A DNA stretch of 64,000 nt from positions 62,001 through 126,000 of the forward strand of contig NZ_CYRX01000025.1 in assembly GCF_001458315.1 (NCBI RefSeq), given 5' to 3'. The notes beneath the pieces were generated by a model. The model worked only from the letters and a program-made list of their open reading frames with translations, had not been told where the DNA came from and ran no database searches. This DNA is from Thalassobacter stenotrophicus (GTDB taxonomy: Bacteria; Pseudomonadota; Alphaproteobacteria; Rhodobacterales; Rhodobacteraceae). Below, in pieces: positions 1 to 64,000 of this stretch. The number at the start of each line of letters is the position of its first letter. Position 1 is the stretch's first letter. Position numbers and translations under genes: made by a program.

Positions 1-2628
1 TTCAATCAGCTACAAACCTACAAGGCCCAAATTCCATCTCTGTTCCGCACCAATGCCGCTCTAATCACCTCAGACGGGCTGCTGGCTCGTGTTGGTTCGC
101 TGAGTGCGGGTGAGGACCGTTTCATGCCCTGGCGGACCGTGACGGGCGCGCAGGATGACTTCACACCTGAAGGGCCGAAAGAGATGGAGACGCTCCTTCG
201 TGGTCTCATGCAGCCAGAAAACCTGCTGCAGTTGGTGCGGGACTTCACCGTGTTTGGCGACAAGGGTGATGGAGTTTTCAAGATCATTGCCGGGTATCAC
301 CAGTTCCACGGCGCGCGGAAGGCTCTCACCAGCGCAGTCAAAGCGGTGGATGAACACGGAGACCGCAAGGTCGGCGTGATCTGGCACACACAAGGCTCCG
401 GTAAAAGCTTTTTGATGGCATTCTTCGCGGGGCTTCTGGTCAGAGCACCTGAGATGCAAAACCCGACTATCCTTGTTGTCACCGATCGCAATGATCTGGA
501 TGATCAGCTTTACGGCACCTTTTCTTTATGTCGTGACTTGGTTCGCCAGACCCCGGAGCAGATCGCAGATAGGGATGATCTACGCCAAAAATTGGATCGG
601 CGATCTGGTGGCGTTATCTTTTCTACGCTGCAAAAGTTTTCGCCGATGGCAGGGGAGGAAGACTTCCCGATGCTCTCTGACCGCCGCAACATCGTTGTTA
701 TCGCGGACGAAGCGCACCGTAGCCAATATGGGTTTGATGCTAAGCTAGATCGCACCACTGGCGCCCGCAAATATGGTTATGCGCATTATTTGCGGCAGGC
801 CTTACCAAATGCTTCTTTCGCCGGGTTCACGGGAACGCCAATCGAAGCCGCTGACGTAAACACGCCAGCCGTTTTCGGCGACTACGTCGATGTGTACGAC
901 ATCAGTAGAGCTGTGGAAGACAAGTCTACCGTTCCGATCTACTACGAGAGCCGTCTTGCGCGGGTAGAGCTCGAAACAGAGAAGCTGCCTGAGATTGACG
1001 CCGCCGTTGACGCATTGTTCGACGATGAAACTATCTCTGAACAGGAGAAGGCTAAATCGAACTGGAGCAGCGTAGAGCGCCTTGTTGGCGCACCACCAAG
1101 ACTGGACATAGTCGCTCAGGACATAGTCGATCATTTCGAAGATCGGCTTGAGGCCATGGCCGGTAAGGGCATGATTGTCTGCATGAGCCGCGCTATTTGT
1201 GTGGATCTCTATAGTCGAATAACAGCACTACGCCCTGATTGGCATTCAGAGGATGACAAAGAGGGGGCGATCAAAGTCGTGATGACTGGGTCGGCTTCTG
1301 ATCCGCTGGAGTGGCAGCAGCATATTGGGAGCAAGATGCGCCGCGACCTCTTGGCTAAGCGAGCGCGCAATCCGGCTGATCCTCTGAAGATGGTGATTGT
1401 TCGCGATATGTGGCTGACAGGTTTCGACGCGCCTTGCATGCACACAATGTATATCGACAAGCCGATGCGTGGTCATGGTCTAATGCAGGCGATTGCGAGG
1501 GTGAACCGAGTGTTCAAAGATAAGCCCGGCGGGCTTGTAGTGGACTACATCGGTATAGGCCAGAACTTGAAGAAGGCTCTTCAGAATTACACAGCAACTG
1601 ACCGCGACCAAACCGGAATTGATGAGGAGGAAGCCGTTGCGGCGCTTCAGGAGTTGGTCGAGCGAAGTCAAAACTTCTTTTCAGGCTTTGACTATCGTGC
1701 AGGTATCGATGGGGCGCCCCAGGACCGCCTACAGGCCCTCGCTGGAGCCATGGAGTGGGCTTTAGAAAAGCAGAAGGCGCGTGCTGATAGCGCTCGTGAC
1801 GAGAAGGCCAAGAAAGCGGAGCTGACGTACTACGCCGACTTGGTCTCAAACCTGTCCAAGGCCTTCGCGCTGGGATCGGCTAGCGACTATGCCCAATCGG
1901 TCAAAGAGGAAGTTGGGTTTTTCCAAGCCGTGCGTGCGGCTTTGTCAAAGACATCACCAAAGTCTGGGATGAGTAAACGTGAGAAAGAGTTCGCTATTGG
2001 TCAGTTGATTTCTGATGCCATAGCGGATGCCAGCATCATCGATGTCCTTGCTGCGGCAGGCATGCGCACGCCTGAAATCTCTGTGCTGTCTGAAGAATTC
2101 TTGTCCGAAATCCAAAACATGGAGCACAAAAACCTCGCACTAGAGGCGTTGCGCAAGCTATTGGCTGGAGAAATCAAGGCGCGGCAGCAGAAGAACGTCG
2201 TCGAGGCAAAAGCCTTTTCAGAGCGGCTAGAAGCCGCTGTCGCGCGCTATCATGCAAACGCCATCACGAGCCTTGAAATGATCCAAGAGCTGATTGACAT
2301 GGCCAAGGATTTGCAAGCGTCTGTCCAGCGTGGTGACGATCTTGGCTTGGGCGAGGAAGAGCTAGCTTTCTATGACGCACTTGCTCAAAATGAGAGCGCC
2401 GTCGAAATGCTGGGCAACGAAGAATTGCGGAAGATTGCCCACGTCTTGGTCGAGCAGCTTCAGAAAAACGTGACAGTCGATTGGCACCTTAAGGAAAGCG
2501 CACGGGCAAAGCTCCGCATCTTAGTCCGCCGTATCCTCAAAAAGTACGGCTACCCCCCGGATTTAGCTCCGATTGCCATCACGACGGTCCTCGGGCAGGC
2601 AGAGACGCTGTTGAAGTGGGGCACATGA
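1..2628 (+). CDS. hsdR: Type I restriction enzyme R subunit (HsdR), 5' end outside window
   Basis: This is the ATP-driven translocase subunit of a type I restriction-modification complex, which moves along DNA and cuts it at a distance from the recognition site. The frame is open from base 1, so the N-terminal nuclease domain is mostly outside the window; 875 codons are visible. Visible helicase motifs are Walker A (HTQGSGKS, near base 390), the DEAH box (DEAHRSQYG, near 708), motif III FTGTPI (near 825) and a motif VI-like AIARVNR (near 1490). The C-terminal third is helical, as in HsdR proteins. HsdM and HsdS would be expected upstream. It is not clear whether it is resident chromosome or part of the island that carries the prophage. 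Confidence 0.93.
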
Positions 2629-2823
2629 CCCAAACTGTTACCGCTATATTCTTCCTGAACTTCAGTATGAGGTTGCTAGCGAGGTCCGAGGAGCCCCCTC
2701 GACCATCTCTCGACAGTTCGATCGGCAGCGCCAGAACCTATAAAGTGTCGGGCCAGTAGCGCAGTGATTACGCAGCCGGCACTCGTGACTATATAATCTA
2801 CAGTGTTACCGTTTGATTGGCGA

Positions 2824-3225
2824 TCATGACGACACTTTCATCTTTCCGCTAGCTGCCTGTGTACAAGCTGTCGTTACCCACTTCATGCCAATGCCGGCAT
2901 CGTCGCCCTCAGAAGGCACATGAAAGGAAACGAGAGTGTTTCCACGGAGGCGTGCATAATATTGTTTGTAGCCTACATAGCCGCCCATCGCATTCTTTGC
3001 GTTTACGGTACCACAAACTATGATGTCCCCGGCACTAGTTTGGTAAATGACTGCGTCATCTTTGAACCGTGTTGCTTCTGGATCCCTCATTTTGTCGGCT
3101 ACCAAACTTTGAACTGCCTTAACATGTCGTTGGTCGTTCGTTGGAGTTGTAGTCACCTCGATGGTATTGGGATCCACGCAAGCTGAAACCGTTAAAAGGA
3201 ATGGTAATAAGAATAACTTTTTCAT
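2824..3225 (-). CDS. Small predicted lipoprotein
   Basis: A 133-residue protein of unknown function. The N-terminus is a lipoprotein signal: basic start, hydrophobic stretch and lipobox VSAC with the cysteine at residue 16. The mature part has a second cysteine pair region (around CGTVNAKN and TTACTQ) that could form a disulfide, and is probably periplasmic and membrane-anchored. The sequence is AT-richer than its neighbours, like the exported cargo genes at 31-37 kb, which suggests transfer. It lies between hsdR and the tail-fibre end of the prophage, so it may be phage cargo or host. Confidence 0.7.
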   Translation of the reverse strand: MKKLFLLPFLLTVSACVDPNTIEVTTTPTNDQRHVKAVQSLVADKMRDPEATRFKDDAVIYQTSAGDIIVCGTVNAKNAMGGYVGYKQYYARLRGNTLVSFHVPSEGDDAGIGMKWVTTACTQAASGKMKVSS

Positions 3226-3724
3226 TATATCTCTCCTCTAAGCTGATACGCACATGAACCTTCTATCTAGTTGATATCAAAATGGTGGTGCGTCGCAACC
3301 CTGCGTATAAATTCTTGGCAATAGCGGAACCTTTAATGAAGCGACTGGCACCGTGCTTTGATATCGTAGGGGCTCCGAAGAAAATTATTACGTGATCTAT
3401 TGCCGTTTTAAACGAAAATTGCTTCTCAGACCCTGCTAGCGAATGCTGACGAAAGTGCGCCAGGAATAATCTAAAGCAAGTTGCCCACTTTATGCGGTCA
3501 ACTGAAGAGGGGGAAATGAACGCATTAATTTGCGTCGAAAAACTGGCGCATCACTAACATGTTAAGTAGCCGAAACAAAGTGGCTGGGTGGCTTCCCACG
3601 GCACGTTCGCCTCGAGACCTGCGTGAGAACAAAGGCCGCCGCGCCTGTTTCTCTCAACCCCAGCCGACTGACTGGACCGAGGGAGAGAAACCCAAAGGCC
3701 GCTTAAGAACAACGGTACGGAGCT
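3226..3724. other. Gap with an inverted repeat at the end of the phage late operon
   Basis: No convincing gene. At 3648-3690 an 8-bp inverted repeat (TTTCTCTC / GAGAGAAA) with a long spacer lies just beyond the stop codon of the last late gene. It could end the leftward late transcript, although no T-run follows it. The palindrome TTGATATCAA near 3271 lies upstream of the lipoprotein gene. I looked here for a copy of the tRNA-Tyr 3' end (an attachment site) and did not find one. Confidence 0.4.
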
Positions 3725-4954
3725 TTACGCGGCTTTGACGTTTTCGATCTCCACCACAACCATCCCCGTCAGGTGCCACACGGCCGCCATCAAGATCCCC
3801 ATATTAAACGCAAACTCGTTGGCGCAGCTCTGCTTGAAGAAGTCCCCCTCGAGGAACATGCAGGACCCCTTGCAGAGCTGGACAACGGGGCAAGCCATGC
3901 ATTCCTCCCGAAACGAAAAGTGCGTCGAGGTGTTTAGCGCAATCGCGTCGAAGTCCTCGACGTGACCGATCTTGTGCTCGCCCTTTGCCCCGGTGTTTTG
4001 GCAAGTCATCACATTGCCGCGCAAATCGACCGCGATTGTGTCCTCCCGGTCCATCCCGCATTTCTGCCCGAGGCCATCAATGCTGCGGCGCCGTTGGATC
4101 GATTGGTAGAACTCGTCGATACGATCTCCGAGCCCAAAGGCTTGTGGGTCGTTTGCCAAGGCCTCAAACATCGATTGCGTGAGGCCTCGGAGCTGGGCTG
4201 GCTCAAACCGTCCTGTGCCGAGCGCTGTGGCCGCGTCGTAGACGTTTACAACGCCCTCAAGGCCCACAAAAGCCTCAGGGCCCACCTTGTTAGCAAACCA
4301 ATCTTGCAGCTCCTTCAGATCGTGGTGCTGCTGTGTGATCACGGCGTTAAAACCGACCATCCCCGGCCGTTCAGCTAGTAGCGCGTCGATCCAGCGGCGC
4401 TTCTCAGGTTCGTCCAAGGGATCAGGCCCGCGCAGATGCTGGCCCGGCCCGTCGTGCGAAATCGTGATGCCGATGTCGTACTTTGCGATGAAGTCGAGCT
4501 TTTCGCGGTCAAAGAGCGAGCCATTGGTGATGATGGAAAACCGGGCGTTGGGGAACCGCTCGGCTAGAGCCGGCAAAAGGCGTTTGATCTTTGCCCAGTA
4601 AACAAAAGGCTCGCCGCCCCACACCTCGATCTGCTCCGGTGCGTCCATCATCCAGCCTTCGAGCTTCGTGAGGAAGTTTTCAACGTCGCTGAGCTTTGAG
4701 ATGGTTGCATCGGAGATTTGGAAGGCTTGGTTGCAATAGCTGCAGGCGTAGTTGCACGACAGGCCAAGCTGGATTTTCAACACGCGGGGCGCCCGGGATT
4801 TGCCGAGGGGCTTGTCTCTAGCCACCTTCGGCACCGAGGGAAACTCGCCGGGATCGACAGGCAGGGGCAGCCCTTCGCATTCGGAGGTGTGCGCGTTGTA
4901 GCGGATGGAACTTCTGGCACCATCAGGCGCCTCGAGGGTCAGATCAAACCACAT
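3725..4954 (-). CDS. Radical SAM/SPASM peptide-modifying enzyme in the tail-fibre operon
   Basis: A 409-residue radical S-adenosylmethionine enzyme. The cluster motif CNYACSYC has C67, C71 and C74 (CX3CX2C). The C-terminal SPASM domain is complete: C299, then GX4C ending at C318, then C352-X2-C355-X5-C361-X3-C365, and C377, enough to bind two auxiliary iron-sulfur clusters. SPASM enzymes of known function (anaerobic sulfatase maturases, sactipeptide and ranthipeptide maturases, PqqE) modify side chains of protein or peptide substrates. It is the last gene of the late operon; its start codon overlaps the end of a putative 2OG-Fe(II) oxygenase gene, and a Cys-rich fibre-like protein lies one gene further upstream. 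That protein is the obvious candidate substrate, which is inference. The N-terminal 50 residues may be a substrate-binding region. Confidence 0.9.
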   Translation of the reverse strand: MWFDLTLEAPDGARSSIRYNAHTSECEGLPLPVDPGEFPSVPKVARDKPLGKSRAPRVLKIQLGLSCNYACSYCNQAFQISDATISKLSDVENFLTKLEGWMMDAPEQIEVWGGEPFVYWAKIKRLLPALAERFPNARFSIITNGSLFDREKLDFIAKYDIGITISHDGPGQHLRGPDPLDEPEKRRWIDALLAERPGMVGFNAVITQQHHDLKELQDWFANKVGPEAFVGLEGVVNVYDAATALGTGRFEPAQLRGLTQSMFEALANDPQAFGLGDRIDEFYQSIQRRRSIDGLGQKCGMDREDTIAVDLRGNVMTCQNTGAKGEHKIGHVEDFDAIALNTSTHFSFREECMACPVVQLCKGSCMFLEGDFFKQSCANEFAFNMGILMAAVWHLTGMVVVEIENVKAA

Positions 4955-5586
4955 CAGTCAAAAAGCCTTTCTTCGAGAGCATCTGGTAGGGTGACGCGGA
5001 AGTTCGCGACCACCTGCACATGGGGGGTGCAGCCCGCATGGGGGTGCTGGTTGTGAGGAACGTGGGAAGGAAAGAAGACCGACAGCCCAGGTCGCGGATT
5101 GACAGAGAACCCATGACGGCTCTCAAAGGGCAGCCGGGCTTCGTCAAAGTAGCGCGAGGGGTCCTCGATCACAAAGCGCGGGGTCCCAACGCTGTTGATA
5201 GGCTGGCCTGCTCCACCTCCTGTTAGGAAGTGGACACAAGTCAGATCGCCCTCCCGACTGTCTTTATGCGTGGAGATGAACCCGCCGGGGGCAATAACGA
5301 GTGCGCGGTTTTCGCAATGGTCGGGATCGAGGTATTTGGCCCAGGGACCAAGCACGGTCCGTGCACAATCAAAAAGATGGGCCTTGAGCGCTTGGCCAGC
5401 ATCACTGCGCTCCAAGATCCCGCGCACCCGCCGCTTGGAGGCAGACGGGACGTCATGAGCTTCACTCCAACCAACAGCCGCAATAGCCTCATCCGCCAGC
5501 TGTCGGTTCACCGCCCAATCCACGGGCGTCTCAAAGAAGCTAACCCGGGTAGGCCAAAGCTCGAGGCTGGTTCTGCGCACCTCCAT
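4954..5586 (-). CDS. Putative 2-oxoglutarate/Fe(II)-dependent oxygenase
   Basis: A 210-residue protein with the double-stranded beta-helix signature: HKD (H107-x-D109), a distal histidine in SHVPHNQHPH (about residues 175-183) and R197 as a possible 2-oxoglutarate ligand. Such enzymes hydroxylate proteins or small molecules, and some act on Asp/Asn or Pro. I chose ATG 5586, two bases after the stop of the Cys-rich gene; an in-frame TTG at 5601 inside that gene is possible. It overlaps the radical SAM gene at its end, so the trio is translationally coupled. The substrate is unknown; a tail protein is likely from context. Confidence 0.72.
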   Translation of the reverse strand: MEVRRTSLELWPTRVSFFETPVDWAVNRQLADEAIAAVGWSEAHDVPSASKRRVRGILERSDAGQALKAHLFDCARTVLGPWAKYLDPDHCENRALVIAPGGFISTHKDSREGDLTCVHFLTGGGAGQPINSVGTPRFVIEDPSRYFDEARLPFESRHGFSVNPRPGLSVFFPSHVPHNQHPHAGCTPHVQVVANFRVTLPDALEERLFD

Positions 5587-5588
5587 GC

Positions 5589-5873
5589 TCAGCACCGGCA
5601 ATTACAGTTGCAATTGAAGTATTTCCGAACAGTTGAAACCGTAACCGCGCCACTTGTGCCGCCTCCAGAAAGACTTTCGACGTAGCAGTTTGGAGTGCAA
5701 TTGCAGTTGCTATTATAATGTTGCGGAATTCGAACGCCTGAACCGGAGTTGCCATTACTAACGCTCACGCTTGTAATGTCACCCGCACCAATGGCTGGCT
5801 TCCCGCTGATGCGGGACCAATCGATGGTACCGCTGTCGCTGATCACGATGGTTGAGCCGACTTTATAGGCCAT
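5589..5873 (-). CDS. Cys/Asn-rich small fibre-like protein, candidate substrate of the modification enzymes
   Basis: A 94-residue protein with a strong ribosome site (AAGGAGG, 5 bases before ATG). Residues 1-30 (starting MAYKVGST, with DWSRISGKPA) resemble N-termini of phage tail-fibre proteins. The rest is Gly/Ser/Thr/Val-rich with two Asn-Cys clusters: C57, C59, C63 (NCNCTPNC) and C88, C90, C92, C94 at the extreme C-terminus. Seven cysteines in 94 residues, nearly all preceded by Asn, is unusual for a cytoplasmic or virion protein. CTPN at 59-62 resembles the sulfatase-type C-x-P-x maturation motif. It sits between two putative oxygenase genes, just ahead of the radical SAM gene. I infer that it is a virion tail protein whose cysteines are modified, cross-linked or metal-binding. 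Confidence 0.8.
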   Translation of the reverse strand: MAYKVGSTIVISDSGTIDWSRISGKPAIGAGDITSVSVSNGNSGSGVRIPQHYNSNCNCTPNCYVESLSGGGTSGAVTVSTVRKYFNCNCNCRC

Positions 5874-6603
5874 GGGGGCCTCCTTGCGTTTGATGGGCTA
5901 GGATCTCGGTGAGCCCAGCCTTGCAGTGAGAATTGGGCAGGTTGATCGAGCAAAGCACCGGAATGCACATGCGCTCTTCACCCTCGAAATACGTGCTGTC
6001 GTGGGGCACGTGGCCCTCGAAGACGATCATGGAGCCGGTGCAGGGCTCGACCGCGTACCAGCCGCCGACGTAGGCGTCGGGGTTGTTGCACGGCCAGAGG
6101 CGCTTGCCGATGTTTGCCGGATCGTAAAAACGCACTGCGCCTCGATGCAGGGACGTGTCTGGGCAGTCCGCGTCCAGCGTCACCCGGGGATAATAGGTAC
6201 AAACGATGTCGGTCTGGATATGGGTGTGGGTGTTGATCCCCACGTTTTCCTTGTCAGCCCGGCGCTGCCAAAAGGTGTCGGACATCATCGAGATATCCCC
6301 GGTGTGCGCGTATCCATAGGCGAGTTGCAGATATTCGCGCACCGCCGCCGAAACCATTTGTGCAAGAGCTGCGACTTCTGGGCCTTTACGGTCCATCAGG
6401 AAGTTGTGGCGTAGATGACCGAGGTGGTTGGTTTGATCCCCCACATTGCGCCCGTCACCGGCGTCTTGAATGCGGTTGGCCACGGCATCCTCGGCCGCCA
6501 GCCCATAGAGCCGGTCGTTGAAGCCCTCGGGCATGTCCCAATGCTTGTGCATCACAAAGGCCGGGTAAATCATCTGCAGTTCAGTGGTGGTGGCGATCTC
6601 CAT
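5863..6603 (-). CDS. Putative 2OG-Fe(II) oxygenase family protein
   Basis: A 246-residue protein from ATG 6603, which overlaps the preceding stop (TGATG). Possible iron ligands are H126/H128 and D132 in NTHTHIQTD and H198/H201 in GHVPHDS; R211 may bind 2-oxoglutarate. The layout resembles the putative 2OG-Fe(II) oxygenase family seen in marine phages (TIGR02466-like). Its last 11 bases overlap the start of the Cys-rich gene, whose ribosome site lies inside this gene. Function is unknown; context points to modification of a tail component. It is not closely similar to the oxygenase at 4954-5586. Confidence 0.68.
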   Translation of the reverse strand: MEIATTTELQMIYPAFVMHKHWDMPEGFNDRLYGLAAEDAVANRIQDAGDGRNVGDQTNHLGHLRHNFLMDRKGPEVAALAQMVSAAVREYLQLAYGYAHTGDISMMSDTFWQRRADKENVGINTHTHIQTDIVCTYYPRVTLDADCPDTSLHRGAVRFYDPANIGKRLWPCNNPDAYVGGWYAVEPCTGSMIVFEGHVPHDSTYFEGEERMCIPVLCSINLPNSHCKAGLTEILAHQTQGGPHGL

Positions 6604-7508
6604 CACACGACCTCCACAATGATCTTGCCGATGGCGGTGTAATGTTCGGTGTTCACCTTGACCGAGATCCGGTCGCCGGGGCGGAGGCCCAGAGCCTCAA
6701 TCGCAAAGCTTCCTTGCCCCTGCGCGTCGGTCGCTAAACGGCGTTTAGGCAAATACCCTGCGTCGCTGTCCAGCTTAAGTGTCAGCGCATGGGGGCAGGG
6801 CGCCCCATCCCCGTTCCACTTTAACGTAATGGGCACATCTGCTCGGCCGCCGGCGGGCACAGGCACGACCTCCGTTCCCACCGCGTGGAAGTAGAACTGC
6901 TTAAACCAGACCCCATCGTTCGGGATCGTCGCATCATCAATGCGCCCGGCGACCGAGGTTCCGTTCAGCAAGATCGGGTCTTGATCGCAGAGCAACTCGA
7001 CGCGCGCTCCGGACAATGGCCCGGCGATAGGCATAAAGATCACAAGGGCGTTTGACGCCTGTGTCCGTGCCCGGTGCCGGAAAGAATAGTCCACCTTCTC
7101 GCGCGCAGATTGGGCAAAGCGGTTGCGCCACGGCAAAGGGAAGCCGTTGTTGTCGGTCATGATATCGATCAGGGCGTAGTCGGTCAGCTCATCGTGCCCG
7201 ACCATGCCGTCGAGGAAGATGTAGGAGCGGCCCTTGTAGACCGCGCCACGGGGGCACCCGGGCAGGTCGCGCACAAAGACACCATTGCCCTCCAGATCGA
7301 CAAAGCCGGCCTTGTTAAAGCTGTCCTGCGGCTTCTCGAGGGCCTCCTTCAAGTCTTGCCAAGCAATCTCGCCGATATAGTCAGGCGCGACCTGACCCTC
7401 TTGGCATGGCTCAAAAACACAGATGCCGGCGTAGGTATCCTGAACATCCACCGCGTAATGCAGCCGCGCTGTCGTGTTGTAGATGACGTGCAAACCTGTC
7501 TCGATCAT
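6603..7508 (-). CDS. Tail-fibre operon protein of unknown function
   Basis: A 301-residue protein between the collagen-like fibre and the modification genes. Residues 1-130 are mixed; the C-terminal half has beta-rich stretches with Gly/Pro turns, as in immunoglobulin-like or carbohydrate-binding phage tail domains (e.g. [17 protein letters not shown]). There is no signal peptide or membrane segment. It overlaps the upstream gene by 4 bases (ATGA) and the downstream one by TGATG, so it is made together with them. I do not recognise a family; an adhesin or baseplate accessory is most likely. Confidence 0.7.
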
Positions 7509-8791
7509 CGGTCTTTGCCTTTCAGCTGCTCGACCTCGGCCGAGAGGTCTTTGATTGCCTCGACGAGAAGCCCTACGAGGTTGCCATATGCCAGTCGCAG
7601 CACGCCCTCTGCCTCGACGACGGCTTCAGGGGCGACGGCTTGGACGTCCTGAGCGATCAGGCCGATTTCTCGGCTTCCGCCCTCGATCATGTTGTAGGTA
7701 ACGCCTCTTAGGGCCTGCACCTTTTGGAGCGCGTCAGAGATTGGCGTGACGTTTGTCTTCAGGCGCGCGTCGGAGGACGACACGAAGTTTGGGGCCGTTA
7801 CGGTGCCGGAAAAGGTGGCACCTGAGAGCCGCGCAAATGAGCCGGCGTGCAGGCCATCTAGCTTGTCGGCATCGATGCCAGAACCAGAGCCGTCCACAGT
7901 TTTGAGCTTGTCGCGCACTTGAGCGGCTGTGTCTGGCGATCCGTTTGAACCCGCTGGCCCTTGAGGACCGACGGGGCCGGTCGCACCGGTGTTGCCCTTT
8001 GGTCCTGTGGCGCCTGTCGCCCCCTTCAGGTTTACATACCCACCCCAGGTCGATCCGGTGTAGAACCGCAGACTGGTCCCAGACCACTGATGCGCGGGTG
8101 TTGGGCCGGTTGCGCCCGTCGCGCCTTGCGGCCCGGTGGCACCGGTGTTTCCTTTCGGACCAGTGGGTCCTGTTGGACCGGCAGGGCCCTGCGGTCCTGT
8201 GGGGCCCGTTGCGCCGGTATTACCAGTGCTGCCTTTCGGACCGGTAGCACCCGTCGCGCCCTTGAGGTTTACGTAGGCTCCCCAAGTCGCCCCGTCGTAA
8301 AATCTCAGGCTTGTCCCTGACCATTGGTGATCTGGCGTCGGCCCTGTTGGTCCCGTTTGGCCTGTGTTTCCTTTATCACCTTTAGGCCCGGCCGCGCCGG
8401 CTGGCCCAACTAGGCCTTGTGGCCCGGTTGGTCCCGCTGCGCCCTGCTGTCCAGTGGCGCCCGTAATTCCCTTAGGCCCGGTTGCTCCAACTGGTCCTCG
8501 GGGGCCAATTGGGCCGTCGTCGCCCTTGGCTCCTTTGGCACCGGTGGCACCAGCGGGACCGGTAGCGCCTTGAGGGCCGGTCGGGCCTTGTGGGCCTTGC
8601 GGCCCTTGTGGGCCGGCCGATCCCGCTGGCCCTGTTTGGCCGAGTTCAATGATGCTTTCTGAGCCCGCCACTCGCTTGAGAAACAGCTTACCGTCCCGGA
8701 CGTTGACCGCGAGCTCACCTTCTCCCAATTGGGCGGTGCTGGGAACGCGCCCTGCAACCGTTGTGCGCTTAAGACTGATGGTATTTGTCAT
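7505..8791 (-). CDS. Collagen-like tail fibre with C-terminal S74 intramolecular chaperone
   Basis: A 428-residue fibre. Residues 1-50 match the start of the next fibre (MTNTISLKR... [15 protein letters not shown]). The middle, roughly 55-275, is Gly-X-Y collagen repeats interrupted twice by a near-identical block containing [11 protein letters not shown] and YVNLKGATG. The C-terminal 90 residues ([10 protein letters not shown] ... [16 protein letters not shown]) are a peptidase S74 endosialidase-type chaperone, which drives trimer folding and then cleaves itself off. It probably contacts the host surface. The repeats make this stretch prone to slippage. Confidence 0.92.
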
Positions 8792-9381
8792 CGCGCGTCC
8801 TCCTTGAACTTTTCGAATTCAGACGACAGCTCCTTAATCGCTTCGACCAAGAGCCCGACGAGGCTCCCGTAAGCGACCCGGAGCAGGTCATCGACTTCAA
8901 AGACCGCCTCGGGGGCGACGGCCTCCACATCTTGCGCGATGAGGCCCATTTGACGGCCTGCGCGGTCGTTCATCAAAAAGGTTGCGCCGGTCAAACGCTT
9001 AACCTTCTCAAGCGCGTCGGTGATCTCGGCAATGTCAGACTTCAGGCGAACATCGGACGAAGAGACAAAGTTTGGCGCCGTCACGACACCGGAAAATGTC
9101 GCCCCGGAAAGTTGAGCGAAGTCAGCTCCTTGCTTGCCATCCAAAAGGTCAGCATCGAGCCCAGAGCCCGCCCCATCGAGGCCTTTAACTCTGTTGAAGA
9201 CGTCCTGCGAAGACAACGGCGGCGGGGTCGCATCGACGATGGTCTCCGTGCCGCTGACGTTGCGCTTAAAGAACATCTTGCCGTCGTGCGTGTTGACCGC
9301 CAGCTCCCCCAGCTCGAGCTGGGACGTTGTTGGAACCTTGCCCGGCACGGCTGAGCGCCGCATTTTAATCGTGCTTGCCAT
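8788..9381 (-). CDS. Short tail fibre with S74 chaperone domain, paralogue of the collagen-like fibre
   Basis: A 197-residue protein with the same N-terminal module as its neighbour ([15 protein letters not shown]) and the same S74 chaperone ([10 protein letters not shown] ... [16 protein letters not shown]) but no collagen stretch. Shared segments include [16 protein letters not shown] and APNFVSSSD. The pair overlap by 4 bases and look like a tandem duplication in which one copy gained or lost the collagen shaft. It may be a cap or alternative fibre on the same virion. Confidence 0.88.
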
Positions 9382-9446
9382 ATGGCTGCCCTCTGGTTTC
9401 CCGCATGTGGGATGAAAGGGGCTTTAGCCGGCCCCTTTGTTTGGCT

Positions 9447-10262
9447 TCAGAATGTTCCGAAGTCGAAGTTGATGCCTTTGATTGCACCGCCCGAGATCGA
9501 AACGTTGCTCGAGGACTGCGTTGCCATCGTCCCAAGGCCAAGATTGCCTCGCGCGGCTCCGGCGCTGGTCAGGTCCGAAAGATTGGACGACTTGGACAGC
9601 TTTGAGGCCAACGCGTTTGTCACGGTTGCCGCAAAGTCTGGGTCGTCGCCCAAAGAGGCGGCCAGCTCGTTGAGCGTATCCAGCGCACCCGGGGCTGCAT
9701 CGATCAGGGCGCTTATCGCGGCCTGCACAAACGCGGTGTTGGCGATCTGCGTGGTGTTTGTTCCTGCGGCCGCATTTGGTGCAGTTGGCGTCCCTGAAAG
9801 CGCAGGAGATGCTAAAGAAGCCTTGGCGTTGATCGCCGCCTGTAAACCTGACACGTTGCTGATTGCGTGGCCGTGGCTGTTTGCGGCTTTTCCGTCCAGC
9901 GCGCCTTGCAGCCCGGAAACTTCGGAAATGCTGTGACCATGGCTTGCATCAGATTTGTCCGCGAGGCCGTTATCAAATTGCGATTTGCGCACAAGGTCTG
10001 TGGAGCTCGAAGCATCTTGTGACGAGCGCGGCGCCGACGAAAAGGTCTTGCGACCGCTGATCGCCTGCGAGGTCGTGGCATCGACAAAGGCACCGCGCCC
10101 TGCGACGGGAACAACGGAAGTCGCACCGCCGGAGCCATCATCGCCCTTGCCGATGTAGAGCGTGTCATCGACCTCGTTGTGCGCGACTTCGCCTGATTTG
10201 AGGGATGCGGGGGCTCCCGCGTTGCCGGATACCCGGCGCTTAAACTGGATCGTGTTGGCCAT
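9447..10262 (-). CDS. Tail fibre protein with HGH repeats
   Basis: A 271-residue fibre starting MANTIQFKRR with the same ELAHN-like N-terminal module as the other fibres (SGEVAHNEVDDTLYIGKG). The middle carries repeats of the type SHGHxISxVSGLQ(G/A)A (about residues 107-145), typical of tail-fibre repeats whose histidines bind metal along the trimer axis, and a phage tail-fibre motif ending in IANTAFVQAAI. The C-terminus lacks a chaperone. Its start overlaps the stop of the upstream small collagen-like gene. Confidence 0.85.
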   Translation of the reverse strand: MANTIQFKRRVSGNAGAPASLKSGEVAHNEVDDTLYIGKGDDGSGGATSVVPVAGRGAFVDATTSQAISGRKTFSSAPRSSQDASSSTDLVRKSQFDNGLADKSDASHGHSISEVSGLQGALDGKAANSHGHAISNVSGLQAAINAKASLASPALSGTPTAPNAAAGTNTTQIANTAFVQAAISALIDAAPGALDTLNELAASLGDDPDFAATVTNALASKLSKSSNLSDLTSAGAARGNLGLGTMATQSSSNVSISGGAIKGINFDFGTF

Positions 10263-10474
10263 CAGAAAAAGCCTCCGTTAATTGGTGCATCGGTTGGTAG
10301 GATTGTAATGCCCGGCTCGCCTTGGTCGCCGCGTTCGCCCTGTGGCCCCGGCGCTCCGTCTGGGCCCGGAAGGCCAAGAACTTTGACCCTGCTTGCGGCT
10401 TGCGCAACGCGTACCTTGACGCGCGAGGCGAGAACTGGGCCGGTTGAAGAAAAAACTTGGATTTCGTCAGTCAT
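10262..10474 (-). CDS. Small collagen-like tail protein
   Basis: A 70-residue protein with a beta-type N-terminal half (MTDEIQVFSSTGPVLASRVK) and a short Gly-X-Y run (GLPGPDGAPGPQGERGDQGEPG spans residues 34-55). It ends GGFF. It is probably a connector or minor fibre in the distal tail, since it sits in the fibre operon and overlaps both neighbours. Confidence 0.75.
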   Translation of the reverse strand: MTDEIQVFSSTGPVLASRVKVRVAQAASRVKVLGLPGPDGAPGPQGERGDQGEPGITILPTDAPINGGFF

Positions 10475-10817
10475 TGCGCCCCCGTGTCACTGGAAGCATC
10501 ACCGGGACCTCGACAAAGAAATTGAGGTGCAACCGCGGTGACAAATCCTCCCGCACGACGTCAAAGATCACGCTGCCCGGCCGGATGTTTTCGGTGTCGG
10601 CCGCAGGGATCACAATTCTGATTTCCTTGTCTGAAAGGCGCACGATCCCGCCGTTGTCGGATGTGAGATCAGACGCGATCTGCTCAGAGGAGATCTTCTC
10701 CCGAACATGTGCCCGAAACTTACCGGCCTCCGGAAACAAAGCCGCGTCAGCCTCAACTTCAAGCGTGTAGGCGTAACCAATCAGGATGGAGGGGCCTTCA
10801 AAGGTGTTCGTGGTCAT
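10467..10817 (-). CDS. Tail-associated protein of unknown function
   Basis: About 116 residues from ATG 10817 (MTTNTFEGPS); an in-frame ATG at 10826 and TTG at 10832 are alternatives. The gene overlaps the spanin stop and the next start. The sequence is beta-rich, without signal or membrane segments, and resembles the small baseplate-type proteins found ahead of fibres in phages of alphaproteobacteria (such as KEIRIVIPAADTENI). Function is not recognised. Confidence 0.65.
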   Translation of the reverse strand: MTTNTFEGPSILIGYAYTLEVEADAALFPEAGKFRAHVREKISSEQIASDLTSDNGGIVRLSDKEIRIVIPAADTENIRPGSVIFDVVREDLSPRLHLNFFVEVPVMLPVTRGRND

Positions 10818-11014
10818 GGTTCCCATCCGCAATTTTGCTCGCCGAGCTCGTTATGGGCTACGATTTGGCCCATAGTCGTGTCGGTAAGCCGGTCATTTAT
10901 TGAGGGTCGAATTGGATCAGCCCAGTCGCATTCACTCAGAAGGGGGCGAAGGTCTTTGCACCCAGCGGTTAAGCCTGCGCTTAAGATCAGCGCGATCTGC
11001 ATTAAGAACCTCAT
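10814..11014 (-). CDS. Outer-membrane spanin lipoprotein (Rz1-like), overlapping the inner spanin gene
   Basis: A 66-residue lipoprotein beginning MRFLMQIALI with a lipobox-like LTAGC (Cys 18). Its first 83 bases overlap the 3' part of the inner spanin gene in another frame, the classic Rz/Rz1 arrangement. Spanin pairs fuse the inner and outer membranes in the last step of lysis of Gram-negative hosts. The call rests on size, lipobox, overlap and position after the endolysin, since spanins are poorly conserved in sequence. Confidence 0.72.
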   Translation of the reverse strand: MRFLMQIALILSAGLTAGCKDLRPLLSECDWADPIRPSINDRLTDTTMGQIVAHNELGEQNCGWEP

Positions 11015-11207
11015 GGCGGGTCTCCTTTGCGGCCTGCATCGCGCGGATGCGCGCGTCAGCCTTCCGAATTGCGAGCTCGGCCTCGGCCTCAAGTCGACCT
11101 TTGCGCACAAGCGCCATGGCGGCGAATGCAACGGCCGCTGCGAGCCCGATCCAGAGGGCCGTTTTCCGCCCGATCTCGAGCAAGAAGCTTGCGATCATCA
11201 TGCTCAT
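10932..11207 (-). CDS. Inner-membrane spanin (Rz-like)
   Basis: A 91-residue protein with an N-terminal membrane segment (about residues 12-35: TALWIGLAAAVAFAAMAL) followed by a charged, helical, probably coiled-coil periplasmic part. I chose ATG 11207 because it overlaps the endolysin stop (ATGA). It forms a lysis cassette with the endolysin upstream and the overlapping Rz1-like lipoprotein gene. Confidence 0.75.
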   Translation of the reverse strand: MSMMIASFLLEIGRKTALWIGLAAAVAFAAMALVRKGRLEAEAELAIRKADARIRAMQAAKETRHEVLNADRADLKRRLNRWVQRPSPPSE

Positions 11208-12142
11208 AAGGTCCGCCCCGTTCGGTGATCTTGAATGCGCGCGCTTCGCGCCTTCACTGCGTAGAGGATCAGGCCAATAAAAACGGCCGCACCGACCCAA
11301 GGCAGTGCCGCCGGCAGCCAAGCATCGAGGCCCAACGCGACGAAAACGCGGCTTGTCACATCGCGGGCGTTTTCTGCTTCGCTTAGCGCTGGGGCGATTT
11401 GAGAGCCCATGGAGCCGACAGCGCCGCACAAACCCAGACCAATTTGGGCGTTTGACGCTGCGATGATGCGGCTGTTGACCGGCACGCCGGTCTGGCGCTC
11501 TTTTGAAACCGCCCGGGGCTGGGCATTTTGCAGAGCATCCGAAAGCGTCCCGTCTATGATCGGTATAAGAGGCAAAGCATTGTCGTCACGAAACGCGAGG
11601 ATCGCTGCTCGTGTTCGTGGACCCAGCAGGCCATCAGCCTCGCCCACCTCGTGGTAACCAAGCGCACGCAAGCGCGTTTGCACGCCATAAACGCTCATGG
11701 TGGCGGAAGGCGCAACGTTGCCAGCCCGCCGAATGCCTAAGAGCCGTGAGGTCGCGTATCTCTTCACATTGACCGCGTCTCCTTGATTACCACCAAGCAC
11801 CGCAATGGACGCATCGCCAACCGGCCGAACGAAGAAGGCAACATGCCCCTGCCATCCGCTTGGATCGCCGCGCGAAAAGACGACTATGTCGCCTTCCTGA
11901 GCTTCGGAAAGCTCCACCGGCACACCCCAATCGAGATAGGATCGTGCGTTAAGCTTTCGGGTTGAGCGCAACCCTGCTTGCTCGATGCAATGTCCGACAA
12001 AAGCCGCGCACCAAGCGACGGCATCGTGCTCGACCCAATCGTGGCCGACCGTTGCGTACATCCCTAGAATTGTGGGGTTATTGGCCGCATCAGGCCCCTC
12101 TGTGGTGCCGATGTAGCTCTGGGCGATCTGAAACGGTGTCAT
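11204..12142 (-). CDS. Endolysin: cysteine peptidase/amidase domain, peptidoglycan-binding domain and C-terminal membrane segment
   Basis: A 312-residue lysis enzyme. The N-terminal ~145 residues are a TIGR02594/CHAP-like domain with the catalytic Cys in VAWCAAFVGH and the His in GHVAFF. Residues ~150-205 are a PG_binding_1 domain (VQTRLRALGYHEVGEADGLLGPRT, in parts). A membrane segment (LPWVGAAVFIGLILYAV) lies near the C-terminus, so it may be membrane-held. ATG 12142 follows GGAG at good spacing; a GTG at 12157 is less likely. It heads the lysis cassette with the spanins. Confidence 0.85.
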   Translation of the reverse strand: MTPFQIAQSYIGTTEGPDAANNPTILGMYATVGHDWVEHDAVAWCAAFVGHCIEQAGLRSTRKLNARSYLDWGVPVELSEAQEGDIVVFSRGDPSGWQGHVAFFVRPVGDASIAVLGGNQGDAVNVKRYATSRLLGIRRAGNVAPSATMSVYGVQTRLRALGYHEVGEADGLLGPRTRAAILAFRDDNALPLIPIIDGTLSDALQNAQPRAVSKERQTGVPVNSRIIAASNAQIGLGLCGAVGSMGSQIAPALSEAENARDVTSRVFVALGLDAWLPAALPWVGAAVFIGLILYAVKARSARIQDHRTGRTL

Positions 12143-12253
12143 GTGATCTCCAATCACCTCAACTGGCCGCTGAAACGGGGCAGGAGGCTGTTTGTGGCCT
12201 TTGTTGCATGGGGGTGGGTACGGAAAGCGTAGTGCGAGGCTGTAGAGACGCCT

Positions 12254-12577
12254 CTAGCGCCGCGAATTGTGGGACCCGTCGGAAAAGCGGTCGAGCAGAA
12301 ACTCGTAGAGCCGGTCGATCTTGCCCTCGATCCCATCAAAGCGTTTTACGATTGCCGGCTGGTCGATCTTGGCGACCTCGATCTCTAGTGCGACGACCCT
12401 GCCACGAATGTCACCGACGTCGGTTTTGATCATTTCAATCTCACGCTCGGTAATGTCGTCGTCTGGCCGAATGGTGTGCCATAATTTGACGATGGCCAGC
12501 AGCGCGCCGGCCAAACCCCCAAGTCCGATGATGAAGTAAATCACTGTTGGAATGTTTCCGACCCAATCCTGCCCCAT
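12254..12577 (-). CDS. Holin-like or membrane-anchored coiled-coil protein
   Basis: A 107-residue protein starting MGQDWVGN after AAAGGA. Residues ~10-32 are one membrane segment (VIYFIIGLGGLAGALLAIVK); the rest is charged and helical with heptads (EREIEMIKTDVGDIRGRVVALEIEVAKI in parts). It lies immediately before the endolysin, so a holin or holin-associated role is likely. Some phage tail proteins have the same shape, so function is not certain. Confidence 0.6.
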   Translation of the reverse strand: MGQDWVGNIPTVIYFIIGLGGLAGALLAIVKLWHTIRPDDDITEREIEMIKTDVGDIRGRVVALEIEVAKIDQPAIVKRFDGIEGKIDRLYEFLLDRFSDGSHNSRR

Positions 12578-12705
12578 GTCTAAGTCCTTTGTCGTGGAAG
12601 TGCCCGCCTGCGCGGGGGTATTGGGGCCGGTCGAGCTGCGCCGGGCCCTCAATCGCCTGCCGCTAAAGGGCAAAGCATCCTTTTGGTGAGTGAAGGGCGG
12701 AAGCT

Positions 12706-12936
12706 TTAATAGCCGCCGCCATCCATTAGCGCTTCAAAGGTACTGTCCGAGCTGTCCCGGTAACGCAGCGTTGGCGGGCTTGTGCTTGTATCAAGCCAAA
12801 GCATGCCTGGGGCCGTGTCTGCGGGTTCCTGCGCGCCCGAGCTTAGGGTCTGTAGGGCCGCGATGACTTGATTGAGCTGAGCCCGGACTGCGGCACCGCT
12901 GTCGTTGACGATAATAAAGCTGGGCACTTGGGCCAT
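12706..12936 (-). CDS. Small tail-tip protein of unknown function
   Basis: A 76-residue protein whose start overlaps the stop of the tail hub gene (TAATG). It has the pattern LWLDTSTSPPTLRYRD common in phage fibre-attachment modules. The start MAQVPSFIIVND suggests a beta strand. It is likely a fibre-docking or tail-tip component. Confidence 0.68.
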   Translation of the reverse strand: MAQVPSFIIVNDSGAAVRAQLNQVIAALQTLSSGAQEPADTAPGMLWLDTSTSPPTLRYRDSSDSTFEALMDGGGY

Positions 12937-15530
12937 TACGCCACCTCATCCGCTATGAGCCGCAATTCTGAAACGATTGGCGTAAACGCCGGGTCGTTCG
13001 TTGAAAGCCGGGCCCGGGCTTCAACCGCCCACGCCTCGATCTCGCTGTTGTCGATGCGCCCCCAAGGCCCCCATGTGGGGTTTGGTTGGCTTGGATTGTC
13101 GTCGGTCTCTCTGACTTCAAGAACCACGTCGATTTCAGCGCCGGCGGACCCGTCAAAATCGGCCCATGTGTCGATGTAGGCTGCCCGATCATCGATGAAG
13201 TCCGATAGTGCTGCCGCTCCGACCAGAATATCTGACCGCAAACGGATGCGCTTGAGCGCGCCAAAATCAAGGCGGCCTGAGAAGTTGTAGAGCCCCTCTG
13301 TCGCTTGAACAATGGGCGAGCCAGTGCCGTCCACGCCTGTTGCCAGCCGCAGCGTATTGGCCGCATCAACAACCCCAACTTTGGCCCCAGCAAAGACCGG
13401 GTCCGCCGCGAGAGTGTTGAGCTGGGAAAAGCGCAGGATCTGCACACCCTTGGTCGAGACCGAAGTCATCGGCCCTGCGCGCCCTTCACTATCGACCGCG
13501 CGCAGCAGATAGCTGCCCGGCTTGAGGGGCACGACCGCAATCGCCTCGCCCCCTGAAACTTGATCCATCAGCGTTGAATTGGCCCAAGAGGAGCCGACTT
13601 CTTTGCTGTGGCGGATGAGCACGTTTCCGCCGACGCGAACGTCAACATCCACAGACCTTTGCCACTTGAGAATGGCAAGTCCGCCCGCGCTTTGAATGGT
13701 CAGGCCCTGCAACATCGCTGGTGGCGCGGTTAAACCGACCACCTCGCGCGTGCCCTCTCTCCAGATCGAGGAAACACCAACCACCGAAATTGCTTTAACC
13801 CGGAATTCCCATTGGCCGGGGGCAATGTCGCGCAACTCCATTAAAGTGCCTGTTGTTCGCCCGTAGTCTTGCCACGCGCCGCCATTACGCCGCGCTTCAA
13901 ACTGGTACGTGTCGACAAAGCCGCTCTGCGCCTCTTCCCAAGTTACGCGAAGCAAGACCTTAACGGCCGAGCCGTCTCGCGTGACGTAGAGCTCCTCGGC
14001 GCCCGAGGGCCGGCCGGGAGGTGGCACATCGAAAGCCGAGGGCAGGTTTGTGCGCGGCGCGGCCGCATAGATTTGCTCTTCAGAAGCCGACCAATCGTAG
14101 ACCAGCGGAGAGGTTTCGCGCAGGATCAACTCCGGTGCGATCCGTGCGCCATTGCCGATCTGGGTCAGATCTAGCCGCACAGATTGAACCTCAAAAGGCT
14201 TGCCGGCCTGCGTGTGATCACCGGTAAAGCCCCAACGCTTGTATTTAAAAAACGCGGTTTCTCCGGCCGACACCCGCCAAGCTTTCAATTTGCCGCTGAT
14301 CTTGACCATCTGCTGGCGGCGATTGGTTTCCAGCTCGATCTTTGCGAGCCGTTGTGCGGCCGAAGCCGAGATCGTGAATGGCAGGGAAATGTCTCGCCAA
14401 ACCTGCTCGCCCTCGTCTTCCTCACGGTAGAAGTCTGAGGCGTAAGCCGGAAAGTCGTCTGGCTGCCAGTTATTCTCCGGGCTCACAAATTGGCCCCGCA
14501 CCGCGTTGAAGTTGGAGGTGCGGCTTTGCCGTGTGGTTAAGGCAACCCCGCCTTCGCGCACGTCGTCGCTTGTGAGGACTTCTGTGGGGATGCGGTATGC
14601 GCCCGCGCGCAGGCGCCACTGCCCGGACTGCCAGACCGTGCGGCCCGCCATAGCGGTCAACATGGCCTCAATAATGGTCTTGGGAGGCTCAGAAAGAGAC
14701 ACTACCCCGTTGCATGTGTAGCGGCGCTCCGTGGAGCCGTCCGATAGGGGGACGGTTTCGTCACAGATGTTGGCTGCTTCCACTAGGCTGTCGGCCTCGA
14801 TGCCGTCATCCGCGCCAATTCCAGCGCCAATGCCGAATTTCGGGTGCGCCATGTAATCTGCCACGCACAGCGCCGCGTTGCTGGTATAGCTCCGGGTGTT
14901 TGTGCGCGGGTCCAGAACGTCGCTTTTGCCCTCCATATCGACCGTGATGTTTGGAATGCCCCCGGGGAAGGCGTCCTGATCGTAGGTCAGGCGCAGATAG
15001 ATGGCGGCGCACCCGGCGATCCGGTGCTGCTCTGTCCAAAGATCAGGCGCGGCCTCAATAAGACCAGCAAAGGCCTCTTGGTCCAAATCGCCTAAGCGCT
15101 TTTCGACAGTGACCTTGTCCTCCCAGCGGCCTTGCGCGGCCCCTTCGGCGTCAACGGCCTCCTCGCCCTCAAAGTAGATCGATCCGATGGATTTTACTTT
15201 GTGGCCGGCAAGCACGATCACCAGATGCAGGTATTTGTCTTTCTCCCCTGTCGAATGGAGAAACGTGATCACCCCACCTTTGCGCGCGCGGCCATAAACC
15301 AGCTCTCGTGGCATGGCCGGCTGGCGGACGGTGACCGTGCGCGCCTGCATCTCGATCTGGCCCATTGAGGGCTTTGGCATCATCGATGCTGCGGCGGCTG
15401 ATAACAGCATTGAAGCGCCGAAGTTGGCCGCGAAGGCGATGAGACCGCCAGCCGCGAATGCCGCAGCTACACCACCCGCCGCAATTGCAGCGCCCCCAAG
15501 GGCTACAGCTCCAACGACAACAGGGGGCAC
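12936..15530 (-). CDS. Central tail tip (hub) protein, gpJ-like
   Basis: An 864-residue host-specificity protein of the lambda gpJ/TipJ kind. Residues 1-50 are a hydrophobic Gly/Ala-rich stretch, typical of these hubs. The hub core spans roughly residues 60-490 (PRELVYGRARKGG is a landmark). Fibronectin type III-like domains follow (about 510-690), then a beta-rich C-terminus (SDFIDDRAAYIDTWADF). It forms the tail tip and probably helps determine host range. It lies directly after the tail-assembly peptidase-like gene, as in lambda (K-I-J). Confidence 0.9.
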   Translation of the reverse strand: MPPVVVGAVALGGAAIAAGGVAAAFAAGGLIAFAANFGASMLLSAAAASMMPKPSMGQIEMQARTVTVRQPAMPRELVYGRARKGGVITFLHSTGEKDKYLHLVIVLAGHKVKSIGSIYFEGEEAVDAEGAAQGRWEDKVTVEKRLGDLDQEAFAGLIEAAPDLWTEQHRIAGCAAIYLRLTYDQDAFPGGIPNITVDMEGKSDVLDPRTNTRSYTSNAALCVADYMAHPKFGIGAGIGADDGIEADSLVEAANICDETVPLSDGSTERRYTCNGVVSLSEPPKTIIEAMLTAMAGRTVWQSGQWRLRAGAYRIPTEVLTSDDVREGGVALTTRQSRTSNFNAVRGQFVSPENNWQPDDFPAYASDFYREEDEGEQVWRDISLPFTISASAAQRLAKIELETNRRQQMVKISGKLKAWRVSAGETAFFKYKRWGFTGDHTQAGKPFEVQSVRLDLTQIGNGARIAPELILRETSPLVYDWSASEEQIYAAAPRTNLPSAFDVPPPGRPSGAEELYVTRDGSAVKVLLRVTWEEAQSGFVDTYQFEARRNGGAWQDYGRTTGTLMELRDIAPGQWEFRVKAISVVGVSSIWREGTREVVGLTAPPAMLQGLTIQSAGGLAILKWQRSVDVDVRVGGNVLIRHSKEVGSSWANSTLMDQVSGGEAIAVVPLKPGSYLLRAVDSEGRAGPMTSVSTKGVQILRFSQLNTLAADPVFAGAKVGVVDAANTLRLATGVDGTGSPIVQATEGLYNFSGRLDFGALKRIRLRSDILVGAAALSDFIDDRAAYIDTWADFDGSAGAEIDVVLEVRETDDNPSQPNPTWGPWGRIDNSEIEAWAVEARARLSTNDPAFTPIVSELRLIADEVA

Positions 15531-15533
15531 GTG

Positions 15534-15941
15534 CTAAGTCCTCCACGCCAAACGGCACTTTGAAAGGGGTAAAAAACTCAGGCCATCAGGCCCGACAAAA
15601 GCGACGCCCGCCCCAAGGCAGACGCCGAAAGCCTCAGGATCGCTCCCGAGCACCAGATCCCCACGTTGTGCCAGCAGCACGAACCTGAGGGGGTCTCCGA
15701 GTAAATTCCGCCCGCCGGTCTCGAGGTCTGACCACCCAAGCTTGCGCAGGACACGCTGTGCGCCCAAAGGCGTTGTGTATCGGCCGCGCCAAAGGGCGGC
15801 ATCGTCTGGGCCGCCGGTCAGCTCGCGACGGACGTCAAACGCCCAAGTTGCGCAATCGTGGTTGCCCCATTCAAAGGGCTGAGTGCGCGCGTGCGCCACA
15901 GCGGCCGCGAGGCGTTGCTCCCAGTCAGAAAGTCGGCTCAT
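15534..15941 (-). CDS. Tail-assembly protein, DUF6950/NlpC-P60-like
   Basis: A 135-residue protein with the conserved FEWGNHDCATWAFD (Cys likely catalytic or structural) and a helix-turn region (YTTPLGAQRVLRKLGW). Proteins of this type sit between minor tail proteins and the tail hub and take the place of lambda gpK. The start at 15941 overlaps the previous stop (ATGA). Confidence 0.8.
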   Translation of the reverse strand: MSRLSDWEQRLAAAVAHARTQPFEWGNHDCATWAFDVRRELTGGPDDAALWRGRYTTPLGAQRVLRKLGWSDLETGGRNLLGDPLRFVLLAQRGDLVLGSDPEAFGVCLGAGVAFVGPDGLSFLPLSKCRLAWRT

Positions 15942-16498
15942 CCTCGGCCCCACGTGATCTCTTTGTCTTGGATTGAAGTGACGTGCTCAAACCCCCGGTC
16001 GCCCGGGTGCAGCACCTGCTGGCTTTCATGCGTGTACCGCCAGCTCCGTGCGGTCCCCAAATCGATCAACCGGCTCTCATAGGAGATCGTGATCGTACAA
16101 GATGCCCCATCTTCGCTGATCTCCGGCACGTCGAGGCGGCCTGAGAAAGCCTGCACCGGGTTTGCGATAACCTCTCGGTCGGGCGTCAGCATGGCCAGCC
16201 AAATGCGGCCGGGCTTGCCTTGACGCGCTTCCTCAATCGCAAGGCCGATCAGGTTCATCGGGACGCCTGATAGCGAAACCGTCGTGCCAGAGGCGACAAC
16301 CTCAGAGGTCTCCTCTAACGCACCAAGCCCGATCAGCGCCCCGGCGCCGGTCCAAATGTGATCATTCCACTCAATGTCGTGGGGGCCGGTCCACAGTCGC
16401 ACCCAGCCCGAGGCAAACTCACCCTCAAAGAAGATCGCAGGTAAAAGGTCCCCACTTTCGATTGCCGCGAGATAGCCTTGGGTCGCTTCACGGGTCAT
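15938..16498 (-). CDS. Minor tail protein
   Basis: A 186-residue beta-rich protein (lines such as GYLAAIESGDLLPAIFFEGEF and SYESRLIDLGTARSWRYT in part) of the family that precedes the DUF6950 protein in siphophages of Rhodobacterales. It is probably a tail-tip component like lambda gpL. It overlaps both neighbours by 4 bases. Confidence 0.78.
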   Translation of the reverse strand: MTREATQGYLAAIESGDLLPAIFFEGEFASGWVRLWTGPHDIEWNDHIWTGAGALIGLGALEETSEVVASGTTVSLSGVPMNLIGLAIEEARQGKPGRIWLAMLTPDREVIANPVQAFSGRLDVPEISEDGASCTITISYESRLIDLGTARSWRYTHESQQVLHPGDRGFEHVTSIQDKEITWGRG

Positions 16499-17088
16499 AG
16501 GGCTTCTCTTGCACTAAAGGTGATTTGATACTTTCCAGCCCGGCCCACCTGCGCGGACACCGGCTCGTTCAAACGGAGCACCGCCTTTGGTCGCCCGACG
16601 TTCAACTCAGCGCCCGCCGGTGGAGAGGACCGCAATCTCGGCACAAAGCGCAGCGTGGCTTCGCCGGTGGCGTCTGAGGACACATCCTCGGTCACTTGAT
16701 AGAGCCGCGTTGCCGCGTCTTGGCCCAGAGAAAAGAAATCGCCCGCCTTCAGCAAAGGCCGCTCCGAAAGCCAGCCCATAGTGAGCAAGGCGTTGCCGGT
16801 TTGATTGTTGGCTGCGACCACGCCCTCACCGGTTTGGCCCGGCGGCTCGATGCTTGGGTCATGGAACAAGAACCGGCCACGAGACCCGCCGAGGGCAGCA
16901 AAGAAGGCCGACAATCGCCGCCCATCTGCTGGCTTCATAAGGGCCAAAGTGACCTGATATTCCCACCATTCGCCGCCCCAATCTTGCACCTCTTGCGTGC
17001 CGGTGAATGGGGAGGTTGTCGCTGTCACGGCAGTGGCCAGCCGGCGGTCAAGCCGGCTGACGAGGTTTAAGGGGAGCTCCGGGATCAT
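16495..17088 (-). CDS. Minor tail protein
   Basis: A 197-residue protein, likely the distal tail or lambda gpM-like component. The N-terminal half has TSPFTGTQEVQDWGGEWWEY and ADGRRLSAFFAALGGSRGRF, which I have seen as conserved blocks in phage minor tail proteins; the C-terminal half is beta-rich. It lies directly after the tape measure and overlaps it by 4 bases. Confidence 0.78.
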   Translation of the reverse strand: MIPELPLNLVSRLDRRLATAVTATTSPFTGTQEVQDWGGEWWEYQVTLALMKPADGRRLSAFFAALGGSRGRFLFHDPSIEPPGQTGEGVVAANNQTGNALLTMGWLSERPLLKAGDFFSLGQDAATRLYQVTEDVSSDATGEATLRFVPRLRSSPPAGAELNVGRPKAVLRLNEPVSAQVGRAGKYQITFSAREAL

Positions 17089-19502
17089 ACCGCGTATCCT
17101 CGCCGACGATTGTCTGCGACATTTTGGGTCGCGATGCGTGCAATCTCGGGCACGGCGGCCCGAAGTTTCAGTTCGATTTGCTCGGCGACGCCCATCTGCG
17201 CGCCCCGGGCATCGATGCTGATGCTCATGCCGCCCGCAGACCCAGCGCTGCCATACCCAGCCGCCTCACGGCGATTGAGCACGCGCTCGCCCCTTTGGAG
17301 GATCGTAGGAACCTCGTCGGGACGCAGGCCCGCCCAGCCTCCGCTGTGCATCTTAGGAGCCCCGGCAAAGACTGGAGCCGGCACCGAGCGCGTGTGGCCC
17401 GAGACCCCGACCATGCCGCCGCTGTGCGAGACCGCAGCCGTGACGTTCGCCCCGCCGCCAAAGACACCGCCCAGAGCGTTAGCAAGAGGTCCCAAGACAG
17501 CGTTGCGAAACGCGAGGACCGCGAGGTCCGCAAGAATGGCGCTTACGAAGCTCTTAAAGTTGATCTTGCCGGTTTCGACAAAGCTGCGAAACGCGCTCTC
17601 CGCACCGGAAAACGCCTTCGTTAAAACGTCACCGAGGCCCTTGCCCCAATTCATCGCATCGGCGGCATATTGGTGAAGCCTTTGGTTGACCGCATCAAAG
17701 CCGGTCAGCTCGGTTTTTGTCTCGTTCGCCTTTTTTCCCGCATTTGCCACAGACGTGCCAAGCCGGTCAGCCGCTGCAGTCGCTTTATCAAGCGCCTCTG
17801 CACCTTCCTCGCCACTGCCGGCCACAGCCTCGCGCAATGCCGCCCAGGAGGTCAAAGGCAGCATCGAGCCGGTCGCGAGATCGCTGGCCGCCGTACGATA
17901 GGTATTGGCCGTGGCCAAGGCGTCGGATGCGATCACATCCAGCCCCAAATCGGGGCCCGTCAGTGGGTTGTCCTCAAAGGCGCGCTTGAAGGCTTCCGCT
18001 GCCGCGGTGCCGGCGTCGCTGGTCGCGCCTGCAAACGGGTTTTCAATATCGCCAAGGCTGATATCGTCGATTTCACCAAAGGTCGTCTCGATCCCGACCG
18101 CAGCCAGCGCGTCACGGATTTTGCCAGTGAAGGCATCGATCCGAGAGATTGCGCCATTTAGCATGGCCTCAACGCCGTCGAGCATTCGATTGGCCGCGTT
18201 GAATACCAAATCCCCGATGACCGTTGGGAGCCGAGACCAGATTTCCTTGATCGCGTTTAAGGCGCCTTGAAACGTGTTGGCCGTCGCGTTGCCAAATTCC
18301 ACGATGCGCTCGATGGCAGCGCCCATTCCGGTAGCGGCATCAGATTGCAGATCGTAGAACATGGCCGTGGCCGCAGCTCCTGCGGCAGCGGCACCCATCT
18401 TGATCCGGCCCCAGACTTCGGCAGCGACGTCTTTCAAAAGAGCCAGAGCGGCCCCAAAACTACCGGCCCCCGAGACGAGCAAACTGAATTTGTAGACCAG
18501 TTCGCCGGCCCCCACGATTAGGGCGCCGATCCCGGTGCGGATGAGCGCACCGCGCAGGACCAAAAGCGTTGTCGCCAGCCCGCGTACAGAAAGCGCTGCT
18601 GCGGCAAAGCCCGCGACCCAGCGCCCGGATAGAAAGGCTACAAATGTGCCCGCGATGCTCGCGATGCGGCCGAGGTTGCCAAACAGGCCTTGGATCGCCT
18701 GACCCAAAGGACCGGTTGTGCGCGAGATCGCGGCAAAAGCCTCCGCCAATCTTTCCAAAGCAGGCGCCGCAGCGACAGCGAGTTGGTTCGCCAGCCCGCG
18801 AAAGATCAGCCCAAGGCGCGAGATCGCATCGTTTGTGCGCTCGATCTGGGCCGCGTCTTGATCAGAAACCACAACGCCGAAATCCTCGACATCTTTGGTC
18901 GCTTGGCGAAGCGTCGCGCTGTCCACGCGCGTAAACACAAGACCAGCCCGGTCGCCGAACAATTGCGAGGCAACGGCGGCCCGCTCGGCCTCTGGCACGA
19001 ATTCACCGAGGGCGTTTTGAATGGCCGCGATCCGCTCGTCGAGCGGCATGGCTTGTAAATCGGAAGCCGAAAGCTGCAAGCGGTCGAGCGCCTTTGCGGC
19101 GGGGCCGGCGCCTGCGGCAGCTTGCGACAGACGGCGTGTTAGCTGCAGCGTCGCTTGCTCGATTTCGCCCATGGAAACCCCGGCCAGATCGCCTGCGCGC
19201 TCGAGAACCTGAATGCTGGCCACTGTTGTGCCAAGCGAGGCCGCCAGCTTTGCTTGCGCATCGACTGTTTGCAGGCCGGATCGCATCAACGCGACACCTG
19301 CCGCCACGCTGGCCGCAGCAGCGGCCGCAGAAGCGACGGCCGCGCGCCGTGCAAAGGCGGCCAGCCGGCGGTTTGCGATCTCCATCTCGGCGCTAAGCCG
19401 ACCGAAGCCGCGCTTGCCAGCGCCACCGACACCTTCGAGCTCGTTGCGAACCTGACGGCCTCCGGTAGCGGCAAGGCGAACACTGACACGTTTTTCAGCC
19501 AT
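17085..19502 (-). CDS. Tail tape measure protein
   Basis: An 805-residue protein that sets tail length. The N-terminus is basic and helical; the middle (about 230-390) has several hydrophobic Gly/Ala segments (such as LVVGAGELVYKF-like stretches); a long helical region follows. The C-terminus has a conserved Gly-rich segment with MHSGGWAGLRPDEVPTILQRGERVL (residues ~735-760), found in many tape measures. Its start overlaps the end of the gpGT frameshift product, as in lambda. Confidence 0.93.
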   Translation of the reverse strand: MAEKRVSVRLAATGGRQVRNELEGVGGAGKRGFGRLSAEMEIANRRLAAFARRAAVASAAAAAASVAAGVALMRSGLQTVDAQAKLAASLGTTVASIQVLERAGDLAGVSMGEIEQATLQLTRRLSQAAAGAGPAAKALDRLQLSASDLQAMPLDERIAAIQNALGEFVPEAERAAVASQLFGDRAGLVFTRVDSATLRQATKDVEDFGVVVSDQDAAQIERTNDAISRLGLIFRGLANQLAVAAAPALERLAEAFAAISRTTGPLGQAIQGLFGNLGRIASIAGTFVAFLSGRWVAGFAAAALSVRGLATTLLVLRGALIRTGIGALIVGAGELVYKFSLLVSGAGSFGAALALLKDVAAEVWGRIKMGAAAAGAAATAMFYDLQSDAATGMGAAIERIVEFGNATANTFQGALNAIKEIWSRLPTVIGDLVFNAANRMLDGVEAMLNGAISRIDAFTGKIRDALAAVGIETTFGEIDDISLGDIENPFAGATSDAGTAAAEAFKRAFEDNPLTGPDLGLDVIASDALATANTYRTAASDLATGSMLPLTSWAALREAVAGSGEEGAEALDKATAAADRLGTSVANAGKKANETKTELTGFDAVNQRLHQYAADAMNWGKGLGDVLTKAFSGAESAFRSFVETGKINFKSFVSAILADLAVLAFRNAVLGPLANALGGVFGGGANVTAAVSHSGGMVGVSGHTRSVPAPVFAGAPKMHSGGWAGLRPDEVPTILQRGERVLNRREAAGYGSAGSAGGMSISIDARGAQMGVAEQIELKLRAAVPEIARIATQNVADNRRRGYAV

Positions 19503-20180
19503 CTGCTTCTTCTCCTTGCGCGCTCATTTTACGGACCATCGCCGCCTCTATCGGCGGCAAAAGCTCTCCGATCACGCGCGCCCTAATGCCAAGCGCGGCG
19601 CCCAGTTGAAGCGCCGCGCCAATATCCCAGCCGATAACGGCCCCGCCGCCTGCGCCCGAAACGACCCGGAGTTGACCACCAAGCCGCTGGACAAGGTCCC
19701 AGACCTGCCAGCCTTCAATCGATTGTGGGAGGTTCACTCTGCCCGGGCACTCGTCGCAGACCCCCGGGCACGATGCGCAATACTCTCCGCCCCCGCCAAA
19801 TTCCCATTCAGCAAGAGCGGTCAGTCGTTTTTTTCCGCATCTACCATCATTGCGCCGGCTACGACCTCTACTTGGAAGGCTTCGAACATCGGCCAAATGT
19901 CGAACAAGGCGTCGACCCATTCCTGCGAAACATCGACAGGGTTGCCGTCCGCATCGCCGACGCCTTCCCATTCCTCAATCAACATCCCGCCGATGATCTT
20001 GGCCACCTCAAGCGCCAAGTCCTGATCCGGCTCAGGCGTGTCAACGTCGCCCAAGGCGACAACCCGTGGGTTACTTCTTGCGGCCAGCATCATAGCCGAC
20101 GAGAGCGGATTGACCTTGATCCTGACGCCGCCCGCAAGGTCGACCCAGCGCGCGTCATCAGAGAGATTTAGCTTGAGCAT
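19495..20180 (-). CDS. Tail-assembly chaperone frameshift product (gpGT-like)
   Basis: The longer of two chaperone products, about 228 residues. Translation starts at 20180, slips -1 on A AAA AAC at 19827-19833 and continues through a second frame to 19495. The second-frame part reads KKRLTALAEWEFGGGGEYC and carries a Cys cluster (CASCPGVCDEC) that may bind zinc, followed by a helical tail. In lambda the rarer GT product recruits the tape measure to the tail tube. The second frame has no good start of its own, which supports the frameshift. Confidence 0.85.
19821..20180 (-). CDS. Tail-assembly chaperone (gpG-like)
   Basis: The 119-residue unshifted product beginning MLKLNLSDDARW and ending DAEKND. 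It is the tail-assembly chaperone of the lambda gpG type: small, acidic in its second half and placed between the major tail protein and the tape measure. Its start overlaps the major tail stop (TGATG). Confidence 0.85.
   Translation of the reverse strand: MLKLNLSDDARWVDLAGGVRIKVNPLSSAMMLAARSNPRVVALGDVDTPEPDQDLALEVAKIIGGMLIEEWEGVGDADGNPVDVSQEWVDALFDIWPMFEAFQVEVVAGAMMVDAEKND
19827..19833 (-). promoter_or_regulatory. -1 programmed frameshift slippery site
   Basis: The minus strand reads A AAA AAC, within codons GAA AAA AAC and two codons before the TGA of the short product. This is a canonical -1 heptamer. Slippage yields AAA AAA followed by CGA CTG, the open second frame. Together with gene order this matches the tail-chaperone frameshift conserved in siphophages. 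Confidence 0.88.
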
Positions 20181-21121
20181 CAGTAGGTCTCCACGGCGTT
20201 TTCCAGAGTGACAGTGACCATCGGTGAGCCGTCCGATTGTTGCGCGGCTTGCCAATCGAAGGTGACCTGAACGCCTTGCGGCCCGGAGATTTCGCGGCGC
20301 GGACGAGGCAAAAAGACCCGAGGCACAGAGACCGTCAAAGTCTCCCCTGTGGGGAGCTCATATCCGAAGGTCAAAGCGCAAGAATTGCCCCCGATTGCCT
20401 GATTGAGCAAAGTCGTGTCAGCGAAGCGCACGCCGATGCTGCCTGTCATGGCCGCAATGGACGCGTCGGCGCCCTCGATCTTGCCATCTGCCCGAATGGT
20501 CTCCACTCGGTCGAGGTTGTTTTGGTAGTTTAATTCGGCGCTGATGATGTTGCCGATATCCACCCCGTCGCGCTTCACAGAGCCGTTGAAATGGCCGAAG
20601 CGCTTGAGTGCGAGCGTAGACGGCGTGCCTGCTTGGCTCGATGTGGCCAAGTCTTCGCCCTGCGCAACGATCTCGACCGTTGAGGTCAAAAGACCGGAGC
20701 GGGCCATCGACCAGCTAAAGCTGTCGACCATGCAGCCCGAGTACATTGCGAAGCTGGGCACCTCAGGCATCCCCACTTCCACAGAAAAGCTTGGCAGGTT
20801 CCAGCTTCCGCTTGTGAAGACGTGCTCAAAGTCGCCGGTACCTTCGGTGGTGGTGGGCGCGCCAAAGGCTCCTTTGAGCCAATACCCGTAAGCCTCCGCA
20901 TCCAAGGGGACCACGACATTGCCATCGGCCGTTAGAGCGTCCTTGATCGGCTCAACCGGATCTCGGCCGTATCCCAAAAGCTCCGAGGCCAACAATGGCT
21001 GCTCGGCGCCCAGCGACGCTGTAGCGAACGGCATCTTGACGTAGCCGCTGGCCGGCGCGGTGCCGTAGGTGGTTTCAAACGCAAGCGCCAACTGCGCCCG
21101 TGCACCTTGTGCTCGTGCCAT
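20180..21121 (-). CDS. Major tail tube protein
   Basis: A 313-residue tail tube protein. The N-terminus MARAQGARAQLALAFETTYG followed by YVKMPF is typical of tube proteins of Rhodobacterales siphophages; the body is beta-rich and ends VTVTLENAVETY. It polymerises around the tape measure. Its position between the terminator and the chaperones is as in lambda gpV. Confidence 0.88.
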   Translation of the reverse strand: MARAQGARAQLALAFETTYGTAPASGYVKMPFATASLGAEQPLLASELLGYGRDPVEPIKDALTADGNVVVPLDAEAYGYWLKGAFGAPTTTEGTGDFEHVFTSGSWNLPSFSVEVGMPEVPSFAMYSGCMVDSFSWSMARSGLLTSTVEIVAQGEDLATSSQAGTPSTLALKRFGHFNGSVKRDGVDIGNIISAELNYQNNLDRVETIRADGKIEGADASIAAMTGSIGVRFADTTLLNQAIGGNSCALTFGYELPTGETLTVSVPRVFLPRPRREISGPQGVQVTFDWQAAQQSDGSPMVTVTLENAVETY

Positions 21122-21145
21122 ATCAGGTCTCCAATCTTTATAGGT

Positions 21146-21568
21146 TCAGGCGAGCGGGTCGGCGCTCGTGTAGTGCAAAACAACGGTGATCGACGCGGCC
21201 TTGAAGGCCGAAGCCCCCTCAACCGGTAGATCGACTTCCTGAGGCGCCTCGGCCTCAACCCAATCACACAGCCCACCAAGCGTGCGGTCTGCGTGCAGCG
21301 CGACGCCAAGCGCCGCGATCATATCGTCAAAGGCCGCGTCCCGATGATCAGCGCCGTGGCGCATGGCCTCGATCTCGGCTTTGTGCTCGTAGTGGTAGGC
21401 GAGCGGCGAGAGCGTCACCTCCGGGTCTCCCGGCTCGCCGTCGCGCAGGATGAATAGGCCCGCGCCCGGTAGCCTTTCTGGCAGCGCACCGCCTCGCATC
21501 GTGACTTGCGGCAGGGTTTCCATTTTCTGATGCAGCGCCCTTAGGACCTGCTCACGTTTGGTGGCCAT
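21146..21568 (-). CDS. Tail terminator-like protein
   Basis: A 140-residue protein starting MATKREQV after GGAGGA. Proteins with ERLPGAGLFILRDGEPGDPEVTL-type sequence are often annotated 'acyl-CoA transferase' in these phages, a name without support. The position, one gene before the major tail protein, indicates the tail terminator (lambda gpU). It overlaps the previous gene by 28 bases. Confidence 0.78.
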   Translation of the reverse strand: MATKREQVLRALHQKMETLPQVTMRGGALPERLPGAGLFILRDGEPGDPEVTLSPLAYHYEHKAEIEAMRHGADHRDAAFDDMIAALGVALHADRTLGGLCDWVEAEAPQEVDLPVEGASAFKAASITVVLHYTSADPLA

Positions 21569-22200
21569 TTTGTGCGGTCCTCCACCCATTGTGCGACAAT
21601 TGCGCTTGGGACCGAGTTAAGAGCGCGGTCAGCGTCACGCTCCAAATCCAGCCGTTTGCGAAGACGAACCTGCGGCACCAAGATAAAAATCGGAGCCGTA
21701 ACTTGGTTGCGCCCGGTTTTTGACTTCGAAAGGACCGCGAGGCCCTTTTTGTTCATTCGAGCCTTGTCTGCGACCAGAAGGCTTGGCGCACCGCGCCGGT
21801 AAACAAAGCGCAACCGGATGCCCCGGCGGCGCTCCCATTCCCCGGGCGACATGCGGCGGCCACCAGCGGCGCGGCCGGCAGCCTCGGTTGGGATCGCAAG
21901 GTAGAAGCCGTTTTTGGAGCGGATGGTCGTGCCTTGATCGTGCGCGGAGACGATCTTTGGCGCCTTCGACCAAACAAGAGCGGCAGCCCGCAGACTTTCG
22001 CCTGACTTTGGGTAGGTCGCGCTGCGCACGGAGTTTGCGAGCCGTGTGCCAAGGCCAGCGCCGTTAATCTGACGCCGCCAAGCAAGCTTAAGATCGGTCC
22101 CGACGTTTGCCATGGCCCGGGTCGTCGCCTTTTCCCCGGCAAGGACCTCTCGGCGCATGGCCTCGGCGATGTCGGGGGAGGTTTTGATCGACAAACGCAT
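21541..22200 (-). CDS. Head-tail connector/tail completion protein (DUF6441-like)
   Basis: A 219-residue, very basic protein (GGRRMSPGEWERRRGIRLRFVYRRG in part) of a family common in Rhodobacterales phages and placed like lambda gpZ or HK97 gp10. It presumably completes the tail or joins it to the head. No signal or membrane segments. Confidence 0.75.
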   Translation of the reverse strand: MRLSIKTSPDIAEAMRREVLAGEKATTRAMANVGTDLKLAWRRQINGAGLGTRLANSVRSATYPKSGESLRAAALVWSKAPKIVSAHDQGTTIRSKNGFYLAIPTEAAGRAAGGRRMSPGEWERRRGIRLRFVYRRGAPSLLVADKARMNKKGLAVLSKSKTGRNQVTAPIFILVPQVRLRKRLDLERDADRALNSVPSAIVAQWVEDRTKWPPNVSRS

Positions 22201-22223
22201 CGTGAACCTCTGATTTGGGTGGC

Positions 22224-22622
22224 TTAGTCTTCGCCGTGTTCCACAAGGATCAAAAGCAGCTCGCCTTGGCTGGTGCGATGGAGCCCTGAAATCATGAAGG
22301 CTGGCTGACCCGGCCGCGAGACCATCGAGATTTGGTCGCCTTTCTCAGGCTCAAACGGCAACTGCGCAACATCGCGCGCCGCAATCCAAAAGTCGGCGAT
22401 CATATCTTGGACAAGCGGAGCGGAGAAATATTGGCCGCCAGAAGCCTTCGCCTCCGGGCCATCCGAAAACACCCCGCGAAAAGAAAACGAGGCGCGATCG
22501 ACATCAACAGATCGCGCCTCGTAGGATCGTGTTGCCCGCGGAAGGAGAACCGCGACCTCGGCCATAACTTCGCCAATGGCCTCTGAAAGAGACGCATCCA
22601 GTTCGTCAAAGATTGAGGCCAC
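22224..22622 (-). CDS. Head-tail joining protein
   Basis: A 132-residue protein started from GTG 22622, which has GGAAGGAGA six bases upstream; longer starts further up lack a good site and would overlap the capsid gene. It has an N-terminal helical part (SIFDELDASLSEAIGEVMA) and a beta-rich C-terminal part that ends with LVEHGED. By position it is a stopper/neck protein like lambda gpFII. Confidence 0.72.
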   Translation of the reverse strand: MASIFDELDASLSEAIGEVMAEVAVLLPRATRSYEARSVDVDRASFSFRGVFSDGPEAKASGGQYFSAPLVQDMIADFWIAARDVAQLPFEPEKGDQISMVSRPGQPAFMISGLHRTSQGELLLILVEHGED

Positions 22623-22656
22623 GGTTGGTCTCCTTCCGCAAGTTTTAGCGTGCCAA

Positions 22657-23691
22657 TTAGGTGCGCTTGCCGGGGATGAGCACGCGAGGACGGGTACAAT
22701 ATTGCAGGGCATTCATCTGGAATTCCAGATTGACGCCTTTCCCGTTTTGCATCTCGTATTGCTTGGCGTAGAGGCGCTGACCCAGCGTGTTGACCGTCTC
22801 GATATAGTCGGCCGGCGCATAGGCGGTGCGGAACAGGCCCGGCACACCCAGAGGGAAGATGTGACACTTGTTGGTGTCGACGCCGATGGAACCGCCACCG
22901 CGATAGTTCTCAAAGGTGATCCCGCCGAACTCAAAAGTGCTAAAGCTTGATTGTTGGCCGTTTGCGCCAGCGTATGCGGAGCGCAGGGCAGAGGCTTCTG
23001 CATGACCCTTGTAGGTCTCGCGCACCTCGGGGTGGGCGATCAGGTCATCAAAGAAAGCATCGCCGCAGAAAGCGTGGATGCCAGAGTAGGGAAGACCATC
23101 CAAAATTGCGGCAACCCGGCGAATCACTTCCGCGCACTTTTTGCGCAGCGCGCCCTCGGTTGGCGTCGCCTTATCCAGATCAAAGTCGACTTCGGCCGGC
23201 GCGGATTCATCAAACTCGCGGAAATAGTCGAACATCACACCACCATCTTTGTCGAGGAGCTTGCCGCTCTTGATGATGTTGAGGCGGTGATATTCCTCGG
23301 TCAGGGCAAAGCCTTGGCTCACCTCTGCAGCGCGATCAGCAATCTTTTGCTGCAACCGTTCAACGGAGGTCTCCGAGGCGAACGCGCGCACCTGTTGCAC
23401 TTCATCGGCCATCATCGCATCGTCGACTTGGAAGTGTGGGACCCGAAGCGTGCGCACGGTCCGCTTGTTCTTCCCAAAGGTGTCGCCGACACCACCGCGC
23501 GGCGAAGCGCCGACGATGATCTGGTTCTGCTCACGGTCGGTTTCAATCGCAATGTCGAGCGTGTCGATACTGGTCGTCTGGAAGAGGCCCAGCTGACCAA
23601 TGCGCGACGGCGCGTACTTGATCTCACGCAGGGCATCGGTGAGGCGCAGAACGCTGAATGCGTCCTGCTTGAATACGTTTAATAGAGACAT
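22657..23691 (-). CDS. Major capsid protein (lambda gpE family)
   Basis: A 344-residue protein with HK97 fold of the Phage_cap_E family. Recognisable blocks are the N-terminal VFKQDAFSVLRLTDAL and, in the C-terminal half, FCGDAFFDDLIAHPEVRE and a ValPheArg-like domain ending in RPRVLIPGKRT. It lies directly after the decoration protein, the lambda C-D-E order. Confidence 0.94.
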   Translation of the reverse strand: MSLLNVFKQDAFSVLRLTDALREIKYAPSRIGQLGLFQTTSIDTLDIAIETDREQNQIIVGASPRGGVGDTFGKNKRTVRTLRVPHFQVDDAMMADEVQQVRAFASETSVERLQQKIADRAAEVSQGFALTEEYHRLNIIKSGKLLDKDGGVMFDYFREFDESAPAEVDFDLDKATPTEGALRKKCAEVIRRVAAILDGLPYSGIHAFCGDAFFDDLIAHPEVRETYKGHAEASALRSAYAGANGQQSSFSTFEFGGITFENYRGGGSIGVDTNKCHIFPLGVPGLFRTAYAPADYIETVNTLGQRLYAKQYEMQNGKGVNLEFQMNALQYCTRPRVLIPGKRT

Positions 23692-23719
23692 TTAGGTGTC
23701 CTTTCTCGATGAGCCGCGC

Positions 23720-24091
23720 TTAGCGGACAATGATGCCGGCGGCTTCAAGCTGGGTGTTTGCGGCGGTCTTCTCAGAGACCTCGTTTCGGTCGGCGTGATA
23801 GGTCAGCACGCTGCCGTTGATTTCAGCGTCGCGGACGATCGCTGCAATGTCTGCAGTCGCGGCGGTCGCGTCGCAGCCATACAAGGCCACGGCGACAGCA
23901 GCTTCGGAGCCGTCTTCAGCGGTATTGGAGGAAGCGAGGTACTCGCCGCTGGCTGTGACTTTGCCTAAGACGGTGCCTGGCACGATTACGCCGGCGCCGC
24001 TTGCGACGGTGATGTTGCCCCGCGAGCGCTGGCCTTGGGCTTCGCTCATCAGGAATTCGCCGGGGTGCCGGCCTTCGTTCAAAACGGTCAT
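23720..24091 (-). CDS. Head decoration protein (lambda gpD-like)
   Basis: A 123-residue protein that trimerises on the capsid surface to stabilise it. It starts MTVLNEGRHPGEFLMSEAQG, a well-known motif of gpD-type proteins, and is otherwise beta-rich. It lies between the protease/scaffold and the major capsid gene. Confidence 0.92.
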   Translation of the reverse strand: MTVLNEGRHPGEFLMSEAQGQRSRGNITVASGAGVIVPGTVLGKVTASGEYLASSNTAEDGSEAAVAVALYGCDATAATADIAAIVRDAEINGSVLTYHADRNEVSEKTAANTQLEAAGIIVR

Positions 24092-24119
24092 ATTGTGATC
24101 TCCTCAGACCCTGCTCGGA

Positions 24120-24518
24120 TTAACCGAAGCGCTTGTTTGCGTTGTTGATGGCAGCGGCCCATCCGCCGGCAACTTTGTCAGACGCGGAGCCGAACCCATT
24201 GCTGGCATCGCCACCAAATTCCGGCTCGCCGGCTGCGCGGCTTTCGATAGAAGCAACACCGGAGGACTTGGGCGATGTCGCCAGAACCTTCGCCGCATCC
24301 TCTGCGCTCATGTCCATATCGAGCGCCAGAACCATAGCCTGCGGCTCGCGGCCTTCAGCTTCTTCGCACGTCAAAATGCTTTTGATGCGCGCACTTGCTT
24401 GAGCGGCACCGGTGGCCATGCCTTCGGCACGCGCGGTCTCTACGGCCGCATCCATTTGCGCCTCGGTGATGCCCGCGTTTTCAGCCTGCGGTGCTCCGGC
24501 TTGTGTGGTTTTGGTCAT
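24120..24518 (-). CDS. Nested capsid scaffold (lambda Nu3-like) from an internal start
   Basis: An in-frame ATG at 24518 (MTKTTQAGAP) is preceded by AAAGGA at suitable distance, inside the protease gene. It would give a 132-residue, helical, acidic protein, like lambda Nu3 inside gene C. The start and ribosome site are seen; separate expression is inferred from lambda. Confidence 0.65.
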   Translation of the reverse strand: MTKTTQAGAPQAENAGITEAQMDAAVETARAEGMATGAAQASARIKSILTCEEAEGREPQAMVLALDMDMSAEDAAKVLATSPKSSGVASIESRAAGEPEFGGDASNGFGSASDKVAGGWAAAINNANKRFG

Positions 24519-25448
24519 ACCAAATCCCGTCCTTTGCGTTTGGGGCCCGGGGGCCGTTGTTGATTGTTCAGAAAGCACCGCGTCCAACGTCGCGATGCGG
24601 TCGGCAAGGCCTGCATCAATTGCATCCTGTCCGATGTAGGTCCGAGCCTCCGTGCCCCGGATGGTTGTGTCGTTCATGGCTGCGCGGCCGCGATCCACAA
24701 GCCCGACAAACTGGTCGTAGAACTTGAGAACTTCGGTTTGGAGATCGGCTTGAACCGCCTCCGACAATCGGCCGAACGCATTCCCGTCGACCTTGTGCTT
24801 GCCTGCGTAAATCAGCGTCGCCTTAACGCCTTTTTGCTCAAGCTCTGCCGATCGGTCGAGGTGGGTTAAAACGACCCCAATTGAGCCCACAATCGAAGTT
24901 GGAGAGACCACGATCTCGGTTGCGGCGCTGGCGATCCCGTAGGCTGCGGAGGCGGCCATATCGTTGACATAGGCGGTGACAGGCTTGGTTGCCGCAAGCG
25001 CGCGCACCTGCTCGGCAATCGTAAACATGCCCGTGGCTTCCCCGCCGGGGCTGTCGATATCCAAAACGACAGCGGTGACGCTCGGATCGGCCGCAGCTTC
25101 TCTAAGCTGGTGGCTCAGGCCCTCGTAGGACACCATCCCAGAGTTGGCTCCAATCCAACTGCCTCGGTTGACCAGTGAGCCGACAATCGAGACGATTGCG
25201 ATGCCATTGGCCACGCGATAGCTTTTGCGCCGCCCCTCGTCGTCCGTAGCGCTGCCCATGAACCGGCTGGCATTGGGCCTCAGGCCCTCCATCTTTGCCC
25301 CATCCATTGGCAAACGACCCTGCAAAACCTGCAAGATGATCTCAGCTTTTGTCGGGTGAAGAAGCAGCGGCCTGTTGAGCACCCGAGACGCGATTTGCGT
25401 CAAAGAAGCCCCTTCAGCTGCTTGCATAACGATGGGTTGATCATTCAT
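24120..25448 (-). CDS. Head maturation protease, S49/ClpP-like (lambda gpC-like)
   Basis: A 442-residue prohead protease with fused scaffold tail. The catalytic Ser lies in DMAASAAYGIA (about residue 169), after the VLDIDSPGGEATG block; the Lys dyad partner is expected in the GKHKVDGN region. The C-terminal third (from about residue 311) is helical and acidic and is also made separately as a scaffold from an internal start. Its own start overlaps the gpW-like stop. Confidence 0.92.
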   Translation of the reverse strand: MNDQPIVMQAAEGASLTQIASRVLNRPLLLHPTKAEIILQVLQGRLPMDGAKMEGLRPNASRFMGSATDDEGRRKSYRVANGIAIVSIVGSLVNRGSWIGANSGMVSYEGLSHQLREAAADPSVTAVVLDIDSPGGEATGMFTIAEQVRALAATKPVTAYVNDMAASAAYGIASAATEIVVSPTSIVGSIGVVLTHLDRSAELEQKGVKATLIYAGKHKVDGNAFGRLSEAVQADLQTEVLKFYDQFVGLVDRGRAAMNDTTIRGTEARTYIGQDAIDAGLADRIATLDAVLSEQSTTAPGPQTQRTGFGMTKTTQAGAPQAENAGITEAQMDAAVETARAEGMATGAAQASARIKSILTCEEAEGREPQAMVLALDMDMSAEDAAKVLATSPKSSGVASIESRAAGEPEFGGDASNGFGSASDKVAGGWAAAINNANKRFG

Positions 25449-25705
25449 CGGACACCTCCTGTGGCGACCGCACGGCGGGCAGGTTTGAGCCCGCGCAACG
25501 CCTCACACTTTTGCTCAAACCCTCGAATGACCATCAAAAGACGCTCTGGGTTTGCCGCGTGATAGGTTGCAGAACGGGAGACGCCGGATGGACCACTTGA
25601 AAACGACACGGTTGCGGCTGCCTGCCCAGCAACAAGCCGGATGTAGACCTGGCGGAGCGATTTTGCCGCTGCGCAAGGACTGTCCTCATCGATAGTTAGA
25701 GCCAT
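25445..25705 (-). CDS. Head-tail joining protein (gpW-like)
   Basis: An 86-residue helical protein between portal and protease, in the place of lambda gpW. RQVYIRLVAGQAAATVSF and YHAANPERLLMVIRGFEQK are typical. It overlaps both neighbours. Confidence 0.8.
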   Translation of the reverse strand: MALTIDEDSPCAAAKSLRQVYIRLVAGQAAATVSFSSGPSGVSRSATYHAANPERLLMVIRGFEQKCEALRGLKPARRAVATGGVR

Positions 25706-27372
25706 TACAGCGCGTCCTCTTCATCATCAGGATCGTTGTCAGTGTCATCCTCGGCGTCGCCTTCAGGGCCTTCATCGGCCTCTGCTCCGTCGGGTGCCTC
25801 CAAGGCCCCACCGGCTGCCCCCATGAGCATTGGATCTGGGAGCCGGTACTCTTGGCGCATATCTCGCTCTTGCGAAATCTGCTGGTAGACGTCGTCCACA
25901 TCGACGCCGATGTCGTTGCAGATCATTGCGTCGGACATCACACCAAGACGCTTCCACACTTCGTGCGCTTTGGCTTTTTTGAGGTCGTCGGTCGTGGGAC
26001 GGGCCGCACCCAACCACTCCGCTCGGCAGGCTGCCGCACGATTGGCAAGAAACGCTTGATACCCGCCGGGAAAGGCGATCCGCCCAGATGCGATTTCTTC
26101 CTCAAGCCATGCCTCGTAGACCGGCTGGCAAAACGGAGCGACAATGTTCTGTCGCCGCGCCTTGGTGATGGCAAAGATCTCCGTCGTGGCCGCCTGCAAT
26201 GAGGAATAGGTCGCGCCGTTATTGTCGCCGGTCGCGCTCTCGTAGGTCAGACCAAGGCACCGCGCCAGTTCGCGCAGGAGGTGCATTGAGAAGTCTTTGT
26301 AATCCGAGGATGGCTGGTTGCTCGTATGGAACTTGAGCTCTTGCCCGGGGAAAAGGTGCGCTAGCCGGCCATTGATCCCGACGTTGAGCGACGAGCCCTC
26401 GTAGTAGCCCGCCACCATGTCGATGTAGGCTTCCATTGGGGCCACGCCTTGGGCCGACATTTGCGCCTGCTCTTGAGGTGTCAAAAGCCCGGCCAGAACT
26501 TCCTCGGTCGGCTCGTCCGACGTGATTGTGACGGCAAACAGCGTCTGCACAATCGACGCCATCAAAGTTGCGTCCGCGAGCTGGTCAAACTGCCGCGCGA
26601 CCTGCAAGGCCGGCGTCATTGGTGAGATGCCGCGGTGCGTACCGGGCAGCCCATCAAAGACGTGGATCACCCGAGGCCGCCCGGCGCGATCCCGTGCGCG
26701 AACATCGTACTCGACGTCATACTTAAACATATCTTTGCGGATCGCCAGGTAACCGACAGGCATACCGTCCGCATCGAGGTAGACGCCGTTCACAAGACGC
26801 GCCAAGTTTTCTGTTTTGCGCGACAGGCGGTGAGGCGGCAAAAGCCGAACCTTTGTCCCATAGGTGTTCCAAGAGCGGCGGCGAAACGGCAGCTCCGCGA
26901 GGATTTCGCCAGAAATCAGCCAAGAGCGGAAAGCCGCGCTTTGCATCTGACCGAAGGTCCGCATCCCTTGGATATCGCATTCCTGGGCGCTGCGAGCCCA
27001 GAGCTCAAAACGGCGCTCAACCGTTTTTGACCAATTGGACGCCTCGGTAGAGGACATGCCAAAGGTCTCGTTTTCAGGCAGAGCCTTTAAGCGCAGCCCC
27101 GTACCCACGGTGTTGGCAACCGCCTGATCGACCGCGCCGGCAAGCCAGCCGCTGTTGTGGATCAGGTCAGCAACACGCGCTGCGGCATCATCCCAAGCTT
27201 CGGAAATGTCGTCTTGGCTTTCTCGCAGAGCGGGGCGCCATCCGGAGAAAGTTACCCCTCGACCACCGCGCATGTACTGGCTGCCATGCCGAGGGGCTGC
27301 ATCGCCGCTGTCAGCAGGCGCAGTCAAATTTTGACCAACGAGCAGGTCGCGGACTTTTGAAATTATTGACAT
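25705..27372 (-). CDS. Portal protein (lambda gpB family)
   Basis: A 555-residue portal, the ring through which DNA enters the head. Characteristic blocks include DLIHNSGWLAGAVDQAV, PHRLSRKTENLARLVNGVYLD and SQDEIKHQ-free helical wing regions with RELARCLGLTYESATGDN. The C-terminus is strongly acidic (DEGPEGDAEDDTDNDPDDEEDAL, last 23 residues). It follows terminase directly. Confidence 0.93.
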   Translation of the reverse strand: MSIISKVRDLLVGQNLTAPADSGDAAPRHGSQYMRGGRGVTFSGWRPALRESQDDISEAWDDAAARVADLIHNSGWLAGAVDQAVANTVGTGLRLKALPENETFGMSSTEASNWSKTVERRFELWARSAQECDIQGMRTFGQMQSAAFRSWLISGEILAELPFRRRSWNTYGTKVRLLPPHRLSRKTENLARLVNGVYLDADGMPVGYLAIRKDMFKYDVEYDVRARDRAGRPRVIHVFDGLPGTHRGISPMTPALQVARQFDQLADATLMASIVQTLFAVTITSDEPTEEVLAGLLTPQEQAQMSAQGVAPMEAYIDMVAGYYEGSSLNVGINGRLAHLFPGQELKFHTSNQPSSDYKDFSMHLLRELARCLGLTYESATGDNNGATYSSLQAATTEIFAITKARRQNIVAPFCQPVYEAWLEEEIASGRIAFPGGYQAFLANRAAACRAEWLGAARPTTDDLKKAKAHEVWKRLGVMSDAMICNDIGVDVDDVYQQISQERDMRQEYRLPDPMLMGAAGGALEAPDGAEADEGPEGDAEDDTDNDPDDEEDAL

Positions 27373-27375
27373 GGT

Positions 27376-29406
27376 TTATCCGTTCAGCCTGCTCCCGGAT
27401 CGTTGGAAGCGGTTACGATACGTGCCACCGCCGCCGCTCTTTTGGGGCGGAGACGGTGGCGGATCACCCTCTGCGGTGTCGGCTTCTGGGGTTAAGGGAG
27501 GAGATCCCCCGTCAGACCGTTGAACACCCTCGGGGATGCGTTGGACGTTGAGCGTGTAGCCAATTGCAGCACACAAAGCCTCGCAATCAAGGAGGTGGTT
27601 GTCTCGGGATCGCTTGACCCATTGTGGCTTACCCCCCTTGAGGATACGCGCCTCCGACGTGACCTGCCGGCAGTAGTCTTCGTCCACGTCGCTGTGGACG
27701 TAAAAGGCCCCGGGCACATCAATTGGCGTCCGCAGCCTCGAAACCACCAGCGACTTGAAAAAGTCAGTCGAAAGTAGGGCAAGATTTACCGAGTAAAGCG
27801 CCCGCTTTCCGTCTGGTTTCACCTCGATCTTTGAGATCCGGTAGGGAGGTGTCATGACGTCGCGACCCTTGGTCGGCCAGCAGAGCCACGAAAACCGGCG
27901 GCAAAACTCGTAAACCTTGTGCTCGTTGCCCTGCTCGGGCTTGTCCGGCCGGAACCCAGAGTCGATAAAGACCCGCTCGATCTGCATTCCCGCGATCGGC
28001 TGAAGCATCATTTCAGCCAGTTGCGACCAGACCTCATCCGTTTCTGTGGGGCCATGCAGCTGGCCATAGTCGACAAGCCAAGAAGTACCTCGGGCGCCGA
28101 ACGCCCGGATCACAAAGTACAAAGAGAACTTTTGCACATCGACGCCCATAACAAGCCGCAGGCCGCCGGAGGGCACGGTTCCGGGCTCGTAAGGTAACCG
28201 GCGCTCCCAAACCTCCTGCCATTCTGGGACATCGCCGGAGGCGGTCATGGAATAGCACTCGCCGAAGCTCGCGTTCATTGCAGTTTGCACGCGGTCTTCA
28301 TCGCCAGATTGTAGCGCGGTCAAATAGGTTTCAGCGCGCTGTCCCCAAGAAACAAACGGAGAGCACAGACCAGACGTCCACATCGAGAGTGTGGAGCTAT
28401 CCGTTGGAGCGCCGGTGACTGACGGTCCATCATCGACAAGTGCAATCTGTTGCCCGGGAGCGACCATTGCTCCCCTTGCATTCATCCATTCCTTGTCATC
28501 GTTCGTGTGCACACCCCCGCAACGGGGGCAGCTCAAGTAAACAGAACGCTTCGCCTGAGAAGGCGTGGCGCCCTTGGGCCACTGCAACTGACGAAAGCGC
28601 GGCACAAAGTATTCGGAACAATGCCGGCATGGCCAAGCCCAATGGTGCCGGGTGCCTTCTTGAAAGAGCTTCCAGATGGGGCTCTCCAGATCGTCCGTGT
28701 CCGAGATCCCCCAAAACTCCAAACCCGTGTCTTCGTCCAACTCGACCTCCACGAGCCCCCGAGCTGGCGTGCTTGTGATCGCGGTGACAAAATCCGCATA
28801 CGTTTCACCGCGCGCTTCAACGAGGCCCAGCACGTCACCTTGGCCTTTGACGTTTGCCATCATCTCGTCAAACTCATCGATCAAAGCGAGCGCCGCTGGG
28901 TCTGACTTCAACGCCGACGATGAACCGGCGTGCGCGAGACGGATGCGAACACCGGCTACGTGCTTCAGTGTTTTTTTCATGCGGCGTCCACGAACCACTT
29001 TGTTCGTTAGGCTTTCCGCTTCGTCCAAAAGCCCCATGAGGCGGGGCTCAAATTGGTCGGTAAGAAAGTCCTTTGTCGGCCCGACGTAAATGATCGGGGC
29101 AGGGCGCTGGTCAAGGCGCGCTCCGATGATGTCGAGCATGCTGTCGGTCTTGCCCGACTGCGCCGAGGTCACCGCGACAACGCGGCGATAGCCCCCGTTG
29201 TGGGCCGCAGACGACCATGGGATCATGTAAGGCGTCAGCCACGGGTTCCGGGGGCCCGGAATGCCGGAAGTCTCGGGATAAACGCGATTGTTCGCCGCCC
29301 AATCTGCGGGGTCACGCTTCTGACTTGGCCGACAAATCTCGTTCAGGGTCTGCCAGAGCAGCTTCTGATCTTCGCGCCGCTGCTGATATGCGTTCGAACG
29401 ATCCAT
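27376..29406 (-). CDS. Terminase large subunit (lambda gpA/TerL family)
   Basis: A 676-residue packaging motor and nuclease. The ATPase part has SAQSGKT at residues 81-87 (Walker A) and LALIDEFDE at 173-181 (Walker B). The nuclease part has MGVDVQ... (RNase H-like first acidic strand) and a late DCEALCAAIGYTL. The C-terminus is Pro/Gly-rich. It overlaps the small subunit by 95 bases, as is common for coupled terminases. The gpA type implies cohesive-end packaging. Confidence 0.94.
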   Translation of the reverse strand: MDRSNAYQQRREDQKLLWQTLNEICRPSQKRDPADWAANNRVYPETSGIPGPRNPWLTPYMIPWSSAAHNGGYRRVVAVTSAQSGKTDSMLDIIGARLDQRPAPIIYVGPTKDFLTDQFEPRLMGLLDEAESLTNKVVRGRRMKKTLKHVAGVRIRLAHAGSSSALKSDPAALALIDEFDEMMANVKGQGDVLGLVEARGETYADFVTAITSTPARGLVEVELDEDTGLEFWGISDTDDLESPIWKLFQEGTRHHWAWPCRHCSEYFVPRFRQLQWPKGATPSQAKRSVYLSCPRCGGVHTNDDKEWMNARGAMVAPGQQIALVDDGPSVTGAPTDSSTLSMWTSGLCSPFVSWGQRAETYLTALQSGDEDRVQTAMNASFGECYSMTASGDVPEWQEVWERRLPYEPGTVPSGGLRLVMGVDVQKFSLYFVIRAFGARGTSWLVDYGQLHGPTETDEVWSQLAEMMLQPIAGMQIERVFIDSGFRPDKPEQGNEHKVYEFCRRFSWLCWPTKGRDVMTPPYRISKIEVKPDGKRALYSVNLALLSTDFFKSLVVSRLRTPIDVPGAFYVHSDVDEDYCRQVTSEARILKGGKPQWVKRSRDNHLLDCEALCAAIGYTLNVQRIPEGVQRSDGGSPPLTPEADTAEGDPPPSPPQKSGGGGTYRNRFQRSGSRLNG

Positions 29407-29815
29407 TAACTTCCTGTTCCAGCTTGCGCCGCTCGGTCATTTCCCGAGTGTATCTCGCGGGCAAAGCGCCAAACTCTGATTTTACAATAGCTCCGAACTC
29501 CAACACCACGGCGCGCGCGTCCTCGACCGCGATCAGTTCGCGACGCCGCTCCGCGATCCGCAGCTCGATTTCGCGCGTGCGCGCCTCGGTTGCCCTGCTG
29601 GCCGCCACGGTCTTGCTGCTCTTGGATTGGAGGTCTTCGTAATAGGCGATTACCCCGCGGACCACGGAGACAAGCGTGTATTGGTTCTTGCCCTGCTTCT
29701 GGACAAAGCCGTCCTTGACGAGCTGGTGGACCCACTGTGTGCTGCGGCCGCAGAGCGCGGCAACTTGATTGACGGTCAGGGTGTTGCCCCTCGGCTTTTC
29801 ATCCTCGTTCGTCAT
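29312..29815 (-). CDS. Terminase small subunit-like protein (Nu1-like)
   Basis: A 167-residue protein with an N-terminal winged helix (LTVNQVAALCGRSTQWVHQLV) followed by a long charged helix suited to oligomerisation, as in lambda Nu1. It is first in the head operon and divergent from the small plus-strand genes at 29.9 kb. It probably binds the packaging site. Confidence 0.85.
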   Translation of the reverse strand: MTNEDEKPRGNTLTVNQVAALCGRSTQWVHQLVKDGFVQKQGKNQYTLVSVVRGVIAYYEDLQSKSSKTVAASRATEARTREIELRIAERRRELIAVEDARAVVLEFGAIVKSEFGALPARYTREMTERRKLEQEVNGSFERISAAARRSEAALADPERDLSAKSEA

Positions 29816-29924
29816 GCGATTAAGTCTCTGAAATTAATTATTTTTATGTTGATAAGCGTCGGCGGTAGAGCGAACGTGATTACAGAAGCGCCGCACCCCG
29901 CGACGCACCAACACGGAGGTCGCC

Positions 29925-30056
29925 ATGACCCTTTTGCTTTCCGCCACCTGCCTCGCGATTGCCCTCGCAGACGAGCGCGGCGCGATCGAGATCGCCGATA
30001 ACCTTGAGGCTGCGCAGAAGCGGGTCAACGACCTGCGGATGCGCGCAGCAGCCTGA
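29925..30056 (+). CDS. Small hypothetical protein
   Basis: A 43-residue protein starting MTLLLSATCLAIALADERG after ACGGAGGT. It has a hydrophobic N-terminus and a charged helical tail (LEAAQKRVNDLRMRAAA). It is first of a small plus-strand cluster divergent from terminase. Function unknown. Confidence 0.6.
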   Translation: MTLLLSATCLAIALADERGAIEIADNLEAAQKRVNDLRMRAAA

Positions 30057-30108
30057 ACTCAAACGGGCCTTGGCAAAAACCGGGGCCGCTTTCGACAGAG
30101 ACACCGCC

Positions 30109-30327
30109 ATGACCAACACAACCATCCGCATCGCAATCAGCAGTTTGCCTGATTACCTCGACCGCAGCCGCATGGATGCCATTCTCGACGACATTGAAAT
30201 CACCATTGCCGATGAGGGCGGCGTCTACGGCACGGTCAGCGCCGACAGTAACTTGATCAACATCGAGGTGCCGACCGGCCAGCTTGTGGACGCGGCCGCT
30301 GCCCTCGCTGAAGCAAAATACATCTAA
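30109..30327 (+). CDS. Small hypothetical protein
   Basis: A 72-residue protein from ATG 30109 (MTNTTIRIAISS). Mixed alpha/beta sequence with YLDRSRMDAILDDIEITIADEG. Second gene of the plus-strand cluster. Function unknown. Confidence 0.65.
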   Translation: MTNTTIRIAISSLPDYLDRSRMDAILDDIEITIADEGGVYGTVSADSNLINIEVPTGQLVDAAAALAEAKYI

Positions 30328-30347
30328 ATCTGATCAAGGAGATCACT

Positions 30348-30590
30348 ATGTCCCGCCTCCACCTTTCCGAACCTGAAACCAAATCCAAAATGGTCACCAA
30401 GCAGCAAACCCTGATCGATATGCTCAAGCGCCAGCAAGGCGCCACGCTGGACGAGATAGTCGAAGCCACAGGCTGGCAAAAGCACACCGCTCGCGGTGCA
30501 ATGTCGGGGGCCCTCAAAAAGCGCCTCGGGCATTTGATATCTTCTGAAAAAGAAGAGCGTGGCCGCGTGTATCGGATCGAGGAGGCCTAA
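30348..30590 (+). CDS. DUF3489 domain protein
   Basis: An 80-residue protein with the DUF3489 winged-helix pattern: SKMVTKQQTLIDMLKRQQGATLDEI followed by ATGWQKHTARGAMSG. DUF3489 proteins are common in phages and plasmids of alphaproteobacteria and probably bind DNA. AAGGAG precedes the ATG. Confidence 0.85.
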   Translation: MSRLHLSEPETKSKMVTKQQTLIDMLKRQQGATLDEIVEATGWQKHTARGAMSGALKKRLGHLISSEKEERGRVYRIEEA

Positions 30591-30678
30591 GCCGCACGGC
30601 TTCCTTCTGGGCTGACGTCATTGTCATTTCAACAGACGCGAAGCTGAGGCCCCCTTATGCAGTTTAACCCGCATCCCT

Positions 30679-30924
30679 TTGGGGCTCGCCTTCAAGGCGG
30701 GCAAGCCGGATCAATCGAATCGTGCTGATACACCCACTGAGCCGCTCCTAGACCGCAACGCCAAGCCTGACGATCAGGACATTGCCCTGCGTCTTACCCG
30801 TGCTGAGGCGGGGCTTGATGCCGAGCGCGAAAAAACTGCAATGCTAGAGCGTCATCTTGATGCTGTACGTCGAATGTTGCCGCCACCGGATACAAAGCCA
30901 CGACGTCGCTGGTGGTCGTGGTGA
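30679..30924 (+). CDS. Possible small coiled-coil protein
   Basis: Up to 81 residues from a TTG; no clear ribosome site. The sequence is hydrophilic and helical (DIALRLTRAEAGLDAEREKTAMLERHL in part) and ends in basic/Trp residues (RRRWWSW), so it may touch the membrane. A palindrome, GACGACTGAGTCGTC, follows at 30927-30941. The start is uncertain. Confidence 0.45.
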   Translation: MGLAFKAGKPDQSNRADTPTEPLLDRNAKPDDQDIALRLTRAEAGLDAEREKTAMLERHLDAVRRMLPPPDTKPRRRWWSW

Positions 30925-31162
30925 GGGACGACTGAGTCGTCGAAATGGATACTGCCTGCGGTTTCGCCAGTGCTTTCTGGTGGCATACGTCACGCCTACT
31001 CGAAGAGTAGAGAGAGAACTACAGCCACGCAAAAATTCCTTGGCATTTTCTAATGCCTCTTTCCCGTCGCTACGGAGTATAGGGTAACGGGGTGAACGCA
31101 CATATTAATGTCAGCGGGTAAGCTGGCTCAGACTTTATACCTGCAATCCATTTGCGCGAATT

Positions 31163-31408
31163 TCATTCGCACGTAAACACCGCTGATATTGCTTGCATAC
31201 GCTGGAAGATCGCTTCTTTGTCATATTCACGACAATGTCTACTGGCCAACGGCTGTGCTGCTCCAGCATCCCATACATTAAAGACGCTGACCCCATTCTC
31301 ATCACCTGTTACCGACTGAGGAACGAGGCCGAGACCATACACTTGGTTCGGGTTGCCACAGGCTGTGAGCAAGATGCATGTCGAGCAGACAAAGAATAAT
31401 TTTTTCAT
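31163..31408 (-). CDS. Small predicted lipoprotein (cargo)
   Basis: An 81-residue protein from MKKLFFVC with lipobox LTAC (Cys 17). The mature part has two more cysteines (CREYDK and FTCE at the end). AT-rich relative to the phage core. First of the exported-protein cargo genes. Function unknown. Confidence 0.68.
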   Translation of the reverse strand: MKKLFFVCSTCILLTACGNPNQVYGLGLVPQSVTGDENGVSVFNVWDAGAAQPLASRHCREYDKEAIFQRMQAISAVFTCE

Positions 31409-31778
31409 GCGAACCTCTAACTTTTGATTTGTTTGGAGGTTGGTGTCCTCTGTTAAACCTGTCAACGCTGGAAATCCAAAATTGCGCATCATTCAACAGC
31501 TATCACTGTCCCCATTGTTGGCAGTTTTGACTTCAATCCTAAATTAATTATAAGCCTTTGTTAAATAATATAATTTTTAAATTCAGCTAACACGTAACAT
31601 AATTTCGCGAGGTCTAAAAATGGGCGTATATGAGGTTTTTGGAGCCTAATAATTTGAATTCGTTGATTAAATCTGAATTCATAATGCGCCTTATTGGCGA
31701 TTGATGCTCCCTCGCATGTGAGGCGTTATCGCTCAGCAGATTTTATACCAATGATACGAATAAGGGAGCGCAGCGCTC
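31409..31778. other. AT-rich gap containing the ancestral end of the repeat-protein gene
   Basis: Mostly AT-rich and without a gene of its own. Positions 31726-31778 on the minus strand read as the natural end of the repeat protein (LRSLIRIIGIKSAER then TAA at 31726-31728), now out of frame because of the deletion at 31833/31834. Confidence 0.6.
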
Positions 31779-32340
31779 TAGCACGATCATCAGCCTCCTC
31801 AATCTGTTGAGCTGTGCTCAAAGCTCCAGCCACTAGCACGATCATCAGCCTCCTCAATCTGTTGAGCTGTGCTCAAAGCTCCAGCCACATCTCCTGCTTT
31901 AGCCTGAGCCTCAGAAATGGAGCGCAGCGCTCTAGCACGATCATCAGCCTCCTCAATCTGTTGAGCTGTGCTCAAAGCTCCAGCCACATCTCCTGCTTTA
32001 GCCTGAGCCTCAGAAATGGAGCGCAACGCACTAGCACGATCATCAGCCTCCTCAATCTGTTGAGCTGTGCTCAAAGCTCCAGCCACATCTCCTGCTTTGG
32101 CCTGAGCTTCAGCAATGGAGCGCAACGCACTAGCACGATCATCAGCCTCCTCAATCTGTTGAGCTGTGCTCAAAGCTCCAGCCACATCTCCTGCTTTGGC
32201 CTGAGCTTCAGCAATGGAGCGCAACGCACTAGCACGATCATCAGCCTCCTCAATCTGTTGAGCTGTGCTCAAAGCTCCAGCCACATCTCCTGCTTTGGCC
32301 TGAGCTTCAGCAATGGCGCGCAACGCACTAGCACGAGTGG
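31779..32340. repeat. Tandem 99-bp repeats with one 44-bp deletion
   Basis: The marker TAGCACGATCATCAGCC starts at 31779, 31834, 31933, 32032, 32131 and 32230, and a degenerate copy at 32329. Spacing is exactly 99 except the first gap, 55, so 44 bp are missing after 31833. Each unit encodes 33 residues. More diverged units continue to about 32.7 kb. Confidence 0.95.
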
Positions 32341-33097
32341 CACCCTCAATCTGCTGAGCTGTGTTCAACGCTCCAGCTACGTCTCCTGCCTTAGCCTGAA
32401 CCTCAGCAATGAAGTACAGTACCTCAGCACGGCCATCTGCATCTTCAACTTGTTGAGCAGCTTGCAAGGCCAGCGCAATCGTCACACGTGAACCAGACAC
32501 GTCTCCGGCCTCAGATTGCGCATTAGAAAAAGACGCAAGCGCCACAGCACGGAACCAAGCCCTATCAATCTGCTGAGCTGTGTTCAACGCTCCAGCCACG
32601 TCGCCTGCTTCAGCCTGCGCCTCCGCAATGAAAAACAGTGCCTCGGCGCGGCCATCTGCATCTTCAATCTGTTGAGCTGTCAAAATAGTGGCCTTCACCA
32701 ATGCCACTCGAGCGTTGCCAATCTCGCCGTTTGCAAGATGCGCTTTAGCCATCGTTAGTTGTTCATTGCCGCGAAACACCAGGATTGGTCCTTCAGCTTC
32801 TGCAATCTGTTCAGGAAGGTCATCGAGACTCAGCGGCCCAACAGGCCCAATTAAAAGTTGCACAGCGAGATTACTGCTGGGGTTCTCTGTTATGATGAGA
32901 TTTAAATTCTCATCAACTAAAGTTAACAGATCGAGCCGTTCTTGAGCTTGCTCTAAGCTGTCATTCGTCAGTTGCTCTGATTGTTTCCACGCTTGCATTG
33001 CTTCAACGAATAAGCGGTTGGCATCAGCATTTACGTCAGCGCAAGCAGGCATAACACTTGCAATGAGCGTGGCCACTAAAGCGATTAACTTATTCAT
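31799..33097 (-). CDS. Secreted helical-repeat protein, 3' end frameshifted
   Basis: A 432-residue protein with signal peptide (MNKLIALVATLIASVMPACA) followed by helical repeats of 33 residues, consensus AEAQAKAGDVAGALSTAQQI then EEADDRASALRSI. The repeats resemble TPR/Sel1-like superhelices and are nearly identical at the C-terminal end, diverged at the N-terminal end, the sign of recent expansion. A 44-bp deletion in the last repeat shifts the frame, so the present protein ends ASGWSFEHSSTD instead of at 31726. It probably acts in the periplasm as a protein-binding scaffold. Slightly AT-rich cargo; a partner is unknown. Confidence 0.82.
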   Translation of the reverse strand: MNKLIALVATLIASVMPACADVNADANRLFVEAMQAWKQSEQLTNDSLEQAQERLDLLTLVDENLNLIITENPSSNLAVQLLIGPVGPLSLDDLPEQIAEAEGPILVFRGNEQLTMAKAHLANGEIGNARVALVKATILTAQQIEDADGRAEALFFIAEAQAEAGDVAGALNTAQQIDRAWFRAVALASFSNAQSEAGDVSGSRVTIALALQAAQQVEDADGRAEVLYFIAEVQAKAGDVAGALNTAQQIEGATRASALRAIAEAQAKAGDVAGALSTAQQIEEADDRASALRSIAEAQAKAGDVAGALSTAQQIEEADDRASALRSIAEAQAKAGDVAGALSTAQQIEEADDRASALRSISEAQAKAGDVAGALSTAQQIEEADDRARALRSISEAQAKAGDVAGALSTAQQIEEADDRASGWSFEHSSTD

Positions 33098-33435
33098 ATG
33101 GACACGCACTTCTTCGTCAACAGCTTCAAATTCTGTATCCTATTGATATCAAAAATTTGTGATATGACTACATCTTTTGTACCCTTGGGAAAAAGGAGCG
33201 AACAACACACCTCTTCGTGTGTTTTAGCAAACTACCGTGAATGCATTGAAGATACGATATACTCAACGGTGCTGCGGGCGTTTGATTGCAGGCCGAAGCT
33301 TCCCTTCCTCATAGTGATTACTGACATCCCCCTGTTTTTTCTCTCGCTAAAATGACTTAGCAGTCTTTGCGTGTCCGCATGGAACATCGACGAACGAACC
33401 CATCACGTCCGCTGAGATATGGGATGTCAGAAAAC
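33098..33435. other. Gap with a possible terminator and promoter
   Basis: No convincing gene. ACACAC-CTCTTC-GTGTGT followed by TTTT (about 33207-33227) can form a hairpin terminator. TTGATATCAA near 33143 lies upstream of the repeat-protein gene and also occurs upstream of the lipoprotein gene at 2824-3225. Confidence 0.35.
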
Positions 33436-34749
33436 TCATATAGCGGCTTCTCCAAGGCGAGCTGTCAACGTTTCATCAAAAGTTTCCCCGGAAGCCTCTA
33501 AGGCTGCAGCTTTGCCGGTGTATTCCTGCCAACGACGGACCGCGACATCGACGTAAGCAGGGTTCAGCTCCACTGCATGACACCGACGGCCGGTCATTTC
33601 GGCGGCAATGATCGTCGTGCCTGAGCCAGAAAACGGCTCATAGATCGCGTCGCCTTTGTCGCTGTTGTTTTCGATTGGCCTCTGCATGCACTCGACAGGC
33701 TTCTGAGTGCCGTGACCGGTCTCGCTTTTGCGCGGTTTTTCAATCTGCCAAACCGTGACTTGTTTGCGATCCCCGGCCCAGTGCCCGGTTTTGCCCTCGC
33801 GCACGGCGTACCAGCAAGGCTCGTGCTGCCAATGGTAATCGCCGCGGCTGAGCACCAGCTGGCCCTTGTCCCAGATGATTTGAGACCGAAGCTTAAACTT
33901 GGTCGCAATCAGGCTCTCTCCTACGACGCCTGCGAACAGCCCCGCGTGCCAAACGTAGGCAACGTCCCCGGGGAACAGGGCCCACGCTTCGCGCCAGTCG
34001 GCGTTGTCGTCGTTGAGCACTTTGCCCTTTGCGTAGTCACTGCCTGCAACGCCGGCTTTTTCACGCCACCCGGGATCGTATTCCACACCGTAGGGCGGAT
34101 CGGTCACCATCAGGTGAGGCTTTGCACCGGCAAGAACGGCCTGCACGGTTTTCTTTTCAGTAGAGCTGCCGCAGATGATACGGTGCGCGCCCAAGATCCA
34201 AACGTCACCGGGCTGGCTGACCACCTTCGTTTCGTCCGCTTCTGGAGTGTCGTCCGGGTCAGTCAGGCCGCCCGAGGCTTCAAGCAGGGCGTCGGGCAGA
34301 ACGCCTTTTAGATCATCTTCAGAAAACCCAATCATCGAGAGGTCTTCGCCGAGACCCATCGCGCTTAGCTCATCCCATTCGACCTGCAGGGTTTCGGGGT
34401 CCCATTCAGAGGTCTCAGCCAGCCGGTTGTCCGCCAGCGTGTAAATTCGGCGGTCCTCGTCAGACCAGCCCCGCGCCACCATCACCGGGACCTCGGCCAT
34501 TCCGATTTGCGAAGCGGCCATAAGCCGGCCGTGACCGGCGATGATTGTTCCATCCTCGGCCGCTAGCATCGGCATCGTAAACCCAAAGCGCGACATCGAG
34601 GCGGCGATCTGATCGACTTGTTCTTGCGGGTGTGTTCGGGCGTTTCGCGCGTAAGGAATGAGATCTGCAATCTGCCACATTTCGATTTTTGAAGCAGGCC
34701 ATCGCGACGCATCGGTGCGGTCGCGGGCAGTTTTTGTGGTGGGGCTCAC
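33436..34749 (-). CDS. ParB-domain DNA methyltransferase
   Basis: A 437-residue protein. The N-terminal ~110 residues are ParB/Srx-like (IPYARNARTHPQEQVDQIA, AGHGR at 71-75). The methyltransferase has DPPYG at 217-221 and FSGSGTT near the C-terminal third, the order of beta-class N4/N6-adenine or cytosine methyltransferases. GTG 34749 has GGAG at good spacing; ATG 34761 has none. Such ParB-fused enzymes are usual in phages and probably protect phage DNA from host restriction; hsdR lies at the other end of the window. No cognate endonuclease is adjacent. Confidence 0.88.
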   Translation of the reverse strand: MSPTTKTARDRTDASRWPASKIEMWQIADLIPYARNARTHPQEQVDQIAASMSRFGFTMPMLAAEDGTIIAGHGRLMAASQIGMAEVPVMVARGWSDEDRRIYTLADNRLAETSEWDPETLQVEWDELSAMGLGEDLSMIGFSEDDLKGVLPDALLEASGGLTDPDDTPEADETKVVSQPGDVWILGAHRIICGSSTEKKTVQAVLAGAKPHLMVTDPPYGVEYDPGWREKAGVAGSDYAKGKVLNDDNADWREAWALFPGDVAYVWHAGLFAGVVGESLIATKFKLRSQIIWDKGQLVLSRGDYHWQHEPCWYAVREGKTGHWAGDRKQVTVWQIEKPRKSETGHGTQKPVECMQRPIENNSDKGDAIYEPFSGSGTTIIAAEMTGRRCHAVELNPAYVDVAVRRWQEYTGKAAALEASGETFDETLTARLGEAAI

Positions 34750-35393
34750 AGTCAACTCCATTGGATTTTTTGAAAAATAAAAAACGCGAAAATATCGGGC
34801 CAAGGCGCGCCGCATGCACCTCATGCCCTGGAGGGGACCCAATGGGGGGGCTGCGCCAGCCTGTTGCGCTCTCAGAGCGTCGAGTGCGTTTTTGGTAGGG
34901 TGGTTGCTAACGGCTTGTCAGACTCACCAGAGCGCAGGACAGCGCGTCTAGTGTTTGGAGTTTGTGCGAAGGCTAGCGGGCTATGAGGATGCTTGTTGGC
35001 TCCCCCATTGTTTAGGCGGCACCAGTCCCCGCACGTGAGGAATGGCTGAAACTGAGGGTCGTTTGCAACAATAGGTGTTTGTGACCTAGCAATCCGAATG
35101 CGGTACTTTTGGGCGCATCTGGCCTTTTGGCAATGGCATCTGCATGCGCTCGGGTGCTCTGTAAGGCACCTAGCAATTGGGATGTCCAATATAATTCAGA
35201 AACCGGGCGCTTGGGGGCTAGGCCGCCAGACACCTGCGCTGATTCCTGACTAATTCTGTGGATTTACATTCGTCCGTATCAAAATGTTCTTGTCAGACTG
35301 CGCGCAGGTTAGGTGAGCAGAACTAAGGCTGGCTCAGATTTTTTTCGAACAAAGTCATTGCCGGTCATATCTTATAAGAACTTGAAATTTTTG
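34750..35393. other. Gap without a supported gene
   Basis: 644 bp. Several open frames overlap on both strands but none has a ribosome site or protein-like sequence that I trust. A GC-rich stretch (about 34800-34870) lies directly upstream of the methyltransferase gene and probably holds its promoter. Confidence 0.4.
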
Positions 35394-35651
35394 TTAAAAA
35401 AATGTTTGGGCCACCATCCAAAGAAAACCGCCGCCACCCAAAACTACCGCAGCCACAATTACCATCACACTGCTAGCATTTTCCAGTTTAGACTGATGCT
35501 TAATCTCGTCTTGCGTGACCCACTTGTGCTTTGCTGGGTCATAATAACGAGTTACACCATCATCAAACTTTTTTCCCTTTTCGTGAATGCCGCCCAAAAT
35601 ACCCTCCAGCTCTACAAAGTCATGGTCACTTCTCACATACTTAACCGCCAT
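35394..35651 (-). CDS. Small membrane protein (cargo)
   Basis: An 85-residue protein: hydrophilic N-terminal two thirds (VKYVRSDHDFVELEGILGG, YYDPAKHKWVTQDEIKH) and one C-terminal membrane segment (VMVIVAAVVLGGGGFLWMVA). Tail-anchored topology is likely. AT-rich. Function unknown. Confidence 0.55.
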   Translation of the reverse strand: MAVKYVRSDHDFVELEGILGGIHEKGKKFDDGVTRYYDPAKHKWVTQDEIKHQSKLENASSVMVIVAAVVLGGGGFLWMVAQTFF

Positions 35652-36178
35652 TCGTTACATAGCCTGCCGGTGCATGTCACGATCAACTGAGTCGAGAATA
35701 GAAACAAGCTTTTTTTGCCATTCGAGGCCCTTGCAGATGCATGGTTCACTGGACCAAGAAGGATCGAACCACTGGGCTTCTGCCGCTGATTTGGAGGCCT
35801 GGCCTTAAGTGCTCCAAGCGAGAATACGTTTGATGCGCTTGCCGCTCCTACAATCCTGATGAAATGGCTGCTATCGCTTTGACTGCCGGTTTTTAAGACC
35901 AGATCTTCATATCCAATAGTGGGCTCGTAAAGCAATTAGAGCTTCGTGAGAGGCTTGATGCTTGGTTCTAGCCTGCCATCTTGAATTGTATTGCTTGGTT
36001 TTCCCCTAGTTGGTTTGGTTCTGCGTTCCAAACGATGCTTTCCGGTGCAGGTCAGATTGTCTTTTATGTACACTTTCACTTGATCCCACGGAGGATGGTA
36101 ATGTCGTTGACCCTTGAGGTGGGGTGTGTGGGTTTTTCCCAAGTACGCAGAGGCGTTAGCCGCAGCTAATCCAACGGT
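35652..36178. other. Gap with a gene remnant
   Basis: No intact gene. It holds a fragment of the 37741-38166 gene at about 35797-35844 (separate entry). At 35756-35770 GGATCGAACCAC looks like a tRNA T-arm, but the flanks do not fold as one. Confidence 0.45.
35797..35844 (-). pseudogene. Remnant of the 3' end of a paralogue of the 37741-38166 gene
   Basis: On the minus strand this reads GKRIKRILAWST then a stop, matching GKRIQRILAWNT near the end of the gene at 37741-38166. About 45 bp align at high identity. The remainder of the gene is missing. The two copies flank the cargo between them. Confidence 0.75.
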
Positions 36179-36949
36179 TTAATTTGTTTCAAAGCAATCC
36201 AGTCTCGTTAGTTCATTTGGATAGTCCAACAAGTTGACATTTGGATCCCTGAGGAAACGTCCCTCGTAGTCTCTAACGTCAACTACTTCCAATTCTATGG
36301 ATAGTGGTTGTGAAACACGGTCATCATAAAGATCATGAACAAAAATCGTATCGGCAATAGTCTCGTTTGGCTCAATCCCGCCACTCACCTCATTGAAGTA
36401 GTAGTCATCGGTTTCCCATGGAACGGTGCGTCCATCGGTGCTCAGTGCATATGATACCGCAAATCCAGATATTGCAAATGGGCCCGTGTTTGTAACTGAT
36501 ACCGTCACCTTGGCGGTTGGGCCCATTAAATCAATAAGTTCAATATCCTTAATTAGTACCGCAACATGTTGGTCTAAGTCGCAGTGTTTTTCATTTGCCA
36601 CTTGTTTATCTTTGTCACTAGACGTCGTCTTAGTATCTATTGATGAAAGTATTGTCCTTTCAATCTCACTCTGACTTACTCCATCTAACGTCACATGCAT
36701 CGTTTCGGTTGCCTGTAGTACTCCTGCTAAGCGATCAAACCCGGACAAGTTTGCGGTTAGCGGGTCAGTGTCCATCAACTTTTGAAGTAGAGCCTCGCTA
36801 AAAGCTTCTTTCATTTCTGAGCTGGCATAACTGTTGAGCATTTCTTCGATGGATTGCTTGAAAGTCGCTTCAGACGAGCCGTCAATAATCATTTCTGCAT
36901 GTGCTGGAAGCGTAAGAACAGCCGCTGCTAAAGCTAACACTTTCTTCAT
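36179..36949 (-). CDS. Exported protein, DUF6694-like (cargo)
   Basis: A 256-residue protein with a signal peptide (MKKVLALAAAVLTLPAHA, cleavage after residue 18). The N-terminal mature part (EMIIDGSSEATFKQSIEEM) resembles DUF6694 lipoprotein-type proteins. The C-terminal half is beta-rich (VTVSVTNTGPFAISGFAVSYAL is an FN3/Ig-like strand pattern). GAGG lies before the ATG. AT-rich. Periplasmic; function unknown. It overlaps no neighbour but follows the YbjQ-like gene by a few bases of overlap region. Confidence 0.7.
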   Translation of the reverse strand: MKKVLALAAAVLTLPAHAEMIIDGSSEATFKQSIEEMLNSYASSEMKEAFSEALLQKLMDTDPLTANLSGFDRLAGVLQATETMHVTLDGVSQSEIERTILSSIDTKTTSSDKDKQVANEKHCDLDQHVAVLIKDIELIDLMGPTAKVTVSVTNTGPFAISGFAVSYALSTDGRTVPWETDDYYFNEVSGGIEPNETIADTIFVHDLYDDRVSQPLSIELEVVDVRDYEGRFLRDPNVNLLDYPNELTRLDCFETN

Positions 36950-36953
36950 ACCA

Positions 36954-37424
36954 TTATCCCTCAATCACAACGGCAGTACCACTCGCCACCAGCATCACCA
37001 TAGACCCTGACGACGACAACTCCACGTAATCCAAATCAACGCCCACAACAGCGTTGGCACCGACTTCGTAGGCTTCCTTCTTGAGCTCATAGAGTGCAGT
37101 CCTGCGACTATCACGCATGGTCTTCTGTACAGCCTCAGATCGCCCCCCAACGACATTACGAACCCCTGCGAACAAGTCTTTAAAGACGTTCATTCCAAAG
37201 GCACACTCAGCCGTAACGATCTCAATTCGCTTGGAGATGTTCAGGTTCGGGGCTGTTTCTGTCGTAAGGAGGATTGCGTCTATCTGACTGTTTACCTGCT
37301 TCGTTTTGCCCTTTGGCCTATCACGCTCTGCACGCTCAGCTTCTGACCGACAAGAGGGGCAATGACCTTGCCTCATCTCCAAGAGCCCAAAACCAGACTT
37401 ACCACATTTCTGACACGTTGCCAT
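36954..37424 (-). CDS. YbjQ/UPF0145-like protein with N-terminal zinc ribbon (cargo)
   Basis: A 156-residue protein. C4, C7, C22 and C25 form a zinc ribbon (MATCQKCG, HCPSC). The C-terminal ~100 residues match the YbjQ/heavy-metal-binding fold: AECAFGMNVFKDL, LKKEAYEVGANAVVGVDLDY. YbjQ-type proteins form oligomers of unknown function. Start MATCQK chosen because the upstream extension is not conserved in type. It precedes the exported DUF6694-like gene and may be in one transcript with it. Confidence 0.8.
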   Translation of the reverse strand: MATCQKCGKSGFGLLEMRQGHCPSCRSEAERAERDRPKGKTKQVNSQIDAILLTTETAPNLNISKRIEIVTAECAFGMNVFKDLFAGVRNVVGGRSEAVQKTMRDSRRTALYELKKEAYEVGANAVVGVDLDYVELSSSGSMVMLVASGTAVVIEG

Positions 37425-37740
37425 TTTCAATGCCCTCCATCCGTTCAACAAAGCTTAACAGACTACACTCTAATGCCAAGCTGAGACTAAACTGCCCCCT
37501 CAGACAGCACAACAGCACCCCCAACATAGCCTCAGCAGCCATTGAGATTCGCCATATTGACCAGTGAGCGGGGGCAGTGTGGGTTGCTAGGGGGGTATGG
37601 ACTTTGTTGCGCTTATTTGTTTGGGGGGCTGTCTCTAAGCGCTTGGTCCACCGAAAACATGGCGTGATGGCAACGAACCCTAAAATTAAACCACTAGGGC
37701 CGCCGAATGATTAAGGCTTAATCCGCCGCCCATGCGCGTA
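37425..37740. other. Gap
   Basis: 316 bp with no convincing gene on either strand. G-runs (37565-37620) are seen. It is the junction between the AT-rich cargo and the phage early operon. Confidence 0.4.
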
Positions 37741-38166
37741 TCATAAAGCTTGGCCTTGAGTGTTCCAAGCGAGGATGCGTTGGATCCGCTTGCCTCGCTC
37801 AACAAGCTCGTAGGCTAAATCTGGATCCAACCGCGCGTTGGTTTCAACAAGGTCGATCAGCTCGTCGACCACGTCGCAGGCTCGGCGCGAGGCCCAGCGG
37901 GCATCATTTTCATCCTCGGGCTCACCTAGCCATGGTATGTTGAGCATGCTTGCAGCCTCCCGATTAGTGATCTTCATTTGCTTGAGCGATTTCCAATCCG
38001 CCTCTAGGCGCGCAGGAACATCGCAACCCCGCTTGGCTATGTTTGCCATCCGCTGTAGTCTGTCGTTTTCGGCCTTGAAGCGCTCCCGCGCACGCTGGTC
38101 GCGCTTGGCTGCAAACTCAGGGTCCGCGTTAAGGCGTTTCATGTTGTCGGCACGATTGTCAGTCAT
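37741..38166 (-). CDS. Phage early-operon protein of unknown function
   Basis: A 141-residue, charged, helical protein (RDQRARERFKAENDRLQRMAN, VDELIDLVETNARLDPDLAY). The N-terminus MTDNRADNMKRLNADPEF is of the kind seen with phage sigma/late-regulator-like proteins, but I do not recognise a family. It overlaps the next gene by 4 bases and its 3' end is duplicated at 35797-35844. Confidence 0.7.
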   Translation of the reverse strand: MTDNRADNMKRLNADPEFAAKRDQRARERFKAENDRLQRMANIAKRGCDVPARLEADWKSLKQMKITNREAASMLNIPWLGEPEDENDARWASRRACDVVDELIDLVETNARLDPDLAYELVERGKRIQRILAWNTQGQAL

Positions 38167-38657
38167 GGTTTTGATCCTTCACGGTCGAGGCGCTGCGAGA
38201 TTGTGGAAAGGGCCCGGTCTTTCATCCTGTCGGCATGGCGACGGCTCATGGGGTATCCCCTGGACTTGAGGGCGGCTTCGAAATTGAAGCGATGCACCTT
38301 GCACCGAAGCCACAGGTTCAACATTACGGCGTCGCCGGGGCAGTCCTTTGCCAGATACAGCCGGCACCAATCCAAGACCCAAATCATCTCATCGACGCGC
38401 TCGGGGGACATTGTGACGCGCTTGCTGCGCTCAGCCTCCGCAACACCCTCTGCCTTTTCTGGGAGGCCCCACCCGTAAGCGAGGTGGTCTTCAAGCGTGG
38501 GGGTGTATTCGGGCATCGAGGAGCGGATCTGCGAGGGCCCTGGAGAGCCTGCGTTGTATCGCGCCCAGCGCACGGCCTCGATCATCCGGTCCCGCACCAG
38601 CTCAGGTGTCCAAGTGTGCGCTTCCTCCTTAAGGTGCGCGGTTCTGTCACTTCGCAT
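38163..38657 (-). CDS. DUF6362-like phage protein
   Basis: A 164-residue protein from MRSDRTAHL; extension to 38732 lacks a good start. WTPELVRDRMIEAVRWARYNAGSPGP is the hallmark of DUF6362. The C-terminal part has a helix-turn-helix-like pattern (SRRHADRMKDRALSTISQRLD). It may be a late-gene regulator by position; this is inference. Confidence 0.78.
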   Translation of the reverse strand: MRSDRTAHLKEEAHTWTPELVRDRMIEAVRWARYNAGSPGPSQIRSSMPEYTPTLEDHLAYGWGLPEKAEGVAEAERSKRVTMSPERVDEMIWVLDWCRLYLAKDCPGDAVMLNLWLRCKVHRFNFEAALKSRGYPMSRRHADRMKDRALSTISQRLDREGSKP

Positions 38658-38859
38658 CGCGCCGCCCCCCGTAGAGCCGGTTTGCGATGTTGGTGACGGC
38701 CTGCCGGTCCCAATCGCTGACCAAGTCGTCAACCGGGATCATTGCTATGCCGCGCTCGCGCCACGCCTTTTGACTTTGCTCTTGGACAATGCGCGCCCTG
38801 CGCTCAGCGGAATAGTCGCTGGGCCCTTTGGAATAGATACCTGAAATAAGTTTGCTCAT
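38647..38859 (-). CDS. Small phage protein
   Basis: A 70-residue, basic helical protein (YSAERRARIVQEQSQKAWRERG). Overlaps the following gene by 11 bases. No family recognised. Confidence 0.68.
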   Translation of the reverse strand: MSKLISGIYSKGPSDYSAERRARIVQEQSQKAWRERGIAMIPVDDLVSDWDRQAVTNIANRLYGGRRDAK

Positions 38860-38868
38860 GAGGCGCCC

Positions 38869-39570
38869 TCAAGCATAGCGACGCATCGAGGACGAGCGGC
38901 GGTCCATTGATCGAGCGGCTGCCTTGAGCTCTTCTTGCCCTTCCCGGAGGACTTCTTCCGAGATCGCGCCATCGCCTTCACGGCGTGACCGGAAAGCCTC
39001 CTTTGCCAACCGATGCCGCTCCTTTGCCTCGTCCTCCCAAGTCAGCGCCTTTTGCTCGCCGTAGTGCGCCCTCCGCGTCAAGAAGGCGCCCGACCGGTAC
39101 TCCCCCATGGTTTCGCTATCGATGAGCCCCCGGGAGATCATCTCCACCGCGTGCGCGCCCCAGAGGAATTGCTCCCCCACGGGTTGCTTGGCCTTCATTG
39201 CAGCAGCAGCGGCCTCAAATGGGTCAAGGGGCCCGGAGCGAGCGGTCTTATTGGCTGCCTTGGCTTGAGCTGATGCAGCAACGGCATCCTCGGTTGCGGC
39301 AATCATCACCTTAGCGGGGGGCCACCCTTGCGCGCCGTGCCGTCGGCGAACAGCGCCGTTGATTTCGGGGGTCAGCAACGTCATGTCGGTCTCGGCGTAA
39401 TCACTGGGAATGATCCCGTTGATATCCTCGACCAGCAGATTGACCTCGTCGCGAAGCGCGTTGTCTGAAAGATGCTCAGGGAGGCGGTAGCGGTGCAGCA
39501 GCCCGCCCGGGTCGCGGTATAGGAATTCAAAGATCGCGCGCTTTCGCCGCTCATAGGTCATTGCCGCCAT
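38869..39570 (-). CDS. Phage early-operon protein of unknown function
   Basis: A 233-residue protein. It starts MAAMTYERRKRAIFEFLYRDPGGLLHRYRLPEHLS, a winged-helix-like pattern over its first 60 residues (ATG 39561 is an alternative start), and has a helical, basic C-terminus. Overlaps the replication gene. Possibly a replication or DNA-binding partner. Confidence 0.65.
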   Translation of the reverse strand: MAAMTYERRKRAIFEFLYRDPGGLLHRYRLPEHLSDNALRDEVNLLVEDINGIIPSDYAETDMTLLTPEINGAVRRRHGAQGWPPAKVMIAATEDAVAASAQAKAANKTARSGPLDPFEAAAAAMKAKQPVGEQFLWGAHAVEMISRGLIDSETMGEYRSGAFLTRRAHYGEQKALTWEDEAKERHRLAKEAFRSRREGDGAISEEVLREGQEELKAAARSMDRRSSSMRRYA

Positions 39571-40436
39571 GGGTCCATCCTCAGTTCAATTTGTGGGGGA
39601 GTGCGTCGTGGACGGGCGATCGCGTCGCACCGGTCCTCCGTGGAAGCTGATCCGAGCCGGTTGAGCCGGTCGGTCGTAGTCTCGGCCCGGTTCCGGGCGT
39701 GCGTCTGGTCGTCAAGCCAGCGCTCCTGATTGAGCCACGTTGTGAAGTGAGGGGTTTTCTCGACTGGCGTGCCGCGCTGCAGCTTGATCCAAACGCCGAG
39801 CGGGCCGGTGACCTCGGCATAGGTTGCCCGCTTCCGTGCTTTGGCCCATGCCTTCCGAGCCGCGCCCTTGCCCACCTTGCGCGGGTAGTGCTCCCATACC
39901 CTTTCGAATTCTTCCTCGATGCTGAGGCAGCCTTCGCGCAGGCCGCCTGATGCCTTCGCGACGTCGCTTCCGATATTTCCTTCAAGGGGAGGTTCCGATA
40001 CCTGGATTAGACCGCCTTGAGCGGGCTGATCCGCCTTGATCGCCGCATCGCGGTGATCATCTTCTGGTTCAATTCCAAGGTTAATATTTCCAAGGTTATG
40101 GGGGTCGCGTTTTGCAACAGGGGCCTGTTGCGTTTTCCCACAGGGGCTGTTGCGTTCTGCAACAGGGGGCAGATGGAGAATATACGCCGTGCTGGTTTGC
40201 GATCCATTGTCGCGCTCGCGCCGATTGCGCTTGATCAGCCCCAGCTGTTCCAAAGCCTCGAGGTGCCGCACAACGGTTGATCTGTTCATCTCGCATTTGC
40301 GCTCCAGGGTCTTGAGGCTGGGAAAGCATGCGCCTGTTTCGCCGTTGTGGTGTTCAGCCAGCCAATAGAGCACAATCTTTGTGGCGGGTTTCAGGCCAGG
40401 CTGCTTCATGGCCAGCGCGGTCATGTAGTGGCTCAT
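39558..40436 (-). CDS. Helix-turn-helix phage replication protein
   Basis: A 292-residue protein with an N-terminal winged helix of the HTH_36 type (YWLAEHHNGETGACFPSLKTLE followed by RSTVVRHLEALEQLGLI). This is the arrangement of phage replication initiators of the O/DnaD-like class. The C-terminal part (WEHYPRKVGKGAARKAWAKA, HFTTWLNQERW) matches the small C-terminal module of such proteins. It overlaps the RuvC-like gene by ATGA. No helicase gene is nearby, so host helicase is probably used. Confidence 0.82.
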   Translation of the reverse strand: MSHYMTALAMKQPGLKPATKIVLYWLAEHHNGETGACFPSLKTLERKCEMNRSTVVRHLEALEQLGLIKRNRRERDNGSQTSTAYILHLPPVAERNSPCGKTQQAPVAKRDPHNLGNINLGIEPEDDHRDAAIKADQPAQGGLIQVSEPPLEGNIGSDVAKASGGLREGCLSIEEEFERVWEHYPRKVGKGAARKAWAKARKRATYAEVTGPLGVWIKLQRGTPVEKTPHFTTWLNQERWLDDQTHARNRAETTTDRLNRLGSASTEDRCDAIARPRRTPPQIELRMDPWRQ

Positions 40437-40993
40437 TTGGCGCTTTCTGGTTGTGCGCTTCTTGTTTCATGGTCTTTGCTCTGCTGATGGAAAAGAGGCA
40501 CCGTGGCGGCTGCGTGTGCGCCACACAGGCGCGTGCAGGCGAGATCCCACAAGGCGGCGGCATCAGCCTGATTGTCGTCCTGAGGCGCCCAGCCGCGCTC
40601 TTGGCATTCCGCAAGGATCGCGGCTTTCTTTGCGCTGCGTTTCATCTTGCCAGACCCGATGAAATACCGTGCAACGGTTTGCGCTGGGATCAGGTCAAAG
40701 GGCACGCCTTTGCGCTCGGCCCAGCTGATCACGTTTGCTGTCAGGCCAATCGTCAAAAGCGTTGTTTCGAAGTTGTTATGGCCTGCTACAAAAGGCTTCT
40801 CGATGAAGATTTTGGTGACGTCCATCTCGACGATCAGTCGTTGCGTGAGCCCCTGAATTTCCATCAGCCGGGACGCGTGAAACTTGGCCTCATGCTTTGA
40901 CTTTAGGTCGAGCGTCCACAGCTCCGGCTGGCCCCCGCAGGGACCAACCGCGACGCCGGTCTTCGTGGCAAGGTCCAGCGCGGCTACGATCAT
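40433..40993 (-). CDS. RuvC-like crossover junction nuclease
   Basis: A 186-residue protein from ATG 40993 (TGATG overlap with the preceding small gene). RNase H-fold acidic residues: D7 in ALDLATKTG, E in FIEKPFVAG (about residue 71) and D/N residues in DDNQADAAAL (about 145-153). Phages use such enzymes to cut branched DNA before packaging. Confidence 0.86.
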   Translation of the reverse strand: MIVAALDLATKTGVAVGPCGGQPELWTLDLKSKHEAKFHASRLMEIQGLTQRLIVEMDVTKIFIEKPFVAGHNNFETTLLTIGLTANVISWAERKGVPFDLIPAQTVARYFIGSGKMKRSAKKAAILAECQERGWAPQDDNQADAAALWDLACTRLCGAHAAATVPLFHQQSKDHETRSAQPESAK

Positions 40994-41136
40994 CAGGCAG
41001 CCTTCCAGTCGCGTGTCGCGTACAGGGCAAAGGTTTTCACCAGTCCGCAGCGCAAGACGACTTTTTCGCATCTAAGAAGGCGATGCTTGCCCCATCCGGG
41101 TTGCTGCGCGAACCGGCCGTGGTAGGAACCCGCCAT
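40993..41136 (-). CDS. Small phage protein
   Basis: A 47-residue protein starting MAGSYHGRFAQQPGWGKHRL at the stop of the gene before it and ending in TGA that overlaps the RuvC-like start. The tight coupling on both sides is the reason for calling it. Function unknown. Confidence 0.6.
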   Translation of the reverse strand: MAGSYHGRFAQQPGWGKHRLLRCEKVVLRCGLVKTFALYATRDWKAA

Positions 41137-41477
41137 TAGTTCACCCCCATGTCGGCTTCCATCCCGGAGGACTCCGCGCCCTTGCGGTCGAGTAGGTCGG
41201 AGATGCGGCTTTCGGCCTCGATCTTGTAAGCCTCGTAGCAGGCGGACATGGTGCGCCAATAATCAGCGAACTTTTCGTCCGACATGGCGTGCATGGCTCG
41301 GAAATCAGCAAAAGCCTTTTTGTGGTAGCCGCGCTCGTCAAGGATGCCCTTGATGTTGGAACGGTGCTCGCCGTTCGCCTCGGAAATCGTTTGAGCCGTG
41401 TCGTCGGCGCTGGCGATATCTTGAAGCAGATCTTCAAGCGTGATGGCGAAGCCTTTTTCGTTTTTGGGATAGCTCAT
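41136..41477 (-). CDS. Phage early-operon protein, weakly GapR/DUF2312-like
   Basis: A 113-residue helical protein from MSYPKNEKGF. The pattern EANGEHRSNIKGILDERGYHKKAFADFRAMH and KFADYWRT is like, but not clearly, the DNA-binding helical proteins of the GapR group (DUF2312). Function not established. Confidence 0.65.
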   Translation of the reverse strand: MSYPKNEKGFAITLEDLLQDIASADDTAQTISEANGEHRSNIKGILDERGYHKKAFADFRAMHAMSDEKFADYWRTMSACYEAYKIEAESRISDLLDRKGAESSGMEADMGVN

Positions 41478-41704
41478 GCGTTTATGCCTTTCGTGTTGGT
41501 AGGGGTCGTTTCTTGTTTGCTGGGCGTGGGCCGGCCGTACGCTTTGGCGATAGCGTCGAGACGGCGCTGTTCGCCGGCAGGGCGGTGTTCGCCGCATGTG
41601 CGGAGGTATCCGCACTTATCTGTTGGTTTTTGCGAACGGGGCCCGGGCCAGCCAAAGCCAAAGGGGGCGACTGGGTTGCCGCAAACAAAGCATTGGCTTG
41701 TCAT
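41474..41704 (-). CDS. Small zinc-finger-like phage protein
   Basis: A 76-residue protein from MTSQCFVCGN, GGAGG upstream. CFVC and a later C/H set (CGYLRTCGEH) could bind zinc. An upstream ATG at 41932, overlapping the Cro-like stop (TAATG), would add 76 residues (MTSFRHVIHA...); I cannot decide between them. Confidence 0.6.
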   Translation of the reverse strand: MTSQCFVCGNPVAPFGFGWPGPRSQKPTDKCGYLRTCGEHRPAGEQRRLDAIAKAYGRPTPSKQETTPTNTKGINA

Positions 41705-41931
41705 GGCGATGATGCCTCCGGGCTTGGCTTCAAAACCGAAAAAACGACCGGCAGCCAAAGCCACCGCCCTTTGCAGAAGATGTTTTGTTTTGGCGTAACG
41801 TGCGGTTTGAAACTTCAAGGCCAATCCCTTGATCGCGCACTGGAAATTGTGCGATCGAAACGCACTGTTTCCATAAAAAAGCTTCATATCCGCGTCGATG
41901 CGAGCATGTATGACGTGTCGGAAGGACGTCA

Positions 41932-42189
41932 TTAGGATGGCTTCCCAGTACGTAAAAACTCTCGAGAAGGGAGAAGTTCTAAATGATCATTGCTCTGCGC
42001 TCGAAAATTAAACGCGGCCTCTGGGCATATAATCCCTTCAGCCTCGCAGATTTGGCGGATGACGGGGAACCATGCAGGTGGGAACTTGCCCCGTACCACA
42101 GCGTTGTTGACTGCAGACGCCCCAACGCCCAATCTCGTAGCGATGCGCCTTTGTCCAAGCTGTGCAGCAATGTATTTTGCTTTGTTCAT
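41932..42189 (-). CDS. Cro-like repressor
   Basis: An 85-residue protein from ATG 42189 (MNKAKYIAAQLG) with a helix-turn-helix (RRIATRLGVGASAVNNAVVRG). First gene of the minus-strand early operon, with operators at 42200 and 42251 in its promoter region. It should oppose the CI-like repressor in the lysis-lysogeny decision. Confidence 0.82.
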   Translation of the reverse strand: MNKAKYIAAQLGQRRIATRLGVGASAVNNAVVRGKFPPAWFPVIRQICEAEGIICPEAAFNFRAQSNDHLELLPSREFLRTGKPS

Positions 42190-42199
42190 AGCCCTACTT

Positions 42200-42214
42200 T
42201 CCACAATAAGTGGA
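42200..42214. promoter_or_regulatory. Operator O1 (right pair)
   Basis: TCCACAATAAGTGGA, a 15-bp near-palindrome 10 bases upstream of the Cro-like start. It matches the other three operators (consensus TCCACAnnnTGTGGA). Confidence 0.75.
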
Positions 42215-42250
42215 TTACTACAAGACCACGATTAGTAGATTGCAAAGAAA

Positions 42251-42265
42251 TTCACATTCGGTGGA
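42251..42265. promoter_or_regulatory. Operator O2 (right pair)
   Basis: TTCACATTCGGTGGA, a degenerate copy of the same operator, 10 bases upstream of the CI-like start codon. The 51-bp spacing from O1 is about five helical turns. Confidence 0.65.
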
Positions 42266-42275
42266 TCAGTAGGCC

Positions 42276-42533
42276 ATGAATGAACGTCCAGAATTTTATG
42301 AGATCGGCGTGCGCCTGGAGCGCATACGGCAGGCTTTTTCAGACGACAGCCAAAAGGCTTGGGCTGAGAAGAACCGCTTTAATATAACTCAATACAACAA
42401 CTGGGAAAAAGGTAACCGCCGAATTCCAGTAGAACGCGCCATGGACCTTTGTGATCGCTACGGTGTTACACTGGATTTCGTGTATCGCGGAAGAAGCGAC
42501 GGATTGCCGGAAAGCCTGCGGAAGTCACTTTGA
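42276..42533 (+). CDS. CI-like prophage repressor (short, HTH only)
   Basis: An 85-residue XRE-type protein: helix-turn-helix around AWAEKNRFNITQYNNWEKGN and RRIPVERAMDLCDRYGVTLDFVYRG. It lacks the C-terminal protease-like domain of lambda CI, so induction cannot work by RecA-driven self-cleavage. Operators lie on both sides of the gene, as around lambda cI. Confidence 0.85.
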   Translation: MNERPEFYEIGVRLERIRQAFSDDSQKAWAEKNRFNITQYNNWEKGNRRIPVERAMDLCDRYGVTLDFVYRGRSDGLPESLRKSL

Positions 42534-42649
42534 GAACACCAGCCCATGTGCTCGACAACATGATCAAGAGGGACGTTAAGTTGATCAGCCACCTCGATCA
42601 TGCGATCGAGACGGCGGTCTACTTCGGCTTGATGCGCTAAGTCTCCCAT
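42458..42649 (-). CDS. Possible small antisense protein
   Basis: A 63-residue frame with protein-like sequence (LAHQAEVDRRLDRMIEVADQL) overlapping the end of the repressor gene on the other strand. No ribosome site is evident. It may be a leaderless regulator or a chance frame. Confidence 0.28.
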   Translation of the reverse strand: MGDLAHQAEVDRRLDRMIEVADQLNVPLDHVVEHMGWCSQSDFRRLSGNPSLLPRYTKSSVTP

Positions 42650-42701
42650 GAGAACGAATTAGCAACACGCTGCATTCTTTGTCTAGTCTGAAAAATTAAA
42701 A

Positions 42702-42716
42702 TCCACACATTGTGAA
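42702..42716. promoter_or_regulatory. Operator O3 (left pair)
   Basis: TCCACACATTGTGAA, matching the operator consensus except at the last bases. It lies ahead of the plus-strand early operon. Confidence 0.68.
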
Positions 42717-42723
42717 TTTACAC

Positions 42724-42752
42724 TTGATCAATCCACAATATGTGGATTAATG
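42724..42752 (+). promoter_or_regulatory. Candidate promoter of the plus-strand early operon
   Basis: TTGATC (42724-42729), a 17-bp spacer and TTAATG (42747-42752) fit a sigma-70 promoter weakly. The spacer contains operator O4 exactly, so repressor binding would block it, like lambda pL/OL. The first gene of the operon starts at 42778. Confidence 0.5.
42732..42746. promoter_or_regulatory. Operator O4 (left pair)
   Basis: TCCACAATATGTGGA, a perfect 15-bp palindrome around the central base and the best match to the consensus. It falls in the spacer of the candidate early promoter. Confidence 0.78.
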
Positions 42753-42777
42753 TTCCTCCAGAACAAGGGGTGAACAC

Positions 42778-42939
42778 ATGTTTCTGAAACAGTCCAAAAT
42801 TACAAAGTACGCGATCAAAGTCCCCCACATCGATTGGCGCGAAATGCGCCTGATCATCGAGGACTGTATCGGCGCAATTTCGATTTTCGGGACCGGCTAC
42901 TTCATTCTCCTGATCGGTCACGGCCTCGGCCTCAACTAA
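42778..42939 (+). CDS. Small membrane protein, first gene of the plus-strand early operon
   Basis: A 53-residue protein after AAGGGG: amphipathic N-terminus (MFLKQSKITKYAIKVPHID) and one membrane segment near the C-terminus (AISIFGTGYFILLIGHGL). Its position as first early gene suggests host modification or superinfection exclusion; not tested. Confidence 0.62.
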   Translation: MFLKQSKITKYAIKVPHIDWREMRLIIEDCIGAISIFGTGYFILLIGHGLGLN

Positions 42940-42997
42940 TCCGAGCTTTGGGCGCTCCGGCGCTTAAAACCCACTTCAGAGAGAACAAAGAGATAAC

Positions 42998-43129
42998 ATG
43001 AGCCAAGGTTTTATAGAAATTTGCGCATTCGCCTCTGCTCGCATCGCGATGATGACTGAGTGGAAGCAGCACCAACGGCATGTAGCCTCTTTCGTCCGCA
43101 CCGCGCCACATATTTGCGCGCAGAATTAG
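42998..43129 (+). CDS. Small hypothetical protein
   Basis: A 43-residue protein MSQGFIEICAFASARIAMMT..., with a weak ribosome site. Its stop is a few bases before the next gene. Function unknown. Confidence 0.45.
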   Translation: MSQGFIEICAFASARIAMMTEWKQHQRHVASFVRTAPHICAQN

Positions 43130-43136
43130 GCAAGTG

Positions 43137-43514
43137 ATGCGGCAGCCCACCACCCTTGCGCGCCTTTACGCGTGGCATCGCGCCGCGCTGGCCGGAAAGG
43201 CCGTCCCAATTCATGAGGGAGAGCCTGAATGCGGATGGTTTAAAACCCGGATGGTTAAGGGAGGGCCTTTTGTCCCGGCCTCGATCAGCGTCAAGCGCGA
43301 AGTTGACGAGAACGGTGAGCTGGCCGGCGACGAGCGGATCGTCTGCGAGGTGAATGGCGAGCGCTGCGATCCGGCCAAGGCGTGGCTTTCGATCTGCAAG
43401 AACCCAATCAGCAGGGTTGAATACCTCGATCTCCAAGACCTCCAGCGTCGGCATCCCGAGATGGCGGCGACCCACGCACCGATCCGGCTGCGCGCCGGGC
43501 AAATCAGACCATGA
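43137..43514 (+). CDS. Phage early protein of unknown function
   Basis: A 125-residue protein from ATG 43137 (GTG 43134 possible). It has beta-rich central part (FVPASISVKREVDENGELAGDE) and a basic C-terminus. ATGA overlap with the next gene. No family recognised. Confidence 0.66.
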   Translation: MRQPTTLARLYAWHRAALAGKAVPIHEGEPECGWFKTRMVKGGPFVPASISVKREVDENGELAGDERIVCEVNGERCDPAKAWLSICKNPISRVEYLDLQDLQRRHPEMAATHAPIRLRAGQIRP

Positions 43515-43732
43515 AAGGAACCAAAATGTTCGTCTCTGTGAAATTCAGCCCGCGGCACCACCGCACCTATACCTACACCTTTGACGGCGACCAGCCGCTG
43601 CGCCCCGGCGATATGGTCAAGGTCGAGACCAATGACGGCACTAAGGCCGTCACAGTAGCGGCCGTTGATGTGAAGAAGCCGCCTTTCGCTTGCAAGCCCA
43701 TCGTTTCCGTTATGGCTGAAGGGGAGCTGTGA
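43511..43732 (+). CDS. Small phage protein
   Basis: A 73-residue beta-rich protein (MFVSVKFSPRHHRTYTYTF, LRPGDMVKVETNDGTKAVTV) resembling the small beta-barrel of PriA-type N-termini. Common ahead of RecT operons in alphaproteobacterial phages. Function unknown. Confidence 0.68.
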   Translation: MKGTKMFVSVKFSPRHHRTYTYTFDGDQPLRPGDMVKVETNDGTKAVTVAAVDVKKPPFACKPIVSVMAEGEL

Positions 43733-44478
43733 TTGTGTTTGACAACGAAACCGCTGGCATCGGCCACAACAAGGGCCCTGTTTTCAACGCCGAGATTGTG
43801 GAGGCTTTTGCAAAGGAGGCGGCAGAGATTGCTGACGCGGCCAGCGTATGGGGGGAAAAAAACATTTCGACCCCGGCTGAAGCAGGCAAGCTGAAAGACT
43901 TTCTCGATACCGCCCGCAGTAGCCTCAAAGAAATTGAGGCGCGTCGCCAAGAGGAGAAAAAGCCGTTTCTTGATGCTGGGCGTGAGATCGACGCAGCTTT
44001 CAAGAAGATAACAGGCGTGATTGAAGCGGCCGGCAAGATCGCAAAGGCGCCGCTTCAAGAGTATCTCGACGAGCAGGATCGTATCGCCGAGGAGCAGCGC
44101 CGGGCCGAGCAGCAGGCGGCACGTAAGGCTGCCGAGGAAGCGGAAAACGAGCGTCGGATCGCAGAGCGTAACCGCAACGCGGCGGCTATCGCTGAGGCAG
44201 AGGAAAAAGCCGCTGCCGCAGTGGAGGCAGCTAAGGCTTCGGAGGCTGAACGCAAAACGCGCATCTCCTCGGCCACCGGAACAGGTAACAATCGCACAAG
44301 CCTGCGGACGGTACTTGTTGGGCGCCTAAGCAACATCAATCAAGCGATGCTTCACTACCGGGAGCGCCAAGAACTGCACGATTTAATCGTGCGCATGGCC
44401 AATGCCGATATTCGCGCGGCCAAAGGCCAACCAATTAAAATTCCCGGCATTGAAATCTTTGAGGAGAAAAAGCTGTGA
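43729..44478 (+). CDS. Coiled-coil protein preceding RecT
   Basis: A 249-residue protein from GTG 43729. The N-terminus bears GIGHNKGP, a motif frequent in phage recombination-operon proteins. A long coiled coil (about residues 100-175, rich in Glu/Arg/Ala: EEQRRAEQQAARKAAEEAEN) follows, and a basic globular C-terminus. It overlaps recT by 4 bases; it may be the RecT partner in place of an exonuclease. Function inferred only from position. Confidence 0.7.
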   Translation: MIVFDNETAGIGHNKGPVFNAEIVEAFAKEAAEIADAASVWGEKNISTPAEAGKLKDFLDTARSSLKEIEARRQEEKKPFLDAGREIDAAFKKITGVIEAAGKIAKAPLQEYLDEQDRIAEEQRRAEQQAARKAAEEAENERRIAERNRNAAAIAEAEEKAAAAVEAAKASEAERKTRISSATGTGNNRTSLRTVLVGRLSNINQAMLHYRERQELHDLIVRMANADIRAAKGQPIKIPGIEIFEEKKL

Positions 44479-45638
44479 GCACGGCGATTGAAAAGGTGAA
44501 AACCAAGCCATTGACCCAAGTGACAAACGTCAAAGAGCTGCTTTGGAACGATGCGGCGAAAGCCCAGCTCCAACAGGTCGCGGCGGCGCACATGAAGCCC
44601 GAGCGCATGATGCGGCTTATGGCAAACGCTATGCGGACAACGCCAAAGCTTGCAGAGTGCGATCCTATGAGCCTCTTGGGCGGTTTAATGACCTGCGCGG
44701 GGTTAGGGCTGGAGCCCAATACGATCATGGGGCACGCCTACCTGATCCCGTTCAAAAACAACCGCAAAAAGATTACCGAGGTCCAGCTGGTGGTCGGCTA
44801 CAAGGGACTGATCGACCTTGCCCGGCGCTCCGGGCATATCTCGTCCATCTCGGCCAATATCCATTACTCAGACGACGAGGTTTGGGAGTACGAGGAAGGC
44901 ACGGAGGCGCGCCTACGCCACGTCCCGGGGGCGCAGGAGGGCGACAAGCTGCACGCCTATGCCATCGCTAAATTCCGGGACGGCGGGCACGCTTATGTCG
45001 TTTTGCCATGGGCCAAGGTCACAAAGATCAGAAATGGATCCCAAGGCTGGCAGACGGCGGTCAAGTACGGGACGACGGAACGTAACCCTTGGAGCACCCA
45101 TGAAGACGAAATGGCCAAGAAAACGGCCATTCGCGCGCTTTCAAAGTATTTGCCCCTCTCGGTGGAATTCCGCGACGCAGTAACCGTAGACGGTGGGCAA
45201 GCAGACTTTGCGTCCTTTGCGATGAACCCTAGCGAGGCGCTTGATGCGGTCCCGGGTGATCAGGACGGAGAGATGATTGAGGCCGAGGCCGTCCAAACCG
45301 CCGAAGACGAGAGCGGCTCCCAATCGGACCACGAGCAAACCGAACAGACGCCCAATGAGGATGCAAAGCCCGCCAAAACACGCGCCGCTGAGGCCAAGCC
45401 TGCAAAGTCGGAAGCAATACCCCAGAAGAAGGAAGAGGGCGCCCCTGACCCAGCTGACGAGGCCGCAGCGGGCCTTGTCGCTCGGATCGTCGGTGACCTG
45501 GTCGATTGCGAAGATGCTGATGCGGTCGATGCGGTGATGGCCCTTTGGGAAGACCAAATCGCGACGCTTTCCAACGCCGCAAAAGCGCAGGTTAACAAGG
45601 CGGCCAACAGCGCAACCAACGGGGGGGTAAATTCATGA
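44475..45638 (+). CDS. recT: RecT single-strand annealing protein
   Basis: A 387-residue RecT-family recombinase. Conserved blocks: ERMMRLMANAMRTTPKLAECDPMSLLGGLM, QLVVGYKGLIDLARRSG and KTAIRALSKYLPL. The C-terminal third is acidic, Ala/Lys-rich and disordered. It anneals single strands in phage recombination. No exonuclease (RecE or lambda Exo) gene is recognisable nearby. Confidence 0.93.
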   Translation: MSTAIEKVKTKPLTQVTNVKELLWNDAAKAQLQQVAAAHMKPERMMRLMANAMRTTPKLAECDPMSLLGGLMTCAGLGLEPNTIMGHAYLIPFKNNRKKITEVQLVVGYKGLIDLARRSGHISSISANIHYSDDEVWEYEEGTEARLRHVPGAQEGDKLHAYAIAKFRDGGHAYVVLPWAKVTKIRNGSQGWQTAVKYGTTERNPWSTHEDEMAKKTAIRALSKYLPLSVEFRDAVTVDGGQADFASFAMNPSEALDAVPGDQDGEMIEAEAVQTAEDESGSQSDHEQTEQTPNEDAKPAKTRAAEAKPAKSEAIPQKKEEGAPDPADEAAAGLVARIVGDLVDCEDADAVDAVMALWEDQIATLSNAAKAQVNKAANSATNGGVNS

Positions 45639-46015
45639 CCATGGATGCATACCGCAGATCCGAATTGTCTCAAGAAACCTTTGATGACCCGGTGGAGGCC
45701 TACAGCAAATACGCAGGCGGCGAGCTAGGAGAGGGGCTTCGCCGCTGGATCCCGGCACACATGCGGGCGGGCCTCGCGCGCTACATCCTACTTGGGATTT
45801 TGCCCGGCTCTTTTCTCCGCTCGGTGCTTCAAACCGATTTGATCCAAGCGACAGCCAAAGCCGACGAGGTCAACCGAGAGCAGCTCTACAAGTACGTGTT
45901 GTTTTTGGTGAACTACGCTCCTGCCGGATGCTGCGGCTCTTTGGAAGCGATCCAGCAATGGTCGGTGCGTGGCGGTCTCGTCAATCAGCCAGCGCGGGGA
46001 GGGGCACCATGCTGA
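45635..46015 (+). CDS. Phage protein of unknown function
   Basis: A 126-residue helical protein ([40 protein letters not shown]). It overlaps recT by 4 bases and the next gene by 7. In related phages proteins of this kind lie in the recombination operon. No family recognised. Confidence 0.66.
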
Positions 46016-46242
46016 CACCCCGCCAGCACGAGGCCCTTGTGTTTCTCGCCGCTTACACCAAGCGCACTGGGTATTCGCCCTCCTTTGGTGAGATCGCCGA
46101 AGCGCTCGAGCTCGCTTCAAAGTCTAACGTCCATCGGTTGATTAAGGCTTTGGAAGAGCGCGGCTATATTCGCCGACTTCCGAACCGCAGCCGGGCAATC
46201 GAAATCTTGAAAAAGCCGCAAGGCCAAAAGGAGCAGTCATAA
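46009..46242 (+). CDS. LexA-like winged-helix DNA-binding protein
   Basis: A 77-residue protein from ATG 46009 that consists only of the LexA N-terminal domain: [55 protein letters not shown] (in part). It lacks the self-cleaving domain. It may bind SOS-like boxes or regulate the recombination operon. Confidence 0.82.
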
Positions 46243-46715
46243 TGGCGGGCAGCGTCAACAAGGTCATAATTATCGGCAATCTCGGTCGCGATCCCGAGGT
46301 CCGCTCCTTCGATAATGGCGGCCAGATTTGCAACCTGCGCATCGCGACCTCCCAGACTTGGAAAGACAAGAACACAGGTGAGCGCAAAGAGCGCACCGAA
46401 TGGCACTCCGTGACGATCCACAACGATGCGCTCATCCGGTTGGCAGAGCAGTATTTGAGCAAAGGCTCAAAGGTCTACATCGAGGGGCAGCTTGAAACCC
46501 GCAAATGGCAAGATCAAAGCGGGCAGGACCGGTACACGACGGAGATTGCGCTCCGGCCCTACCGCGGTGAACTGACAATACTTGACGGCCGCCGGGATGG
46601 CGTCGGTGGGTGCGGCGGCCAGGGTGGTGGCTATTCAGCCGGTGCCAGCGGCGGTGGCCGGCCGGGTGGAGACCTGGACGATGAGATCCCCTTTGCCCCG
46701 GAGTGCCGCATATGA
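46242..46715 (+). CDS. ssb: Single-stranded DNA-binding protein
   Basis: A 157-residue OB-fold protein: [37 protein letters not shown] and [13 protein letters not shown] Gly-rich linker leads to DDEIPF, the interaction tip, but here six residues (APECRI) follow it, so the tip is not terminal as in most SSBs. It overlaps the LexA-like stop by one base. Confidence 0.94.
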
Positions 46716-46756
46716 CCGAGCGCTTGGATCTTTGCTTTGAAAAAGGAGCGGCGTGA
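46712..46756 (+). other. Fourteen-codon coupling frame
   Basis: ATG 46712 overlaps the ssb stop and the frame ([14 protein letters not shown]) ends at the next gene's start region. It carries AAAGGAG for the following gene. It may only couple translation. Confidence 0.35.
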
Positions 46757-47274
46757 TGGGCTCCCCCTTTTTCATCCGGCGCGACGGAAACGTTTTGGTG
46801 CCGACCTCGAAGGCAGGCCAGCTTGCGATAGAAAAGCTGAAGTTTGGCAAGCTCTACAAGATCGATCCCAAGCAGCCGCGCAACATTGATCAAAACCGCA
46901 TGTTTTGGGCGTTTATGACCTACGTCGCAGAGGCCTTGAACGACGGGCCAGCTAGCGTTGAATGGACGGCTGATAATATCAAGGAGGATCTTCTTGTCGC
47001 CACAGGGCGCGCGCGCATCCGCTCGATGACGCGCACAGAGCGCCTGCGCCATGACGTGCCGGAGGATGCCATCGCAATTATTGCGCGCCCGGTGTCGATC
47101 AGTTTTGCATCCATGAGCGGCGATGAGTTTTCCGCATTCATAGACGACGCGATGGCCTACGTCCGCGATCACCTCGTCCCTTGGATCGAGGGCAGCGATC
47201 ACTGGCCAGAGATCGAGAAAATCCTCGTGGCGAGCTTCATGCTCAAAGGCGATCAAAATGGGAGTGCCCAATGA
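46756..47274 (+). CDS. NinB/DUF1367-like recombination protein
   Basis: A 172-residue protein from ATG 46756. LKFGKLYKIDPKQPRNIDQNRMFWAFM resembles the start of DUF1367 and NinB proteins, which bind ssDNA and act with SSB in phage recombination. Coupled to its neighbours by overlap. Medium certainty. Confidence 0.72.
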   Translation: MGSPFFIRRDGNVLVPTSKAGQLAIEKLKFGKLYKIDPKQPRNIDQNRMFWAFMTYVAEALNDGPASVEWTADNIKEDLLVATGRARIRSMTRTERLRHDVPEDAIAIIARPVSISFASMSGDEFSAFIDDAMAYVRDHLVPWIEGSDHWPEIEKILVASFMLKGDQNGSAQ

Positions 47275-47525
47275 GCATTTCCTCATCCCTTCCGACCCCA
47301 TTTGAGGGCACAGCCCCGATGCAGCGGCTTTGGAACCCGCAGACTGGCTGCTACTTGCACCTCTCGGGGCACGGCGAGACCAAGGACGAAACCTACTCTT
47401 GGCTGGGATACAAATATCAGGCGAACAACCTGCGCATCCAGACACTCAAAAGAGGCGACCCGTGGCCCTACACGCTCCAATCCCGCGAGGATTATGTGCC
47501 GGTCAAAGAGTGGGGCGGGGCGTGA
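47271..47525 (+). CDS. Small phage protein
   Basis: An 84-residue protein from ATG 47271 (ATGA overlap). GYLHLSGHGETKDETYSWLGYKYQ-like stretch and an end in KEWGGA. Function unknown. Confidence 0.65.
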   Translation: MSISSSLPTPFEGTAPMQRLWNPQTGCYLHLSGHGETKDETYSWLGYKYQANNLRIQTLKRGDPWPYTLQSREDYVPVKEWGGA

Positions 47526-47683
47526 CGGAAAGCTTCAAAGCGCGCATTACGGTCTCGCCCGCGATCCGCAAGGCCTCGGCCGCGCGTCGTTGCATCGGCC
47601 CCTTGGTGCAAAGACATTCTTTCCACGGAGTATCGTTTGCAGAGCCTTGGCGATTGCATGCCTCAATACAGAAGAAGGGCTGA
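47522..47683 (+). CDS. Small phage protein
   Basis: A 53-residue basic protein from GTG 47522, overlapping the previous stop (GTGA). SFKARITVSPAIRKASAARR. Called because of the tight coupling. Function unknown. Confidence 0.5.
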   Translation: MTESFKARITVSPAIRKASAARRCIGPLVQRHSFHGVSFAEPWRLHASIQKKG

Positions 47684-47685
47684 CG

Positions 47686-47874
47686 ATGCCACGTAAGCCT
47701 GCAACAATTACCCAAGCTGACGTCGCGCGCACCCTTCGCGCGTTTGATCAGGTCGGCATTCCCGTCGAAGTGACCCTTGAGCCAGACGGGCGCGTTCGCT
47801 TCACGCCAGTTGTCGACGGTGGGGCGCCGCCTTCGTCGAGAGCGCTTGACTACGAGGCGAGGATTGAGCTGTGA
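47686..47874 (+). CDS. Small protein directly before the integrase, excisionase candidate by position
   Basis: A 62-residue protein MPRKPATITQADVARTL... with a helix-turn-helix-like N-terminus (TQADVARTLRAFDQVG) and a beta strand pair (VEVTLEPDGRVRFTPV). It overlaps the integrase start. Xis role is inferred from position and size only. Confidence 0.6.
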   Translation: MPRKPATITQADVARTLRAFDQVGIPVEVTLEPDGRVRFTPVVDGGAPPSSRALDYEARIEL

Positions 47875-48905
47875 CGGACGTCATGCCACGCAAATTGCCA
47901 CACCTTCACCGCGAAAAAACCCGGCACGGAACGATTACTTGGTACGTCCGGATCGGGCACGGTCCTCGGGTTCGCCTTCGGGCCGCGCCGAACAGTCCTG
48001 AGTTTATGGAGCAGTATCGGGCTGCAATTAGCGGTGATGCGCCTTCGCCTGCGTCGGTAAAGCCTTCGGACGATCCGCGCACGCTGACATGGCTGGTGGA
48101 TCAATGGCGCAAGTCCTCCGATTGGGGCAGCAAGGCCAACGCGACGCGGCGACAGCGTGAAAACCTGCTCCACCACGTGCTTGAGAAAAGCGGGCGGGTG
48201 CCGTTTCGGGCGGTGCGCAAGGAACATATTGTCGAGGGCCGCGAGCGGCGGCAGGCAACGCCCTTTGCTGCAAACAACTTCATCAAGACGATGCGGGCTC
48301 TCTTTCGCTGGGCGGTTGAGGCCAAGTTTTTAGATGAGGATCCCACGGAAGGCGTGACGTTTATCAAGACCAAGACCGATGGGTTTCTGGCTTGGACGGT
48401 AGACGATGTGGAGCGGTTCCGGGCGCGCTGGCCTTTAGGCACGCGGGAGCGGTTGGCCTTGGAGCTGCTTTTGAACACGGGCCTGCGCCGTGGTGATGCG
48501 GTACGGCTTGGTCGCCAGCATGTGCGCGAGGGGGTGGCCACGTTGCGGGCTGAGAAGACAGGGGTGGAATTGTTCATCCCGATCCTTCCTGCGCTTGCGG
48601 AGGCGTTGAAGCATGGCCCGACGGGGGATTTGACATTTATCTGCGGCGCGAACGGTCGGCCGATGGTCAAGGAGAGCTTTGGGACGTGGTTTAAGAACGC
48701 GTGTAAGGCGGCGAAGGTCGCGGGTTCTTCGCATGGTTTGCGCAAGCTCGCGGCGACGATGGTGGCGGATCGTGGCGGTTCAGAGCACGAGTTGCAGGCT
48801 CTTTTTGGTTGGCAGACGGGTGATCAGTCGGCGGTTTACACGCGCAATGCGAACAAGCGTAGATTGGCCATTAAGGCGGCGATGCGGCTTGCGAGCGGGG
48901 GTTAA
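47871..48905 (+). CDS. int: Tyrosine-recombinase phage integrase
   Basis: A 344-residue integrase. Catalytic residues: R206 (NTGLRRGD), K229, H288 and R291 (HGLRK), W314 in the His/Trp position (FGWQTG) and the nucleophile Y323 (AVYTRNA). Core-binding domain about residues 70-165. GTG start. Its end is 75 bp from the 3' end of tRNA-Tyr, the likely attachment site. Confidence 0.95.
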   Translation: MTDVMPRKLPHLHREKTRHGTITWYVRIGHGPRVRLRAAPNSPEFMEQYRAAISGDAPSPASVKPSDDPRTLTWLVDQWRKSSDWGSKANATRRQRENLLHHVLEKSGRVPFRAVRKEHIVEGRERRQATPFAANNFIKTMRALFRWAVEAKFLDEDPTEGVTFIKTKTDGFLAWTVDDVERFRARWPLGTRERLALELLLNTGLRRGDAVRLGRQHVREGVATLRAEKTGVELFIPILPALAEALKHGPTGDLTFICGANGRPMVKESFGTWFKNACKAAKVAGSSHGLRKLAATMVADRGGSEHELQALFGWQTGDQSAVYTRNANKRRLAIKAAMRLASGG

Positions 48906-48908
48906 AAT

Positions 48909-48934
48909 TCCCGCACCTTGTGCTAGGTGCGGGA
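48909..48934 (+). terminator. Hairpin terminator after the integrase
   Basis: TCCCGCACCT-TGTGCT-AGGTGCGGGA, perfect 10-bp stem with 6-base loop, then TTTAG; preceded by AAAA, so it could work from both sides. Confidence 0.8.
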
Positions 48935-48979
48935 TTTAGCCGGAAAAATCTAAAGAAATCAAAGGGAGAGGGGGTAGGA

Positions 48980-49063
48980 TGGTGGGCGACCCTGGAATCG
49001 AACCAAGCGTGGGTCTCCCCGGCGGAGTTACAGTCCGCTGCCGCACCTTGCAGCCCGTCGCCC
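48980..49063 (-). tRNA. tRNA-Tyr (anticodon GTA)
   Basis: Folds as a class II tRNA with CCA encoded: 7-bp acceptor stem (GGGCGAC / GTCGCCC), D stem with one G-U, anticodon stem GCGGA / TCCGC around CTGTAAC, an extended variable arm and T arm CTTGG-TTCGATT-CCAGG. GTA reads Tyr codons. The 3' end faces the integrase, so the element probably integrated here. Confidence 0.95.
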
Positions 49064-49200
49064 ATCCTGCGGGTCAGATACAAAGCGGGGCGGGGGGCGT
49101 CAATGGTGTTTCGGGTCTTTTCTTGGGGCGGGTCGATTTTTTCGTCACCTTGCCAAAAACGCCCGTCTGGCGCATGAGGGGGCAACAGAAGGATATCACG

Positions 49201-49986
49201 ATGAAAAAGCCCAAGTGGGTTGTTGAGAAAGAACGCAGCAAGCGTGCGGCGGCAGCGGAAACGGTTTGGCTGTTCGGCCTGCACGCGGTGCGTGATGCCC
49301 TGCAAAACCCGGCGCGCGACCGTCTGCGCCTAGTTGTGACCAAAAACGCGGCCGATAAACTGGCCGAAGCGATTGCAACCTCGGGCATGGAGCCTGAGAT
49401 TGCCGATCCGCGCAAATTCCCTGTGCCGCTTGATCCCGGCTCGGTGCACCAAGGTGCGGCCCTAGAGGTCAAGGCGCTGGATTGGGGCGCGTTACGTGAT
49501 GTGTGCCGCCCCGGTGCGGGGCAATCGCCGCGCGTGGTGTTGTTGGACCGTGTGTCTGATCCACATAACGTGGGCGCGATCCTACGCTCGGCTGAGGTGT
49601 TTGGCGCGCGTGCGGTTATCGCTCCCTCGCGCCATTCGGCCCCCGAAACAGGGGCTTTGGCAAAAACGGCCTCCGGCGCGTTGGAACGCCAGCCCTATTT
49701 GCGGATCGGGAACTTGGGCGACGCGATGGAGGCCCTGAAGGACTTGGGATACACCATCATCGGCATGGACGGCGAAGCGCCCGAGACATTGGCCGCCCTT
49801 GCGCCGCAGATGTCTGACCGGCCCGTCGCGGTTGCGTTGGGCGCCGAGGGGCCCGGCTTGCGCGACCGGACCAAATCGCTTTGCGACTATCTGGTGCGGA
49901 TCGACCCGGCTGGTGGTTTTGGCTCGCTGAACGTTTCAAATGCGGCGGCAGTGTCCCTATATGCATTGGGCACACAAGGAAGCTAG
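49201..49986 (+). CDS. rlmB: 23S rRNA (guanosine-2'-O)-methyltransferase, TrmH family
   Basis: A 261-residue SpoU/TrmH methyltransferase, which in Escherichia coli methylates G2251 of 23S rRNA. The N-terminal L30e-like substrate domain has VWLFGLHAVRDAL; the knotted methyltransferase domain has LLDRVSDPHNVGAILRSAEVFGA, then LGAEGPGLRDRT and GSLNVSNAAAVSLY. ATG 49201 follows GAAGGA; the frame is open further up across the tRNA, which I exclude. Confidence 0.93.
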   Translation: MKKPKWVVEKERSKRAAAAETVWLFGLHAVRDALQNPARDRLRLVVTKNAADKLAEAIATSGMEPEIADPRKFPVPLDPGSVHQGAALEVKALDWGALRDVCRPGAGQSPRVVLLDRVSDPHNVGAILRSAEVFGARAVIAPSRHSAPETGALAKTASGALERQPYLRIGNLGDAMEALKDLGYTIIGMDGEAPETLAALAPQMSDRPVAVALGAEGPGLRDRTKSLCDYLVRIDPAGGFGSLNVSNAAAVSLYALGTQGS

Positions 49987-49987
49987 C

Positions 49988-50287
49988 ATGGCCCATCAGA
50001 TCAAACTCGCCACGTGTTGTTATTGTGGGCGGCGTACTGCGCTGCGCCCAACGGCACGTGACGGGCATGAACTGGCCTGCGGTGCCTGCGGCGCGCCCCT
50101 GCACAACATGAAGGCGATGCCGCTTGACCCTCAGGTGGGGGCTTCGCGCAAAAAGGCATCAGTGCCGAAGCCAACACCGGGCTTCAGCCCATCCGGCAAG
50201 AAACGCAAGAAGCCGAAGAAAAGCAAACCTCTGTGGCGCAAAGCCTTGGAGGAGGTTTGGGATGTGGTCGAGGACGTGTTTGACTGA
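49988..50287 (+). CDS. Small zinc-ribbon-like protein
   Basis: A 99-residue protein from ATG 49988: CCYCGRRTALRP ... CGACGAPL forms two CxxC pairs, then a very basic linker (KKRKKPKKSKP) and an acidic C-terminal helix. It lies two bases after rlmB. Probably nucleic-acid-binding; unknown. Confidence 0.75.
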   Translation: MAHQIKLATCCYCGRRTALRPTARDGHELACGACGAPLHNMKAMPLDPQVGASRKKASVPKPTPGFSPSGKKRKKPKKSKPLWRKALEEVWDVVEDVFD

Positions 50288-50420
50288 CACATAGGGGGGG
50301 CGATCACGGCTGCGTGAACCAAGCCTTTAAACCAAGTCCCGCGTGCCTATGTATTGGATATGAAGCGACGAGACTGGAACGTTCGTCACACCTTCACTGT
50401 CCCTCGTTCCACACCTATCC

Positions 50421-50450
50421 GCCCGATGCTTGCGCGTCGGGCTTTTTTTT
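50421..50450 (+). terminator. Rho-independent terminator
   Basis: GCCCGA...TCGGGC hairpin followed by eight T (50443-50450), ending the rlmB operon or a short transcript just upstream. 50288-50420 holds no gene that I see. Confidence 0.8.
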
Positions 50451-50464
50451 GGGACGGTCGCGCC

Positions 50465-50887
50465 ATGTTAGAGAACCCCTCAGACGCCGAGATCTATGAT
50501 CTGCTGGCCACACCGCTCCGCATCGCCCTTGTTGGGGCGTCTCTCAACCCTGCGCGGGCCAGCCATTCCGTGGGGAACATGCTGGCGGGGCGCGGTCACC
50601 ATGTCGTGGGCGTGAACCCCGGGCATGCGGGCACGCCCCTGTTTGGTCAGCTCATCGTCGCCCGCCTAGAGGACGTGCCCGGACCTGTCGACATGGTGGA
50701 TGTCTTTCGCCAAAGCGACGCGTTGCCTGCCATTGTTGAGACGGTGATCACCCAGATGCCATCGGTCAAAGTGATCTGGACCCAGCTTGATGTTGTGCAT
50801 GAAGAGGCCGCTGCCCGGGCGCGTGCTGCAGGGCTTATGGTCATCCAAGACCGCTGCCCCGTCATCGAATACCGCCGGTTGTTCTAA
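50465..50887 (+). CDS. CoA-binding protein, YccU-like
   Basis: A 140-residue protein from ATG 50465 (MLENPSDAEI). The Rossmann fold shows IALVGASLNPARASH and HVVGVNPGHAG; VDVFRQ and QDRCPVIEYRRL are hallmarks of the family. Binds CoA; physiological role unknown. Converges with the thiamine operon, overlapping its end by 4 bases. Confidence 0.88.
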   Translation: MLENPSDAEIYDLLATPLRIALVGASLNPARASHSVGNMLAGRGHHVVGVNPGHAGTPLFGQLIVARLEDVPGPVDMVDVFRQSDALPAIVETVITQMPSVKVIWTQLDVVHEEAAARARAAGLMVIQDRCPVIEYRRLF

Positions 50888-51633
50888 CGCAGACGGCGGC
50901 CTTCGGAATAGGCCACAAGTTGGCGCGACAGCACCCCAATGGCCGTGTGCAGAAGAACCGTCAGGCAGGCCAGAACGATGAGGCTTGCGAACATCAGGTC
51001 GATCTTGGCGCGGCCATTGGCCAGTAGCATCAAGTAGCCAAGGCCCTTCGACGCCCCAACCCATTCGCCGATTACCGCGCCGATGGGCGCATAGACCGCA
51101 GCCAACCGGAGGCCCGTGCCAAGCGAGGGCAGGGCGTGGGGCACTTGGATCCGCAAAAGCGTCTGCAAAGGGCGCGCCCCCATTATCTTGGCCTGATCCA
51201 GCAGCCCCCGATCCACCCGCGTCAGGCCGTCGTGAAAGGCGGACGTGACGGGGAAATAGATGATCAAGACCGTCATCACGATCTTGGAGGCCATCCCATA
51301 GCCGAACCAAAGCGTCAGCACGGGGGCAAGGGCAAAGACCGGCACGGCCTGGGTGAACACAAGGATCGGCAACATCAACCGTTCCGCCGTTTTGGACAGG
51401 GTCAGTTGGATGGCCGTGGCCACGCCCAAAAGGGTGCCAAGGATCAGGCCCGCAATGATTTCTTGCAGGGTCACAAGTGCGTTGTCCGCGATCACTTCGC
51501 GGCTGTGGATCAGGGCGTTGGCTACTCGCAGGGGCGAGGGCAGGATGAAATGGGGCGCTCCTGTGATCCAGACGAGCGCCTGCCACAGCCCAAGCCCGAC
51601 GGCGAGGGCGGCCAGTATATCGCGCTTTCTCAT
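50884..51633 (-). CDS. thiX: ABC transporter permease for thiamine precursor (ThiX-like)
   Basis: A 249-residue permease with about six membrane segments, BPD_transp_1 family, EAA-type loop (DQAKIMGARPLQTLLRIQVPHALP). Last gene of the operon. With ThiY and ThiZ it imports formylaminopyrimidine. Confidence 0.88.
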   Translation of the reverse strand: MRKRDILAALAVGLGLWQALVWITGAPHFILPSPLRVANALIHSREVIADNALVTLQEIIAGLILGTLLGVATAIQLTLSKTAERLMLPILVFTQAVPVFALAPVLTLWFGYGMASKIVMTVLIIYFPVTSAFHDGLTRVDRGLLDQAKIMGARPLQTLLRIQVPHALPSLGTGLRLAAVYAPIGAVIGEWVGASKGLGYLMLLANGRAKIDLMFASLIVLACLTVLLHTAIGVLSRQLVAYSEGRRLR

Positions 51634-52373
51634 GCGGCTTGGACCTCCCGTAGGTGGGCCAAGAGCGCGGATTGGCAGGCAAGGGTGTCTGGCGCTTCGA
51701 TGGCGCGGATCGGGGGCGTGCTAGGCGCGGGCCAAGGGGTGGCTTCTTGCGCCGACATCACCAAGATCTGATGGCCAAGGCGCGCCGCTTCTGCGGGATC
51801 ATGGGTCACAAGCAGGACGGTTTTGCCGTGCAAAACCTCGGCGGCCAGCTCCTGCATATCGGCGCGGGTTCCTGCATCAAGCGCTGAGAACGGCTCATCC
51901 AGAAGGACGATGGGGCGGTCCTCCATCAAGACACGGGCAAGGGCCGCGCGTTGGCGCATCCCGCCGGACAAAGCCGCGGGTGTTTTGTCGGCGTGGGCGC
52001 GTAGGCCGACGCGGTCCAAAAGGGAACGAGCGCGCGCGTGGTCCGGTGCCTCACCACGCAGCTTGGCACCGATCACGACGTTATCCATGACCGAAAGCCA
52101 CGGCATCAAAAGGTCCGATTGCGCCATATAGCCAAGCCGTCCTTCGATGGGGGCCGCGTCGCTTGCGGTGATCGTACCGTCAAACGCGCCCCCCGTGTCG
52201 AGGCCCGCAATCAGGCGCAGGACCGTAGATTTCCCGACCCCAGACGGCCCCAGCAAACAGGTCCATTCGGCAGCCCCTAGCGCGATATCCGCGTCGAACA
52301 GCACGCTTTGCGCGATGCCGTGGGTGCCGCACAGCCTGATGCCGGGAGCCGCAGGATCTGGGTTGCGCGTCAT
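51630..52373 (-). CDS. thiZ: ABC transporter ATPase (ThiZ-like)
   Basis: A 247-residue ATPase: Walker A GPSGVGKST, Q-loop, signature LSGGMRQRAAL, Walker B VLLDEPFSALD. Start MTRNPDPA overlaps tenA by 4 bases. Confidence 0.9.
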   Translation of the reverse strand: MTRNPDPAAPGIRLCGTHGIAQSVLFDADIALGAAEWTCLLGPSGVGKSTVLRLIAGLDTGGAFDGTITASDAAPIEGRLGYMAQSDLLMPWLSVMDNVVIGAKLRGEAPDHARARSLLDRVGLRAHADKTPAALSGGMRQRAALARVLMEDRPIVLLDEPFSALDAGTRADMQELAAEVLHGKTVLLVTHDPAEAARLGHQILVMSAQEATPWPAPSTPPIRAIEAPDTLACQSALLAHLREVQAA

Positions 52374-53062
52374 GCGCCGCGCAACCCCATGCCCCAAAAG
52401 CCAACCTCAAGTTGGGTGGCCAATGTGAACCGCGCTTGAAGAGCATTTGCGCGGGGGCTGGCGTCCAAACACCCCAAACGCCGTGCAACGGCGGCGTCCA
52501 ACATCCCACCCACTGTGGTGCAGATGCCTTGGTATTCGGCACCTGAATAGGTGTCGATCCAGTCGGTATAGGGCGTGTTGGGGGCAGCCTCTGCCTTGAG
52601 CCGCAGGCCGATTTCGCCGTAGCCCATAACGCATGGGGCCAGTGCCGCCATGAGGTCCAAGAAATCCCCTTGTAGGCCCGCGTCCATCACATAACGGGTG
52701 TAGGCAAGGTTCTCGGGGGCCTCGGTGGCGTTGAACAACGTGTCCTCGGAGATACCCACGGCGGCACATGTTTTGACGTGCAAGGCCATCTCGTGATTGA
52801 CGAGCCCATCAACAGTGTTCGCACAAACGGTCATCTCTTCGAGGATTTCTGATTTCACCACGCCGAGCGACCACGCCCGCGCAAAGTGGACTAAGAAAAC
52901 GTAGTCCTGCACGAGGTATTGGAGGAACGACGCATGTGGCAGGGACCCATCCCGGAGACCTTCGACAAAGGCGTGCCGCGTGTATTGGTGCCAAGGGGCA
53001 TCGGGGGTCTCACTGGCGCCTGCGCGCCAGTGTTTGAAGGTTTTTCCGTAATCTGGTGTCAT
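52370..53062 (-). CDS. tenA: Aminopyrimidine aminohydrolase (TenA)
   Basis: A 230-residue TenA-family protein, which hydrolyses aminopyrimidine salvage compounds to HMP. PCVMGYGEIG has the conserved catalytic Cys, and QLEVGFWGMG the conserved Glu. It lies next to the transporter for such precursors, which fits salvage. Confidence 0.9.
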   Translation of the reverse strand: MTPDYGKTFKHWRAGASETPDAPWHQYTRHAFVEGLRDGSLPHASFLQYLVQDYVFLVHFARAWSLGVVKSEILEEMTVCANTVDGLVNHEMALHVKTCAAVGISEDTLFNATEAPENLAYTRYVMDAGLQGDFLDLMAALAPCVMGYGEIGLRLKAEAAPNTPYTDWIDTYSGAEYQGICTTVGGMLDAAVARRLGCLDASPRANALQARFTLATQLEVGFWGMGLRGA

Positions 53063-53994
53063 TGTGCGGTCACATCGATGGCAAGTTTGGAGACTGGGTT
53101 TACGCTGGGGATCAGGCCTGCCTCGAACAAGAATTGCTCATATGTGGCGTAGCGGCCTGCGCTCATGGCTTGGGGACGGGTTGCGAAACGGGGCAGCGTA
53201 TCGACCCATGCGCGCGCGTTAAGTTCGTCATCCAACTCTTTGGATGTACTGCGGAAAATATCCCATGCAGCCTCGGGGTGGTTGACGATGTACTGCGTGG
53301 CTTTTTCCACTGCGCCCAAGAAACGGGTGATTTTGTCGGCATCCATCGTGTTGGGATTGGCCACAAAGATCAGCTCGTCGTAGGCAGGCAGCCCGATTTC
53401 CTCAACCGCAAAGCAGCGGCCCGCCACGCCCTCGATATCCATCTGGTTCAGCTCAAAATTCCGATAAGCGCCCAAGACGGCATCCACCTGACCCGACATC
53501 AGCGAGGGCGACAGCGACCAGTTCACATTGACCAGCTCGACTTCATCCAGCGCAACGCCGTCCTCGGCGAGGATCGCGGCCAGCATGGCTTCCTCTACGC
53601 CGCCCACCGAAAAGCCGATCTTTTTGCCCTTTAGGTCACCGGGGGTTTGGACGGGGCTGTCTTCTAGCACCAAAAGGCAGTTCAAGGGTGTGGCGATCAG
53701 CGTGCCAACCCGTTGCAGGGGCAGACCTTCGTGGACCTGAAGGTGCAGTTGCGGCTGGTACGACAGGGCCAGATCACCGCGACCCGCAGCCACCAGTTTG
53801 GGTGGGTCCGAGGGGTCCGCGGGGGGAATCACCTCAACCTCAAGACCAGCATCGGCAAAGTAGCCACGCTCTTCGGCAATCACGATGGGGCCGTGGTTTG
53901 GGTTCACAAACCAGTCCAGCAGGAGGGTCATTTGATCCTGCGCAACGGCAGGTGTGGCCGCCAAGAATGCGGCGGCTGTCAGGAGGTGTTTCAT
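53059..53994 (-). CDS. thiY: Thiamine-precursor ABC substrate-binding protein (ThiY)
   Basis: A 311-residue periplasmic NMT1/THI5-like protein with signal peptide (MKHLLTAAAFLAATPAVA). LLLDWFVNPNHGPI is the family signature. Binds the pyrimidine precursor for ThiXZ. Confidence 0.9.
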   Translation of the reverse strand: MKHLLTAAAFLAATPAVAQDQMTLLLDWFVNPNHGPIVIAEERGYFADAGLEVEVIPPADPSDPPKLVAAGRGDLALSYQPQLHLQVHEGLPLQRVGTLIATPLNCLLVLEDSPVQTPGDLKGKKIGFSVGGVEEAMLAAILAEDGVALDEVELVNVNWSLSPSLMSGQVDAVLGAYRNFELNQMDIEGVAGRCFAVEEIGLPAYDELIFVANPNTMDADKITRFLGAVEKATQYIVNHPEAAWDIFRSTSKELDDELNARAWVDTLPRFATRPQAMSAGRYATYEQFLFEAGLIPSVNPVSKLAIDVTAQ

Positions 53995-54953
53995 GATGAT
54001 GTGTCCTTAGTGACGTGTGTTGTGGTGGCCGCAGCGAGGGCGATTTCGCCCGGCCACGTTTTGGAGAATTCTTCGGCGGTGCGCCAAGCACGCAATCCCG
54101 TGGCACAGGCCAAAACGAGGCGGCGTGGGTCGGGCGCGTCGGGCAACGTGCGCCGCGCGCTGGGGTGGACCGGGGTCGGGGCCTCAGCCTCGGGGCGCAG
54201 CTCAACGATGAGGTCGCCGGAGCCGGGCGTGACGAAGGCAAAGGCGCGGGTGGGTTCCGGCGCGTCGTGAAAATCCATCCGCGCATGGTGCCAGCCGGTC
54301 GTGTTGACCTGTACCAATGTGCCCAGCGGAGACGGCTCCGCACCCAGCAAAACTTGTAGAGACATTTGCGCCTGCATCGCACCGATTTGCGCGACGACCG
54401 GGCCCATAACGCCCGCAGTTGCGCAGGACGCGCCGCTGTCGGGCGCATCCGGAAACACGGCGCGCAGACTGGGTGCGCAACCGCAAAATCCACCGACGTA
54501 TCCGCCGTGGCCCAGCACGGAGGCTGAGATCAAAGGCACCCCTGCGGCAAGGCACAGGTCCGAGGCGAGGTAGCTTGCCGCATAGCTGTCGGCGCAATCC
54601 AGTACGATGTCATGATCAGCGATCAGCGCGGGGGCCATGTCGGGGGAAAAGGCGTCCTGCAGAGCTGTGACCGTGATCTCGCTGTTCAAGGCCCGCATCC
54701 GCGCGGCGGCGATTGCGGCTTTGGGGGCGCCGACGTCGGCCTCGGAAAATAATGTCTGGCGGTGCAAGTTGCTGAGCGCGACTGTGTCGGGGTCCAGCAC
54801 AGTGATCCGCCCCACGCCCGCGCCCGCCAACAGCGGCAACGCAGGCGCGGCCAGCCCGCCTGCGCCCACTACCAACACGGACGCCGCAGCCAGCCGTTGT
54901 TGGCCGGTGGCCCCCACGGCGGGCAGTTGCATTTGGCGGGCGTAGCGGCTCAT
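53991..54953 (-). CDS. thiF: ThiF-type adenylyltransferase with a rhodanese-like tail
   Basis: A 320-residue E1-like enzyme that adenylates the ThiS C-terminus. VLVVGAGGLAAP is the nucleotide loop; LSNLHRQTLFSEADVG is the ATP-binding Arg block. The C-terminal ~60 residues contain RRLVLACATGLRAWRTAEEF, like a rhodanese active-site loop with Cys, but the domain is shorter than a full rhodanese. Only a partial set of the usual Zn-binding Cys is seen (CGC, C around GASCATAG). Confidence 0.88.
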   Translation of the reverse strand: MSRYARQMQLPAVGATGQQRLAAASVLVVGAGGLAAPALPLLAGAGVGRITVLDPDTVALSNLHRQTLFSEADVGAPKAAIAAARMRALNSEITVTALQDAFSPDMAPALIADHDIVLDCADSYAASYLASDLCLAAGVPLISASVLGHGGYVGGFCGCAPSLRAVFPDAPDSGASCATAGVMGPVVAQIGAMQAQMSLQVLLGAEPSPLGTLVQVNTTGWHHARMDFHDAPEPTRAFAFVTPGSGDLIVELRPEAEAPTPVHPSARRTLPDAPDPRRLVLACATGLRAWRTAEEFSKTWPGEIALAAATTTHVTKDTSS

Positions 54954-55546
54954 TTCGCGACCTCAAGCCACGCGCGCACGCGGGCCTCTGGGTCGGGGTT
55001 CAGGGTGATATCCGTCACCGCTGAGACGACGTCGGCCCCGGCGGCAAAGGCCCCCGGCGCGCGCTCAACACTCATCCCGCCGATGGCGACCAAGGGTACG
55101 TCTCCCATTTCTGATTTCCAGCGGGTTAAGCGCTCGGTGCCTTGGGGATCCCACTTCATTTGCTTTAAGATCGTCGGATAAACTGGCCCTAACGCTAGAT
55201 AATCTGGTTTGTGGTCCAAGGCGCGTCGCCGTTCTGGTCCATCGTGGGTGCTGAGGCCAAGGCGCAAGCCTGCGGCGCGGATTGCGTCGAGATCGGCGGT
55301 ATCAAGGTCCTCTTGGCCAAGGTGCAACCACGCGCAGCCTTCCTCAATCGCGAGCTGCCAATAGTCGTTCACCACCAGCTGACAATCATGGGCGGCGCAG
55401 ATGGTTTTGGCGCGGCGGATTTCGGCGCGGACCTCATCCAATGTGCGGTCTTTAACGCGCAACTGGACCAGTTTGATGCCCAGTGGCACCAATCGCTCAA
55501 TCCAATCAGCGCTGTCAAAGATGGGGTAAAATCGCGGCAGGCTCAT
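54950..55546 (-). CDS. thiE: Thiamine-phosphate synthase (ThiE)
   Basis: A 198-residue TIM-barrel enzyme coupling HMP-PP with thiazole phosphate. Marks: [40 protein letters not shown] and [10 protein letters not shown]. Coupled by 4-base overlaps on both sides. Confidence 0.92.
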
Positions 55547-56316
55547 GACAGGAATGCCTTTCCGATGACGGGTGTCGAAGGGGCAGCCATGTCGCGTGGC
55601 TCCATCGGGTCTGCCTCAGCCGCGAGGGTGCCTGCGGCAACGGCCTGCGCAAAGGCCAACGCCATTGCGGCCGGGTCGCCTGCCTTGGCCACAGCCGTGT
55701 TCAACAGAACCGCGTCAAAGCCCATTTCCATTGCGGCAGCCGCCTGCGACGGCAGGCCAAGGCCTGCGTCGATCACCAAAGGCACGTCCGGGAAATGCGC
55801 CCGCATCGCGCGCAGGCCAAAGACGTTGTTCAACCCCTTGCCCGAGCCGATGGGCGCGCCCCAAGGCATCAAAACCTCGCAGCCTGCGTGCAGCAGGCGG
55901 TCGGCCACCACAAGATCCTCGGTCGTGTAGGGGAAAACCTGGAAGCCGTCCTCGGTCAGGATGCGCGCAGCCTCGACCAAGCCAAAGACGTCGGGTTGCA
56001 GCGTGTCTTCCTCGCCGATGACCTCAAGCTTGATCCATTTGGTATCAAACACTTCGCGGGCCATATGGGCTGTGGTGACCGCTTCTTTCACGGTGTGGCA
56101 TCCGGCAGTGTTGGGCAGGACGTGCACGCCCAAGCTTTGAATCATCTGCCAAAAGTCTTGGCCGGCGCGGTCCTGCCCGCTTTCGCGGCGCAAGGATACG
56201 GTGGCCACTGACGCGCCTGAGCGTTGGAACGCATCCGCGAGAATGGCGGGGGACGGGGATTGCGCCGTGCCCAGCATGAACCCATTGGAAAGGTGGGTGC
56301 CGTAAAATGCGCGCAT
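55543..56316 (-). CDS. thiG: Thiazole synthase (ThiG)
   Basis: A 257-residue enzyme from [11 protein letters not shown] (the longer frame is not like ThiG). [16 protein letters not shown] has the Schiff-base Lys; [14 protein letters not shown] and VIDAGLG are standard. Makes the thiazole from DXP, glycine imine (from ThiO) and ThiS thiocarboxylate. Confidence 0.93.
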
Positions 56317-56317
56317 C

Positions 56318-56515
56318 TTATCCTCCCTGCATGGGGGCGACAATTTCAACGGCGTCGCCGTCGCGCAGCTCGGTCGTGGCGCGTAGCCCTGCGGGCACAA
56401 AGCTGCCGTTGACCGCCGTGGCGACCTTGGCGGTGCCCAAACCTTCCGCGAGCAGCACATCGGTCAGCGTGCGCGCGTCGATCTCGCGGGGGGTGCCGTT
56501 AAGCAATAGCTTCAT
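56318..56515 (-). CDS. thiS: Sulfur carrier protein ThiS
   Basis: A 65-residue ubiquitin-like protein ending in Gly-Gly (APMQGG), the site of adenylation and thiocarboxylation. Overlaps thiO by 17 bases. Confidence 0.92.
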
Positions 56516-57497
56516 CCATCATCTCCGGAGTGGCGTTTTCAAAAATCACGTCGGCGACCATCTCGCCCAAGGCGGGCGCAAGCAGGTAGCCGTGGCGGAA
56601 CAGCCCATTGGCGCGGATCACCCGGCCATCCGGGCCATCGCGCCGAATGCGGGGCAGGTTGTCGGGAAAAGCCGGGCGTAGGTCCACACCGACCTCGATC
56701 ACCTCGGCCTCGCCGAAGGCGGGGTTCAGGGCATAGGCCGCGCTGAGCAGTTCCAGCAAGGATCGGGCGGTGACATGGTCACTGGCAGAGCTTTCGATCA
56801 TCGTCGCGCCCAGCATAAAGATGCCATCGCCACGCGGCACAACATACAGCGGGATACGTGGGTGCAGCAGGCGCACGGGGCGGGTCAGGTCGACGTCCGG
56901 GCAGCGCAGCACGAGCATTTCGCCCTTTACACCGCGCAATTCCGGGGTCGCGTCGCGCGCGGCATAGCCCCGGCAGTCCACGACGAGGCCGTCTTGTGCT
57001 TCGAGGGCCACTTCTGCCACCTCAAACTGTGCGCCGTCCTTGGTGACGCTTTCGAAGAGGGCCGCAAGGGCCGCGCGGGGGCTGAGGTGGGCCTCAGTAT
57101 CAAAAAACAGGCCCCGGCTGAACCGCGTGCCCAGATCAGGTTCGAGGGCTGTGATCTCGGGGCCGGAAACCTCACGAAAATGGTCTGTGCGCCGGGCGAA
57201 GCGCTTGAGGTCACTATGGTCGCGGGCCGCACTCACAACCAAAGAGCCGTGGCGCTGGACCAAACCGGTGTGTTTGTCCCACCAATCGGCGGAGCGCTGG
57301 CCCAGACGCACGACAGGTTCTTCGGCGCTTTCGCCCTCACAAAACGGGGCAAGCATGCCGCCCGCCCACCATGAACAGCCATGCGCGCCGGGTGGGCCGT
57401 TGCGGTCCACCAGCCGCACCTGTGCGCCACGATCCAAGAGCGCGCGTGTAACGGCAAGCCCCGCAACACCTGCGCCAATGACGGTGACTTCGTTCAT
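56499..57497 (-). CDS. thiO: Glycine oxidase (ThiO)
   Basis: A 332-residue FAD-dependent amine oxidase: VTVIGAGVAGLAVTRALLDRGA is the dinucleotide fold. Supplies glycine imine to ThiG in aerobes. One base from thiD. Confidence 0.92.
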   Translation of the reverse strand: MNEVTVIGAGVAGLAVTRALLDRGAQVRLVDRNGPPGAHGCSWWAGGMLAPFCEGESAEEPVVRLGQRSADWWDKHTGLVQRHGSLVVSAARDHSDLKRFARRTDHFREVSGPEITALEPDLGTRFSRGLFFDTEAHLSPRAALAALFESVTKDGAQFEVAEVALEAQDGLVVDCRGYAARDATPELRGVKGEMLVLRCPDVDLTRPVRLLHPRIPLYVVPRGDGIFMLGATMIESSASDHVTARSLLELLSAAYALNPAFGEAEVIEVGVDLRPAFPDNLPRIRRDGPDGRVIRANGLFRHGYLLAPALGEMVADVIFENATPEMMDEAIA

Positions 57498-58295
57498 CTA
57501 CCAGACCTCATGGAAATGATGCACAGGGCCGTGGCCCGCCCCGATGCTCAGCGTATCGGACGCCACAATCGCCCGGTGCAAGTAGGCGTGCGCCGTGGTC
57601 ACGGCATCGGTCAGGGCCGCGCCCTTGGCAAGTTCGGCGGCGATGGTGGAGGAATAGGTGCAGCCCGTGCCGTGGGTGTTGCGGGTGTCGATGCGCGCGG
57701 CCTCTAGGGGCAGGGGGGCGGCATCGCTCCATAACAGGTCGGTGCATGTGGCGCCGGTGCTGTGCCCGCCTTTGAGCAATACGGCACCGGGTCCAAGGTC
57801 CCGCAGGGCCTTGCACTGGGCGACCATCGTTTCATGGTCGGTGGCCTGTGTGGTGCCCAACATTTGCGCGGCCTCGGGCAGGTTGGGTGTGACCAAAGTG
57901 GCCAGCGGCATCAAGCGGCGCAAAAGCGTATCTACGGCGGCTTCTTGCAATAGGGCATCGCCGGATTTGGCGATCATCACCGGGTCCAACACGATGGCCC
58001 CCGAAAAACCCGAAAGCCGGTCTGCGACAACGTCAATGATGGCCGGGGAAAACAGCATGCCCAGTTTGATCGCTTTGACGTCAAGGTCGCTGAGGACTGC
58101 GTCGATTTGGGCCGCGACGACATCAGCCGGGATTTCATGTACCGCCGTCACGGAGGTGGTGTTTTGCGCGGTGACCGCAGTGATCACGCTGGCGCCGTAA
58201 ACCCCGCGCGCGGACATCGCCTTTAGATCGGCCTGAATGCCTGCGCCGCCCCCACTGTCGGAGCCTGCGATGGTCAATGCGATGGCGGTGGGCAT
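57498..58295 (-). CDS. thiD: HMP/HMP-P kinase (ThiD)
   Basis: A 265-residue PfkB-like kinase: IAGSDSGGGAGIQADLK, VLDPVMIAKSGDALL, HGTGCTYSSTIAAEL. First gene of the operon behind the TPP riboswitch. Phosphorylates HMP twice. Confidence 0.94.
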   Translation of the reverse strand: MPTAIALTIAGSDSGGGAGIQADLKAMSARGVYGASVITAVTAQNTTSVTAVHEIPADVVAAQIDAVLSDLDVKAIKLGMLFSPAIIDVVADRLSGFSGAIVLDPVMIAKSGDALLQEAAVDTLLRRLMPLATLVTPNLPEAAQMLGTTQATDHETMVAQCKALRDLGPGAVLLKGGHSTGATCTDLLWSDAAPLPLEAARIDTRNTHGTGCTYSSTIAAELAKGAALTDAVTTAHAYLHRAIVASDTLSIGAGHGPVHHFHEVW

Positions 58296-58380
58296 GAACG
58301 ACGCCTCCTCAAGAATTGGGGGCGTTACGGTCGGTTCGGGAGGTGGGTGTGTCGGGCCATTGATCTGGCCATATGTACCC

Positions 58381-58465
58381 GTTCCCTACGCCGGCATTGC
58401 CCGGATCAGGTTCGACGGGTCAGTGCAAGCACCTCTCAGCCCAATTGGCCCCCCGACGGATGCTC
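58381..58465 (-). ncRNA. TPP riboswitch (THI element)
   Basis: On the minus strand GGCTGAGA, then ACCCGTCGAACCTGATCCGG and GCAATGCCGGCGTAGGGAA, the conserved thiamin pyrophosphate aptamer. It lies 86 bases before thiD and is expected to reduce operon expression when TPP is abundant. The outer ends are approximate. Confidence 0.95.
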
Positions 58466-58531
58466 TATACCTAGGGCAACCCATCCAGGGGATCAATGGC
58501 AAACGGTCGTGGCTTTGCAGCCGGGCTGGGG

Positions 58532-61500
58532 CTATTCGTGCGCTTCCACCTCGCGGAAGACACCAATCATTTGATCAACAACACCCTTTTCGTTGGCAAT
58601 GGGTATCCCCTTTGCCGCGACAGGCACCATTGTGCCATCCCGCCGGACGATGCGCAGTTGAAAATCAAACGGTTCATTCATGCTGATGGCGTTCTCAACG
58701 CAGGAGGTCACATGGGCCACGTCATCAGGGTGATAGAACTGGATGCCTTCCTCTAACATCGGGCTGTACGTTTCGGGGTCTTCGCCGTGAATGCGATACA
58801 CTTCTTCTGACCACGTGACCTTTTGGGTGACCAGATCGAGGCTCCAATATCCAATGCCGGCAAGGTCTTGCAACAGTTCTAGCTGCCTGAGGCGCGATTG
58901 CGCTTGGAAGGTCGCGCGCCGCCGTTCGGTGACATTCGTGCCGACCGAGATGACAGAGGGCGCTTCCTCTGGGCCGCGCCGGAACCGGAACCGTTCCATC
59001 GACAGCCAGAGTGGGGCGGCATCTTCGTGAAACTGTACTTCGCTTTCTTCGCGGATGGGCTCATCTGAGTCCTTCTCAAGGACCTCTTTGGTCGTTTCCA
59101 AAAAGCGTTTAGCGGCTTTTCGTGGCATGATGTCGGCCACGTTTTTGCCGACAGCTTGGTGGCGGTCTACGCCCAGCATTTCTGCGACTTGCTGGCTTAG
59201 GCGCAGAATTTCACCGTTCGCGTCGCGGTGGATCACGAGCAGCTGAGAACTGTCGAGGATCGTTTCCATTTCTCGTGCAAGGCCTGTGTATTCGGAGACA
59301 CACAGCGTCACACCCATGATCTGCCCGTTGGTGTCAAAATAGGGGGCGCAGGTCAGGACAACCCGGTCGGTCCCGGCGGTAAATTCGCGGGTGTCCGTGA
59401 GGCCCGTGCCCAAACATTCAAGGCAGATCGGACCCAGTGCCGGGAAGCCATCAGGCAGGGTGCATTGGCTGATGTGGGGTGTGCTGAGCGGGCGGCGCAG
59501 GCCAAATCGGTCCCGTGCCTTATAGGTGGCTTGGGTAATTTGAAGCGCCGTGTCCATCACGAGTACGGCAATCGGTGCGTTTTCGAGCACACTTGTCAGT
59601 TCCGAGGTACGGTCCCGCAACTCAGAGGCCGTGACCTCTAACTCTTCGTTAACACTGATTAATTCTTCGTTTGTTGATTGCAGCTCTTCGTTGGAGGTTT
59701 CCAGCTCTTCGTTGGTGGCTTGCAACTCCTCGTTCGTGGATCGCAGTTCCTCGTTGAGGGATTGCAATTCGTCGTTGGAATTCTCCAACTCCTCGTTGCT
59801 TTGCTGCAATGCCTCGCGGGTTGTGTCGACCTCACGTTCCAGCAGTTTGATCCGCTGCTCAACGCTGGTTTCGGGTTCTGACGGGTGGCCGTCGGTCACG
59901 TTTTCTTCGGGTGGCTCCACAGGGGTGAACGTCAATAGCGCTACGTTTTCCTCCAGCGCGTCCGAGATGATGGGATAGACATCAAGGCGTACATCGCTCT
60001 CACCAGAGGTGTCCAGCAAATGGCGCACACCTGTCCGTTGCTGGTTGTTTTTAAACGCAATTGTCACCAGTGACCGCGCTTCTTCCCGCAAGGGGGGGCG
60101 CAACAGGTCAAGGTGCATCTTGAGCGCTGATTTCTCGGTCATCTGCACATAGCCGCTGACGTCACCATAGACCCGTTCAATGCTGAAATCGCGGGTAACC
60201 AGTAGCGCGTCTTTGCCCAGCGATTGCGCCAAGCCGTCGAACAGGGCCTTCTCTTTCGCGTCCTCCGGTGGGGGGGCGGGCTTGGTGCGGGTTTTGCGCC
60301 GCGATGGTTCCCCCTGATAGGACGCGTATTGCATGGCCCCCGTCAGCCGCAGCCCACGTTTGCGGAAGATATGCGAAGAGGTCCGGTCGGGCATGAACAT
60401 ATGGTCCGAGCCGCCCGCCGTTTCGGCCTTGCCCACGAACAGCAACGCATTGTCCTTGAGCGCGTAGTGAAAGCGCGACATGACCTTGGCCTGCAAAGCC
60501 GCCCCAAAATAGATCATCATGTTGCGGCAGCACAGCAGGTCAATTTTTTGGAACGGTGGGTCCTGCGCCACGTTGTGTTCCGAAAACAGAATGACGCCGC
60601 GCAGAGGCTCAATGATTTGGACCCCGTCGGGGTGTTGCGTGATGTATTTGTCGGCCAAATCCTTGGGGATATCGTCAAGCACGCTAGCATTATAGACGCC
60701 GCGTCGCGCGACTTTGAGAGCATCAACATCAATATCGGTGGCGAAAATCTGGATGTGGGATTTGAGCGCGTCGTCCTGTACGCCAAGCGCTTCGGCCAGC
60801 ATCATAACGACGGAATAGGCCTCCTCACCGGTGGCGCAGCCAGCAATCCAAACCCGCAGTGGACCTACATCGCGGGTGGCCAACACTGCCGGCAACAGGC
60901 GGCGCAGCGATTCAAATTCCTCCGGATCGCGAAAGAACCGCGTGACCGAGATCAGCAGATCCTTGAACAGATCATCCACCGCCTCGGGTGTGTTGCGTAG
61001 GAAGGTGGCGTATTCTTCTTTGGTCGGAATGCCCAAAGCCATCATGCGCCGCCCAATCCGCCGCGATACCGTGGTTTGCGCATACTCACGGAAATCCATC
61101 CGCGTGCGCGCTTGCACAATTTTCAACACGTCTGAGTTGGTTTGTAGGGGTTCGCGGTTCGAGCGAAGCCCGTCAAAATCACGCGGTACCGCGAGGATTT
61201 TTTCCAAATGTTTGCCGATATCCTTTGGTTCCATAACCAAATCAACGCAGCCGGTTTGAACGGCCGCACGGGGCATGCCGTCGTACTTGGCACTATCGTT
61301 GTCCTGCGCGATGGTGATGCCCCCGGCCTCATGGACGGCCTGCAATCCGTTGGCGCCATCGCTGCCGGTGCCCGACAGGATAATACTCATCGCGTTCTCA
61401 CCATAGCTTTCGGCAAGGCTCATCAAAAAGCGGTTCACTGAGGGTTTGGGCGCTGCGGGTTCCACACTGGCAGGTAAAAGGCGCAGTTTCCCATCGGCAA

Positions 61501-61780
61501 TGATAATGTCGTTGTTGGGTGGCGTGATGTAGATCACGTTCGGCCGGGGTACGACGCCGTCAGTGACTTTTTCGACCTCTAGCTGGGTTTGCCGGGCCAC
61601 CAATTCGGTCATCACCGACTTGTAGTTTGGCGACATGTGCTGAACCACCACGTAGCTGGCGGGCACATCCATCGGCAAAGCCGCAACCAATTCGCGCACG
61701 GCCTCTAGCCCCCCCGCAGAGGAGCCTATCCCGATAAGCATTTTTACGGCCCGCATTGGGCTGGTTTCGTCTAAAGTCAT
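58532..61780 (-). CDS. CheB-CheR-PAS chemotaxis-type signalling protein
   Basis: A 1082-residue fusion from MTLDETSPM. CheB methylesterase: GIGSSAGG (Ser), VVQHMSPN (His), GTGSDGANG (Asp) in the first 190 residues. CheR N and C domains about 200-470 (VWIAGCATGEEAYSV, CCRNMMIYF). A long coiled coil of NEEL repeats at about 650-720, then PAS domains to the C-terminus. It has no histidine-kinase domain, unlike many relatives, so another protein must carry the output. Confidence 0.92.
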   Translation of the reverse strand: MTLDETSPMRAVKMLIGIGSSAGGLEAVRELVAALPMDVPASYVVVQHMSPNYKSVMTELVARQTQLEVEKVTDGVVPRPNVIYITPPNNDIIIADGKLRLLPASVEPAAPKPSVNRFLMSLAESYGENAMSIILSGTGSDGANGLQAVHEAGGITIAQDNDSAKYDGMPRAAVQTGCVDLVMEPKDIGKHLEKILAVPRDFDGLRSNREPLQTNSDVLKIVQARTRMDFREYAQTTVSRRIGRRMMALGIPTKEEYATFLRNTPEAVDDLFKDLLISVTRFFRDPEEFESLRRLLPAVLATRDVGPLRVWIAGCATGEEAYSVVMMLAEALGVQDDALKSHIQIFATDIDVDALKVARRGVYNASVLDDIPKDLADKYITQHPDGVQIIEPLRGVILFSEHNVAQDPPFQKIDLLCCRNMMIYFGAALQAKVMSRFHYALKDNALLFVGKAETAGGSDHMFMPDRTSSHIFRKRGLRLTGAMQYASYQGEPSRRKTRTKPAPPPEDAKEKALFDGLAQSLGKDALLVTRDFSIERVYGDVSGYVQMTEKSALKMHLDLLRPPLREEARSLVTIAFKNNQQRTGVRHLLDTSGESDVRLDVYPIISDALEENVALLTFTPVEPPEENVTDGHPSEPETSVEQRIKLLEREVDTTREALQQSNEELENSNDELQSLNEELRSTNEELQATNEELETSNEELQSTNEELISVNEELEVTASELRDRTSELTSVLENAPIAVLVMDTALQITQATYKARDRFGLRRPLSTPHISQCTLPDGFPALGPICLECLGTGLTDTREFTAGTDRVVLTCAPYFDTNGQIMGVTLCVSEYTGLAREMETILDSSQLLVIHRDANGEILRLSQQVAEMLGVDRHQAVGKNVADIMPRKAAKRFLETTKEVLEKDSDEPIREESEVQFHEDAAPLWLSMERFRFRRGPEEAPSVISVGTNVTERRRATFQAQSRLRQLELLQDLAGIGYWSLDLVTQKVTWSEEVYRIHGEDPETYSPMLEEGIQFYHPDDVAHVTSCVENAISMNEPFDFQLRIVRRDGTMVPVAAKGIPIANEKGVVDQMIGVFREVEAHE

Positions 61781-61974
61781 GGTCACAATAATCCTTATGA
61801 ACACATCCTAAGGCGGAGCGCTCGCGGCACACAACAATTTTAATGCGTAATAGTATTGCTGTGTGCAGTTACTGGATACAGTTTGTTAACTATAAAGTGC
61901 CAACAGTTTACAGTTTATTAACATATTATCCATATTGTCTTAATGGAATGGTCTTGAAGTAGGGGGTCTCGCCC
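61781..61974. other. Divergent intergenic region
   Basis: AT-rich region between the CheB-CheR gene and the divergent gene at 61975, likely to hold both promoters (AT-rich stretch TTAACATATTATCC). A ribosome site AGTAGGGGG precedes ATG 61975. Confidence 0.45.
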
Positions 61975-62793
61975 ATGTTGAACGCAAAGCAGATTGCAGA
62001 GAGAGCCTTTACCAGCCGAAAGCTCATGATGTCTTTGACGGTAGAGGCTGATGGCACCCCGCGGATCGCATCGTGTGAGGTACTGGGCGACTCGTATCGC
62101 AACAGAACCTCTTGGTATCGACCCTGCTTGATCGATGAGGTGATGCAACCCCCCATCGCCGAAACCATTCGCAATTGCCTTGCAAAAATTTCAGGCACCT
62201 CCGGGGTCGTCTCGTTGCCGTCGTTGTTGCACGAACAACAAGGCCTTTTGCTCAGTCATGCTCATGTCATCTCGTCAAAAGACGATCACGGCAAACTTTC
62301 GGTTATCCTTCGGTTTAAAACTTTTGTCGGCAGCTTGTCAGAGGTTTTTAGACCGCACGTAGATTTGGTCAATGGCCTGCCTGATGCAACGCTGGATCTG
62401 GCGGACCGGATCATGATGGACATCTCGATGCCGCTTCTGAACTTCCTCGCGCTGGACGAGGTTGGTGGCGTTTTGGGGCAAGAGGACGCAGAGCGTGTCG
62501 TTGCCCAGCTGACCGAACAAAGCCACGCTCTGCGGTTTCAGATTGAATTGATCAAACGCCACGTCGCCCGGCTTGAGGCATCCCGGCGGGCTCCAACCGC
62601 ACGCTCGCGTGTCGGCGTAAGCGGGACCTTCGAGACGATTGCGGAACTTCCTGCCGATGGCGTTTCGCAAAACGCGCATGATGCGGCTTCCAGCGTGGCC
62701 AAAACCGGGCCGCCTCCGAAACAGACTAACGCCAGCAGCCAGAAGCCTGATGATGATATCGCCTATGTTGAGGCACGCCCCTCCGGCAACTGA
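61975..62793 (+). CDS. Hypothetical protein divergent from the CheB-CheR gene
   Basis: A 272-residue cytoplasmic protein without a recognisable family. Residues 1-140 are mixed alpha/beta (SLTVEADGTPRIASCEVLGDSYR; VVSLPSLLHEQQGLLLSHAHV), residues 160-215 are helical, and the last ~60 are disordered. Divergent placement suggests a role with the CheB-CheR protein, which is inference. Confidence 0.72.
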   Translation: MLNAKQIAERAFTSRKLMMSLTVEADGTPRIASCEVLGDSYRNRTSWYRPCLIDEVMQPPIAETIRNCLAKISGTSGVVSLPSLLHEQQGLLLSHAHVISSKDDHGKLSVILRFKTFVGSLSEVFRPHVDLVNGLPDATLDLADRIMMDISMPLLNFLALDEVGGVLGQEDAERVVAQLTEQSHALRFQIELIKRHVARLEASRRAPTARSRVGVSGTFETIAELPADGVSQNAHDAASSVAKTGPPPKQTNASSQKPDDDIAYVEARPSGN

Positions 62794-62921
62794 TACCCCC
62801 TCGGCACTGTTTTTTGCATACGATTGCATAGCTCCTCAAAATAGCTAATCTACCGGCAACGCCCTGCCAATCGGTCGGGTTTATCCTCGTGTAATTTCGC
62901 ACGCCCAGCCGGAGCTTTTTC

Positions 62922-63899
62922 ATGACGCCCTCTCTTTCGCCTGCGCAAATGTCTGCGCGCATCGTTCGTTACGGCGAGTTGCGGCCCTGCAAAACCGCCT
63001 TCATCGACGCCCATACCCCCGGATCTGATCAGAAAGAGAACTTTACGATCATCGGCGGCGGTGTGTCCGAAAGCCCGGATCAGCATGTGCATATCAACGA
63101 CACGCCGGGCTTTAACATCGGCGCGGCGGGCCAGCCGCCCAAATGCCGCAACTCGCTCCATTCCCACCGCACGGCCGAAGTATTCTTTGTGCTCAAGGGC
63201 CGGTGGCGGTTTTTCTGGGGCCGTTGGGGTACTGCCGGTGAGGTCGTCCTTGAAGAAGGTGATATCATCAACATTCCCACGGGCATCTTTCGCGGATTTG
63301 AAAATATTGGCACGGATTACGGGATGATCATGGCCGTTCTGGGCGGTGATGATGCGGGCGGCGGTGTGATTTGGGCACCTCAAGTGATTGAGGACGCAAA
63401 GGATCACGGGCTGGTTCTGGGCGACAATGGCGCGCTCTATGACAGCCACAAGGGTCAAGATTTGCCTGAGGGCGTAGCGCCCATGCCCCTGCTGAGCGAG
63501 GCAGAATTGCAGTCGTTCCCTGAGCCTACAACCGCTGAGGTCGTGCCCCATCACGTCGCACGTTACTGGGATCTGATGGCGCTGGCGGATCGGCAGCCTG
63601 CCAAGGTCATCGGCGCCGACGCTTGCCTGCGCGACCGCCCCGGGTTTGAGGTTGATTTCTTGACCCGTGGCTCCGCCCCCGACGCGGCCGAAACCCATGA
63701 TACCCACACCGTGTTGATGCCGATGCGTGGGCACTGGCGTCTGACGTGGGATGGTGGCACAGATGTGCTGAACCCCGGGGATACGTGCCTGTTGCCACCG
63801 GGTTTGCCGCACCACGTGGCCCCCGCTGTCACCGGCGAGGCGAGCCTTTATCGTGTGCGGGCCACGGATGATCCAGCGGGCGCAACGTTAAGGACCTGA
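62922..63899 (+). CDS. Two-cupin-domain protein
   Basis: A 325-residue protein with two cupin repeats: first HSHRTAEVFFVLKGRW ... IPTGIFRGFENIG (about 80-135), second DTHTVLMPMRGHWRL ... LPPGLPHHVAP (about 265-305). Gentisate/homogentisate-type bicupins look alike, but the substrate is unknown. Three bases before the aldehyde dehydrogenase start, so an operon is likely. Confidence 0.85.
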   Translation: MTPSLSPAQMSARIVRYGELRPCKTAFIDAHTPGSDQKENFTIIGGGVSESPDQHVHINDTPGFNIGAAGQPPKCRNSLHSHRTAEVFFVLKGRWRFFWGRWGTAGEVVLEEGDIINIPTGIFRGFENIGTDYGMIMAVLGGDDAGGGVIWAPQVIEDAKDHGLVLGDNGALYDSHKGQDLPEGVAPMPLLSEAELQSFPEPTTAEVVPHHVARYWDLMALADRQPAKVIGADACLRDRPGFEVDFLTRGSAPDAAETHDTHTVLMPMRGHWRLTWDGGTDVLNPGDTCLLPPGLPHHVAPAVTGEASLYRVRATDDPAGATLRT

Positions 63900-63902
63900 T
63901 AT

Positions 63903-64000
63903 ATGCAAGACCCACAGCCCACCGCGAGCCACTTCGTCAACGGCGCCTATCTAGAAGACACCGCAGGCACCCTGATTGATGTGGTTTATCCGGCCACGGG
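63903..64000 (+). CDS. Aldehyde dehydrogenase, N-terminal fragment (cut by window edge)
   Basis: Thirty-two residues visible: [25 protein letters not shown], the N-terminus of the betaine-aldehyde/succinate-semialdehyde dehydrogenase superfamily. The rest is outside the window. Confidence 0.75.

Follow-up and report, generated by a model that had tools for sequence, protein, structure and literature searches.

The closest described relatives of the locus reported here are the SPASM RiPP maturases (CteB, PapB, Nif11-type enzymes, ChlB, TigE and SkfB), which share with its enzyme a radical SAM core, seven SPASM cysteines, the overall fold, and a gene position near a Cys-rich substrate candidate. 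In those systems the substrate is a short leader-core peptide, whereas here a tail protein's C-terminus is the candidate, with a strictly alternating CxCxC array that often terminates in Cys; the genes lie in a phage late operon, and no exporter was recognised among the matches listed. Anaerobic sulfatase-maturating enzymes (anSMEs) convert protein Cys to formylglycine within the sulfatase motif C-x-P/A-x-R. They resemble the enzyme studied here in fold (Z 21.0) and in acting on protein Cys, but the array does not follow the sulfatase motif.

Radical SAM genes have been described in phages before, in the host-recognition or tail-fibre region of pelagimyophages and in Campylobacter phages (PMC7029224, PMC2853527); the accessible parts of these reports give no substrate, array or virion-maturation function. 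The Campylobacter phage matches to our enzyme cover only the core (31-33% identity), no CxCxC run was present at the one locus read, and they were placed outside the family. In the T4 long tail fibre, HxH motifs bind iron (PMC11705849). These gp37-type tips likewise alternate ligand-type residues along a tail fibre, but the locus described here has Cys in place of His, a C-terminal position and a modifying-type enzyme alongside. Oxygenases of the TIGR02466/PF13759 group (phrog_81) share with two proteins of the locus a pair of His residues, invariant in 19 relatives, and profile matches to the solved structures 3bvc and 2rg4; the locus differs in scores that fall below the curated cut-offs, in an HxH variant in one protein and in its link to a radical SAM tail module.

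A literature search found no description of a phage tail protein modified by a dedicated radical SAM enzyme. An alternating-Cys tail protein sits near a radical SAM enzyme of peptide-modifying type in many phages and prophages, so these viruses probably remodel the end of a tail protein of their own.

The locus and its prophage setting

The window, meaning the whole 64,000-nucleotide stretch of Thalassobacter stenotrophicus DNA that was analysed, has terminase, portal, major head protein, tape measure and J-type genes around the locus, a prophage context. Four minus-strand genes occupy 3725-6606 (Table 1) and, given the ORF tool's choice of start codons, overlap by 1, 13 and 11 bases; coordinates, strand and overlaps confirm the four coupled genes that an earlier sequence-only reading had described. 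The host genome holds three copies each of the 94-aa and 301-aa genes, and three full-length copies plus one truncated copy of the radical SAM gene.

Table 1. Features of the locus, in window coordinates
Feature	Position	Strand	Basis
Radical SAM/SPASM enzyme (phrog_1802), 409 aa, proposed maturase	3725..4954	-	Pfam, PHROG, conserved catalytic and SPASM Cys, model fold
2OG-Fe(II) oxygenase-like protein B, 215 aa, HKD...H, accessory	4954..5601	-	Pfam/PHROG, alignment, profile against solved structures
94-aa Cys/Asn-rich protein, proposed substrate	5589..5873	-	Translation; no Pfam or PHROG match
C-terminal alternating-Cys array NCNCNCRC, last eight codons of the 94-aa gene	5592..5615	-	
Internal Cys cluster NCNCTPNC, residues 56-63 of the 94-aa protein	5685..5708	-	Read from translation; partly conserved in relatives
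2OG-Fe(II) oxygenase-like protein A, 247 aa, HxH...H variant, accessory	5863..6606	-	Pfam/PHROG, alignment, profile
Protein X, 301 aa; conserved partner of array protein and radical SAM enzyme	6603..7508	-	Fold comparison, neighbourhood counts
Collagen-like tail fibre with Peptidase_S74 chaperone domain, context	7505..8791	-	Pfam, PHROG
Short tail fibre with Peptidase_S74 chaperone domain, context	8788..9381	-	Pfam, PHROG

The alternating-cysteine array

The small protein has seven Cys, as the sequence-only reading counted and the translation bears out, four of them in the terminal array. Array proteins from other loci are otherwise widely divergent. The last array Cys lies no more than 10 residues from the end in 106 of 126 distinct array proteins, and 16 carry an extra C-terminal part of 156-214 residues with a Hint-like motif, recognised by eye, at its start. 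The interleaved residues are dominated by N (281 of 529), followed by A (97), D (66) and R (32). In 120/126 proteins an N, A or D precedes the first array Cys, while 62/126 stop exactly on Cys, which suggests from the sequences that each Cys is paired with the residue before it. One locus with its run in a repetitive stretch (L048) is retained in these counts of 126 and 529; it was dropped from the motif clusters used for the tree, taking them from 64 to 63 of 77.

In an alignment of 29 C-termini, chosen for the run and an RC ending, a choice that in part imposes the Cys conservation, the Asn before each of the first two Cys is invariant while synonymous codons vary; neither of the latter features follows from the choice. 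Outside the 5-kb upstream sense interval of 80 genome loci, a C-terminal C(xC)2+ run occurred in just 1 of 1033 greedily called ORFs, so the motif is more than chance. Searched by tblastn against 50,697 phage records, the 94-aa protein, both oxygenase-like proteins and protein X gave no match, and the radical SAM enzyme was therefore the sole route into annotated phage isolates.

Enzyme and array occur together

Starting from the enzyme, array proteins were sought with a rule requiring an alternating-Cys run at the C-terminus or just before a Hint motif. The 80 bacterial-genome loci were reduced to 65 by removing 15 with an enzyme ORF shorter than 370 aa or less than 2.5 kb of upstream sequence. 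An array protein lay within 5 kb upstream on the same strand at 53/65 (p = 1.5e-19, treating loci as independent, under a rule fixed once these loci had already been viewed in a looser listing), as against 4/65 in antisense and, in sense downstream, 1/52 at 0-5 kb and 0/31 further away. After clustering at 75% identity, 30 of 38 clusters carried the motif upstream of the enzyme. Viral loci found by the enzyme had it in 51/56 cases, with 3/56 in antisense, although the rule had been shaped on these loci; the five that fail it are three with Hint types outside the strict pattern (L061, L062, L065) and two with the array 5.4 kb away (L075, L077). Over all 177 loci, which form 77 clusters, the rate of 63/77 is biased by entries that sample one place more than once (the set has 151 distinct enzyme sequences) and by loci fetched with the motif itself, and 53/65 is nearer to an unbiased figure.

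The motif is absent from 12/65 genome loci. Motif-less loci include a supported clade, mostly Comamonadaceae (L227, L228, L229-231, L242), whose sole member read, L230, has a non-phage setting. A looser Cys-density re-scan of 13 motif-free genome loci gave, by reading, a candidate only at L293, downstream. At L187 the motif is present and the enzyme absent. The motif label requires nine changes on the enzyme tree.

The association also holds from motif to enzyme. Two motif scans, each returning at least 120 stretches, were scored at C-terminal coding loci with at least 2.5 kb of downstream flank; among the matches listed, the enzyme was present at 11/11 such loci for NCNCAC against 5/51 other sites, and at 13/15 for NCNCNC against 6/64. 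Two loci (L135, L371) belong to both sets. The NCNCAC rule was written before its loci were viewed, with 3 of the 11 lying in places already met (L135, L340, L357) and two being near copies (L374, L377). Most of the 11 entries with the enzyme at other sites look like true array proteins masked by a longer overlapping ORF. An earlier, looser count of the first scan had given 21/28 coding-like sites against 4/102 others among the matches listed. The sequence-only reading had held that homologues of the Cys protein usually occurring without a radical SAM gene would break its proposed link; the homologues behave in the opposite way at these 11/11 and 13/15 loci, among the matches listed. The link between radical SAM enzyme and Cys/Asn-rich tail protein is strongly supported by two-way co-occurrence in very different phages.

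These counts also bear on a different view of the array, in which it is an unmodified tip locked by metal or disulfides: the Cys of a trimer would face its interior and coordinate Fe, Zn or a cluster in the manner of the T4 HxH sites, and the enzyme would act elsewhere or help assembly. Alternation would place every Cys on one strand face, iron-binding HxH sites in phage fibres are described (PMC11705849), and L182 has an array fibre and an X-like protein with no radical SAM gene in 3.9 kb downstream. Such a tip leaves unexplained the dominance of Asn, Ala and Asp between the cysteines and the presence of a SPASM enzyme at 13/15 and 11/11 flanked C-terminal loci among the matches listed, and we consider it unlikely.

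The radical SAM/SPASM enzyme

The 409-aa protein matches Pfam Radical_SAM (PF04055, 8.8e-11) and phrog_1802 (1.8e-57), and passes the SPASM model TIGR04085 (32.7 bits against a cut-off of 27). In an alignment of 38 diverse relatives, the SAM-cluster motif CxxxCxxC keeps C67 and C71 without exception and C74 in at least 90% of sequences; the SPASM cysteines C299, C318, C352, C355, C361, C365 and C377 are all invariant. The positions picked out by the sequence-only reading were the right ones. The predicted structure (pLDDT 94.8) is closest to CteB (Z 23.4 over 355 residues), ChlB (22.1) and anSMEcpe (21.0), and the best profile relatives among solved structures are 8vpo, 4k37, 4k36 and 5wgg. 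The top NCBIfam models are PapB (66.6 bits against a cut-off of 340) and Nif11 (57.7 against 518.7), and no maturase family among the best 25 of 56 reaches its cut-off.

The resemblance to anSMEs raises the prospect that array cysteines become formylglycine, whose aldehydes could react with the host surface. Besides the anSMEcpe fold match, there is a profile match to 4k37 (5.2e-18), and one record of Achromobacter phage JWF labels the enzyme an anaerobic sulfatase-maturating enzyme. Against this, the fold is no nearer to anSMEcpe than to CteB, which is titled a thioether-forming enzyme, and the array pattern is unlike C-x-P/A-x-R; the NCBIfam sulfatase_rSAM model scores 36.1 bits against a cut-off of 349.45, so the enzyme is not an above-cut-off anSME. 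Formylglycine formation is accordingly given a low probability.

Fusions of the array to tail proteins

In other phages, the array is joined to recognisable tail proteins. All 10 long array proteins compared with PHROGs match tail families (E <= 1e-3); they were picked for length, array proteins reaching 726 aa. Of 35 array proteins, two have a T7 tail-fibre N-terminal domain and five have Hom_end_hint. In phage JWF, the Pfam Hom_end_hint match (3e-12) starts at residue 308, the edge of the array. Such Hint domains point to a possible release of the C-terminus in some array proteins. The 94-aa protein of the window, which the sequence-only reading called fibre-like, has no match of its own to a known tail family in Pfam or PHROG.

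With just 94 residues, no tail-family match and an enzyme resembling RiPP maturases beside it, the small protein might be taken for a secreted RiPP precursor, a bacteriocin or signal carried as tail-operon cargo and not a part of the virion. This is very unlikely, given that elsewhere the array is the C-terminus of long tail-fibre-family proteins (10/10 of those chosen for length) and that no exporter family was found for 75 scanned neighbours among the matches listed (25 of 31 Pfam, 25 of 64 PHROG).

Protein X and the oxygenase-like proteins

The protein X gene, which the earlier account did not include, is a core partner. It is found in 54/77 enzyme clusters and is more widely conserved than the oxygenase genes (29/77). 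The protein combines an N-terminal part that has no clear solved relative with a C-terminal Ig-like domain; its sequence gave nothing convincing against solved structures, its fold gave loose Ig-like matches only, and its seven best BFVD matches are six uncharacterised phage proteins and one without a name.

Taken singly, the two putative 2OG-Fe(II) oxygenases are weakly assigned: PF13759 scores 22.7 bits (1.3e-4) for the 247-aa protein and 14.4 bits (0.053) for the 215-aa protein, both below the Pfam cut-off of 27, and phrog_81 gives 6.8e-9 and 1.1e-4, respectively. The assignment gains support from the alignment of 19 relatives, whose profile matches 3bvc (1.9e-9) and 2rg4 (3.8e-7). Two positions after the first His, where the iron-ligand pattern HxD...H has Asp, 12 of these sequences have H, five D, one E and one N; protein A reads HTH and protein B HKD. 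The two oxygenases are accessory to the enzyme-array pair. Their place in the cassette, claimed by the sequence-only reading, is nearly fixed within the window's own radical SAM cluster, where exactly two 2OG genes occur in 44/45 loci (31 distinct enzyme sequences), but is far from general across the 77 clusters. Hydroxylation of array Asn specific to 2OG-bearing loci found no support (array Asn share 0.53 with 2OG genes and 0.57 without, p = 0.54).

Collagen prolyl and lysyl hydroxylases are 2OG enzymes, and a collagen-like fibre (Pfam Collagen 2.4e-28) is encoded two genes upstream of oxygenase A and in 31/45 loci of the window's own cluster, yet hydroxylation of that fibre, with the radical SAM enzyme a separate matter, is highly improbable, since among 64 array-bearing clusters a collagen-like ORF shows no association with 2OG genes (4/25 with, 6/39 without).

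A proposed tail-protein maturation module

The reading preferred here, with a probability of roughly three in four, is a tail-protein maturation module in which the radical SAM enzyme modifies the C-terminal Cys array, probably by thioether cross-links. It draws on the observed genes and their conservation, the two-way association, the C-terminal placement, the fold class and, in other phages, arrays fused to tail-fibre families. Weighing against it are the motif-less enzyme loci, the enzyme-less loci L182 and L187, the wide divergence of the array proteins that one enzyme family would have to recognise, and the missing tail-family match of the 94-aa protein. An array of the form (N/A/D)-C-(N/A/D)-C... 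closes the 94-aa protein and its tail-fibre-fused counterparts alike, and the phrog_1802 enzyme would bind this end. Using SAM and its iron-sulfur clusters, it would abstract hydrogen from the interleaved Asn, Ala or Asp, and adjacent Cys sulfurs would close thioether bonds, so that the tail protein would end in a cross-linked tip. Protein X would be a dedicated partner that may present or cap the array, and the two 2OG enzymes would add lineage-specific tailoring. Where a Hint domain directly follows the array in some other phages, its removal would make the array a free C-terminus again.

A broader proposal, on which we are evenly divided, is that a widespread class of tailed phages staples the distal C-terminus of a tail protein covalently with a dedicated radical SAM/SPASM enzyme, giving a tip, possibly metal-binding, that adsorption or envelope entry would require; the chemistry would be of the RiPP radical type, joining each Cys to the preceding residue.

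If the module works as proposed, radical SAM peptide chemistry would extend from natural products and enzyme maturation to the virus particle, in the form of a chemically modified tail end. A role would be given to phrog_1802, a phage family so far named only as radical SAM domain-containing protein, whose substrate would be predictable from sequence by the alternating-Cys C-terminus, and a protein-stapling enzyme family with targets at protein C-termini would be at hand. Both isolated phages, namely JWF and 2-1 of Achromobacter, and prophages like the present one make the module accessible.

The prophage module

The window, part of a 3.6-Mb genome, carries a prophage with genes for terminase, portal, major head protein, tape measure and J-type tail proteins. 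Its late operon lies on the minus strand and ends, in order, with two Peptidase_S74 fibres (one of them collagen-like), protein X, oxygenase-like A, a 94-aa Cys protein, oxygenase-like B and a radical SAM (rSAM)/SPASM enzyme. The coordinates and enzyme cysteines named in the sequence-only reading were borne out by ORF translation and an alignment of enzyme relatives. The 94-aa, rSAM and X genes are each present in three copies in the host genome, and a fourth rSAM copy of the same family, truncated, lies at a contig end (L011, L014). The 94-aa protein has no family match in a PHROG and Pfam comparison; its operon position and its relatives bearing the array, an alternating-Cys run C(xC)2+ at the C-terminus or before a Hint motif, argue for a tail role.

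Coordinates of the prophage module and of genes found near related modules
Feature	Location	Remarks
Window	G000:C25:62001-126000	host genome
rSAM/SPASM enzyme	window 3725-4954 (-)	409 aa
Oxygenase-like B	window 4954-5601 (-)	215 aa, 2OG-like
94-aa Cys protein	window 5589-5873 (-)	array NCNCNCRC
Oxygenase-like A	window 5863-6606 (-)	247 aa, 2OG-like
Protein X	window 6603-7508 (-)	301 aa
Truncated rSAM copy	G000:C31:594946-595404	host genome, contig end
Fatty-acid-desaturase gene	L077:3371-4123	PF00487, 1.7e-15
Protein with His clusters like a desaturase by eye	L182:1443-2246	267 aa
DctP-type gene	L072:8593-9537	viral contig
DctP-type gene	L126:5746-6693	viral contig
DctP-type gene	L174:5837-6778	viral contig
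DctP-type gene	L213	likely
DctP-type gene	L104	likely

Class of the enzyme

The enzyme is assigned to phrog_1802 (1.8e-57). Its predicted structure (pLDDT 94.8) is nearest in fold to CteB (Z 23.4, rmsd 4.2, 355 aligned), followed by ChlB (Z 22.1), anSMEcpe (Z 21.0) and TigE (Z 18.3), and a profile search recovers the same relatives. By entry titles or known function, all four act on peptides or proteins; likeness of the predicted fold to them says nothing on the chemistry. The enzyme falls below the cut-off of every named maturase model among the NCBIfam families listed (25 of 56).

Association of enzyme and array

Among 50,697 phage records, matches spanning 80% or more of the enzyme came only from the Achromobacter phages JWF (two records) and 2-1, at 39-40% identity. 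Two genes upstream of the enzyme, these phages encode a fibre-type protein in which NCNCDCNCNCSC or NCNCDCNCSC is followed directly by a Hint domain (in JWF, Pfam Hom_end_hint, 3e-12, starting at residue 308). Enzyme and Cys pattern are paired here too, and therefore co-occur in phages with otherwise dissimilar fibres.

With the window enzyme as query, 71 loci were recovered from viral contigs; 56 of them were eligible, having a full enzyme and 2.5 kb or more of upstream sequence. At 51 of the 56, an ORF on the strand of the enzyme and no further than 5 kb upstream has a C(xC)2+ run that lies no more than 30 residues from the C-terminus or leads into a Hint motif, against 3/56 in the antisense control, for a rule shaped on these same loci. 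In a second collection, from bacterial genome contigs (best 80 of 186 relatives kept; 65 eligible), 53 loci passed the same rule, or 30 of 38 clusters at 75% identity; the rule was fixed after a looser listing of these genome loci had been viewed. The controls for these genome loci gave 4/65 (antisense), 1/52 (sense, 0-5 kb downstream) and 0/31 (sense, further downstream), and an array-type C-terminus occurred in 1 of 1033 called ORFs outside the test interval.

The association also holds from the array to the enzyme. Viral contigs were scanned, blind to the enzyme, for DNA encoding NCNCNC and NCNCAC (at least 120 stretches each); the final site rules were set once the NCNCNC scan had been inspected, with the content of the NCNCAC scan still unseen. 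Of the C-terminal coding sites flanked by 2.5 kb or more on the downstream side, 11/11 for NCNCAC and 13/15 for NCNCNC carry the enzyme. The sequence-only reading would have been refuted by homologues of the Cys protein that mostly lack the rSAM gene; the outcome went the other way. The corresponding figures for sites that lie outside any ORF or within one considered spurious were 5/51 and 6/64 (p ~9e-9 in each scan), and without the flank condition the enzyme was found at 17/26 and 18/27 C-terminal sites. Flanked internal coding sites were mostly enzyme-linked as well (15/18 and 2/3 in the two scans). Two loci, L135 and L371, are common to both sets, L374 and L377 are near copies, and L340 and L357 almost duplicate loci that the enzyme search had reached before. 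The flanked NCNCNC exceptions are L187 and L182, the latter an array fibre with an X-like protein and no rSAM gene.

Array-free loci of the enzyme also exist. A well-supported, mostly Comamonadaceae enzyme clade including Ramlibacter and Variovorax (L227-L231, L242) has no CxC array nearby; these enzymes may have another substrate or be relics, and possibly represent a host-adopted version. The single clade locus read, L230, is surrounded by non-phage genes. Further array-free genome loci are L222, L244, L277, L290, L292 and L293.

Array-bearing proteins and their partners

Ten long array proteins (326-726 aa, selected for length) were compared with PHROGs; each of them hit tail families at E <= 1e-3, mostly through the body upstream of the array, and a T7 tail-fibre N-terminal domain was found in 2 of the 35 array proteins scanned. 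The 177 enzyme loci yielded 126 distinct array proteins; the last Cys lies within 10 residues of the C-terminus in 106 of these and is the final residue in 62. In 16, a C-terminal part of 156-214 residues opens, by eye, with a Hint-like motif; Pfam matched Hom_end_hint in 5 of the 35 scanned. A third build, seen among internal coding sites, has roughly 165-190 residues after the array instead of the Hint domain, starting SKIICAKLYE or similar in the three read, and the rSAM gene is mostly present there too. In L169, L300, L325 and similar loci this part measures about 165-170 residues.

The residues interleaved in the array are chiefly N (281 of 529), followed by A (97), D (66) and R (32), and N, A or D directly precedes the first Cys in 120/126 proteins. 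In 29 close relatives, selected for the run and thus with Cys invariance partly by construction, the Asn before each of the first two Cys is invariant while codons vary, and conservation at residues 9-40, counted from the end, is 24-90%. Because N, A or D nearly always precedes and nothing need follow the last Cys, every array Cys would pair with a preceding residue.

Protein X was found in 28/40 enzyme clusters with an iterated profile built from the window protein, and in 54/77 with the final profile. Its model (pLDDT 81) has an Ig-like domain at the C-terminus; fold comparison of the N-terminal part gave no clear relative among solved structures, and the nearest predicted viral structures are phage proteins, uncharacterised or nameless. 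The 2OG-like genes are present in 29/77 clusters, and in the window's own cluster 44/45 loci have two such genes (31 distinct enzyme sequences); across clusters, neither collagen-like fibres nor Asn content was associated with them.

Other genes were seen near the module. Four rSAM ORFs lie close to array proteins in L125, and two each in L110, L066 and L176. A fatty-acid-desaturase gene is close to an array fibre and X in L077, and a protein in the rSAM-free L182 has desaturase-like His clusters by eye and no Pfam match. In viral contigs, the rSAM gene is followed, one or two genes on, by a gene of about 315 codons that matches DctP (PF03480, a TRAP transporter solute-binding protein) with E values as low as 2.5e-43.

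A proposed role in the tail

Radical SAM genes have been noted in phages before: in cassettes within the host-recognition region of pelagimyophages (PMC7029224), and as 11-12 proteins counted in two Campylobacter phages (PMC2853527), with no virion substrate given in the accessible text of either. An array/rSAM tail module was not found described in the open-access literature, including the accessible parts of PMC10783043, PMC12710340, PMC11705849 and PMC9959647; subscription papers and preprints lay outside this scope.

The best supported reading is that the rSAM enzyme acts on the Cys array at the C-terminus of a tail-type protein, with thioether cross-links as the most likely modification. 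A stop codon and a Hint domain would then be two routes to one free array C-terminus, the Hint domain presumably cleaving at the array. The modified array would sit at the tip of the tail and serve in adsorption or entry.
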